39,191 nucleotides of DNA from positions 1 to 39,191 of IMG/VR virus record IMGVR_UViG_3300030060_006439. The stretch is one strand, 5' to 3'. Source of the stretch: a virus. Below are positions 1 through 39,191 of the stretch, piece by piece. A program made the position numbers and the translations under genes. Within the stretch, counting starts at the first letter, position 1. Every line of letters starts with the position of its first letter. The notes below the pieces were generated by a model. The model ran no database searches. It was not told where the DNA came from and was given only the letters and a program-made list of their open reading frames with translations.

Positions 1-57
1 TAGGCCTGTAAAGATAATAAATAGTTTTAACATATTATAGTTTTAGTTAAAAAATAA

Positions 58-153
58 TTAATCCCAATACATCTTTTTACCCACATTTTTCTTCTGTGGG
101 TTTAAGATGAAAAGATTTTTAAATGCCTTTAGTATTCTTTTAATTTTACTCAT
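58..153 (-). CDS. small basic protein of 31 aa, unknown function
   Basis: A 31-codon reading frame whose ATG lies inside the last codons of the DNA ligase gene, so the two overlap by 8 bases (ATGAGTAA), a coupling style used throughout this operon. The product is Lys-rich with a hydrophobic stretch (AFKNLFIL). A longer frame in the same phase runs back through the ligase gene, but that part is only its shadow. No family recognised. A 7-bp inverted repeat (ACCCACA/TGTGGGT, 79-101) lies within it. It could be a chance frame; the coupling is the main support. Bases 1-57 show nothing I can name. Confidence 0.4.
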   Translation of the reverse strand: MSKIKRILKAFKNLFILNPQKKNVGKKMYWD

Positions 154-1012
154 AGTCACGTATTGTTTTAAATAATGGATGTCTGTAGCTACCTGCTCTT
201 GTTCTTTCGAAGTACGTGAACGTAGCAGTCTTGCCAACCCAGTCTTGCATAGCTTTGAAGTTCTTCTGTAGCTTTTTAAAGTTATCCATGACTGGCATAC
301 CGAACCTGACACCATCACTGTCAACAGCAATGAACTTGCCGATTGTGCCACGTCTTTTGCCTTTGCCTTCGACCCAGCTTACAATTTTAGCTTCGGTATC
401 GCTGAAGTCTTTGAACTTCATAAGATCGTATGATCTACCGCATTTGTATGGACCATCTAGCCTGAGTATAGAGCCTTCGTAGCCTTTTTCTAAGAAGTCG
501 TTATGTATTTCTTTGGCTTTATCAAGGTTATGTACACCTCTTGACGGTACATATCTGATGTGCTTGCCATACATATCGCTGCATGTTAACTGATGCATAC
601 GCTTTTCATATCTGTTCATATCAGACTCGAGTAAGTTTAGCTTGTTGTTTACAGCCATGCAGTAATCATACACATGATATTGTATGAGCTTACGTGCCTC
701 TTTCCTGTCGTCTGGTGTTGGTTTTTGTTTTCTGACAAGAGATACTATCTTTTCGAAATTATCTCTTAGATCGTGATTATACAGCTCGCCATCGATTACA
801 AGCAATGGGTTTGCTTTGAATAAATCTTGTATAGCTTTTGTATACAAGTGTTGTACATTCATGAACTTTTTACCGTTACGAGAGTAACAGCCATCAGACT
901 TCATGATACATCTGATGCCATCTAGTTTAGGTTGTATAAATACTGGCTTGGACCAGTCAACTCGCTTGTTATCGAACTTGTGCGCGAGCATAGGTTTAAA
1001 GTGTGTCGTCAT
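146..1012 (-). CDS. ATP-dependent DNA ligase
   Basis: A nucleotidyltransferase that seals nicks in duplex DNA through a lysyl-AMP intermediate, needed for phage DNA replication and repair in the cytoplasm. All core motifs are visible in order: motif I KLDGIR with the adenylated Lys at residue 29, motif Ia SRNGKKF (44-50), motif III IDGELY (73-78), motif IV YEGSILR and motif V LMKFKDF. The last third matches an OB-fold domain (GTIGKF, then a C-terminal ATFTYFERT stretch). At 288 aa it is a minimal phage ligase with no N-terminal DNA-binding domain and no BRCT domain. The start overlaps the upstream gene by 17 bases. The lysine replaces the NAD+-ligase context, so this is the ATP-dependent class. 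Confidence 0.93.
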   Translation of the reverse strand: MTTHFKPMLAHKFDNKRVDWSKPVFIQPKLDGIRCIMKSDGCYSRNGKKFMNVQHLYTKAIQDLFKANPLLVIDGELYNHDLRDNFEKIVSLVRKQKPTPDDRKEARKLIQYHVYDYCMAVNNKLNLLESDMNRYEKRMHQLTCSDMYGKHIRYVPSRGVHNLDKAKEIHNDFLEKGYEGSILRLDGPYKCGRSYDLMKFKDFSDTEAKIVSWVEGKGKRRGTIGKFIAVDSDGVRFGMPVMDNFKKLQKNFKAMQDWVGKTATFTYFERTRAGSYRHPLFKTIRDYE

Positions 1013-1202
1013 ATTGTTTTAGTTTTTTTTCTTTGTTTTTAATTAATCGTATTAGTCGCTTTTGTCTTGCAAGTACAATGCTTGCTTTTTCGTATTCTTC
1101 TACATCTACGTATGCTTGTTCTATATCTTTTAGCCTGTCAATTTCCCATGCCATATCAGATATTTCAAGTCGTAATTGTAATTCATCAATGTTATCTTCC
1201 AT
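996..1202 (-). CDS. small coiled-coil protein with a UVR-like motif
   Basis: A 68-aa, charged, helical protein. Residues 26-60 (EQAYVDVEEYEKASIVLARQ and following) resemble the UVR motif of UvrB/UvrC and McsA, a helical hairpin used for protein-protein contact. The resemblance is by eye. Its end overlaps the ligase start by 17 bases, so it is probably co-translated with the ligase. The start is uncertain: the ATG at 1202 lies inside the promoter-like motif at 1188-1220, and an in-frame ATG at 1154 (residue 17) would begin downstream of that motif and still keep the UVR-like part. Confidence 0.65.
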   Translation of the reverse strand: MEDNIDELQLRLEISDMAWEIDRLKDIEQAYVDVEEYEKASIVLARQKRLIRLIKNKEKKLKQYDDTL

Positions 1203-1220
1203 ATATCGTATTTACATTGT
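1188..1220 (-). promoter_or_regulatory. copy of 33-bp phage promoter-like motif
   Basis: On the minus strand this reads ACAATGTAAATAC, ten bases, AGATAACATT. It is one of six same-strand copies with identical spacing. It begins right after the stop codon of the 165-aa gene and runs into the first codons of the 68-aa gene that leads to the ligase. The promoter role is inferred from position and conservation. Confidence 0.6.
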
Positions 1221-1718
1221 CTAATCATAACCTGACGGGTGTAGCATATCTTTAGCTACATACTGTTTCTCTTGTTGTGATCTAGTTTGTTTAGCAAAAT
1301 CTGTGTAGCTATACTTCTGATTACTATACTTTGCGAGTATTTTATCAGGTGTAAGTACAAACACATTTGCATTACAGTATTGATCATAGCAACTTACCCA
1401 CATATCTTTGTTATCACCTGTCCATATTACGTATGTATAGTTATGATCGATAACCTCTGGACCTTCATATAGGTAGCAACTGTCATAGTACATATCATGT
1501 ACAAGTTTAGCCGCAAGTCTAGTGCCGTCATTAATTGTTTGGTTAGCTAGTAACCAGTTAGCTATTTGTACGCCTTGCCACTCAGGATAACCATCGTGAT
1601 GCAAGTACATATTAACATAGCTATGTTCTGTTAGCAACTCAGGGTTTTGTGCAAAACCTAATTCGTGGTTGCTTGCGTAATCTCTTTCGATTACCATTGT
1701 CATATTTCTAGTGCTCAT
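1221..1718 (-). CDS. conserved phage hypothetical protein with an HHDGYPEW motif
   Basis: A 165-aa soluble protein beginning MSTRNMTMVI, with the segment YLHHDGYPEWQGVQIANWL near residues 38-56. A similar opening followed by a W/H-x-DGYP motif marks a widespread family of uncharacterised phage and bacterial proteins, which I recognise only by that pattern. No enzyme motif, membrane segment or signal peptide is visible. It overlaps the upstream 98-aa gene by 11 bases, so it belongs to the same leftward operon. Function unknown. Confidence 0.75.
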   Translation of the reverse strand: MSTRNMTMVIERDYASNHELGFAQNPELLTEHSYVNMYLHHDGYPEWQGVQIANWLLANQTINDGTRLAAKLVHDMYYDSCYLYEGPEVIDHNYTYVIWTGDNKDMWVSCYDQYCNANVFVLTPDKILAKYSNQKYSYTDFAKQTRSQQEKQYVAKDMLHPSGYD

Positions 1719-2004
1719 CTAATAATTGTTTAAATTTGTGTACTGTTATATCTTCATTGCAATAAGTATATACTGTTTCTTTGCCTTGTGTTACACACAA
1801 CTCTTTACTTTTGTTTTTTGTGCCAAGGTCTACGCATATATCTTTTTTGCAGTGCCAATAAACTTTCCATATAGACTCTAATGTTCTACGTGGATCGTCA
1901 GTGGTGCCAACTACGTGTTCATCTTCACAAGTAAATCTATACTTATATTTCTTTTTCTTGTATTGATTTTGCTTGATTAAATTACCTCTAGCGTCTATCT
2001 TCAT
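1708..2004 (-). CDS. hypothetical protein, 98 aa
   Basis: A Lys-rich N-terminus (YKKKKYKYRF) is followed by an acidic/polar region with four scattered cysteines and a C-terminal helix. The pattern DDPRRTLESIWKVYWHCKK suggests a small alpha/beta domain, but I do not recognise the family. The start codon overlaps the stop of the 52-aa upstream gene as ATGA (2001-2004), and the end overlaps the next gene by 11 bases. Both are signs of a real coupled gene. Confidence 0.65.
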   Translation of the reverse strand: MKIDARGNLIKQNQYKKKKYKYRFTCEDEHVVGTTDDPRRTLESIWKVYWHCKKDICVDLGTKNKSKELCVTQGKETVYTYCNEDITVHKFKQLLDEH

Positions 2005-2159
2005 TTCAAGCCGCTCTTCATATCTTTAATCATCTCGTGTATATCACTGTGGTAGTCGCCCCATTTATCTCTGTGTTCTTCATAGAAAGACTGTTCACAT
2101 CTTCTTTTCATATCGTCTTTTATTATCTCTAATAGACTTTGTAAGTGATCTGTTCTCAT
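2001..2159 (-). CDS. hypothetical protein, 52 aa
   Basis: A short helical protein rich in Asp, Glu, Lys and His, starting MRTDHLQSLLEIIKDDMKRR. It is coupled at both ends by ATGA overlaps: its start with the stop of the 102-aa gene (2156-2159), its stop with the start of the 98-aa gene (2001-2004). That double overlap is strong evidence for a real gene despite its length. No function can be proposed. Confidence 0.65.
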   Translation of the reverse strand: MRTDHLQSLLEIIKDDMKRRCEQSFYEEHRDKWGDYHSDIHEMIKDMKSGLK

Positions 2160-2464
2160 CTTTCTTCTTTAAATAATGCAGCGCCAAGCTTTGCATAGTT
2201 AATAATATCAGCAAATCTACTGTCAAGAGACTCTGCTTTCTTTACATTAGCATGGTTAACATGCGCAAATACACTGTTAACTTGCTTATCAAAGTATGTA
2301 GCCCATACCTTTAACGCGCTGGTATTCAGGCGTTTAGCTGTGCTTTTAAAATTATTTAACACATCATCATCCATCATAGTATATTCTGGGCCTTTATCAC
2401 CCATAATATTCTTAGCCATTAAATCAATAGCTTTATTTAGTTTGTTAAATTCTGCTTGTGTCAT
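2156..2464 (-). CDS. all-alpha phage protein, possibly MazG/Nmad-like
   Basis: A 102-aa, probably fully helical protein. The layout (an early KGPEYT segment, then LNNFKSTAKRL, a Trp in LKVWATYFDKQV, and a late FADIINYAKLGAALF helix) resembles small phage proteins of the all-alpha nucleotide-modification-associated or MazG-like type. Those typically show a K-x-x-Y, NF, W-x-x-x-x-x-K and D-x-x-N-Y pattern. This is by-eye resemblance only, and a catalytic role is not shown. It is coupled by ATGA overlaps to both neighbours. Confidence 0.7.
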   Translation of the reverse strand: MTQAEFNKLNKAIDLMAKNIMGDKGPEYTMMDDDVLNNFKSTAKRLNTSALKVWATYFDKQVNSVFAHVNHANVKKAESLDSRFADIINYAKLGAALFKEER

Positions 2465-2610
2465 GTTATTTTCTTGCCGTTTGGCATATCATTATATAAT
2501 TCTATTAGTGTATCTGTTTTTGCTTCTGCTATTAATCGTTCGACTTCTTGCTCGCCATAGTGCGCGCATAGTTCTTCGATCATAGCCTGTTCGTCTAGTA
2601 ATGCTTTCAT
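2461..2610 (-). CDS. hypothetical protein, 49 aa
   Basis: A short acidic helical protein starting MKALLDEQAMIEELCAHYGE. It starts 3 bases after the stop of the 72-aa upstream gene and ends in an ATGA overlap with the 102-aa gene. The Glu/Gln/Ala-rich composition suggests one or two amphipathic helices. Family not recognised; the packing supports a true gene. Confidence 0.6.
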   Translation of the reverse strand: MKALLDEQAMIEELCAHYGEQEVERLIAEAKTDTLIELYNDMPNGKKIT

Positions 2611-2613
2611 TCA

Positions 2614-2832
2614 TTAGTATTTAGTGTTAAACATTGTTTCAGGCCAGAGTACATCAGTTGATGATACATCACCAAATGCTCTGATCTGCTTAATATCGCC
2701 GATAGTTAGCTCGTTGTAGTATTGTGTAGACTTTAGTCTGTCAATAACACCGCTAACACTTACAGCGTACTTGTCACTGTTACTTTGTAACCTTGACTTA
2801 ATTTCTGGTTTTAGTTTTTGGTATAAATTCAT
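2614..2832 (-). CDS. small conserved phage-type protein, 72 aa
   Basis: It begins MNLYQKLKPEIKSRL and continues as a helical protein with a central ITIGDIKQI-like strand/helix. The MxLYQKLKPE opening recurs in short uncharacterised proteins of marine and Bacteroidetes phages, as I recall. It starts 3 bases downstream of the 33-bp promoter-like motif at 2836-2868, so it is likely the first gene of a sub-transcript and possibly leaderless. Function unknown. Confidence 0.65.
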   Translation of the reverse strand: MNLYQKLKPEIKSRLQSNSDKYAVSVSGVIDRLKSTQYYNELTIGDIKQIRAFGDVSSTDVLWPETMFNTKY

Positions 2833-2835
2833 ATT

Positions 2836-2868
2836 AATATTATCCGTTAGTAATCGTATTTAGATTGT
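2836..2868 (-). promoter_or_regulatory. copy of 33-bp phage promoter-like motif
   Basis: Minus strand ACAATCTAAATAC, ten bases, GGATAATATT, then AAT and the ATG of the 72-aa gene. The first half also encodes the last residues and stop of the upstream 68-aa gene, so promoter and coding sequence overlap. It has two differences from the consensus (C for G, G for A). Confidence 0.6.
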
Positions 2869-3053
2869 ATAACTTTTAATTCCTCTTCAATTTCCTCTCT
2901 GTGGTGAAGTATATCGTCACAGTAGGCTAACATATCTATCAGACCATTTCTTTCATACTCTGTTAGATCTTTATAATCGCCGTCATTTATGGCGTCCAAG
3001 CAGTCGCTCATAGCTTTACTTGTATTTTCGAATCTGCAATAACTCATATTCAT
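2847..3053 (-). CDS. conserved MSYCRFENT-type phage protein
   Basis: A 68-aa acidic protein starting MNMSYCRFENTSKAMSDCLD. The MSYCRFENT opening marks a small family of unknown function seen in many marine and Bacteroidetes phages (recognised by motif). The true start may be Met3, matching that family opening. The rest is helical with two more cysteines. Its 3' end contains half of the promoter-like motif for the next gene. It directly follows the tRNA-like region. Confidence 0.75.
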   Translation of the reverse strand: MNMSYCRFENTSKAMSDCLDAINDGDYKDLTEYERNGLIDMLAYCDDILHHREEIEEELKVIQSKYDY

Positions 3054-3055
3054 AG

Positions 3056-3174
3056 TGGTCAGTGAAGGAATCGAACCTTCATTGTTTTCAACACAAGATC
3101 TACTGTGTTTCCTGTAGGAGAGACTTAAACTCCCGACGCCATACCTGACCTGAGCTCGTCTTACATCCGCTTTA
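3056..3174 (-). ncRNA. tRNA-like structured region, possibly degenerate tRNA-Leu(UAA)
   Basis: The 3' part is convincing as tRNA: a T arm with stem GAAGG/CCTTC and loop TTCGATT (3064-3080), then ACTGACC plus discriminator A. GGTCAG at 3145-3150 could pair with CTGACC as an acceptor stem, but this leaves no room for a normal D arm. Another reading uses GACG/CGTC as the D stem, GGGAG-TTTAAGT-CTCTC as an anticodon arm with anticodon TAA (Leu), and AACACA/TGTGTT as a long variable arm, but the acceptor then pairs poorly. A third T-arm-like hairpin (GTAGG/CCTAT) lies near 3200. I read the 194-base gene gap 3054-3247 as a structured, possibly decayed tRNA cluster. Confidence 0.35.
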
Positions 3175-3247
3175 GTTACCTTATGTTACTCATAGGTGAT
3201 CAAACCTACCTAGTTATAAGGTGCAACAATGCGAGCTTATATATACA

Positions 3248-3469
3248 CTATACGTTTCTTAACATAGTGCCGTAACCTCTACGCTCGGTTAGCTTACGTA
3301 TACGTTTCGCCTGTGCTTTCGGCATAATTTGGATAGTGTTGCCGGTTTTGTGGTATGTGATAGCCACACAGCCATAAGGTTCAACGGTGGAACAGTCGAC
3401 GCAAGAGGTATACCCTAGTGCCAACCGTGCTTGAGGTATTATATTTTTAGTACATTTGTTACATATCAT
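3248..3469 (-). CDS. small zinc-ribbon protein, DksA/TraR-like C4 finger
   Basis: A 73-aa protein with a likely four-cysteine zinc site, Cys3-x2-Cys6 and Cys23-x2-Cys26, around the segment IPQARLALGYTSCVDC. The I-P-x-A-R-L-x-A-x-x-x-x-x-C-x-x-C arrangement is the C-terminal finger of DksA/TraR-type RNA polymerase-binding proteins. The coiled-coil tip those proteins need is absent, so a DksA-like activity is not shown. The basic C-terminus (KAQAKRIRKLTERR) could bind nucleic acid. It starts 3 bases downstream of the promoter-like motif at 3473-3505. Confidence 0.7.
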   Translation of the reverse strand: MICNKCTKNIIPQARLALGYTSCVDCSTVEPYGCVAITYHKTGNTIQIMPKAQAKRIRKLTERRGYGTMLRNV

Positions 3470-3472
3470 ATA

Positions 3473-3505
3473 AATATTATCTAATAGTTATCGTATTTAC
3501 GTTGT
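3473..3505 (-). promoter_or_regulatory. copy of 33-bp phage promoter-like motif
   Basis: Minus strand ACAACGTAAATAC, ten bases, AGATAATATT, then TAT and the ATG of the zinc-ribbon gene. The TAA within the motif is also the stop codon of the upstream 72-aa gene. The spacing is identical to the other copies. Confidence 0.6.
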
Positions 3506-3715
3506 AATTTTGTTAGTTAGTGTTACTACACCCATTTTAATTGCGACTCTTTTAGTCACAGCTTTCATTAGTGTATTATGAAGTTGCATGTAGTCTTTCT
3601 TAATTTCATAGCCATCAAGCGCCCAGTCGCACTGTCTGTTTATGTCTTTCATTATTTCTTCTGCAGTTTGATCTGCTATTCTTTCAAATTCTTGTATACT
3701 TAGTTTACTTAGCAT
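3497..3715 (-). CDS. hypothetical protein, 72 aa
   Basis: A mostly helical small protein (MLSKLSIQEFERIADQTAEE, then a Lys/Met-rich second half) with no recognisable domain. It overlaps the end of the 147-aa gene by 11 bases, and its stop codon is embedded in a promoter-like motif. A real gene on context, function unknown. Confidence 0.6.
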   Translation of the reverse strand: MLSKLSIQEFERIADQTAEEIMKDINRQCDWALDGYEIKKDYMQLHNTLMKAVTKRVAIKMGVVTLTNKITT

Positions 3716-4148
3716 AATTTTTTAAGTAATAGTTTAACATATAGTTTAGACTTACCATCATATTTAGATGTTTTTCGTACGCCATTTGCATATACTGTCT
3801 GCTTTCCATCCAGCTTTTCTTGCCGTCGCTACGCATTACCGTGTATTTATGTAGCCTGCTATATCTTCTATTTACAGGGTAAGGACACCATGCGCCATTA
3901 ATTTTTCTTACCATACCTGACTTATAAACCGCCATACGTAGTTTAGTTTTAGGTAATTTATCATCGCCATTATAAGCTCTCATTTGTTTACTGAAGCAAC
4001 TAACAGGAAACTCAAAAGCTCGAGTACCATTTAGTGCTTGTCTTCGTGAAGTTACTTCGCGTATATCATAACGTAGTAACATATTTCTAGCAAAAGCATC
4101 TTGTAGTGCTTGCTGTTCTTGTTCGTATTTAGTCATTGTTCCAGCCAT
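3705..4148 (-). CDS. hypothetical basic protein, 147 aa
   Basis: A basic, Tyr- and Met-rich protein with no motif I recognise. The middle contains a WCPYPVNRRYSRLHKY stretch and the C-terminus is helical. Two starts are possible: the ATG at 4148 or the in-frame ATG at 4136 (Met5). The latter gives a smaller overlap (8 rather than 20 bases) with the upstream 55-aa gene. It could be nucleic-acid binding from its charge, but nothing specific supports that. Confidence 0.65.
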   Translation of the reverse strand: MAGTMTKYEQEQQALQDAFARNMLLRYDIREVTSRRQALNGTRAFEFPVSCFSKQMRAYNGDDKLPKTKLRMAVYKSGMVRKINGAWCPYPVNRRYSRLHKYTVMRSDGKKSWMESRQYMQMAYEKHLNMMVSLNYMLNYYLKNYAK

Positions 4149-4296
4149 TTCTGTATTTAATTTTAAAGTAATCTTTTATTTCATTGCCGTGCTCATCATA
4201 TACACTGATAGCGTCGCCAAATAGTTCGTATAAATCTTTTTCTGTTGTACCTTTGCCACACTTTATGGTTTGGTACGCGTTGTATTGTACATTCAT
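4129..4296 (-). CDS. hypothetical protein, 55 aa
   Basis: A short mixed-charge protein starting MNVQYNAYQTIKCGKGTTEK, with a VYDEHGNEIKDYF segment suggesting a small beta hairpin. It lies 3 bases downstream of the promoter-like motif at 4300-4332 and overlaps the next gene by 8-20 bases. No family recognised. Confidence 0.6.
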   Translation of the reverse strand: MNVQYNAYQTIKCGKGTTEKDLYELFGDAISVYDEHGNEIKDYFKIKYRNGWNND

Positions 4297-4299
4297 ATT

Positions 4300-4332
4300 A
4301 ATGTTATCTTGTAGTATTCGTATTTACATTGT
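4300..4332 (-). promoter_or_regulatory. copy of 33-bp phage promoter-like motif
   Basis: Minus strand ACAATGTAAATAC, ten bases, AGATAACATT, then AAT and an ATG. The motif is inside the last codons of the 34-aa upstream gene and immediately precedes the 55-aa gene. It matches the consensus at every conserved position. Confidence 0.65.
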
Positions 4333-4408
4333 ATCTATTATCCCACTCGTCAATAATCATTTGTATTTGTTCACTAGTAAGTATAGTTATACGTTTTCTT
4401 TTTTCCAT
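4304..4408 (-). CDS. hypothetical micro-protein, 34 aa
   Basis: It begins MEKRKRITILTSEQIQMIID, basic at the start and Asn/Thr-rich at the end. It overlaps the upstream 38-aa gene by 22 bases, and its last ten codons coincide with a promoter-like motif. Being so short it could be spurious; continuity of the operon is the support. Confidence 0.45.
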   Translation of the reverse strand: MEKRKRITILTSEQIQMIIDEWDNRYNVNTNTTR

Positions 4409-4503
4409 TGTATATATTCTTTATATTCTTCAACAGTAATCCACTTATCTATCTCAGACAAGTAGATCATTCCATCAATTATATTACTATTAGTGACACC
4501 CAT
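4387..4503 (-). CDS. hypothetical micro-protein, 38 aa
   Basis: A short protein with a Trp-, Tyr- and Glu-rich second half (WITVEEYKEYIQWKK), likely one amphipathic helix. It overlaps the 27-aa upstream frame by 25 bases and the 34-aa downstream frame by 22. Function unknown; supported by packing only. Confidence 0.42.
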   Translation of the reverse strand: MGVTNSNIIDGMIYLSEIDKWITVEEYKEYIQWKKENV

Positions 4504-4562
4504 AATGTTAAAGTTAATAGTATTAAAAATAGTATATTTTCTATAGTTTCTTTTATATTCAT
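4479..4562 (-). CDS. single-span membrane micro-protein, 27 aa
   Basis: After a short charged start (MNIKETIENI), residues 11-27 are almost wholly hydrophobic (LFLILLTLTLW then VSLIVI), a plausible single transmembrane segment running to the C-terminus. It starts 5 bases after the stop of the 75-aa gene. It could act at the inner membrane, but AT-rich sequence readily produces such frames, so confidence is limited. Confidence 0.4.
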   Translation of the reverse strand: MNIKETIENILFLILLTLTLWVSLIVI

Positions 4563-4567
4563 AGTTA

Positions 4568-4795
4568 TTATTGTAATTGTTTACCTCTAAGTACTAATGG
4601 TATATTGTTAGTCGCAGTGTAACTCTTGTACTTTAGCCAACATGGTAAAGTAGTTAGTTTATCTTTCATTATCTCGAAAACTCTATCGTGATTGTAAGTA
4701 ATTTCGTGACCATCTTTGTTAGTAAAAGTTATGTTAGTGTTTGTATTAAGAAGACTTTTTCTTACAACAAATCTTTTAGAAGTTATAGTATTCAT
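4568..4795 (-). CDS. small conserved phage-type protein, 75 aa
   Basis: A compact protein with a beta-rich first half (TFTNKDGHEITY) and the C-terminal signature LPCWLKYKSYTATNNIP. The W-x-KYKSYT-x-x-x-x-IP pattern recurs in short uncharacterised marine phage proteins, as I recall. It has a 33-base leader after the promoter-like motif at 4829-4861. Function unknown. Confidence 0.7.
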   Translation of the reverse strand: MNTITSKRFVVRKSLLNTNTNITFTNKDGHEITYNHDRVFEIMKDKLTTLPCWLKYKSYTATNNIPLVLRGKQLQ

Positions 4796-4828
4796 AGTGT
4801 ATATATTTAATTGTTTAAGTTATTTATA

Positions 4829-4861
4829 AGTATTATCTTTTAGTTGTAGTATTTACATTGT
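4829..4861 (-). promoter_or_regulatory. copy of 33-bp phage promoter-like motif
   Basis: Minus strand ACAATGTAAATAC, ten bases, AGATAATACT. The ATG-TAA inside it forms the end of the upstream 37-aa frame. It lies 33 bases before the 75-aa gene, so this transcript would have a short leader. The preceding TTTACA makes an odd-length palindrome TTTACA-A-TGTAAA here. Confidence 0.62.
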
Positions 4862-4966
4862 AAAGTAGTGTATTTGTTTTACTGTAAATTTAGTAGTGAA
4901 AAGTATACCGCGCTTCGCCTTACTATCTAATAAAAAATATGTGGAAAATTGTAGTATATTTATCAT
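4853..4966 (-). CDS. hypothetical micro-protein, 37 aa
   Basis: A short basic protein starting MINILQFSTYFLLDSKAKRG. It sits 15 bases downstream of the rightmost minus-strand promoter-like motif, and its stop is embedded in the next copy, exactly the arrangement seen at the other motif-flanked genes. That positional logic is why I include it. It would be the first gene of the leftward operon. No function can be inferred. Confidence 0.45.
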   Translation of the reverse strand: MINILQFSTYFLLDSKAKRGILFTTKFTVKQIHYFTM

Positions 4967-4981
4967 TGTTTGTTAGTTGTA

Positions 4982-5014
4982 TATATTATCTACACATCGT
5001 CGTATATACATTGT
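4982..5014 (-). promoter_or_regulatory. copy of 33-bp phage promoter-like motif, head of leftward operon
   Basis: Minus strand ACAATGTATATAC, ten bases, AGATAATATA, with two changes from the consensus. It is the first copy from the divergent control region and is the likely origin of leftward transcription. On the minus strand an upstream run of seven T precedes it. Confidence 0.6.
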
Positions 5015-5054
5015 AAAAAAATTCATACAAATATATATATTAATAGTGGGGCCC

Positions 5055-5101
5055 ATTGTCATATTGTCATTTTTATTATACATTATATGACATATTGTCA
5101 T
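5055..5101. repeat. cluster of ATTGTCAT direct repeats and a TGACA/TGTCA inverted repeat
   Basis: ATTGTCAT occurs at 5055-5062, 5063-5070 and 5094-5101. The last copy forms a TGACATATTGTCA palindrome (5088-5100). With two further TGACA/TGTCA sites in the stem-loop at 5144-5188, this makes five related half-sites in about 130 bases between the divergent promoters. It is plausibly an operator cluster or part of a replication origin; the binding protein is unknown. Confidence 0.5.
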
Positions 5102-5143
5102 AGTGCAATACTCCAGTTCTAATTATCTCACTACTTTTTTATA

Positions 5144-5188
5144 GTGACATTAGCCCTATATAGTCTAATAATAAGGGGCTATTGTCAC
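5144..5188. repeat. 13-bp inverted repeat / stem-loop in divergent control region
   Basis: GTGACATTAGCCC (5144-5156) pairs with GGGCTATTGTCAC (5176-5188) with one T-T mismatch, enclosing a 19-base A/T-rich loop. No T-tract follows on either strand, so it is not a classical terminator. It sits just upstream of the rightward promoter-like motif and contains the TGACA/TGTCA half-sites, favouring an operator role. Confidence 0.5.
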
Positions 5189-5194
5189 CTTACT

Positions 5195-5218
5195 TAAATA
5201 CGAGTAGAAACCTGTAAT
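5195..5218 (+). promoter_or_regulatory. partial plus-strand copy of the phage promoter-like motif
   Basis: TAAATAC (5195-5201), exactly ten bases, then CTGTAAT (5212-5218). This is the same geometry as the minus-strand copies, though the ACAATG part is missing (TTAC-T instead). It ends ten bases before the ATG of the first rightward gene. It is the best candidate promoter for the whole structural operon, but weaker in sequence than the others. Confidence 0.42.
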
Positions 5219-5228
5219 TATTTCTAAT

Positions 5229-5633
5229 ATGAGAAACGCACCACTTAACTATGTAAACTTACCGCAGCAAAACAAACGAGGTTTAGGTCTGAAAGGCTTG
5301 ACTAAAAAAATAGGCGATAAGATAAACGAAGGCATCGACAATGTAAAAGATAACATTGCGGGTGAATTAGATTTTAAATCATACAAAAAACAAAACAAAA
5401 GCGTTATGCGGGAATATCCTGACTTTAGCGCAGATGATTTATATGAAGCTAATGTTCAACCAAGCGATACTATAGTAAGTAGAACTAGTATCCGAGGACA
5501 ATCAATAAACCAACAAGTATTAAACAACATGGGACGAGAGAGCTACAGACGAGTTGGTGTAAGTGGAGGAAACTACGCGGTAAACAAAGACTTATTTAAA
5601 CAAGCAAGAAAAAACTATTTAAACAAACAATAA
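5229..5633 (+). CDS. hypothetical protein, 134 aa, first gene of rightward operon
   Basis: A basic, Asn/Lys/Gln-rich soluble protein. The N-terminal 50 residues (RGLGLKGLTKKIGDKINEG) look like an amphipathic Gly/Lys helix, and the rest is polar without a recognised motif. There is no signal peptide. Its stop TAA overlaps the ATG of the next gene by one base (TAATG). The start follows a partial phage promoter motif and an A/T leader without Shine-Dalgarno. Being first in the virion block it may be a minor head or internal protein, which is a guess from position. Confidence 0.65.
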   Translation: MRNAPLNYVNLPQQNKRGLGLKGLTKKIGDKINEGIDNVKDNIAGELDFKSYKKQNKSVMREYPDFSADDLYEANVQPSDTIVSRTSIRGQSINQQVLNNMGRESYRRVGVSGGNYAVNKDLFKQARKNYLNKQ

Positions 5634-6025
5634 TGGCAGCAAAAAAATACACACCTAAGGATATTAACAAGAACGGTAAGTTAGATCAGTGGGAAATTAA
5701 AAAATACGAAATAATAAATAAAGGTAAACCACAAATGGGTATGGGTGAGCAATCAGCACTTAAACCTAAGTTTTTAAAAGGTATACTTACTAAAGATGAT
5801 GGGTCTATGACTACATTAGGTAATATCGGTAATATATTATCTGGTGGTATAATAGGACAGGGCAAATCATTTTTAGATATGTTCAGAGGCGGTACGCCCG
5901 CTATGTATGGTGCAAACCCACCAAAGATGAAGAAGCCTATGAAATATGTTTCTGATGCGCAAAGAAAAGCTGTACATGCTAGTAAAAAAGACGGTGGCAA
6001 GGGTAATCCTAATAAAAAGAAATAA
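5633..6025 (+). CDS. basic protein with one EF-hand-like calcium loop, 130 aa
   Basis: Residues 10-21 (DINKNGKLDQWE) fit the 12-residue EF-hand loop with D1, N3, N5, G6, L8, D9 and E12, followed by a helix (IKKYEIINK). So one calcium site is plausible, as in dockerin-like or single EF-hand proteins. The middle is Gly/Ile-rich (LGNIGNILSGGIIGQGK) and the C-terminus is Lys/Pro/Gly-rich (KKDGGKGNPNKKK). It lies between two other very basic small proteins, suggesting a set of virion-internal or DNA-associated proteins. Function unproven. Confidence 0.65.
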   Translation: MAAKKYTPKDINKNGKLDQWEIKKYEIINKGKPQMGMGEQSALKPKFLKGILTKDDGSMTTLGNIGNILSGGIIGQGKSFLDMFRGGTPAMYGANPPKMKKPMKYVSDAQRKAVHASKKDGGKGNPNKKK

Positions 6026-6042
6026 CTTTAAACTATAAAACA

Positions 6043-6198
6043 ATGATGAAAAAAAAGCCAAAAATGAAAATGAAGCCTAAGATGGGTAAGAAGCCTAAGA
6101 TGGGTAAAAAACCTAAAATAGCTAAAAAACCTAAAATAGCTAAAAAACCAAAAATGGCTATGAAGAAAAAGCCTAAAATGGGACATAAGAAGAAATAA
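6043..6198 (+). CDS. 51-aa polycationic KPKM/KKPK repeat protein
   Basis: It starts at ATGATG (6043), so Met1 or Met2 could be the initiator, and ends at TAA 6196-6198. The protein is made almost only of Lys, Pro, Met, Gly, Ile and Ala in repeats such as KPKMGKKPKMGKKPKIAKK, with no acidic, aromatic or Cys residue. Lys is about half of all residues. This resembles histone H1 tails or other DNA-neutralising peptides, so it may bind or condense phage DNA, or be packaged with it. That role is inferred from composition alone. The opposite strand is open only because the repeat lacks stops. Confidence 0.65.
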   Translation: MMKKKPKMKMKPKMGKKPKMGKKPKIAKKPKIAKKPKMAMKKKPKMGHKKK

Positions 6199-6241
6199 GT
6201 GTAGAAATACACCATGTTAAACCAATAATAAACTTAAAACT

Positions 6242-6556
6242 ATGACATACTTTTATTATAAGACCACTAAAACGTGGAATGGTCAACCACAATATAAACA
6301 AATGACAAACTCTGAGGAGGAAACCATTGAACTATGGAAACATCTTTCAGATAAGAAAAACTGGAGGATAGTCCAATTACCTAATGGATACTATCAGACC
6401 GAGTACCGTGATATTGAAAACAAAGAAACATGGTACGATGTCACTAGACGTGAAACAATAGAAAGTGCAGAACTTGCTATTGATGGTAGCGTTGAACATT
6501 ACAACAAAAAGTTAGACTTTGTAAAAGGTCCTAAAGTTGTAAAAACATTTAAATAA
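6242..6556 (+). CDS. hypothetical protein, 104 aa
   Basis: A soluble, Trp/Tyr-rich, mixed-charge protein (YFYYKTTKTWNGQPQYKQ, then an acidic EEET segment and a WRIVQLPNGYYQTEY strand pair). It looks like a small beta-rich domain. It has an A/T leader with the recurring AAACTTAAAACT sequence and ends 17 bases before groEL. Not recognised; possibly a virion or chaperonin-associated protein by position only. Confidence 0.65.
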   Translation: MTYFYYKTTKTWNGQPQYKQMTNSEEETIELWKHLSDKKNWRIVQLPNGYYQTEYRDIENKETWYDVTRRETIESAELAIDGSVEHYNKKLDFVKGPKVVKTFK

Positions 6557-6573
6557 CAAATAAATATAATTTA

Positions 6574-8148
6574 ATGGAATATAATAACCCTAGTGAGATC
6601 GTTAAAGATCTTAATTTTGGCAATGATGCCAGATCAAAGGTATTATCAGGTGTGGACAAACTGGCCGCGGCGGTCAAGTCCACCCTGGGTGCCTCAGGTA
6701 TGTGTGTAATATACGAAGATGCCCTGGGCTCTCCGGTGATCACAAAAGACGGTGTAACTGTAGCTGAATCGGTTGTCTTGCTTGATCCCGTTGAGAATAT
6801 AGGTGCAAGATTAGTAAAACAAGCATCGGCAAAAACTGTAGCGGAAGCAGGTGATGGTACAACCACATCAATAGTTTTAACCGAAGCTTTATTAAAAAAT
6901 ATAAATGAAGAATTATCTAGTAGCTCTATACGTGAAATTAAAGACGGTATTTATACAGGCTTGGAAAAAGTTAATAAATATCTTGAAGAACAAAGTGTTG
7001 AGGTTGAAGGCGATCTTTTGGAACACGTTAGCAGCATTAGTTGCAACAACGATAAGCAGCTTGGAAAAATTATATCACAAGCTTACAAAGAAGTAGGTAA
7101 AAACGGTGTTGTAATGATGGAAGAGTCTGAATCTGAAAAGACTTTTTCTGAAGTTGTTGATGGTGTACAGTTTGAAGCTGGCCTAACATCGCCACATTTT
7201 ACTACGAATAAGGACAAAGGTGTAGCAGAACTTGATAATCCTGCTATTTTAATTGTAAATTGTAACATACCTAACCTTAGAAAGATACAAAACGTGCTAG
7301 AACATGTGATTCAACAAAGAAAATCACTGTTAATTATAGCACAAATTGATGAAAAAGCAAAGTCCGCGCTCTTGATGAACAAAATTAAGGGTAATATAGA
7401 CGTAAATATCATAGATTTACCTGGTTTTATGTCCACAAGGCAAGGAACACTTGAAGATTTATCAATTTTAACCGGTGCAAAGGTAATAAATGAAGAATTA
7501 GGTGATGATTTAGACCTAATACAGCCAGATGTACTTGGTTCTGCGCTAAAAAGTGTAACAGATAACGAAAAAACTGTGTTAACTGTAGATAAAAACACAA
7601 AAGTAGTGCAGAAAAGAATAGCAGACGTTGAAAAGCTCATTGAAAAAGAGAAAGATCCGTTCTTGAAGAAGCATTTACAACAAAGACTGAGCATGTTAAG
7701 TGGTTCAGTTGGCATGATACGCGTAGGTGCCGTGTCAAAAGTTGAATTAAAAGAAAAGAAGGACAGGGTTGAAGATGCTATTTACGCTACTAAAGCAGCT
7801 TTACGTGAAGGTATAGTTGCAGGTGGTGGTATAGCGCTGCTAAACGCTGCGCAAGAACTTGAAAAAAGTAACAATATTGGGGAGAAAATACTAGCGAAGT
7901 CAATTAAAGCACCTTTCACAACTATAATGAGTAATGCTGGTATAGAAAACTACGAAACGCCTACCAACACTGGCGTTGGTTTTGATGTTATCTCGGGTAA
8001 CAGTGTTGAAATGATCAAAGCTGGAATCGTAGACCCCGTCTTAGTTACAAAGACCGCACTAAAAAACGCGGTTAGTGTTGCGACTACTATAACGTCGGCT
8101 GATTGTATTGTAAGTAACATTAGACTTAATCCAAATGAAAGCCGTTAA
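6574..8148 (+). CDS. groEL: phage-encoded group I chaperonin GroEL
   Basis: A 524-residue full-length chaperonin subunit that would form rings for ATP-driven folding, presumably of capsid or fibre proteins. Visible landmarks are KDLNFGNDAR near the start, ITKDGVTVA with the Asp equivalent to E. coli D52 at residue 59, GDGTTT (93-98), RVEDAIYATKAAL with the D398 equivalent at residue 401, AGGGIALL (416-423) and GIVDP (484-488). The usual LGPKG nucleotide-loop segment reads LGASG (39-42), losing the Pro, and the Gly-Gly-Met tail is absent. It overlaps the downstream groES by 14 bases, the reverse of the bacterial groES-groEL order. The first 200 bases are noticeably more GC-rich than the rest. 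Confidence 0.95.
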   Translation: MEYNNPSEIVKDLNFGNDARSKVLSGVDKLAAAVKSTLGASGMCVIYEDALGSPVITKDGVTVAESVVLLDPVENIGARLVKQASAKTVAEAGDGTTTSIVLTEALLKNINEELSSSSIREIKDGIYTGLEKVNKYLEEQSVEVEGDLLEHVSSISCNNDKQLGKIISQAYKEVGKNGVVMMEESESEKTFSEVVDGVQFEAGLTSPHFTTNKDKGVAELDNPAILIVNCNIPNLRKIQNVLEHVIQQRKSLLIIAQIDEKAKSALLMNKIKGNIDVNIIDLPGFMSTRQGTLEDLSILTGAKVINEELGDDLDLIQPDVLGSALKSVTDNEKTVLTVDKNTKVVQKRIADVEKLIEKEKDPFLKKHLQQRLSMLSGSVGMIRVGAVSKVELKEKKDRVEDAIYATKAALREGIVAGGGIALLNAAQELEKSNNIGEKILAKSIKAPFTTIMSNAGIENYETPTNTGVGFDVISGNSVEMIKAGIVDPVLVTKTALKNAVSVATTITSADCIVSNIRLNPNESR

Positions 8149-8392
8149 TTATTATTTAGTAGTAAGCAATATAAAAGAACAACCTAAAAAGATCGCTGGT
8201 CTAGATATCATGGAAAGTGTAGACAGTGACAATAGGTATATAAAGGCCGAGGTTATTAGTATAGGTAACCTTGTTGAAGGCGTAAGTGAGGGTGATATTG
8301 TGTATTATGATAAACACGCTGGACACAGCATACAACATAAAGACATATTATACTATGTCATCAAAGTTGGTGATGTGGTGTTAATAGACTAA
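8135..8392 (+). CDS. groES: GroES-like co-chaperonin
   Basis: An 85-aa beta-barrel co-chaperonin that would cap the phage GroEL ring. The pattern fits GroES: an N-terminal strand (NYYLVVSNI), a mobile-loop region with IAGLDI, AEVISIGN matching the GEVLAVGN strand, EGDIVYYDKHAG matching VGDIVIF, and a C-terminal VIKVGDVVLI strand. The mobile loop departs from the bacterial GGIVL, as often in phage co-chaperonins (T4 gp31 type), hinting at co-adaptation with its own GroEL. It is translationally coupled to groEL through a 14-base overlap. The next 58 bases carry an A/T leader. Confidence 0.8.
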   Translation: MKAVNYYLVVSNIKEQPKKIAGLDIMESVDSDNRYIKAEVISIGNLVEGVSEGDIVYYDKHAGHSIQHKDILYYVIKVGDVVLID

Positions 8393-8428
8393 ACCATAAA
8401 CTCTAAACTTAAAACTATATACTATATA

Positions 8429-8436
8429 TGTTTAAC
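8429..8436 (+). promoter_or_regulatory. TGTTTAAC leader element
   Basis: TGTTTAAC lies about 20 bases before the ATG at 8451. Related copies precede three other virion genes at a similar distance (26555, 26963, 28175). It could be a promoter element or a translation-enhancing leader typical of hosts that do not use Shine-Dalgarno sequences. Confidence 0.35.
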
Positions 8437-8450
8437 ATTTAAAATCAATA

Positions 8451-8780
8451 ATGATGAATAAATTTTTAGTATTTATTGACGCAGCTGATGATGCGGCTTG
8501 TTACCCAGTAGAAAATCTACTAGCTATAACTTGTGCTTCTGATGGTGCTGTTAATTTAAAATTTAAATCTTCTATTGGTAGTGGTGGTACTGACGGTGCT
8601 GCTGCTGATAATGTAGCTTTAACAGTTACTGCTGATACAGAAAAAACTGTATTTTCAAGTATCGTTTCTGCTTTAAATGCACATCCAAATGGTGATCCAT
8701 TTGTAGTTGTTGCTGATGATGTAAACTCTGTTTACGTTGATAGTAACATATCTGCATGTGCTATTACATTAGATACATAA
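8451..8780 (+). CDS. hypothetical small virion-type protein, 109 aa
   Basis: An Ala/Asp/Val/Ser-rich beta protein starting at ATGATG with MMNKFLVFIDAADDAACYPV. The alternation of short strands, the Gly/Ala/Asp turns (GSGGTDGAAADN) and the lack of Lys or Arg resemble small decoration or fibre-accessory proteins of marine phages. No family is named with confidence. It follows an A/T leader and is separated by 3 bases from the winged-helix gene. Confidence 0.6.
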   Translation: MMNKFLVFIDAADDAACYPVENLLAITCASDGAVNLKFKSSIGSGGTDGAAADNVALTVTADTEKTVFSSIVSALNAHPNGDPFVVVADDVNSVYVDSNISACAITLDT

Positions 8781-8783
8781 TAG

Positions 8784-9224
8784 ATGAGAATTGACGCAAG
8801 CGATTTGCGTGAGATGAAAATCCTTAAGTATTACAGGCTCGTTCGTAAATGGGCCTGTAAAACTTATGATTTAAAAGACGCAGACTTAGAACTACTAATT
8901 TATTTAGACTGTAAAGGAAGATTCACACGTGACGATTTTATAAACGGAACATACACATATTCTTGGGATAAACAACGCTGGGAACGTTTACGTAAAGCAG
9001 GTTGGATAGAAGTATGGAGACATAGAAACAGAACTACAATTAAATACAGCATTTTTAAGACATCATTTAAATGCTCACAAATAATAAGCAGAATATATAG
9101 AATATTACTTGGTGATGAAGATTTACCAATATCAGATAGAAATGTATTCTATAATAACAAATCATATACAGATAAAGTGTTTAATAAAGCTATAGATGAT
9201 ATGATAAAAGATAAAGATAGGTAA
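8784..9224 (+). CDS. winged-helix (MarR-like) DNA-binding protein
   Basis: A 146-aa protein with helix-turn-helix/winged-helix character. Residues 10-30 (KILKYYRLVRKWACKTYDLK) form the dimer-type helix, DADLELLIYLDCKGRFTRDDF the first helices, SWDKQRWERLRKAGWIEVWR the recognition helix and wing start, and TTIKYSIFKTSFKCSQII the wing and last helix. This is the MarR-like layout. It may regulate virion genes or be a structural adaptor using the fold. The start is 3 bases after the previous stop and its end overlaps the next gene by one base (TAATGG). Confidence 0.6.
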   Translation: MRIDASDLREMKILKYYRLVRKWACKTYDLKDADLELLIYLDCKGRFTRDDFINGTYTYSWDKQRWERLRKAGWIEVWRHRNRTTIKYSIFKTSFKCSQIISRIYRILLGDEDLPISDRNVFYNNKSYTDKVFNKAIDDMIKDKDR

Positions 9225-9586
9225 TGGCATTTAAAATGAAAAGTAAAAATGAGGTATTAGATCACCATCCTAGTTCAAAGGAAGGTCAGCTAATACGTTA
9301 TGCGACATTACCAAAAAAAGTTCTTGGTTATACAGATCAAGATAAAACAATATGGATAAATAGAAAAGCATCAGATAAAGAACAGAAAGAAGCCATTAAA
9401 CATGAAAAAGTTCATGTAAAACAAATAAACAGTGGTAAGCTCTGGTTTGATGATAATAATTATTATTGGAGAGATAAAGAGCATGGTAGACAACACGTTA
9501 TACCTATGAGATATATTGACACACGTAATAAGTCTTTACCATGGGAAAAAGAAGCATATAACGCAAATAGTAAAAAATACAGATAA
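9224..9586 (+). CDS. HEXXH zinc metalloprotease-like protein
   Basis: A 120-aa protein with a zincin motif HEKVH at residues 60-64 (His60, Glu61, His64) preceded by an EAIKH helix and followed by VKQI. A later WEKEAYNA segment (107-114) supplies Glu108 or Glu110 as a possible third ligand. The HExxHxxQ ... WExEAYxA arrangement is shared with small phage and eCIS-associated peptidase-like domains. It lacks a signal peptide. Lying between a winged-helix gene and a holin, it might take part in lysis or virion maturation; the substrate is unknown. Confidence 0.6.
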   Translation: MAFKMKSKNEVLDHHPSSKEGQLIRYATLPKKVLGYTDQDKTIWINRKASDKEQKEAIKHEKVHVKQINSGKLWFDDNNYYWRDKEHGRQHVIPMRYIDTRNKSLPWEKEAYNANSKKYR

Positions 9587-9588
9587 AT

Positions 9589-9951
9589 ATGGCAACATTA
9601 ACACCAACATTAACATTAACAAGTGCTGATACTACATCAGACGCATTATCATTAACGGTAACCGATTCATTAACTACAGCGGTTCCAAATGTAGATTCAA
9701 CAAGAATTTCAGTAGATACTTCAGGAACAACTTTAATATCAAATAGCGTGGCTACAATAAACTACGTTTATATTAAAAACGCAGATTCTTCTGCTGTATT
9801 AGTATTAGAAACAGTAGCTGGCACACAGGCGTTTTCAGATTTACAGCCTGGTGAGTTTTGTTTCTTTCCTCTAAAAGGATCAATAGGTTTAAAAGTAAAA
9901 TCAGGCTCTGGTTCAGCTACTGTTGAATACGGGTATTGGACAAAAGGATAA
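9589..9951 (+). CDS. Thr/Ser-rich beta virion protein, 120 aa
   Basis: The first 45 residues are a Thr/Ser/Leu/Asp stretch (MATLTPTLTLTSADTTSDAL). After that comes a probable beta sandwich (INYVYIKNADSSAVLVLETV ... GEFCFFPLKGSIGLKVKSGS) with C-terminal EYGYWTKG. The second part resembles small fibre or head-decoration domains. No Lys-rich or catalytic motif is present. Its stop overlaps the holin start (TAATG). Likely structural; exact role unknown. Confidence 0.6.
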   Translation: MATLTPTLTLTSADTTSDALSLTVTDSLTTAVPNVDSTRISVDTSGTTLISNSVATINYVYIKNADSSAVLVLETVAGTQAFSDLQPGEFCFFPLKGSIGLKVKSGSGSATVEYGYWTKG

Positions 9952-10349
9952 TGAGCAAGATATTAGGAAAATTATTTGGCGGCGCAGCTGGTAGCTTTAT
10001 AGATAAAATAGCTAGCGTTGCTGACAAGTTTATAACAACAGGTGCAGAGAAGCAGGCGTTTCAAAAAGAGATGACAAAGATCTTAATTGATGCTGAAGCT
10101 GAAATGCAAAAAAACGTAACAGAAAGATGGAAAGCAGATTTAGAACATGGCAACTGGCTAACAAGATCGGTGAGACCCCTTGTGCTAGTTTTCCTTATTG
10201 TATCGACTGTCCTCATGGTGTTTGTGGATAGTGGATCAGTTAATTTTAACGTCGAGCAGAAGTGGACAGATTTACTTCAATTAGTTTTGATCACTGTGAT
10301 CGGGGCCTATTTCGGCGGACGAAGTTTCGAAAAGTTTAATAAAAAATAG
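9951..10349 (+). CDS. 3TM-type phage holin
   Basis: The preferred start is the ATG at 9951, overlapping the previous stop, rather than an upstream in-frame ATG, giving 132 aa. An amphipathic N-terminal half (KLFGGAAGSFIDKIASVADK ... ERWKADLEHGNWL) leads into membrane segments at about 76-92 (PLVLVFLIVSTVLMVF) and 106-121 (TDLLQLVLITVIGAYF), then GGRSFEKFNKK. The NWLTRSVRPLV entry and FGGRSFEK exit are hallmarks of the Holin_3TMs family. It would permeabilise the inner membrane at lysis. No classical endolysin is seen in this window. The second half (10160-10330) has GC-richer codons than its neighbours. Confidence 0.8.
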   Translation: MSKILGKLFGGAAGSFIDKIASVADKFITTGAEKQAFQKEMTKILIDAEAEMQKNVTERWKADLEHGNWLTRSVRPLVLVFLIVSTVLMVFVDSGSVNFNVEQKWTDLLQLVLITVIGAYFGGRSFEKFNKK

Positions 10350-10353
10350 TAGT

Positions 10354-10995
10354 ATGCCTAGAATTAGTAGAATAGCAACGGATACAACATTAACAGATGG
10401 TGATAAGTTGATAGGTACAGATGTATCTGGATCAACTAAAAACTTTACACTAGGTCAAATGGGTGAGTTTGTCCAGAGTAACTATAGTAATGTAGATATT
10501 GCTAACGGCGCTGATAATAGGATAATAACAGCAACTGACTCCGACAGTTTAAGCGGAGAGGCTAATTTAACATTTGATGGTAGCACATTAGCTCTGACAG
10601 GTTCAGGAACAGTAAGTAGTGATTTTGATGTAACAGGTAGTGTAAAGATAACTCAAAATTTAAGAAGAACAGTAACAACAGTAACGCCTAGTAGTGGTGT
10701 ATCAACGATAAATTTAACCGCAAACGATAACTTTGTAGTTAACTTAGTAGATAATACAAACTCATTAGTTATGACAATAGCTAGTGAAAACGTTGGACAA
10801 TCTGGTGTTATAATACTTAAAAACCCCTCAAGTGTAGGGGCAGATTTTAGTATGGCAGCTTTACCTAGTAATATGCTAACACCAGCGGGTGCTAGTGTAA
10901 ACTTTACTACAGGAGCAAACGACACGTCAGTAATATCATACGTTGTGATATCATCAACTCAAGCATTAGTCAATTATGTGGGTGATTTTTCATAA
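10354..10995 (+). CDS. tail-fibre-like protein, 213 aa
   Basis: The N-terminus (ISRIATDTTLTDGDKLIGTD then FTLGQMGEFV) matches the common opening of marine phage fibre proteins, in which a TDGDKLIGTD segment precedes a virion-attachment helix. The rest is Ser/Thr/Asn/Val-rich beta sequence with repeated FDGSTLALTGSG- and FDVTGSVKI-like turns typical of fibre shafts, ending in a compact globular tip. It probably belongs to the tail or fibre apparatus. It lies 8 bases ahead of the first giant repeat protein. Confidence 0.65.
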   Translation: MPRISRIATDTTLTDGDKLIGTDVSGSTKNFTLGQMGEFVQSNYSNVDIANGADNRIITATDSDSLSGEANLTFDGSTLALTGSGTVSSDFDVTGSVKITQNLRRTVTTVTPSSGVSTINLTANDNFVVNLVDNTNSLVMTIASENVGQSGVIILKNPSSVGADFSMAALPSNMLTPAGASVNFTTGANDTSVISYVVISSTQALVNYVGDFS

Positions 10996-11003
10996 CGTAG
11001 TAT

Positions 11004-14000
11004 ATGTGGGATTTATTTAGAATATTTAAGAGAAGTACCTCAACTTCGAGGAGCACGTCTACAAATCGTACGACGCAGACAGCGTATTCTACAACAACCA
11101 CATTCAATACATCTACAAGCACAACCACTACATTTAATACATCTACATCAACTACAACAACCTATAATACGTCGACATCTACGACAACAACTTTCAATAC
11201 TACATTTTCTACTAACAGATCAACTAATACAGTAGTTAGTACTAATAGAGCAACTAATACTGTATACTCAACTAATATAGATACTACTACGACCTTCAAT
11301 ACTAGCACAGCTACTACTACAACCTTCAACACTAGTACGTCTACTACTACTACATTTAATACATCTACAAACACAATAACAAACTTTACTACTACCTTTT
11401 CTACTAATAAAACTACTAATACTGTTTTTGAAACAGCCTATGAAACTAGTAGAACAACGATATTTGAAACAACTAGAACTACTAATACTGTTTTTAATAC
11501 GTCTACTGTAACACAGAAGACAACAAGCACTGTGGTATCTACCAATAGAAATACTACTACTACATATTCTACTAATAGAACTACTAATACTGTATACTCT
11601 ACTAATAGATCAACATCTACGGAGTACAGTACTAATATAGATACCACAACAACATTTAACACATCTACAAGTACTACGACTGTATTTACGACTACGATAA
11701 CTACTAATATAGCTACCACAACTACGTTTAACACAACTATAAACACTACAACTACCTTTAACACATCAACCAATACAACAACGGTGTTTAATACTAGTAC
11801 GGTTACACAAAAGTCAACAAGTACAGTTGTTAGTACTAATAGAGCAACAAACACAGTATTCAATACATCTACAAACACAATAACGGTATTTAATACTAGT
11901 ACTAATACAATAACCGCTTATACTACTACATTTGCAACTAACAGAGCTACTAATACAGTAGTATCTACTAATATAGACACTACTACAACATTTAATACCT
12001 CTACCGCTACAGCTACTAGCAGAACAACTACAATAAGTACCAATAGAGCTACAACAACAACATACGAAACTAGTCAGTCAACATCTACAAGTAGAACTAC
12101 AACTATATCAACTAACAGAAGTACTAACACAGTGGTATCAACTAACAGGTCAACTAATACCGTATTTAACACTAGTACTAATACACAAACTAGTAGAACT
12201 ACGACTATAAGCACTAATAGAAATACTACAACCACATTTAATACGAGTACCAATACAACAACTACATTTAATACCTCAACAACAACTCAAACGAGTAGAA
12301 CTACAACTATAAGCACTAATAGAGCTACTACAACTACCTTCAACACAAGTACGTCTACAGCTACAAGTAGAACTACTACTATATCTACCAACAGGGCTAC
12401 AACTACTACATACGAGACAAGTAAGTCTACCACGACAGTATTTAACACAAGTACTACCACTACATTTGGCACAACTACTACGTATAGTACTAATGTAGAT
12501 ACTACTACAACTTTCAATACAACTAAGAGTACTACAACGACTTTCAACACATCTACTACCACGGTATTTAATACTACTACAGTATATTCTACTAATAGGT
12601 CAACTACCACTACGTTTAATACTTCTACCACTACAACGTTTAATACAACAACTACATATAGTACTAATAGAGCAACAACCACAACCTTTAACACTAGTAC
12701 CAATACAACTACCACGTTTAACACGTCTACTACAACAACGTTTAATACTACTACTACATACTCTACAAATAGAGCAACTACAACAACCTTTAATACGTCA
12801 ACCGCTACTGTAACAGTATTTAACACATCTACTACTACCGTGTTCAGTACCAATACAAGTAAATCAACTACTACTGTATTTAATACAAGTACAAGCACAA
12901 CTATAAGTACTAACAGATCAACTACGACTGTATTTAATACAACCACTACATATAGTACTAATAGAACTACTAATACCGTATTTACTACTAGTACGTCACG
13001 TTCTACTAATAGAACAACTACTACAACATTCACAACAACATTTGAAACAAGTAGAACAACTACATTTAATACGTCAAGAACTACAACCATAAGTACTAAT
13101 AGAACTACAAATACTGTATTTAGTACAACTACAACGTATAGTACAAACAGAACAACTAACACTGTATTCACAACAACTTTCCCTACTAGTAGAACTACTA
13201 ATAGAGCAACTACTACTACGTTTAACACGAGTACAACTACACAGACTAGTAGATCTACAACAACCACGTTTAATACAAGTACCACTACTACGTTCAATAC
13301 ATCTAGAACAACTACGTTTAATACAAGTAAATCTACTAATCGTACTACTACAACTACATTTACGACTACGTTCTCTACGTCTACTAATAGAAACACTACT
13401 ACAACTTTTAATACTAGTACAACCACGCAAACTAGTAGGTCAACCACAACTACGTTTAACACTAGTACAACCACTACATTTAACACATCTAAAACAACTA
13501 CGTTTAATACTAGTAAAAGTACTAACCGCACTACAACCACAACGTTTACCACTACTTTTGCTACATCAACTAATAGAAATACTACAACAACGTTTAATAC
13601 AAGTACAACTACACAGACATCTAGATCTACTACAACTGTGTTTACCACAAACACGACTAGAACAACTAATAGAAGTACAACTACTGTTTTTAACACGAGC
13701 ACAACTACAACATTTAACACTAGCAGAACCACCACGTTCAACACATCAAGAAGTACTAACCGTAACACTACAACAGTTTTTTCAACTACCACAACGTTTA
13801 ATACAACTACGACTTTTGTGACTACGTACTCATCACATCTACGATCTACAAACAGAGCAACATCTACAAATAGAAATACAACTGAGTCAAGAAGTACGTC
13901 TACAAATAGAAATACAACTGAGTCAAGAAGTACCTCAACTAATAGAAATACTACTACTACGTATTCTTCACACATAAGATCTACTAATAGAGCAACTACT

Positions 14001-14579
14001 ACTACGTTTACCACCACATTTGCTACATCTACCAATAGATCAACTACAACTACATTTAACACGCAATATAGTTCACACATACGATCTACTAATAGAAATA
14101 CATCTACAAGTAGAAGCACAACTACTACGTTTAATACTACTACTATTTTTAGCACAACTACTGTGTATAGTACTAACAGAAACACAGCTACAACTAGAAG
14201 CACAAGCACTGAATACCAACAGTCAACACTAATGGCATGGTTAACTGGTAGAGTAACAAGCAAAAACACAGCTACAACTAGAAGTACAAACACCACAACC
14301 ACGTTTAATACTATTACTACTTTTGCAACATCTACTAATAGATCAACTACAACTACATTTAGTACCACAACAACGTTTGAGACTTCTAGAACTACAACTT
14401 ATACAACTACGTTTAATACATCAACAACCACTACTTTTAATACTAGTACGCTAACCTATACGACTACAACGTTTGTAACAACATTTAATACGTCAAGGTC
14501 AACGTTTACATCAGGTGGCGGCGGTGGCGGTGGCGGTGGACTACCTCCGCGTGGTGGCGGTGGTGGTGACGCCCCATAG
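11004..14579 (+). CDS. giant Thr/Ser/Asn/Arg repeat fibre protein with poly-Gly tip, 1191 aa
   Basis: After a short head (MWDLFRIFKRSTSTSR) the protein is built from Thr-rich words such as FNTSTTTT, FNTTTT, YSTNRATTTT and FETSRTTT. Aromatic or Val/Ile residues recur 4, 6, 8, 10 or 14 residues apart in every stretch I checked, always an even number, as expected for an extended strand with one apolar face. A short non-repeat island (STLMAWLTGRVTSK) lies near 14225-14270. The C-terminus is Gly-rich (SGGGGGGGGGLPPR then GGGGG), resembling an adhesive tip. There is no Cys. NTS/NTT/NRS/NRT sequons are abundant. Probably a long virion fibre. The gene carries its repeats at protein level with scrambled codons. 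Confidence 0.75.
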   Translation: MWDLFRIFKRSTSTSRSTSTNRTTQTAYSTTTTFNTSTSTTTTFNTSTSTTTTYNTSTSTTTTFNTTFSTNRSTNTVVSTNRATNTVYSTNIDTTTTFNTSTATTTTFNTSTSTTTTFNTSTNTITNFTTTFSTNKTTNTVFETAYETSRTTIFETTRTTNTVFNTSTVTQKTTSTVVSTNRNTTTTYSTNRTTNTVYSTNRSTSTEYSTNIDTTTTFNTSTSTTTVFTTTITTNIATTTTFNTTINTTTTFNTSTNTTTVFNTSTVTQKSTSTVVSTNRATNTVFNTSTNTITVFNTSTNTITAYTTTFATNRATNTVVSTNIDTTTTFNTSTATATSRTTTISTNRATTTTYETSQSTSTSRTTTISTNRSTNTVVSTNRSTNTVFNTSTNTQTSRTTTISTNRNTTTTFNTSTNTTTTFNTSTTTQTSRTTTISTNRATTTTFNTSTSTATSRTTTISTNRATTTTYETSKSTTTVFNTSTTTTFGTTTTYSTNVDTTTTFNTTKSTTTTFNTSTTTVFNTTTVYSTNRSTTTTFNTSTTTTFNTTTTYSTNRATTTTFNTSTNTTTTFNTSTTTTFNTTTTYSTNRATTTTFNTSTATVTVFNTSTTTVFSTNTSKSTTTVFNTSTSTTISTNRSTTTVFNTTTTYSTNRTTNTVFTTSTSRSTNRTTTTTFTTTFETSRTTTFNTSRTTTISTNRTTNTVFSTTTTYSTNRTTNTVFTTTFPTSRTTNRATTTTFNTSTTTQTSRSTTTTFNTSTTTTFNTSRTTTFNTSKSTNRTTTTTFTTTFSTSTNRNTTTTFNTSTTTQTSRSTTTTFNTSTTTTFNTSKTTTFNTSKSTNRTTTTTFTTTFATSTNRNTTTTFNTSTTTQTSRSTTTVFTTNTTRTTNRSTTTVFNTSTTTTFNTSRTTTFNTSRSTNRNTTTVFSTTTTFNTTTTFVTTYSSHLRSTNRATSTNRNTTESRSTSTNRNTTESRSTSTNRNTTTTYSSHIRSTNRATTTTFTTTFATSTNRSTTTTFNTQYSSHIRSTNRNTSTSRSTTTTFNTTTIFSTTTVYSTNRNTATTRSTSTEYQQSTLMAWLTGRVTSKNTATTRSTNTTTTFNTITTFATSTNRSTTTTFSTTTTFETSRTTTYTTTFNTSTTTTFNTSTLTYTTTTFVTTFNTSRSTFTSGGGGGGGGGLPPRGGGGGDAP

Positions 14580-14613
14580 GTTAATACTAACTAAAATATG
14601 TAATAATAAAAAT

Positions 14614-15663
14614 ATGACATACAAACAACTGGAAAAAAACTATCTTGATGCCGAGCTTACGTTTGAAGATAACGGAGACATCAAGTGGTTTAATCCATCT
14701 GAAGAAGAAACATGGGAAGTTATGATGGGTTGGGAACAGCCTATTATGGAAAAGATGGCAGAGGTGTGTGTCAACGAAGGTGATCATGTTTTAGAGTGTG
14801 GTTTTGGTATGGGTATATTATCTACAGCTGTGCAGGCTAGAAAACCTGCGTCACACACTATAGCAGAAATACATCCACAAATACAACCAAAGCTAGCTGA
14901 GTTTGCCGCTAATAATCCAACAGTGAGAGCTGTAAATGATAGGTGGTTAAGCTTAATTAAAGAGACTGGTAGGTACGATGTAATACTAATGGACACGTAT
15001 GCCGATGCAGACTTACATCCAAAGTTTCCGTATTTTGTAAAACAAAAAGCAAAGCAAGGAAGTAAAATATCTTGGTGGAACTGGATCGGTAATAAAACAA
15101 GTGCTCAAATGAAATTTTACTGGCCAGATGAACATATTGTTTTTCATGATATAAATATAAACCCACCTGCAAATCAATATTATAATAAAAGCGTATATCA
15201 CTTACCAGTATATACAGCACAGATACCACCAACAGGTTACGGCGTTGTAAAGCAAGATGCTATAATACATATTAACGCTAACGAGGCTGTTCCTTTGTGG
15301 CAGGTTGGAAAACACAAGACTATACTATCATCAGATGTTTCAGGTAATAGATCAGAAAAACAAAAAGATGAAAAGACTGTTTTCGTTATGGGAGCAAAAG
15401 GTATATACACAATTAACTCTGATTTTAAAGCAAGTGGCAACCAACCTATAATAGCAAAAAGAAATAATATGTGGCGAGATTTCAATGTAAACCAATTACT
15501 TGTTGGTGATAAGCTATACGGTGTTGCCGGTAATGAAATAGAGATAACGCAAATAGACTTTGACGATTCAGAGACTGTATATGATATATGTAAGATAGAC
15601 GTTAACTATAATTACTTCGTTAACGGCATACTTATTGGGAAAGGAGGTGTAGACAATGCCTAA
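14614..15663 (+). CDS. GAMT/RMT2-like methyltransferase fused to a degenerate Hint domain
   Basis: The start is the ATG at 14614; an upstream in-frame extension overlaps the previous gene's Gly tail and is rejected. Residues 34-145 match the guanidinoacetate/arginine N-methyltransferase family: WEVMMGWEQPIMEKMAE, the SAM-binding VLECGFGMGILS (59-70), acidic EIHP (85-88), and YDVILMDTYAD (121-131), equivalent to the GAMT DGILYDTY segment. Residues about 255-343 look like a Hint (intein/hedgehog) fold: a GNQPII block, W.....NQLLVGDKLY (287-302), and VYDICKIDVNYNYFVNGILI (322-341). The N-terminal Cys and the C-terminal HN are missing, so self-splicing is unlikely. It overlaps the next repeat gene by 8 bases. 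The substrate may be the Arg-containing fibre repeats; this is inference. Confidence 0.75.
   Translation: MTYKQLEKNYLDAELTFEDNGDIKWFNPSEEETWEVMMGWEQPIMEKMAEVCVNEGDHVLECGFGMGILSTAVQARKPASHTIAEIHPQIQPKLAEFAANNPTVRAVNDRWLSLIKETGRYDVILMDTYADADLHPKFPYFVKQKAKQGSKISWWNWIGNKTSAQMKFYWPDEHIVFHDININPPANQYYNKSVYHLPVYTAQIPPTGYGVVKQDAIIHINANEAVPLWQVGKHKTILSSDVSGNRSEKQKDEKTVFVMGAKGIYTINSDFKASGNQPIIAKRNNMWRDFNVNQLLVGDKLYGVAGNEIEITQIDFDDSETVYDICKIDVNYNYFVNGILIGKGGVDNA
15641..15648 (+). promoter_or_regulatory. strong Shine-Dalgarno-like site
   Basis: AAGGAGGT lies 7 bases before the ATG at 15656. This is a near-perfect Shine-Dalgarno in a genome segment that otherwise shows almost none. It also encodes the GKGG residues at the end of the Hint domain, so coincidence with coding is possible. 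Confidence 0.4.
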
Positions 15664-18600
15664 TACTACTACAACTTTTCAAACAACTTTAGTTACAGAC
15701 ACACCAACACAAACAACTACCACGTTTAGTACTAATAGAAGTACAACTGTAAGTACAAGTAGAACTACTAGTAGATCAACTACATTTAACACTAGTAGAA
15801 GTACAAGTACTAACCGAACCACAACAACAACGTTTACTACAAATACAACCGCATCGGTAAGTACTAACAGAACTACAAGTACTACAACTACGTTCTCTAC
15901 ATCAACATCTTATACAACTCTGTTTAGCACAAATAGAGAACATGTCATGTGGGTTAATAATAGAGAAGGTGGAGGTGGTGCTACAGATACAGATCCGCTA
16001 TATGCTTTTGATCATGATAGCTCTGCTCAGGGCTCGAGTGACTATCCGGGTAATGGGTTTTTTAGAGTAAATAACCCAAGTGGTAACCCTCAAGATACAA
16101 CAAAGATTACTGTTTCAAGATATGGCAATGCTGGTACCGGCATAGATCATTCAGGTGCCATGGATGCTATTGTAAACGCAACAGTTGTTAGTGGCGTTAA
16201 AGGTAGATTACGACTTCTTGGTATTCTTGATGCTGGTGGTGGTGCTTATTCAGCTCCTGGCGTATCATATAAAATTACAGCTGCAACAAAACGAACAAAC
16301 GGCTCAAACATACATTACGAATTTACGGTTGCATACACTGGTTGGGCGGGTGGTGGTCCAAGTTTTACTGAATCAAATGGTGTTGCAACAAGTTATGAAG
16401 AAGGTAGCGGAGCTGTATATCAAATAGGTATTGCGTTTGAAGATGCAGGTGATACGTGGAATACATCAACTAATACAACCACTACGTTTAGTACAAATAC
16501 TATTTACAACACATCAACAACCACAACTACTAACAGAAACACAAGTACCACCAGCTCAACAACAACAACGTTTAATACAACAACAACATTTAACACAAGT
16601 ACAGTAACTAATAGACAGACAAGCAGAAGTACAACTACAGTTTTTAACACAAACACAACTAGGTCTACAAACAGAGCTACGACCACTACGTTTAACACTA
16701 GTACTATAACAAACAAAACTACAAACACTGTATTTAGTACAACCACAACATACACTACAAATACAGTATTTAATACTACTACAACTTATACTACAAACAC
16801 TGTGTTTAATACAACCACCGTGTTTAATACAAGTACAATAACTAATAAAAATACCAGTAGAAGTACGTCAACAAATAGAACTACATCTACTAATAGAAAC
16901 ACTACTACTACGTTTACTACAACGTTTAACACGAGTAGAACAACAACATTTAACACGTCACGTAACACTACAATTAGTACTAACAGAACCACTACGACTA
17001 CATTTACAACCACGTTTGGTACATCTACTAATAGAAGTACCACTACTACATTTGGTACAAGTACAGTTGTATCAACTAATAGAACTACTAATACGGTATT
17101 TAACACCATTACATCAAGGTCTACAAACAGAACTACTACTACAACGTTTACGACAACGTTTAATACCTCTAGAACCACAACGTTTAACACTTCGCGTACT
17201 ACAACAATAAGTACCAATAGAAGTACAACAACTACATTTGGTACGACTACCACATACAGTACTAATAGAACTACCAATACAGTGTTTAATACAACTACAT
17301 CACGTAGTACAAATAGAACAACGACTACAACTTTTACGACCACGTTTGAAACATCACGTACAACAACATTTAATACGTCGCGTACAACTACTATAAGTAC
17401 AAACAGAAGTACTACTACGACATTTGGTACTACTACAACCGTGTCTACAAACAGAGCTACTACTACAACTTTTACCACGACGTTTAATACATCACGTAGT
17501 ACAAACAGAAATACTACAACTGTGTTTAATACTAGTACTTCAACTTCAACTAACAGAAATACTACCACTGTCTTTAATACTAGTACTACTACTACTTTTA
17601 ATACTAGTAGAACTACAACATTCAACACAAGTAAATCAACTAATCGTACGACTACTACAACTTTCACTACAACATTTGGAACATCTACAAATAGAAACAC
17701 AACAACTGTATTTAATACGTCTACAGCTACATCAACAAATAGAGCGACTACAACCACGTTTAATACGTCAACCACAACAACAGTATCTACTAATAGATCA
17801 ACAACAACTACGTTTACAACATCTACGTCACGTACGACTACTATATCTACAAATAGATCAACCAATACTGTTGTATCTACTAACAGAGCTACTACTACTG
17901 TGTTCAATACTTCTACAGCAACAGCTACAAGTAGAACTACAACCATATCAACTAATAGAGCTACTACTACCACGTACTCTACTAACAGGGCTACAACTAC
18001 CACATTTAATACAGCTATAAGTACATCAACTAGTAGAACAACTACAATATCTACTAACCGCGCTACTACTACAACATTCAATACGTCAACGGCTACAGCA
18101 ACTAGTAGAACTACCACTATTAGTACAAATAGAGCTACCACTACTACGTTTAATACGACTAAAACAACAAACACTGTATTTAATACATCGACTACAACAC
18201 AAACGTCAAGGACTACTACAATATCTACCAATAGATCTACGACTACAACATTTAATACATCTACTAATACGACAACTGTATTTAATACTAGTACTACAAC
18301 TACATTTAACACTACAACTACATACAGCACTAACAGAAGTACGACAACTACTTTTAATACTAGTACTACAACTACATTTGGTACATCAACCACTGTATCT
18401 ACCAATAGAGCAACTACTACTACGTATGAAACTACAAGGACAACAAATACGGTGTTTAATACAAGTACCACTACTCAGTTTGCTACTACCACTACATACA
18501 GTACAAACAGAAATACTACTACAACGTTTAATACGTCAACAGCTACTGTAACAACATTTAATACAAGTACCACAACTACTTTTATTACAACAACTACGTT

Positions 18601-19705
18601 TAATACAGCTATAAGTACTACTACTACGTTTAATACAAGCACAACGACAACATTTAATACTACGACAACATATAGCACAAACAGAACAACAAATACAGTA
18701 TTTAATACTAGCACGTCGACTGTTACCGTGTTTAATACATCAACTGTCACGCAAAAAACAACTAGTACGGTTGTTAGCACGAACAGATCTACAAGCACAG
18801 TGGTATCTACAAATATCGATACAACGACTACGTTTAATACTTCAACAAATACTATAACAGCGTTTACAACAACACGTTCAACAAACAGAACTACATCAAC
18901 AGAATATAACACTACAAGAACTACTGAGACTGTGTTTGAAACTACAAGAAGTACTGAGACTGTGTTTGAAACAACGTTTGCTACTAATAGAGCTACAACT
19001 ACAACATACAGCACAAATAGAACAACCAATACTGTATTTAACACGTCAACTAACACAACAACGGTGTTTAATACAACTACTGCTACAGTAACAACGTTTA
19101 ATACAAGTACAGCTACTACAACTACATTTAACACTAGTACTACTACAATAACGTTATTTAGCACAACATACGAAACTAATATTGATACTACTACTACGTT
19201 TAATACATCAAGAACTACAATATTTATAACTACTATAAGTACAAACAGAGATACAACAACTGTGTTTAATACAAGTACTGTTACTGAAAAAGCTACTAGT
19301 ACTGTTGTATCAACAAATAGAGCTACAACAACTACGTATGAAACTAGTAGATCAACTAATACTGTTGTGTCAACTAATAGAACAACCAATACAGTATTTA
19401 ATACTACCACGGCTACAACAACTACTTTCAATACCACAACAGCAACGGTTACTGTGTTTAATACTACAACCACAACTAATAGAAATACAACTACAACGTA
19501 TAACACTTCAACTAACACAACAACTGTAGTATCAACTAATAGAGCTACAAGTACAGTATACAGTACTAATAGAGCTACTAACACTGTTATAAGCACTAAT
19601 ACCGTGTTTAATACAACCACAACATTTAATACGACAATAGCATTTTACAATACGGTAAGAGCAGATTACAATACTGACAGGGTAGACTACAATAGCTCTA
19701 GTTAG
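15656..19705 (+). CDS. giant Thr-rich repeat fibre protein with an internal globular domain, 1349 aa
   Basis: Residues 1-93 and about 267-1349 are the same word-built Thr/Ser/Asn/Arg repeat as in the 1191-aa protein (FNTSTTTT, YSTNRTTNTV, FNTSRTTT), again with aromatics at even spacing. Between them, residues about 94-266 form a non-repetitive Gly/Asp/Ala-rich domain (HVMWVNNREGGGGATD ... AYTGWAGGGPSFTE ... AVYQIGIAFEDAGDTW), likely a beta-sandwich. The C-terminus changes to AFYNTVRADYNTDRVDYNSS, with Tyr-Asn words and Asp residues. There is no signal peptide and no Cys. Translation is coupled to the methyltransferase gene by an 8-base overlap. Probably a second virion fibre or a partner of the first. 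Confidence 0.75.
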   Translation: MPNTTTTFQTTLVTDTPTQTTTTFSTNRSTTVSTSRTTSRSTTFNTSRSTSTNRTTTTTFTTNTTASVSTNRTTSTTTTFSTSTSYTTLFSTNREHVMWVNNREGGGGATDTDPLYAFDHDSSAQGSSDYPGNGFFRVNNPSGNPQDTTKITVSRYGNAGTGIDHSGAMDAIVNATVVSGVKGRLRLLGILDAGGGAYSAPGVSYKITAATKRTNGSNIHYEFTVAYTGWAGGGPSFTESNGVATSYEEGSGAVYQIGIAFEDAGDTWNTSTNTTTTFSTNTIYNTSTTTTTNRNTSTTSSTTTTFNTTTTFNTSTVTNRQTSRSTTTVFNTNTTRSTNRATTTTFNTSTITNKTTNTVFSTTTTYTTNTVFNTTTTYTTNTVFNTTTVFNTSTITNKNTSRSTSTNRTTSTNRNTTTTFTTTFNTSRTTTFNTSRNTTISTNRTTTTTFTTTFGTSTNRSTTTTFGTSTVVSTNRTTNTVFNTITSRSTNRTTTTTFTTTFNTSRTTTFNTSRTTTISTNRSTTTTFGTTTTYSTNRTTNTVFNTTTSRSTNRTTTTTFTTTFETSRTTTFNTSRTTTISTNRSTTTTFGTTTTVSTNRATTTTFTTTFNTSRSTNRNTTTVFNTSTSTSTNRNTTTVFNTSTTTTFNTSRTTTFNTSKSTNRTTTTTFTTTFGTSTNRNTTTVFNTSTATSTNRATTTTFNTSTTTTVSTNRSTTTTFTTSTSRTTTISTNRSTNTVVSTNRATTTVFNTSTATATSRTTTISTNRATTTTYSTNRATTTTFNTAISTSTSRTTTISTNRATTTTFNTSTATATSRTTTISTNRATTTTFNTTKTTNTVFNTSTTTQTSRTTTISTNRSTTTTFNTSTNTTTVFNTSTTTTFNTTTTYSTNRSTTTTFNTSTTTTFGTSTTVSTNRATTTTYETTRTTNTVFNTSTTTQFATTTTYSTNRNTTTTFNTSTATVTTFNTSTTTTFITTTTFNTAISTTTTFNTSTTTTFNTTTTYSTNRTTNTVFNTSTSTVTVFNTSTVTQKTTSTVVSTNRSTSTVVSTNIDTTTTFNTSTNTITAFTTTRSTNRTTSTEYNTTRTTETVFETTRSTETVFETTFATNRATTTTYSTNRTTNTVFNTSTNTTTVFNTTTATVTTFNTSTATTTTFNTSTTTITLFSTTYETNIDTTTTFNTSRTTIFITTISTNRDTTTVFNTSTVTEKATSTVVSTNRATTTTYETSRSTNTVVSTNRTTNTVFNTTTATTTTFNTTTATVTVFNTTTTTNRNTTTTYNTSTNTTTVVSTNRATSTVYSTNRATNTVISTNTVFNTTTTFNTTIAFYNTVRADYNTDRVDYNSSS

Positions 19706-19760
19706 AAAACACTAAAAGTGTGTAATAGTATATAAAGAAATTTAAATTTAATTTAATTAT

Positions 19761-20666
19761 ATGGAAATGTTTAATAGGAAGGTCCTGAAAGAAAGAATAG
19801 GGCACCTTCAAAAAAATGATAAGCTCGATTACTTGGAGCAAGTAGAGGGCTATGTTATACGAAAGTGTAGCGAAAACGGAATAGAGTATGCTTATGATGT
19901 AATGGCAGAAGAGATGCCTTACTTTAAAACAATGGCATACACAGAGTTGGCAACGTGTTTTTATTTGCAGCCAATGAACTACAAGATAAGAGACGCACAA
20001 ATACCAGATGCGTTTCATGATAAAGATCATAAAGTTTTAGATTATGCTTCTTATTTTGTAAGTAACATAACAGACAATACTGCCAACAAGTATAAAGATA
20101 GATTAGATGAGTACGAAAAGTGGCCAGCTAAAGACTATTTAGTAATACTTCCAGGTTCAAACAAATTAAAAGACAGATGTTGTTTGAACAAAATGAGGCA
20201 TATACAAAAAGCACATAAGGGTAATGTTTTATTTAAACCACACCCAATAACAACTCATCAAATTATTGGTGAAATGAAAGACTTCTTTGGACAAGAAAAC
20301 GTGCTGCCAAGAGAGATGGATATGTACTACTACATACAAAAAGCAAAGAAAGTTTACACAACACATATAAGTGAAAGTGCTGTATACGCAGCTGTGTTAG
20401 GTAAAGATATAGAACCATTTGATGTATGGAATAGTATATTTTATGGATCTTTTTATTGTGTTAGTAATCATTTGTTTGATAACAAACACGATGCAAGAAA
20501 TTATATAAATAAAACCTTTTCAAGTCCTAAATCAGGGATTATATGTCCTAGAATAGATAAGAACTGGAAAGAAAAAGTTGATAAGTACTTTGAGTACATA
20601 ACTGCTAAAAGAGATAAGTATAAAAACTGGTTTATTGATAGCAGAAAACCAAAAAATAAAAAATAA
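19761..20666 (+). CDS. glycosyltransferase-like protein (GT-B, capsule polysaccharide type)
   Basis: A 301-aa protein whose second half has GT-B features. YLVILPGSNK (126-135) is the opening strand of a nucleotide-sugar domain, VLFKPHPITTHQ (156-167) matches the KPHP motif of capsule-synthesis/polysialyltransferase-like enzymes, and HISESAVYAAVLGK (202-215) matches the late S-S/E-x-x-x-YAALLGK signature. The first 120 residues are helical and unassigned. No membrane segment. The nearest alternative is a CDP-glycerol phosphotransferase-like fold. Directly downstream of two giant Thr/Asn-rich fibre genes, it may glycosylate them or a host glycan; the link is inferred. Confidence 0.6.
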   Translation: MEMFNRKVLKERIGHLQKNDKLDYLEQVEGYVIRKCSENGIEYAYDVMAEEMPYFKTMAYTELATCFYLQPMNYKIRDAQIPDAFHDKDHKVLDYASYFVSNITDNTANKYKDRLDEYEKWPAKDYLVILPGSNKLKDRCCLNKMRHIQKAHKGNVLFKPHPITTHQIIGEMKDFFGQENVLPREMDMYYYIQKAKKVYTTHISESAVYAAVLGKDIEPFDVWNSIFYGSFYCVSNHLFDNKHDARNYINKTFSSPKSGIICPRIDKNWKEKVDKYFEYITAKRDKYKNWFIDSRKPKNKK

Positions 20667-20677
20667 AATTTAATACA

Positions 20678-20929
20678 ATGAAGATAAAAAAAGACGAATT
20701 AAAAGAATTACAAGATAGAGTTTCTAACATAAACCAAGCTAAACTTAGACTTGGCACATTAGAAACACAGAAGATTGTTATAGGACAAGCTATAGTAAAT
20801 CTACAGAGACAGCTAGAAGAGTTTCACAAGAAGCTTGATGTTTTATATGGCAATGGTGATAAAATTACTGTTGACGTAACTACTGGTCAATATAAAAAAC
20901 TAGAAGATGAAGCTGATAAGAAAAATTAG
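20678..20929 (+). CDS. small coiled-coil protein, 83 aa
   Basis: Residues 1-60 form a clear amphipathic heptad pattern (LKELQDRVSNINQAKLRLGT, then QAIVNLQRQLEEFHKKLDVL), likely a homodimeric coiled coil, followed by a short beta segment (KITVDVTTGQY). Its end overlaps the next gene by 23 bases. Comparable short coiled-coil proteins sit ahead of the terminase in Bacteroidetes phages. Function unknown. Confidence 0.65.
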   Translation: MKIKKDELKELQDRVSNINQAKLRLGTLETQKIVIGQAIVNLQRQLEEFHKKLDVLYGNGDKITVDVTTGQYKKLEDEADKKN

Positions 20930-21125
20930 TGTTGGCAAAGATTATAAAAACGATGCTATGCACTACTCTGTAGGCCAAGAGGTTTATGGAGGGCACACTA
21001 TTTGCGACATCTTAGAAGATGAAAGTAAATACAGTGTATTTATAAAAAAGAACAATGACGTGTTGCCTTGGAAAGATTTTAACAAAAACATGGCAATATC
21101 AGTTGAATACAACTTAGAATATTGA
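20907..21125 (+). CDS. small conserved phage protein of the MKLIRKISVGKDYKN type, 72 aa
   Basis: It begins MKLIRKISVGKDYKNDAMHY, followed by GQEVYGGHTICDI and VLPWKDF. This opening plus a GQEVxGGHTI segment is a pattern I recall in short uncharacterised marine and flavobacterial phage proteins. Predicted beta-rich and compact. Overlaps at both ends (23 bases upstream, TTGA downstream) show translational coupling to the pre-terminase gene set. Function unknown. Confidence 0.7.
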   Translation: MKLIRKISVGKDYKNDAMHYSVGQEVYGGHTICDILEDESKYSVFIKKNNDVLPWKDFNKNMAISVEYNLEY

Positions 21126-21718
21126 AAGGGCTATTTGACTTTATCATAACACCAAAAGGTAAACGCTATAACAACACGAAGCAAGTAGGTGATACCGAAC
21201 TCGTGCTGAACGCTTCATTAGAAGACCATTTAATGATAAACCGTACAGGAATTGTAAAAGCGTTACCTAAGGTTGGTGATACTAATATACAGATTGGTGA
21301 TGAAGTAATTCTTCACCATAATGTATTTAGAAGATGGTATAATGCAGAGGGCTTAGAAAAAAACAGTAGAAGCTTTATAGATGAAGATACATACTGTGTT
21401 TCTAAAGATCAAATATTTTTATATAAACATAAAGGTGTATGGACAGCTCCTGATGATTATTGTTTTGTAAAGCCAATAAAATCGTATGATAAACTCAGTG
21501 ATGAAAAAGAGCAGCCGTTAATAGGTATTTTAAAATACTCTAATAATAAATTAAATGCGCTAGGATTAACAGAAAATACTTTAGTAGGTTTTAGCCCTAA
21601 TAGTAGATTTGAGTTCGTTATAGAGCGCGAGAGATTATATAGGGTGTTAACTAATTCAATTACAATTAAATATGAATATCAAGGACAAGAAGAAGAATAT
21701 AATCCAAGCTGGGTATAA
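21122..21718 (+). CDS. tandem GroES-like domain protein with a TTG start, 198 aa
   Basis: It starts at TTG 21122-21124, overlapping the preceding stop as TTGA. The protein appears to hold two GroES-like barrels. The first has DFIITPKGKRYNN, TGIVKALPKVGDT, IQIGDEVILHHNVF and YCVSKDQIFLY. The second has DDYCFVKPIKSY, PLIGILKYSN, ENTLVGFSPNSRFEF and ERLYRVLTNSI. Each follows the GroES order of first strand, GEV-strand, GD-V strand and closing strand. No mobile-loop hydrophobic tripeptide is evident, so it may be a structural relative rather than a working co-chaperonin. The assignment is from pattern only. Confidence 0.55.
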   Translation: MKGLFDFIITPKGKRYNNTKQVGDTELVLNASLEDHLMINRTGIVKALPKVGDTNIQIGDEVILHHNVFRRWYNAEGLEKNSRSFIDEDTYCVSKDQIFLYKHKGVWTAPDDYCFVKPIKSYDKLSDEKEQPLIGILKYSNNKLNALGLTENTLVGFSPNSRFEFVIERERLYRVLTNSITIKYEYQGQEEEYNPSWV

Positions 21719-21944
21719 AGCTGTTGATGAATTAATCAAAGTTGCTAAAGAAGAAATTGTAGATACAGAAGAAGATGTATCAGCTGATAGACTTAAAAAT
21801 GCTGCAGCAACTAAGAAGCTAGCTATATTTGATGCGTTTGAGATATTAAATAAAATACAAGACGAGCAGAATATGCTTGACGGTGTAGTAAATGAAAATA
21901 AGCAAGAATCATTTGGTGGTTTTGCTGAACGAAGATCTAAATAA
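21672..21944 (+). CDS. possible small terminase subunit, 90 aa
   Basis: A helical acidic protein with a conserved-looking RLKNAAATKKLAIFDAFEIL core and IQDEQNML. It ends by overlapping the first base of the large terminase gene. Position directly upstream of TerL and the size suit a small terminase subunit that would recognise phage DNA. However, no helix-turn-helix is obvious, and a similar core occurs in uncharacterised marine phage proteins next to TerL. It overlaps the preceding gene by 47 bases. Confidence 0.5.
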   Translation: MNIKDKKKNIIQAGYKAVDELIKVAKEEIVDTEEDVSADRLKNAAATKKLAIFDAFEILNKIQDEQNMLDGVVNENKQESFGGFAERRSK

Positions 21945-24157
21945 TGTACAAACAAACATTATATAAAATTGTTCAACCAGTTAAGTTAACTACGGTTAAC
22001 AGGTTAAACAAAAGTAAAAAGTGGAAGTATGGATATAACAAAGAGCATGATATTGTTGTTATATCTAAAACGGGTATGATAGGTGATATAATAGAAATAC
22101 AAAACCTACAAATAGCATTACCTAAACAACCAAAGAAAATACATAAGTTTGAAAAGGACAAATGGCAAGTAACACCATACCCAAAAGAACTTAATAGGAT
22201 AAAATCTATATTTGATTGGAGAGATTATCCTAATGAATTTAAAAGCAAGTATATTGACTATATTGAAGAAGAGTTTACAAAAAGAGAAAATGGCTTCTGG
22301 TTTTATAACAAAGGCATTGCTACTTATATTACCGGTACTCATTACATGTACCTCCAATGGTCAAAGATTGACGTTGGAAACCCAGATTTTAGAGAAGCCA
22401 ATAGATTATTCTTTATTTTTTGGGAGGCATGTAAAGCGGATGCCAGAAGTTATGGCATGTGCTATCTCAAGAACAGACGCTCGGGCTTTTCTTTTATGGC
22501 ATCGGGCGAAACAGTCAACCTTGCCACAATATCTTCCGATGCACGTTTCGGGGTATTGTCCAAATCTGGTGCCGATGCGAAGAAAATGTTCACGGATAAA
22601 ATTGTCCCGATTTCGGTCAACTATCCTTTCTTCTTTAAACCAATCCAAGACGGGATGGACAGACCCAAAACAGAGTTGGCTTATAGAGTACCTGCTTCAA
22701 AGCTTACTAGAAGAAAACTCACCGCAAGTTCCGAAGATCAACCTGAAGAACTCACAGGGCTCGATACAACTATTGACTGGAAAAATACCGGTGATAATTC
22801 GTATGACGGAGAAAAATTAAAGTTACTAGTACACGATGAGAGTGGTAAGTGGGAAAGACCAGATAATATATTAAACAACTGGCGAGTAACAAAAACTACA
22901 TTACGATTAGGTAGTAGAGTTATTGGTAAGTGCATGATGGGCTCAACGTGTAATGCGTTAGACAAAGGTGGTGATAACTTTAAGAAATTATATTATAACT
23001 CTGACGTAACTAAAAGAAATAAAAATGGCCAGACAGCTTCAGGACTATATTCATTTTTTATACCAATGGAGTGGAACTATGAAGGCTTTATGGATGAGTA
23101 TGGCTTACCTGTGTTTGATACACCAGATAACGAGATCTACGGTCCACACAATGACATTATTGATACTGGCGTTATAGATCATTGGCAGAACGAAGCAGAC
23201 GGTTTAAAGAATGATCAAGACGCATTAAACGAATTTTATCGTCAGTTTCCAAGAACTGAAGAGCACGCGTTTAGAGATGAAACTAAAAACAGTATATTTA
23301 ATTTAGTAAAGATATACGAGCAAATAGATTATAACGAAGAAACAAATCAAGGTATATCTATTGGTAATTTTCAATGGGTTAATGGAGTTAAGGATTCAAA
23401 AGTACAATTTTATCCTGATCCTAAAGGTAGATTTAGAATTAGTTGGGTACCGCCAACTCACTTACAAAATAGAGTAATTGATAGAAATGGCATTAAATAT
23501 CCAGGTAACGAACACATGGGTGCGTTTGGTTGTGATAGTTACGATATATCAGGTACTGTAGACGGTTTAGGATCTAATGGCGCTTTACATGGATTAACAA
23601 AGTTTAGTATGGAAGACGCACCACCTAGTCAGTTCTTTTTAGAATACGTAGCTAGACCAGCAACAGCTGAGATATTTTTTGAAGACGTTTTAATGGCATT
23701 AATATTTTATGGAATGCCTTTACTTGCAGAGAATAACAAACCACGTTTACTATATCATTTAAGAAGACGAGGTTATAGAGGTTATTCAATGAACAGGCCA
23801 GACAAAGTTTGGAATAAATTATCACAAAGTGAAAAAGAAATAGGTGGTATACCAAACTCTAGTGAAGACATAAAGCAAGCTCACGCGGCAGCAATTGAAA
23901 CTTACATACAAGAACATGTAGGTTTAAAAGCGGACGGAGGTTGCGGCAATATGTATTTTAATAGAACACTAAATGATTGGTCGAAATTTGATATTACTAG
24001 GCGTACTAAGTTTGATGCTACTATTAGCAGCGGGCTTGCGATTATGGCTTGTAATAGACACCTGTATCAACCAAATAAAAAAATTGAAAGAGAGAAAGTG
24101 GATTTAAGCTTTGCAAGATACAACAACGATGGATTTACTTCACAAATAATAAAATAA
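21944..24157 (+). CDS. terL: large terminase subunit (packaging ATPase-nuclease)
   Basis: A 737-aa DNA-packaging motor. The N-terminal ATPase shows a deviant Walker A, LKNRRSGFSF (175-184), Walker B KLLVHDES with D298 E299 (293-300), and the coupling motif MMGSTCN (331-337). The C-terminal RNase H-like nuclease begins with FGCDSYD (528-534), whose Asp residues would bind metal. The 120-residue N-terminal extension is usual in large marine podoviral TerL proteins. It starts on the TAATG overlap with the preceding gene and is followed 4 bases later by the portal. Bases 22430-22800, covering Walker A to Walker B, have GC-richer codons (CTC, GCC, CCC, CGG) than the flanks, suggesting an exchanged segment. 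Confidence 0.9.
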   Translation: MYKQTLYKIVQPVKLTTVNRLNKSKKWKYGYNKEHDIVVISKTGMIGDIIEIQNLQIALPKQPKKIHKFEKDKWQVTPYPKELNRIKSIFDWRDYPNEFKSKYIDYIEEEFTKRENGFWFYNKGIATYITGTHYMYLQWSKIDVGNPDFREANRLFFIFWEACKADARSYGMCYLKNRRSGFSFMASGETVNLATISSDARFGVLSKSGADAKKMFTDKIVPISVNYPFFFKPIQDGMDRPKTELAYRVPASKLTRRKLTASSEDQPEELTGLDTTIDWKNTGDNSYDGEKLKLLVHDESGKWERPDNILNNWRVTKTTLRLGSRVIGKCMMGSTCNALDKGGDNFKKLYYNSDVTKRNKNGQTASGLYSFFIPMEWNYEGFMDEYGLPVFDTPDNEIYGPHNDIIDTGVIDHWQNEADGLKNDQDALNEFYRQFPRTEEHAFRDETKNSIFNLVKIYEQIDYNEETNQGISIGNFQWVNGVKDSKVQFYPDPKGRFRISWVPPTHLQNRVIDRNGIKYPGNEHMGAFGCDSYDISGTVDGLGSNGALHGLTKFSMEDAPPSQFFLEYVARPATAEIFFEDVLMALIFYGMPLLAENNKPRLLYHLRRRGYRGYSMNRPDKVWNKLSQSEKEIGGIPNSSEDIKQAHAAAIETYIQEHVGLKADGGCGNMYFNRTLNDWSKFDITRRTKFDATISSGLAIMACNRHLYQPNKKIEREKVDLSFARYNNDGFTSQIIK

Positions 24158-24160
24158 AAC

Positions 24161-26554
24161 ATGAACACAAAAAGTGCACAAAATTATTTTCCAAGTCAAG
24201 TAGTTAGTGACCAAGAAAAAAACAGCTACGAGTACGGATTAAAAGTAGCTCAAGCAATTGAAGCTGAATGGTTTGGTAAAGACTTTAACTCTAATAGATT
24301 TAGTTTAAACCAACAAGATTTTCATAAATTAAGATTATACGCAAGAGGCGAACAATCAGTTCAGAAATATAAAGATGAGTTATCTATTAATGGTGATTTA
24401 TCATATCTAAATTTAGACTGGACACCAGTCCCTATAATTCCAAAGTTTGTTGATATTGTTGTAAATGGTATAGCTGAAAGAGGCTATGATCTAAGAGCTT
24501 ATTCTCAAGATCCGTATGGCGTTCAAAAAAGAACTGACTACATGGAATCTTTATTACGAGATATGCAAACCAGAGAAATAAATGATCAAGCATTTGGTAC
24601 ATTAGGTATTAACTTATATGAAAATGATCAAGAAGACTTACCAGGATCTGAAGAAGAATTACAAGTTCACATGCAGCTTAGTTACAAACAAGCTATTGAA
24701 ATAGCTGAAGAGCAAGCGTTAAATGTTTTGTTTGATGGTAATAAATACGATAACATAGCAAAAAGATTATACTATGACTTAACTGTATTAGGTATAGCGG
24801 CTGTTAAAAATAACTTTGATACGTCATCAGGGATTACTATTGACTATGTTGATCCTGCAAATATGGTTTATTCGTATACAGAGTCTCCATATTTTGATGA
24901 TATATATTATGTTGGTGAAGTAAAAAATATACCTATTAACGAGCTTAAAAAGCAATTTCCAAATTTAACAAATGAAGACTTATTAGAAATAGAAGATCAG
25001 CCACATCAAAATGCTTATGCAGCTAACAGATATAGCTCATCATACAATGATAATAACGTTGATAATAATATAGCGCAAGTATTATATTTTAATTTTAAAA
25101 CTTATAATAATGAAGTTTACAAATTAAAACAAACAGGTACTGGAGCATCTAAAGCAATACAAAAAGATGATAGCTTTGAGGCTGTAGGTGAAGTACCATT
25201 TGAAAAATTATCAAACTCATTAGAGGTTTTATATGAAGGTGCTTTAGTTTTAGGTACAAAGAAGTTATTAAGATGGAGATTATGTGAAAACATGCTAAGA
25301 CCTAAAAGTGATTACACGAAGGTTAAAATGAATTATGCTATACATGCGCCAAGAATATACAAAGGTAAAATAGAATCATTAGTTAGTAGAATAACAGGTT
25401 TTGCTGATATGATACAATTAACGCACTTAAAGCTACAACAGGTTATGTCTAGATTAGTACCTGACGGTGTTTACTTAGACGCTGATGGTCTAGCTGAAGT
25501 TGATTTAGGTAACGGCACAAATTATAACCCACAAGAGGCATTAAATATGTTCTTCCAAACTGGTAGTATCATTGGTAGATCACTAACACAAGAAGGTGAT
25601 CCTAACCCAGGTAAAGTGCCTATACAAGAAATACAAAGTGGTAGTGGCGGTCAAAAGCTGCAAAGTTTAATTACCACGTACAATTATTATTTACAAATGA
25701 TAAGAGACGTGACCGGATTAAATGAAGCAAGAGACGCTAGCACACCAGACAAAAACGCTTTAGTTGGTATACAAAAACTTGCAGCTGCTAATTCAAATGT
25801 AGCAACAAGACATATATTGCAAGGTGGTTTGTACTTAACTGTTGAGACAGCAGAAAACTTATCATTAAGAATATCAGATGTTATAGAATACTCGCCAACA
25901 AGAGACGCGTTTATACAAGCTGTTGGCGCTCACAATGTAGCAACGTTAGCAGAATTAAGCGAACTACACTTGTACGATTTTGGAATATTTTTAACGTTAG
26001 CACCTGATGAAGAAGAAAAACAACTGTTAGAAAATAATATACAAATGGCTTTACAAGCAAATAATATTGAGCTTGAAGATGCTATTGATATCAGAGAAGT
26101 TAAAAACTTAAAATTAGCAAATCAATTGTTAAAAGTTAGACGTAAAAATAAAATACAAAGGGATCAACAGCTAGCTCAAGCTAATATACAACAGCAAGCA
26201 CAGGCTAACGCACAGGCACAACAAGTTGCCGCTCAAGCTGAAGTTCAAAAGCAAAATGCTATAAACGCTTTAAAATTACAAAGTGAATCACAAAAAGCTG
26301 AGTTAGACGCTAATAAACTACAACTTGAAGCTGAGCTTAAAAAAGATTTAATGGCACAAGAGTTTGAATATAACATGCAATTAAAACAAATGGAAGCAGA
26401 TCAGACGCGGCAAAGAGAGGCAGGTAGAGAAGACAGGAAAGATGATAGGGTAAAATTGCAAGCAAATGAGCAAAGAAAAAATAAAAATTTTGAATCTTCA
26501 GGTAATGATATAATAAGCGGAGGTATTGGTTTAGGAAGATTTGAACCAAGTTAA
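24161..26554 (+). CDS. portal protein
   Basis: A 797-aa dodecameric head-entry protein through which DNA is packaged and tail proteins attach. Support: position immediately after TerL, size, an N-terminal RFSLNQQDFHKLRLYARGEQ stretch, LNLDWTPVPIIPKFVDIVVN, the clip/stem segment VSRITGFADMIQLTHLKLQQ, and MIRDVTGLNEARDAST near residue 510, the sequence that typically marks podoviral portals. From about residue 660 the C-terminus is a long Gln/Ala-rich coiled coil (barrel-like), ending GGIGLGRFEPS. The portals of crAss-like and related marine phages share such a tail. No protease cleavage site seen. Confidence 0.82.
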   Translation: MNTKSAQNYFPSQVVSDQEKNSYEYGLKVAQAIEAEWFGKDFNSNRFSLNQQDFHKLRLYARGEQSVQKYKDELSINGDLSYLNLDWTPVPIIPKFVDIVVNGIAERGYDLRAYSQDPYGVQKRTDYMESLLRDMQTREINDQAFGTLGINLYENDQEDLPGSEEELQVHMQLSYKQAIEIAEEQALNVLFDGNKYDNIAKRLYYDLTVLGIAAVKNNFDTSSGITIDYVDPANMVYSYTESPYFDDIYYVGEVKNIPINELKKQFPNLTNEDLLEIEDQPHQNAYAANRYSSSYNDNNVDNNIAQVLYFNFKTYNNEVYKLKQTGTGASKAIQKDDSFEAVGEVPFEKLSNSLEVLYEGALVLGTKKLLRWRLCENMLRPKSDYTKVKMNYAIHAPRIYKGKIESLVSRITGFADMIQLTHLKLQQVMSRLVPDGVYLDADGLAEVDLGNGTNYNPQEALNMFFQTGSIIGRSLTQEGDPNPGKVPIQEIQSGSGGQKLQSLITTYNYYLQMIRDVTGLNEARDASTPDKNALVGIQKLAAANSNVATRHILQGGLYLTVETAENLSLRISDVIEYSPTRDAFIQAVGAHNVATLAELSELHLYDFGIFLTLAPDEEEKQLLENNIQMALQANNIELEDAIDIREVKNLKLANQLLKVRRKNKIQRDQQLAQANIQQQAQANAQAQQVAAQAEVQKQNAINALKLQSESQKAELDANKLQLEAELKKDLMAQEFEYNMQLKQMEADQTRQREAGREDRKDDRVKLQANEQRKNKNFESSGNDIISGGIGLGRFEPS

Positions 26555-26562
26555 TGTTTAAC
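26555..26562 (+). promoter_or_regulatory. TGTTTAAC leader element
   Basis: TGTTTAAC overlaps the end of the portal gene's stop region and lies about 20 bases before the ATG at 26579. Same element as at 8429. Confidence 0.35.
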
Positions 26563-26578
26563 AAATAAATAAAAAATA

Positions 26579-26941
26579 ATGGCAATAGTAACTAATGATT
26601 GGACTGGTAACATTTTAGCATCAAGATGGATTGATGATACAAATGCTGAAACACCTGGTAGAGGAAATTACTTTTGCGCTATTGAAGTTATAACAGCTGT
26701 AAAGTTTACAGCGTTAATATCTGAGAAGATGAAAGAGTATGATACTGATACTGATAGCAGTGGCTCTATTGATGCTGATGATACACCATCTTTAAATAGT
26801 ATTTATATAAATACTGAAGACTCAGATGCTGGCACACCTGTTGTAAACACTGATGTTTTTCCAGTAGGTACTATATTGTACGGTAAATGGACTTCATTTA
26901 CACTAGCTGAAGGCAGTGTTGTAGCGTACGAGTGTAAATAA
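26579..26941 (+). CDS. small virion-type protein with a calcium-loop-like segment, 120 aa
   Basis: A beta-rich, acidic protein. Residues about 57-68 (DTDSSGSIDADD) fit a calcium-binding EF/dockerin-type loop (D1, D3, S5, G6, I8, D9, D12) without flanking helices. The remainder alternates short strands (AIEVITAVKFTALI, GTILYGKWTSFTL) as in small head-decoration or fibre domains. Between portal and scaffold genes, it is probably a head protein. No name can be assigned. Confidence 0.62.
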   Translation: MAIVTNDWTGNILASRWIDDTNAETPGRGNYFCAIEVITAVKFTALISEKMKEYDTDTDSSGSIDADDTPSLNSIYINTEDSDAGTPVVNTDVFPVGTILYGKWTSFTLAEGSVVAYECK

Positions 26942-26962
26942 GAAATTGTACGAGAGTACATA

Positions 26963-26970
26963 TGTTTAAT
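26963..26970 (+). promoter_or_regulatory. TGTTTAAT leader element
   Basis: TGTTTAAT at 17 bases before the ATG at 26987, within a gap of 45 bases that otherwise holds only A/T-rich leader sequence. Related to the copies at 8429, 26555 and 28175. Confidence 0.33.
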
Positions 26971-26986
26971 TTTATAATATTATATT

Positions 26987-28174
26987 ATGGCAAATGATGA
27001 GAAAAACGTCAAGATAGACGAAAATAACGCCGAGTCACCACAGGGTGAAGGTAAAGTAAAAAAGCCTCGTCTTAAAAAGTTTCAACAAGATGATACACCT
27101 ATAAAGGTAAATCTTGCTGAAACAAAAGAAGAAGAGGTTAAAGAAGAACAACCTAAAGAAGAAGTAAAACAAGAGGAAACACCTGTTGTTGAAGAAGTGG
27201 TAGAAGAGAAAAAGGAAGAGGTTGTTGAAGAAAAAGAAGCTCCGGTTGTTGAAGAGGTAACTGATGAAGAAGTAGAGGAAAAGGTAGAAGAAGTACAAGA
27301 GGCGGTTGAAGAGGCAATTGAAAAGGCAGAAGAAACTGGAGAAGCGTTACCAGAGAATATCCAAAAGCTTATGAAGTTTATGGATGAAACTGGTGGTGAT
27401 CTTGAGGATTATGTTAAGTTAAATCAAGACTATAGTAAGTTTGATGACACAGCGTTATTAAGAGAGTACTATAGGCAAACTAAACCACATTTATCAAGTG
27501 ATGAGGTTGACTTCTTAATGGAAGACTCATTTACCTACGATGAAGAGGTTGATGATCCTAAGAACATTAAGCGAAAGAAATTAGCGTTTAAAGAGCAAGT
27601 TGCCGACGCTAGAGCCCAATTAGACAGGCAAAAGTCTAAATACTATGAAGAGATTAATGCTGGTGTTAAGTTAACGCCTGACCAAAAAAAGGCTATTGAT
27701 TTCTTTAATAGATACAGTAAAGAACGAGGTGAGCAAGATAAAATTGCAGAGCAACGTAAATCTGTGTTTCAACAAAAAACTAAAGATGTATTTAACAAAA
27801 ACTTTAAAGGTTTTGAATACAACATTGGTGAAAAGAAATTTAGATTTAACGTTAAGGACGCAAACAATATTCAAGAGCAACAGAGTGATATTAATAATTT
27901 TGTTAACAAATTTGTTGATACTAAAAGTAATACAATATCTGATGCAAAAGGATATCATAAATCTTTGTTTACCGCAATGAACGCAGACAGTGTTGCGAAT
28001 CATTTTTACGAACAAGGTCGAGCCGATGCTATAAAAGAAAGTATAGCTAAAGCAAAAAACGTTAACATGGAACCTAGACAAGGTTTAGGTGAAGTTGAAG
28101 CGGGCGGCATGAAAGTAAAAATTTTACAAGACAATGATATGAGTTCATTTCGTTTTAAACCAAAAACAAAATAA
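26987..28174 (+). CDS. scaffold-like head protein, Lys/Glu-rich N-terminus, 395 aa
   Basis: Residues about 40-125 are a low-complexity Lys/Glu/Val stretch (EEEVKEEQPKEEVKQEE and similar), then a helical region (IQKLMKFMDETGGDLEDYVK, LTPDQKKAIDFFNRY) and a C-terminal KYHKSLF-like helix with the end RFKPKTK. An acidic, helical, poorly ordered protein immediately before the major capsid gene is the usual profile of an HK97-type scaffold. It carries no obvious protease domain, so any cleavage would need another enzyme. A structural head-associated role remains possible. Confidence 0.65.
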   Translation: MANDEKNVKIDENNAESPQGEGKVKKPRLKKFQQDDTPIKVNLAETKEEEVKEEQPKEEVKQEETPVVEEVVEEKKEEVVEEKEAPVVEEVTDEEVEEKVEEVQEAVEEAIEKAEETGEALPENIQKLMKFMDETGGDLEDYVKLNQDYSKFDDTALLREYYRQTKPHLSSDEVDFLMEDSFTYDEEVDDPKNIKRKKLAFKEQVADARAQLDRQKSKYYEEINAGVKLTPDQKKAIDFFNRYSKERGEQDKIAEQRKSVFQQKTKDVFNKNFKGFEYNIGEKKFRFNVKDANNIQEQQSDINNFVNKFVDTKSNTISDAKGYHKSLFTAMNADSVANHFYEQGRADAIKESIAKAKNVNMEPRQGLGEVEAGGMKVKILQDNDMSSFRFKPKTK

Positions 28175-28182
28175 AGTTTAAC
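28175..28182 (+). promoter_or_regulatory. AGTTTAAC leader element
   Basis: AGTTTAAC lies right after the scaffold-like gene's stop and 20 bases before the capsid gene ATG at 28203, within an A/T leader. Fourth copy of the GTTTAAY element. Confidence 0.35.
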
Positions 28183-28202
28183 AATTATAAATATAAATAA
28201 TT

Positions 28203-29696
28203 ATGGCAGCAATTACTCCAAGTGCTGGTGGGTCGTTAAATAGCGTACCTTCACCAGTTAAGGCGGCGATAACTACTAACTATTTAGATTTTACATCTGG
28301 TAGTAATGACTGGTCTCAGCAGTATCTACCTGATCTAATTGAGCAAGAAGCAGAAGTATATGGTAAAAGAACTATATCTGGTTTCTTGTCAGCAATTGGG
28401 GCAGAAGAGGCAATGAGCTCAGATCAAGTAGTTTGGACAGAACAAGGTAGGTTACACCTTTCGTACAAAGTAACAGCGTATGCAACAGGATCAAACACTG
28501 GTGACCTTACTTTAGGTCAAGCTCCAGGATCAAGTGCATCTGCAGCTGATAAACATGGTATTAGAATTGGTTCAACCGTTCTAGTATCTGATGGACAAGC
28601 TAACGCAGTAGTATTTAGAGGGTTAGTAACTCACTTACCAGCAGATAACAAAATCACAGTAGCTCCTTATACAACAGGTGATGCTTCAGGTGATATTGCG
28701 GACGTTTCAGGTATCAACACAACAACTCTAGGCTCAAGTGGTAGAGTATTTGTTTATGGTTCTGAGTATGGTAAAGGAACTAACGGTATGGGCAACACTA
28801 CTGGTAACGAACCAGTTATGCCACAGTTTACTACGTTTAACAACAAACCAATTATCTTAAAAGATCATTATTCAATTTCTGGATCTGATACTTCAAGAAT
28901 CGGTTGGGTTGAGGTTAGCGCAGAAGACGGAACTTCAGGATACTTATGGTATCTAAAAGCAGAAGCTGAAACTAGACTAAGATTCGCTGATTATCTTGAA
29001 ATGTCTCTTTTAGAGTCAGAAAAAGGTACAGTAGGTGGATCAGTAGCTGATAATTCAATCAACGGTGCAGGAAAATCATTCGGTACTGAAGGTTTATTTA
29101 AAGCTATCACATCTAGAGGTCATGTGACTTCTGGTATTGCAGGAACTAGTGCAGTAGATGATTTAGGATCTTTTGATGAGATTCTTAAAAAGTTTGACGA
29201 GCAAGGTGCTATTGAAGAGTACATGCTTTATTGTAACAGAACAGTATCATTAGCAATTGATGATATGTTAGCAGCTCAGAACTCTTACGGATCTGGTGGT
29301 ACATCTTACGGTGTATTCAGCAACTCTGAGGATATGGCATTGAATTTAGGTTTCTCTGGATTTAGAAGAGCATCATATGACTTCTACAAATCAGATTGGA
29401 GATACTTAAATGATATCTCATTAAGAGGTCAAGACGCTTTCAATGATGTCAGAGGTGTTTTAATTCCAGCTGGTACTTCAACAGTATATGATGAAGTAGT
29501 TGGTAGAAGCATGAGAAGACCTTTCTTACACGTAAGATACAGAGCTTCTCAAACTGATGACAGAAGAATGAAAACATGGATAACAGGTTCAGTAGGTGGA
29601 AACATCACATCTGATCTTGATGCTATGGAGATCAACTTCTTATCAGAAAGATGTCTAGTAGTACAAGGAGCTAATAACTTCATGTTACTTAACTAA
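28203..29696 (+). CDS. major capsid protein (HK97-fold type)
   Basis: A 497-aa capsid subunit. It has the N-terminal arm and strand, a long spine-helix region (GYLWYLKAEAETRLRFADYL), the GSDTSRIGWVEVSAEDG segment, and a C-terminal RMKTWITGSVGGNITSD followed by LSERCLVVQGANNFMLL, which resemble the capsid proteins of crAss-like and related phages. Context agrees: scaffold-like gene before, strong terminator after. Codon choice is slightly more GC-rich and uniform than neighbours, as in highly expressed genes. It is probably the most abundant phage protein and the natural client of the phage GroEL/GroES. Confidence 0.85.
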   Translation: MAAITPSAGGSLNSVPSPVKAAITTNYLDFTSGSNDWSQQYLPDLIEQEAEVYGKRTISGFLSAIGAEEAMSSDQVVWTEQGRLHLSYKVTAYATGSNTGDLTLGQAPGSSASAADKHGIRIGSTVLVSDGQANAVVFRGLVTHLPADNKITVAPYTTGDASGDIADVSGINTTTLGSSGRVFVYGSEYGKGTNGMGNTTGNEPVMPQFTTFNNKPIILKDHYSISGSDTSRIGWVEVSAEDGTSGYLWYLKAEAETRLRFADYLEMSLLESEKGTVGGSVADNSINGAGKSFGTEGLFKAITSRGHVTSGIAGTSAVDDLGSFDEILKKFDEQGAIEEYMLYCNRTVSLAIDDMLAAQNSYGSGGTSYGVFSNSEDMALNLGFSGFRRASYDFYKSDWRYLNDISLRGQDAFNDVRGVLIPAGTSTVYDEVVGRSMRRPFLHVRYRASQTDDRRMKTWITGSVGGNITSDLDAMEINFLSERCLVVQGANNFMLLN

Positions 29697-29704
29697 TACT
29701 TTTT

Positions 29705-29747
29705 AAAAGAGTTAGGCGCTTCGGCGCCTAGCCCTTTTATTTTTTTA
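29705..29747 (+). terminator. rho-independent terminator with UUCG tetraloop after the capsid gene
   Basis: A 15-bp stem (AAAAGAGTTAGGCGC with GCGCCTAGCCCTTTT; one A-C mismatch and one G-T wobble) is capped by TTCG closed by C-G, the exceptionally stable cUUCGg loop. It is followed by a T-tract. It lies 9 bases after the capsid stop, so it would end or attenuate transcription there. Confidence 0.8.
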
Positions 29748-29767
29748 ATATTTAATTTTATTATATC

Positions 29768-30568
29768 ATGGCAAAAGCAAAAAAGAAAGCGGCAGCTGCA
29801 GAAGCACCTGTAGTTGAAGCTGTAAAACAACAACCCAAAAACACAAACACTTGGGAAATAAAGGATAGAAACTACTTTTTACTTAGAGATTTAAATCCTT
29901 TAACATATACTATAAGATCAAGAGGTATATTTTACTTTGATGAGGAGAAAGGATATGAGAGAGAGTTAAAATATACAATTAACCAAAGAACACCATTTGT
30001 AGATGAGTTCAAAGGTGAAGCAAGACTTGGTCATATTGTATTTGAAAATGGTGCACTGTATGTACCAAAAGAAAAACAAACATTACAGAAACTATTATCA
30101 CTATATCATCCAGATAGAAACACTTTGTTTCAAGAACAAAATCTAGTTAAAGAAGCTGAAGATGATATGGATTACCTTAACTTAGAAATAGAAGCTTTAA
30201 ATCTAGCTAGAGACATGGAGGTCGATAGAGCAGAAGCGATACTAAGAACAGAACAAGGTAGTGAAGTTTCTAACTTAACTTCTAAAGAACTAAGAAGAGA
30301 CATATTAGTGTTTGCTAAACAAAATCCAGAATTACTGATTGAGTTAGCAAATGATGAAAATGTTCAGCTTAGAAACTTTGGAATCAAGTGTGTTGAATTA
30401 GGATTAATAACTTTATCTGGCGACAATAGAACATTTACATGGGCTAAAACAGGTAGAAAAGTTATGAACGTTCCATTTGATGAACATCCATATTCAGCTT
30501 TAGCAGCTTGGTTTAAAACCGATGAAGGTTTAGAAGCTTATAACAATTTAGAAAAAAGATTAAGCTAA
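29768..30568 (+). CDS. conserved head-tail region protein, 266 aa
   Basis: A Lys/Ala N-terminus (MAKAKKKAAAAEAPVVEAVK) leads into a beta domain (FLLRDLNPLTYTIRSRGIFY), a helical middle (KEAEDDMDYLNLEIEALNLA, TSKELRRDILVFAKQNPELL) and a C-terminal AWFKTDEGLEAYNNLEKRL. A gene of this pattern follows the capsid gene in marine and crAss-like phages as I recall, with unknown role. Its transcript must read past the terminator or start from a promoter not clearly visible in the 20 bases between. Possibly head-completion. Confidence 0.65.
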   Translation: MAKAKKKAAAAEAPVVEAVKQQPKNTNTWEIKDRNYFLLRDLNPLTYTIRSRGIFYFDEEKGYERELKYTINQRTPFVDEFKGEARLGHIVFENGALYVPKEKQTLQKLLSLYHPDRNTLFQEQNLVKEAEDDMDYLNLEIEALNLARDMEVDRAEAILRTEQGSEVSNLTSKELRRDILVFAKQNPELLIELANDENVQLRNFGIKCVELGLITLSGDNRTFTWAKTGRKVMNVPFDEHPYSALAAWFKTDEGLEAYNNLEKRLS

Positions 30569-30576
30569 TTAATCAC

Positions 30577-30617
30577 TTTATAGAGTAGTCATCTCTATGG
30601 GGTGACTACACTATAAA
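30577..30617. repeat. imperfect 17-bp stem-loop between structural genes
   Basis: TTTATAGAGTAGTCATC pairs with GGTGACTACACTATAAA (one A-A mismatch, one wobble), with a 7-base loop TCTATGG. It lies in the gap before the 249-aa connector gene and is followed by AAAAAAG rather than a T-tract, so it is not a normal plus-strand terminator. It may be an RNA processing or translation-control hairpin ahead of the ATG at 30627, or a minus-strand terminator. Confidence 0.5.
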
Positions 30618-30626
30618 AAAGAAATT

Positions 30627-31376
30627 ATGGCAGTAAATATAAACAACGTATACACTAGAGTTCAGTCAATTGCAAACAAAGAGCAAAGAGGTTACCTTAC
30701 ACCTATAGAGTATAATAGATTTGCAAATCAAGCACAATTAGAAATATTTGAACAATACTTTTATGACTTAGATCAATACCTTAGAAGACCAGGTAATGAT
30801 ACTAGACATGCTGACGCTGTAACTAGCTTGCAAGAAAAAATAGCACTGTTTGAAGTTTTTGAAACAAACTTAGGAAACTATAACAGTGGTTATGATTTGC
30901 CAGCTGCGCTACATAAATTATCAACAGTAGAATTATCACACTCTGATATAGATGGTACTGGAGCTAATTGGCATGAGGTTGAAGCTGTTACAAAAAAAGA
31001 CTGGAGATTAATCAGAACAAGCAATATATTACTACCAACAAACACAAAGCCTGTATATATAAGAGAGGGTAATAAAATAAAAGTTTATAAAGGTAAAGCA
31101 ACAACGCCTTTCTTTGAAGAGTGTGAGATTAATGAAGCAATAACAGTAGACTATATAAAACAACCAGCAACGGTTAACTGGGCTTTTTATTTAGATGCAA
31201 ACAACGATGCATTATATAATTCAACAGGATCAACTAACTTTGAGTTGCACGGATCAGAAGAGCCAACGCTAGTTATTAAAATATTAGAACTAGCAGGTAT
31301 AGCTATGAAATCGCCTGATGTTTACCAAGTGGGTGATAAAGAAAATATTGAAGATATACAACAACAAAAAGGATAA
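30627..31376 (+). CDS. head-tail connector / ring protein, 249 aa
   Basis: The opening MAVNINNVYTRVQSIANKEQ continues into RGYLTPIEYNRFANQAQLEI and FEQYFYDLDQYLRRPGN. This is the signature of a connector/adaptor family recognised in Cellulophaga-type and crAss-like phages, thought to form a ring below the portal. The rest is a beta domain (VEAVTKKDWRLIRTSN, IREGNKIKVYKG, AITVDYIKQPATVNW) ending in a helix, a layout like P22 gp4-type adaptors. It ends 4 bases before the next gene. Role by family resemblance. Confidence 0.7.
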   Translation: MAVNINNVYTRVQSIANKEQRGYLTPIEYNRFANQAQLEIFEQYFYDLDQYLRRPGNDTRHADAVTSLQEKIALFEVFETNLGNYNSGYDLPAALHKLSTVELSHSDIDGTGANWHEVEAVTKKDWRLIRTSNILLPTNTKPVYIREGNKIKVYKGKATTPFFEECEINEAITVDYIKQPATVNWAFYLDANNDALYNSTGSTNFELHGSEEPTLVIKILELAGIAMKSPDVYQVGDKENIEDIQQQKG

Positions 31377-31380
31377 TTAA

Positions 31381-32535
31381 ATGGCAGGATTATTTCAAAA
31401 AACACAAGAAGCATATTACCAGCAAAGTCAAAGTAGTTTTAGTACAGAACCAAATGGCAGTCAACTTACATTTACATTAACAAATGTTTTCTTTCCTAGC
31501 GTACCAGCTGCTAAGACAGATATTAGAGTTTTTGTTAATGATGTTGAAATAGATACTGACAATTATAGCTATTCATCACCAACAATAACTTTTTCAGGTA
31601 ATACAAATAATACTAATGAACTTGAAAGCAACGGTGCGCCAAAAGCAAATGCTACACTAAAAGTACAAGAGCGAGCGTTAAGTGAAAGCTTTGGTACGTA
31701 TCAATATGTTTCATTAGACGACATTGTTAATAACTTTTTAATTGCTTATGTAGGTGAAAATAAAGTAATACCAAAAGTAAAAAGAACAGACGTTTTATTT
31801 CATGCTAGAAGAGGTTTGGCTGAGTTTAGCTATGATACTTTAAAATCTAAGAAGTCACAAGAAATAGACGTGCCACCATCGCTTATCGTTCCTTTACCTC
31901 ATGACTATGTTAATTACATAGGTTTGCAGTTAGTTGATGGCCAAGGTATATACAAGAAATTATATCCTACAAGGTATACAAATAACCCTACATCTTTATT
32001 ACAAGATGACAATTACAATTATTTATTTGATGGTGATGGTAACGCATTAACTAAATCAGAATCAGAAGCTTGGAATAAGTTTAAAGAAGCAAATAATACA
32101 GGTACTGAAACAACACAAAGATCATTAAACCTTAGTGATGATACAGACATTGAATTTAGATTTAATGAAGGTAAACGATATGGATTAACGCCAGAGTTTG
32201 CACAAGATAACGGTACTTTTTATATTGATGAGGTACAGGGTAGAATACATTTAAGTGGTGATTGTAGCGGTCATCATTTAGTTATAAATTATTTATCAGA
32301 TAGCCTAGGAACAGAAGGTGAAATGCAAATACACAAGTTTGCTGAAGAAGCTTTATATAAACATATAGCATATTCAATAGCAAGCACACATACTTCTGTA
32401 GCACCTAGCTATATACCTCTATTAAAGAGAGAGAGGTTTGCAGCGCTACGTAATGCTAAAATAAGATTATCAAACCTTAAGTCAGAGGAGTTAGCTCAGA
32501 TAATGAGAAACAAATCTAAATGGATTAAACGTTAA
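31381..32535 (+). CDS. tail-tube/adaptor (P22 gp4-like ring) protein, 384 aa
   Basis: The N-terminal 110 residues form an extra beta domain (SQLTFTLTNVFFP, DIRVFVNDVEIDTDNYSY). Then comes the core YVSLDDIVNNFLIAYVGENK, KVKRTDVLFHARRGLAEFSY, DVPPSLIVPLPHDYVNYIGL. This combination (helix plus KxKRTDVLxHARRGL plus PLPxDYVNYI) is the recognised tubular/adaptor family of podoviral tails. The C-terminus is helical and basic. It sits between the other connector and the giant stabilisation protein. Confidence 0.7.
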   Translation: MAGLFQKTQEAYYQQSQSSFSTEPNGSQLTFTLTNVFFPSVPAAKTDIRVFVNDVEIDTDNYSYSSPTITFSGNTNNTNELESNGAPKANATLKVQERALSESFGTYQYVSLDDIVNNFLIAYVGENKVIPKVKRTDVLFHARRGLAEFSYDTLKSKKSQEIDVPPSLIVPLPHDYVNYIGLQLVDGQGIYKKLYPTRYTNNPTSLLQDDNYNYLFDGDGNALTKSESEAWNKFKEANNTGTETTQRSLNLSDDTDIEFRFNEGKRYGLTPEFAQDNGTFYIDEVQGRIHLSGDCSGHHLVINYLSDSLGTEGEMQIHKFAEEALYKHIAYSIASTHTSVAPSYIPLLKRERFAALRNAKIRLSNLKSEELAQIMRNKSKWIKR

Positions 32536-32541
32536 TACAAC

Positions 32542-35500
32542 ATGCCAGAGTTTAGACGAGAATTTTTAAAATCCAAGATGAATAAAGACTTGGATGAAAG
32601 ACTAGTACCACAAGGCGAATATAGAGACGCCTTGAATATTGAAGTTTCTACATCAGAAACTTCTGATGCTTTTGCTATTGAAGCATCAAACGGTAATTCT
32701 AAAATAACAGCATCAACAGTCTTTGATGGCTACACTAACCCTAAATGTATTGGAGCAGCAAGAGATACAGAGAACGATAAAATATATTGGTTCGTTACTT
32801 CTGATAATAAAGATGCTATACTAGAATATGATGCTGCATCAAGTGTAGTTTCACCAGTTGCAATTGCTGTTAAGGCTACCAGCGATGTGTTTAAATTTAA
32901 TAAAGACTTTTTAATAACAGGTATAAACATAATTGATGACTTATTGTTTTTTACTGATGATAACTCTGAGCCAAAAAAAATAAATATAAATAGATTTAAA
33001 GCAGCTACTAACGGTGATTTTGATGCTCACACACAGATATACGGTGGTAATTTATTAGAAGAGCATATTACTGTAATTAAAAAATACCCAAAGGCCGCGC
33101 CAAACCTTGTTATAAAAAGAACTTTGAGAGATGGTATAGTAGATTCTACGTTTATTGATACTAACGGCGATAAGTTTGTTGATGCAGATGAGTCAACAAC
33201 ACCAAAATCAATAGGTAGTGAAATTACTTTAGTATTAACAGGTCAACCAGATTATAAAGAAGATGATATACTAAAAATCACAACAACTGATAACTCAACT
33301 GTATACACAGCAAGAGTTAGTATTAAGTCTATAGACGATGTCAGTAGTACTAGTCAAACAGTAACAGTTATATTATTATCAACGTCAGACGAAATGTTAA
33401 GCTCTGATAAACAATTATGGAACGTTGAACTTGAAGAAGGTGATTCATTTTTTCAAGATAAGTTTCCTAGGTTTGCGTACAGGTGGAAATACAATGACGG
33501 TGAGTACTCTGCGTTTTCTCCGTTTACAGGCGTTGCATTTATACCTGATGATGAAGAGTTTATATATAACATGGAAGAAGGCCATAATGTTAATATGGTT
33601 AACAATGTTAGAAAAATAACACTTAATACTTTTGATACGTTACCGCCTGATGTAGCTGAGGTTGATGTATTATACAAAGAGTCAAACGCTCCTAATGTTT
33701 ATTTAGTATCTACATTAAAGAACAAAGAAAAATCTATAACTATAACATCTGAACAAATAGAAAAAACTATTGAATCAAATCAAACACTAAGACCTTATGA
33801 TAACGTACCACGTAAAGCTAAAGCACAAGAGATTACAGCTGGTAGATTAATGTATGGTAATTACCTACAAAACAATACGTTTAGAGATGCTGTTAAAATA
33901 AAATTAACAAACACGCCTACAGAAGTTGATAGAAACTCACCACAACCATCTGCTAAAAGTTTAAGAACATATCAAGTTGGTGTTGTTTATTTAGATGAGT
34001 TTGGTAGGCAGTCACCTGTATTTACTAACTCAGACAGCTCATTAAAATTAGACGGTACATACTCTGATAAAAAGAATACATTAAAAGCTAAAATAAACTC
34101 TGATGCTCCAACGTGGGCAACTCATTATAAATATTATATTAAAGAAAACTCAAACGAGTATTATAATGTTATAATGGACAGGTTTTATGAGGGTGAAGAA
34201 GATAACTTCTGGTTAAGTTTTCCATCGTCAGAAAGAAACAAAATGACAGAAGATGATTACCTAATACTTAAAAAACAAAATGGTAAAAATGTATCTTTTG
34301 ATCCAGATGAATATGGCGTTAAATCTAAGAAGTATAAAATATTAGATATACAAAACGAACCACCTGAATTTATAGCTAAGAAAAAAGAATTAATAGGTGA
34401 ACTATCTGACACTACTCAATTGTTTCCAAACACACTAGTTGGTCACCCGCGTGAGGGCTTTAGAACATTTAGAATAGCCGGTGATAAGATAGGTGTTGAT
34501 GATAGTGAGTTAAGAGATTTAGCTAGTAACGATAATTTCTTTAATCAAAATAAGTTTATACGTATAACAGATTTAACAGACGTACGTGCTACTAATTATT
34601 ATCAAATAGAAAAGGTAACTAAGTTTGATAATGGTGGTGGTAGTGATTTTAATGATGCTGATGATTATTATGAGTTTACATTAGTAAAAAAGTTTGGCGC
34701 TGATGTTAACTGGGTTGGTACTAAAGATAACAGAGTAAGTGACTTAAAGATACAGTTATTTTCTGAGGAAATAATAATACAAAATGAAGAGTTTTCAGGT
34801 AGATTTTTTGTAAAGCTAAAACGTGATGATGTCATAGCAGAAAATATATTTGGTGGACCGTCTGATGAGTTTGACCAAGTAGCTGAAGCTAAATTTAAAT
34901 TAATTGATTTTAACGATACAAAGGCTGCTAGTAAAACATTAACTTCTTCTCAAGCTGGTAACAATGTGATATTTATAGATGATGCAAGAAGAAGTGACTT
35001 TGCTGGCGCTGGCTTTGTTATAGAGCATGACTTAGATAAAAGTGGTAATAAGCCAACTGGTGATTTAGCTGCTGGTACAGCGGCGTTTACTGTTAAAGGA
35101 GCTAACGGTAAATTTGTAGAAGAAAATACAGTTGTTGGTCCTAAAAAAGGTAACAACAGATTAACATTACGTTATATAGACTACGGTGATGATAGAAAAA
35201 ACTCAGATACTACAGCACCAAAAGAAAGAGACTTTACAGCAAGAAATGATGAAAACAAAAGAATAACAGGTCAAACTGACTTTCAGTTTCATGAAATGTT
35301 AAGAGGTCAAAAGGGTTTATACTTGTCTTTTGCTGGTGATCCTAATCAACATAGAATAAAAGTAAGAAGCGTAAAACTAACAAGCGTAAGAAACTTTAAC
35401 TCTACAAGAAGACATGCTAGCAGTGCAAACAGAGGTATAAGATATGATATAGTTTTACAGTCACCAATTGTATGGGGACCATTAGCATCGCAAACTGGTG

Positions 35501-38500
35501 GTAGTGATGGTGGTAACTTACGTGTAGACGGTTTAGGTACTGGTCAAGTATTTCCTATAAGAAAAAGATTAAACTATGCTACAATAAAATTATGGAGAAA
35601 AAGAACTAATCAAGTTCAAAAGAAAACAGGTAACCCTGCTGTCTGGGAAACAGAACCAAAACCTTCTATAACAGATCTTGATTTATACTACGAGGCAAGT
35701 GACGCATATCCAATAGCGGATCATGGCACTGAGCAAAACTTAGGTAATAATAGAAACGGTAGTAGAATATGGTACAACTGTTTTAGCTTTGGTAATGGTG
35801 TTGAGTCAGATAGAGTTAGAGATGATTTCAATGGTATACGTATAGATAAAGGTGCTACAGCATCAGCAACGCTAGATGAACCGTTTGCAGAAGAAAGAAG
35901 AAAAACAAGTATAATATATTCAGGCTTATTTAATTCTACAAGTGGTGTTAATAAACTAAATCAATTTATACAAGCAGAAAAAATAACAAAAGATATTAAC
36001 GATGTGTATGGTTCAATACAAAAGCTACACGCTAGAGATAATGACCTTACAGTCCTATGTGAAGATAAAGTATTAAAGGTGCTAGCTAATAAAGACGCTG
36101 TGTTTGAAGCAGATGGTGATGCTAGATTAGTATCAACAAATAATGTTTTAGGCCAGGCAGTACCTTATGCTGGTGATTTTGGTATAAGTAAAAACCCTGA
36201 ATCATTTGCTGACTTTAGTTATAGAAGTTACTTCTCTGATAAAGATAGAGGTAAAGTATTGAGGTTATCAATTGATGGCTTAACTGACATATCAGGCAAA
36301 GGCATGGGCGATTACTTTAGTGATAACTTAGCTTTAGCTGATACTGTTATTGGTAACTACAATGAAGACAACAATAGCTACAATATAACATTAAATGATG
36401 ATACTGTTAGTTTTAAAGAAGCTGTAGACGGTTGGCCAAGTAGAAAGTCATACATACCAGAATATGGTATATCTCTTAACAACACATACTATACGTTTAA
36501 AAATGCTGACTTATACGAACACACAAATGACGTTGATAAAAACACATTTTATGGCGCAGCACAAGTAGACTCAACTATAGACATTATATTTAATGAAAAT
36601 AGAAACGCTATAAAGAAATTTAAAACACTTAACTATGAAGGTGACACTGGTTGGGTTGCAGATGAAATAACAACAGATCAAGAGACTGGCGCTGACGTTA
36701 CATTTAAAGCAAAAGAAAATAAATACTTCGCTCATATGAAGCATGTTAAAAAGCATAAGGTTACAGTTAGCATAGGTAATAGCGATGGTGGTAATATAAT
36801 AATACCAGATGATCAAAGCGTTAATATATTACCTGGTGCAACAGCGGCAAACACATTTACATTTATTGTTAAACCAAAAGCAGGTTACAAGTTTGATTCA
36901 GCGTTTACATTTGGAAGTTTTAATACAAACTATTTAGCAACAACAGGTAGCGGCAATACATCAGCATCAATAAACTCAGATGGTAATATGGTCGTATCTA
37001 CAAAGCTAAATAGCTTTAAAATGTTACCTGAAAATATTGAGTTAGACTTACCTCTTGTAACGTCAGGTAAAATATCTACTAACGCATTTACGTTAGCTGG
37101 TACGTTTAACAAGACTATATCAAACTCTTCTGTAAACGATATAGATGGTGGTGGTACTATATCAGCTACAGCAGCTGATGGATCTTCATGGACAACATCT
37201 GGTACTAGTAATACAAGTACGACGTTATTAAATGTATTAGTTACGCCACACTCAAACCACGAGTTTACAGATGACAACTTACCACAGTTAATTATAACAG
37301 GTGAAATTGAAGATAACTACGAAGTGACTGGACCTACAGCACAAGGCACGGGTTATACATTTAAAGTTGTTGGATCAAGAGTTAATAAAAATCTTACTGA
37401 AGAAAATATTAAATTAATATCTAAACCAAACAAAGCTGTTAGCCTCGAAACTAATGCTATATTTGCTGCAGAAATATCACAAGAAGATTTTGCAAAAGAT
37501 GAAGAAGAAAGAGAGATAATAGTCAGAGGATCTGTTGGCGCACAAGTATTATTAGGCGCAAGTGTTGTGTCTTCAACTGGTACTGATCTTGCTATTAACA
37601 TATTAGATGGTAACGGCTTTTCAACTGGTCAAAAAACATTAACAGTAGGTGATAACGGCGAAGCAAAAGCAATAATAAAAGTTACAGCTAACGGCACAAG
37701 CGGAAGACGAAACGTATTTATACTACTTAGCGAAGCCACAGGATATGTAATAACAGATGAGTTTGATAACTCTGATGGTACAGACGATGCTAAAGTATTG
37801 TTTACTATACCTCAAACATTATTAGTGCATATAAGTGGATTTTTAATAGTGTCTGAATCTACATTTCCACATAATACGTTTGGCTCGCTACCTGCTGGAC
37901 CAAACAATAGTATACAGTTCCAAGCTCAGTTGACAAACGATTCGGTATTAGGTACAAACCCAGGTACAGGCGTGCAAATGAATACAGCACAAGCTTCTGC
38001 TAGTTTAATGAGGATGCCTGCTAATACAGAGTTTCCTACAGAAAATAATAGGTTCTCTCAAATATTCAGTGTTGCAAGGCACAATGCAGCTGATAACCAA
38101 AGTTTAATTGTTAAGGTAGATGATCTTGATGTGGAAAATGATTTCTTAAAAACTGATGGTACTAACGCATACGATTCTAGTACTGGTAACCTTGTACTGG
38201 CTAACGGTAGTATATTAAAAGTTGTTGATCATAGGTTTGGTATAATTGGTACAGGTGGTAGAGGTAATATAACCGTACAGTTTGACATACTTAAATACGG
38301 TACAGCTGATGACTACGTTGTACTAAAAACACAAAATGTACTTGAATTATCTCAAAACGTTGGTGGCTCAGGCTCTACAGTATCAACAACAACACTAACT
38401 GGATCAGGTAGTTTTATTGAAAGTGCTATAGATGAAAGAGCTGGTGGGGTGTTTGCTGTAAAAGCAGACAACGAGGCATTAGAGTTTCAATATTCAGTAA

Positions 38501-38745
38501 CATTTACAGCTTCAGCTGCGGGTAAATTTGTTGATGAGTTTCAAGTAGAGTATAGTTCACTAAGTGCAAATATAGATAATAATACATCAGATGCTTATCT
38601 TGTGTTAGATAGTGGATCAGGTGATAAGTTTGGTAGAATAAGAGAAGGTGATACAGCCACAGCTAACTTTAAAGTGCTAGCTAACGGTGCAATAACAGGT
38701 GGTACAGCGGTAAGTGCAACAGTAACAGTAAGTGAATTAAATTAA
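32542..38745 (+). CDS. giant tail stabilisation (P22 gp10-like) protein with C-terminal extension, 2067 aa
   Basis: Residues 12-31 (KSKMNKDLDERLVPQGEYRD) followed by ALNIEVSTSE are the standard opening of the podoviral tail-stabilisation/hub family, which plugs the portal-tail assembly. Beta-propeller-like repeats (IGAARDTENDKIYWFVTSDN, IIDDLLFFTDDNSEPKKI) follow, together with a fibronectin-like SAFSPFTGVAFIPDDEEF segment. From about residue 1410 the chain becomes Ig-like beta modules rich in Thr/Ser/Gly (YKFDSAFTFGSFNTNYLAT, TLAGTFNKTI), well beyond the normal family length. These may be receptor-binding or surface decoration. N-terminal part: good. C-terminal function: unknown. Confidence 0.7.
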   Translation: MPEFRREFLKSKMNKDLDERLVPQGEYRDALNIEVSTSETSDAFAIEASNGNSKITASTVFDGYTNPKCIGAARDTENDKIYWFVTSDNKDAILEYDAASSVVSPVAIAVKATSDVFKFNKDFLITGINIIDDLLFFTDDNSEPKKININRFKAATNGDFDAHTQIYGGNLLEEHITVIKKYPKAAPNLVIKRTLRDGIVDSTFIDTNGDKFVDADESTTPKSIGSEITLVLTGQPDYKEDDILKITTTDNSTVYTARVSIKSIDDVSSTSQTVTVILLSTSDEMLSSDKQLWNVELEEGDSFFQDKFPRFAYRWKYNDGEYSAFSPFTGVAFIPDDEEFIYNMEEGHNVNMVNNVRKITLNTFDTLPPDVAEVDVLYKESNAPNVYLVSTLKNKEKSITITSEQIEKTIESNQTLRPYDNVPRKAKAQEITAGRLMYGNYLQNNTFRDAVKIKLTNTPTEVDRNSPQPSAKSLRTYQVGVVYLDEFGRQSPVFTNSDSSLKLDGTYSDKKNTLKAKINSDAPTWATHYKYYIKENSNEYYNVIMDRFYEGEEDNFWLSFPSSERNKMTEDDYLILKKQNGKNVSFDPDEYGVKSKKYKILDIQNEPPEFIAKKKELIGELSDTTQLFPNTLVGHPREGFRTFRIAGDKIGVDDSELRDLASNDNFFNQNKFIRITDLTDVRATNYYQIEKVTKFDNGGGSDFNDADDYYEFTLVKKFGADVNWVGTKDNRVSDLKIQLFSEEIIIQNEEFSGRFFVKLKRDDVIAENIFGGPSDEFDQVAEAKFKLIDFNDTKAASKTLTSSQAGNNVIFIDDARRSDFAGAGFVIEHDLDKSGNKPTGDLAAGTAAFTVKGANGKFVEENTVVGPKKGNNRLTLRYIDYGDDRKNSDTTAPKERDFTARNDENKRITGQTDFQFHEMLRGQKGLYLSFAGDPNQHRIKVRSVKLTSVRNFNSTRRHASSANRGIRYDIVLQSPIVWGPLASQTGGSDGGNLRVDGLGTGQVFPIRKRLNYATIKLWRKRTNQVQKKTGNPAVWETEPKPSITDLDLYYEASDAYPIADHGTEQNLGNNRNGSRIWYNCFSFGNGVESDRVRDDFNGIRIDKGATASATLDEPFAEERRKTSIIYSGLFNSTSGVNKLNQFIQAEKITKDINDVYGSIQKLHARDNDLTVLCEDKVLKVLANKDAVFEADGDARLVSTNNVLGQAVPYAGDFGISKNPESFADFSYRSYFSDKDRGKVLRLSIDGLTDISGKGMGDYFSDNLALADTVIGNYNEDNNSYNITLNDDTVSFKEAVDGWPSRKSYIPEYGISLNNTYYTFKNADLYEHTNDVDKNTFYGAAQVDSTIDIIFNENRNAIKKFKTLNYEGDTGWVADEITTDQETGADVTFKAKENKYFAHMKHVKKHKVTVSIGNSDGGNIIIPDDQSVNILPGATAANTFTFIVKPKAGYKFDSAFTFGSFNTNYLATTGSGNTSASINSDGNMVVSTKLNSFKMLPENIELDLPLVTSGKISTNAFTLAGTFNKTISNSSVNDIDGGGTISATAADGSSWTTSGTSNTSTTLLNVLVTPHSNHEFTDDNLPQLIITGEIEDNYEVTGPTAQGTGYTFKVVGSRVNKNLTEENIKLISKPNKAVSLETNAIFAAEISQEDFAKDEEEREIIVRGSVGAQVLLGASVVSSTGTDLAINILDGNGFSTGQKTLTVGDNGEAKAIIKVTANGTSGRRNVFILLSEATGYVITDEFDNSDGTDDAKVLFTIPQTLLVHISGFLIVSESTFPHNTFGSLPAGPNNSIQFQAQLTNDSVLGTNPGTGVQMNTAQASASLMRMPANTEFPTENNRFSQIFSVARHNAADNQSLIVKVDDLDVENDFLKTDGTNAYDSSTGNLVLANGSILKVVDHRFGIIGTGGRGNITVQFDILKYGTADDYVVLKTQNVLELSQNVGGSGSTVSTTTLTGSGSFIESAIDERAGGVFAVKADNEALEFQYSVTFTASAAGKFVDEFQVEYSSLSANIDNNTSDAYLVLDSGSGDKFGRIREGDTATANFKVLANGAITGGTAVSATVTVSELN

Positions 38746-38749
38746 TAAT

Positions 38750-39191
38750 ATGGCAAACGGAACAATATCATTTAACGAAATACCAGCAGACATAGAAGCA
38801 AAAAATGCAGCTGGTTATAACGGTTTTGACGTAGACGATAGAGCGTACGATCTATTGTATGTTTCAGATATATCATCTGGTAGCATGGCTACACCTCATT
38901 TAGTTGGTCCTATAGTAGCAAAAAGTACTACTGTACTAACTATAGATACAAGTGTATATAACACAGCGTCATACGTGGCAGCCGCAAACAAACACGTATT
39001 AGATTTAAAAGATGTAGTTAATATTGGTTTAGGTATATCAACGGCTAATAGTGATACTTTTGAAATTGTGGGAGCCTCATGGCCTTTTGCAGATGCTACC
39101 ACTAGACAAAACTATTACTTCTTTGTCGTTAAAGATAAAGTAGCACAAGCTAATGGCTTACTAGGTTATTACATGCAGGTTAAGATGCGAC
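38750..39191 (+). CDS. structural protein, 5' part (cut by window end), at least 147 aa
   Basis: It starts at ATG 38750, 4 bases after the previous stop, and runs off the window. The visible part (MANGTISFNEIPADIEAKNA ... GFDVDDRAYDLLYVSD ... FEIVGASWPFADA) is a Ser/Ala/Asp-rich, probably beta protein of a type found next to tail genes in marine phages. The opening xGTISFNEIPADI matches a small phage structural family as far as I can recall; a sheath-like N-terminus is an alternative that I cannot distinguish. Incomplete. Confidence 0.55.
   Translation, partial: MANGTISFNEIPADIEAKNAAGYNGFDVDDRAYDLLYVSDISSGSMATPHLVGPIVAKSTTVLTIDTSVYNTASYVAAANKHVLDLKDVVNIGLGISTANSDTFEIVGASWPFADATTRQNYYFFVVKDKVAQANGLLGYYMQVKMR

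Follow-up and report, generated by a model that had tools for sequence, protein, structure and literature searches.

Two neighboring genes for threonine-rich proteins, located in a viral stretch of 39,191 nt (IMG/VR record IMGVR_UViG_3300030060_006439; referred to as the window in its full length), raise the question of why their aromatic residues keep even distances and what their irregular spacing encodes. Coordinates and reading frames given for both in the first-pass annotation were correct. The upstream gene on the plus strand (11004..14579, 1191 aa) encodes the putative fibre strand A, in which a face of T/F/Y/R/K alternates with one of S/T/N/A/V, and the downstream gene on the same strand (15656..19705, 1349 aa) encodes putative fibre strand B, the antiparallel complement of A. 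Searches of A and B against Pfam and PHROGs resulted in no match, nor did a tblastn search of B against isolates, in which the low-complexity filter of BLAST conceals such proteins. Long antisense open reading frames across A and B were rejected as composition artefacts, because the complement of ACN-rich sequence has no stops.

Spacing parity and the two faces of each chain

Analysis of the anchor residues revealed even spacings between consecutive F/Y residues (96 even and 5 odd in A, 95 and 0 in B), as the first-pass annotation had claimed, and the same was found for F/Y together with R/K in the repeat regions (174 even and 5 odd in A, 172 and 0 in B). The five odd F/Y spacings of A are all close to its C-terminus, three of them at the repeated kink YSSH[LI]RST and two at residues 1145–1157. 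Valine and isoleucine, which had been named as anchors as well, do not follow the rule: adding them resulted in 86 even and 76 odd spacings in A and 84 and 88 in B, since V is located mainly on the other face. The many odd spacings that the annotation regarded as incompatible with its rule are therefore found, literally taken, once V/I are counted, and they are not found for F, Y, R, and K. Residue shuffles yielded 47.5% even spacings with a maximum of 61%, and the parity extends to the homologues, with 6586 even and 328 odd F/Y spacings in 113 T-rich proteins (A and B of the window plus 111 de-duplicated relatives).

The alternation is a long-range feature. T-runs between a small residue and F/Y/R/K have a length of 2, 4, 6, or 8 in 3400 of 3502 cases, and a two-phase HMM applied to the T-rich proteins revealed an alternation that continues for as many as 1697 residues with no slip. 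These runs show no fixed repeat and contain at most 1.3% Gly and at most 0.1% Pro per face. One face carries F, Y, R, K, and many T, the opposite one S, N, A, D, V, and the other T. Large residues are practically never two positions apart along one strand. The small face is nearly without large residues (R, W, M, and H near 0.0%; F, Y, and K 0.1–0.2%). The anchor face consists of about 60% T, 18% F/Y, and 14% R/K. These data agree with the extended beta strand of fixed parity and two distinct faces that had been suggested, though not with one continuous aromatic face.

Antiparallel complementarity of A and B

The word length itself had been considered free apart from its parity. The parity was confirmed, but not the freedom: the irregular pattern of A is the pattern of its neighbor B in reversed order with aromatic and basic residues swapped, and the spacing is therefore a pairing address. 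Cross-correlation of A with reversed B resulted in a single near end-to-end register (shift -10, z 13). Residues 1–944 of A (11004..13835, plus strand) and residues 1339–396 of B (16841..19672, plus strand) form one ungapped block, with an aromatic residue opposite a basic one in 124 cases and like opposite like in one. It is followed in A by three shorter paired blocks (residues 945–1078, 13836..14237, plus strand) separated by YSSH[LI]RST kinks, at which A has a few residues more than B, and by a distal block (A residues 1079–1167, 14238..14504, plus strand, paired with B residues 94–6, 15671..15937, plus strand) with 13 aromatic-basic and no like-like pairs. Overall, the complementarity extends over some 1,160 residues and comprises 152 aromatic-basic and 4 like-like pairs, when an insert of about 172 residues near the distal end of B (residues 95–270, 15938..16465, plus strand) is skipped. 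This insert, looped out of the pairing, is conserved in the relative L128, revealed no Pfam match, and probably forms a globular domain.

Several controls were applied to this match. When B was shuffled word by word (n = 2000), which preserves its vocabulary and parity, the best difference between heterotypic and homotypic pairs reached a mean of 17.1 (sd 2.1) and a maximum of 27, compared to 123 for the real pair. Chains of non-cognate phages, close relatives excepted, reached 28. Parallel pairing was rejected, with a maximum of 25. Among 29 cognate pairs, 2293 aromatic-basic pairs were found versus 137 like-like ones, so that the heterotypic fraction amounts to 94% for cognate antiparallel chains, 63% for non-cognate, and 27% for parallel ones. 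The alignment score pools F, Y, R, K, W, and H as large residues and is thus blind to aromatic versus basic; the pair types after this class-blind alignment were F-R (543), R-F (610), F-F (30), R-R (8), and K-K (0). In well-aligned fibres, R/K is located opposite F/Y/W in 97% of the cases (75/79 and 78/79 in the window), Q opposite F/W/H, and E opposite T and almost never opposite R/K. Steric volume compensation was not seen on the small face (correlation +0.05).

In regard to the surroundings of the pair, the C-terminal tail of A is Gly-rich (GGGGGGGGGLPPRGGGGGDAP, 14505..14579, plus strand); at this position, relatives carry GGGG-CxRGC, an additional domain, or a Peptidase_S74 chaperone. An ORF between the two genes (14605..15663, plus strand) resulted in no library match, and by eye it has a methyltransferase-like half and a Hint-like C-terminal half. 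The C-terminus encoded by the gene just upstream of A (10354–10995) resembles, again by eye, proteins upstream of the Lullwater and Cr30 counterparts, and its product may be the attachment part of the fibre. Downstream of B follows a conserved gene with a KPHPIT motif (phrog_26179, 19761..20666, plus strand), whose product is possibly a GT-B glycosyltransferase and had no match in PDB and NCBIfam.

Split pairs, hairpins, and coevolution among relatives

A degenerate DNA pattern for TTFNTSTTT detected more than 118 marine viral contigs among the matches listed. Their T-rich genes mostly occur as adjacent pairs, and the pairing code is present in about 30 such split gene pairs. In regard to the host, a pair of such genes is located on a Flavobacteriales MAG (94 aromatic-basic versus 2 like-like pairs, written 94:2 and likewise below), and TerL relatives infect Flavobacteriia. 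Nearly all pairs examined have one sharp near end-to-end register, only L167 and L085 being split between two because of kinks. In L085, even the segment lengths are mirrored, with 148, 88, 88, 88, 87, 225, and 339 in A, where each 88 is the sum of short sub-segments, and 340, 224, 90, 89, 84, 85, and 156 in B.

The same complementarity was identified within single genes as a hairpin, namely in L194 (3395 aa, 226 aromatic-basic and 0 or 1 like-like pairs, 226:0.5), L266 (3421 aa, 231:1.5), L215 (72:0), and L244 (68:0). Most of a set of proteins of 230–330 aa revealed 7 to 15 aromatic-basic versus 0 or 1 like-like pairs. No clean central hairpin was seen in a few long proteins rich in T (L243, L245, L248, and L265). 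The gene order of A followed by B corresponds to a hairpin gene cut at its turn, with the extra domains at the tip. Furthermore, partners could be predicted: records with one known T-rich gene yielded a complementary partner in all five informative cases, namely L313 (185:2 over 1632 residues), L314 (129:2), L316 (119:1), L315 (74:1), and L312 (27:0, the gene being cut), while a sixth record ends within the gene and was not informative.

The relative closest to the window, L316, displays mirrored points of divergence. Its ungapped similarity ends at A632 and, in B, extends from B708 to near the end, and 632 + 708 = 1340 is the pairing register. Within this region, co-substitutions have a sharp peak exactly at the register, with 29 versus 9.3 expected (p 1.8e-10) and with 21 and 14 at the neighboring offsets k=-2 and k=+2. 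In nine other related comparisons, the co-substitution peak was broad (k 0 to +4). A separate count of compensatory swaps in ten related comparisons resulted in four double swaps and none to like-like, which is the right direction in few numbers.

Cultured phages with members of this kind were reached by way of the KPHPIT gene that follows the fibre genes. KVP40.0254 (197 aa), located two genes upstream of the KPHP gene KVP40.0256, revealed a hairpin with 9:0 pairs (0 of 2000 shuffles) and a predicted register of i+j=281 (1-based); it belongs to phrog_30374, annotated as hypothetical or 'cell wall mannoprotein'. Further vibriophages gave 13:0 (D479), 12:0 (K575), and 9:0 (VS2), the pairing of D479 and K575 being centred at 251 and 252 (0-based, on the stop-to-stop ORF). 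The N-terminal domain of this protein is also present in QD01, a vibriophage of the laboratory strain Vibrio natriegens Vmax. The negative controls Cr30 gp254, DLP6, X1, and BUCTxx99 showed no complementarity, the proteins of the last three sharing the N-terminal domain of KVP40.0254 alone, and Lullwater gp41 was marginal (10:2, p 0.035).

Proposed fibre, alternative explanations, and known systems

Based on these results, A and B are very probably complementary strands of one very long antiparallel beta fibre with an aromatic-basic code, likely with the composition A3B3. Each chain would be an almost unbroken extended beta strand, with T and F/Y/R/K on one face and S, T, N, A, and some V on the other, and the even but varying word lengths would keep the anchors on one face. 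Running antiparallel from end to end, R/K of one chain would lie directly opposite F/Y of the other and form cross-strand cation-pi contacts, with T mostly opposite T in between. We suppose that the irregular spacing acts as a code unique to each phage that keeps in register a threonine ribbon which would slip without it, and that prevents pairing with a wrong chain, other phages using the same design as a single-gene hairpin. As A3B3, the fibre would be a needle of six antiparallel strands, with its interior formed by the small face and its surface by the F/Y/R/K/T face. Peptidase_S74 (PF13884) ends the A chains of many relatives, e.g., L137 and L167, above the Pfam cut-off, and was found in neither A nor B of the window; the trimer is thus deduced from relatives and by analogy to the gp37 needle of T4. 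Attachment would take place at the end formed by the N-terminus of A and the C-terminus of B; since the C-terminus of A with its variable tip domains lies at the other end, that end is presumably distal. The sequences themselves show the parity, the antiparallel register, the pairing code, the predictability of partners, and the coevolution, while the beta conformation, the cation-pi contacts, the hexamer, the choice of the proximal end, and a role of the fibre in host binding are inferred. AlphaFold monomers of small hairpins were of low confidence (mean pLDDT of 42 for L223 with 16 relatives and 35 for L231 with 2) and speak neither for nor against this fibre.

In general terms, we consider it likely that these phages possess a natural protein duplex, in which two separate chains of more than 1,000 residues run antiparallel and an aromatic-basic code at irregular even spacings is the address for both register and partner, mirrored gene segments are exchanged together, and hairpin and split forms interconvert across unrelated tailed phages.

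The number of chains is the point at which another assembly has a fair claim, though a clearly smaller one. Instead of A3B3, the same antiparallel pairing could yield a ribbon of two strands (A1B1) or a larger stack of amyloid-like or sandwich type, as the measured complementarity is pairwise only, each pair has one register, and A of the window is without the S74 domain. This domain, however, is a trimerising chaperone that ends A in many relatives, and a lone ribbon of hundreds of nm would expose both faces, while the small face excludes large residues like a buried narrow core. The Thr/Ser face could also be O-glycosylated by the adjacent KPHPIT protein, the fibre being an extended glycosylated rod in which pairing is secondary. 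Of 141 testable fibre genes, 112 have the KPHPIT gene directly 3' (within 400 nt), and elsewhere in TerL loci this gene is seldom found (2/80). Its KPHP motif together with one weak Capsule_synth match (E 0.038) suggests a GT-B fold. Nevertheless, we regard this rod as improbable: it leaves the antiparallel aromatic-basic matching and the mirrored divergence unexplained, and the enzyme assignment is weak. Glycosylation as such is compatible with the paired fibre and does not exclude it.

It is far less probable that A and B fold separately into homomeric structures (beta-solenoid or triple beta-helix), with the parity reflecting strand amphipathy and the match being a by-product of shared words. 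Parity alone is compatible with any regular beta structure and the vocabulary is indeed common to A and B, but the match was destroyed by word shuffles of B that kept vocabulary and parity, and apart from close relatives it was not found with non-cognate B chains. There is also no coil-length period, the order of segments is mirrored rather than repeated, and the mirrored coevolution already speaks against it. Least of all do we expect an origin at the DNA level, with even words resulting from hexanucleotide slippage and the reversed partner from an inverted duplication. The genes do contain ACN strings rich in C as well as recurring words; FNTSTTTT, however, has 12 DNA encodings among 13 copies, so that the recurrence of words is not one of DNA, and between relatives synonymous differences affect 37–43% of the identical codons. 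Since words use different codons nearly every time, selection acts on the protein. Moreover, T-runs vary by two codons rather than one, and an exchange of F for R with T kept as T is impossible by any DNA inversion.

If the duplex of A and B is true, residue-by-residue recognition of long complementary strands, a hallmark of nucleic acids, would have a natural case of programmable protein-protein addressing, with F/Y against R/K, T against T, and even spacing as its rule, and a design language for long protein nanofibres with exact register. It would also account for a large group of low-complexity phage proteins that lack annotation and are lost to homology filters, and offer a clean case of inter-gene coevolution. 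As cultured vibriophages carry small members, the system is directly testable. A fully extended chain measures about 0.33 nm per residue; if fully extended, the fibre of the window would reach some 380 nm and the longest hairpin some 560 nm, which is exceptional among phage fibres.

Among known systems, the distal needle of T4 gp37 is a very thin domain at the tip of a trimeric phage fibre (about 150 by 25 Å; PMC3004832). It is about 15 nm long, consists of one protein, and has His-iron sites. In fibres of the A/B type, an arm can reach about 1,700 residues, the arms are often encoded by two genes, His and Gly are nearly absent, and an aromatic/basic complementarity code is present. A later crystal structure of gp37 reportedly revealed six antiparallel strands, three chains going out and back. 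In this respect, the needle is like the hairpins proposed here, in which strands running to the tip and back are strongly suggested by the mirrored complementarity. HxH iron motifs of the gp37 type were lacking, His being limited to three residues in A and four in B. Searches of PDB with phmmer and profiles found no fibre, and no sequence similarity to gp37 was detected. Peptidase_S74 proteins are usually homotrimeric, and the domain at the end of many related A chains implies trimeric folding, though the shaft seems to require a second, complementary protein and A of the window has a Gly-rich tail instead. Threonine-array (ice-binding) solenoids differ as well, as word lengths vary here and no strong coil period was detected beyond a near-neighbor peak at 10 residues, and the fixed-length repeat with Gly/Pro turns of the triple beta-spiral and the gp5C beta-helix was not found. 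KVP40.0254 is of the same kind as A and B, with its complementary hairpin and a KPHP-family gene nearby, but unlike these long split chains it is a single gene with arms of about 55 residues.

Tryptophan zippers, peptides with Trp/Lys cross-strand pairs, and MAX1 are short, designed, regular beta peptides. Such hairpins share the two-residue periodicity and the cross-strand aromatic or aromatic-basic contacts, while the fibres described here are natural, extend over hundreds of pairs with an irregular code, and are partner-specific. The literature searched (open-access text) revealed no described equivalent. The statement in the first-pass annotation that no such fibre fold was described needs to be divided: a fibre of continuous antiparallel strands has, to our knowledge, a precedent in the gp37 needle, whereas the aromatic-basic complementarity between two proteins appears to be unprecedented.

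Additional domains and T-rich relatives

Near the distal end of the proposed fibre, the partner strand protein B carries an inserted domain of about 172 aa (15938-16465), which is kept in the T-rich relative L128; a database search with it resulted in no match. In other phages, two relatives (L196 and L177) revealed domains of about 150 aa close to the C-terminus of the fibre strand protein A, and these as well as the insert in B are candidate receptor-binding domains. Four further T-rich proteins of about 1200–2100 aa (L243, L245, L248, and L265) retained the vocabulary of even-length words, and a search for a central hairpin revealed no clean one in any of them; these may be members whose partner lies elsewhere or which contain several hairpins.

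Reading frames between and over the fibre genes

The two fibre genes are separated by an ORF (14605-15663) with a methyltransferase-like N-terminal and a Hint-like C-terminal half, whose single match, from a metagenomic jumbo phage, covered only the first of these halves. Long V- and L-rich antisense ORFs over the genes for A and B (12287-14368, 16786-18471, and 18475-19620, all on the minus strand) were rejected as genes, since they result from the stop-free complement of the repeats.

Genes flanking the fibre module

Downstream lies a gene (19761-20666) with a KPHPIT motif and a match to phrog_26179, a family annotated as of unknown function. Such a gene followed the fibre gene within 400 nt in 112 of 141 testable cases, its location being the same for split systems (A and B as two genes) and hairpin systems (both arms in a single gene). 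Its product is possibly a GT-B enzyme dedicated to the fibre.

A short distance upstream of the module, the phage encodes a GroEL (phrog_5725, 6574-8148), a gene also present in the related phages MW202828 and elemo. The protein directly upstream of A (10354-10995) may be a proximal fibre or adapter; in a comparison by eye only, its end resembles Lullwater gp40 and Cr30 gp253, which are both encoded upstream of small fibre genes.
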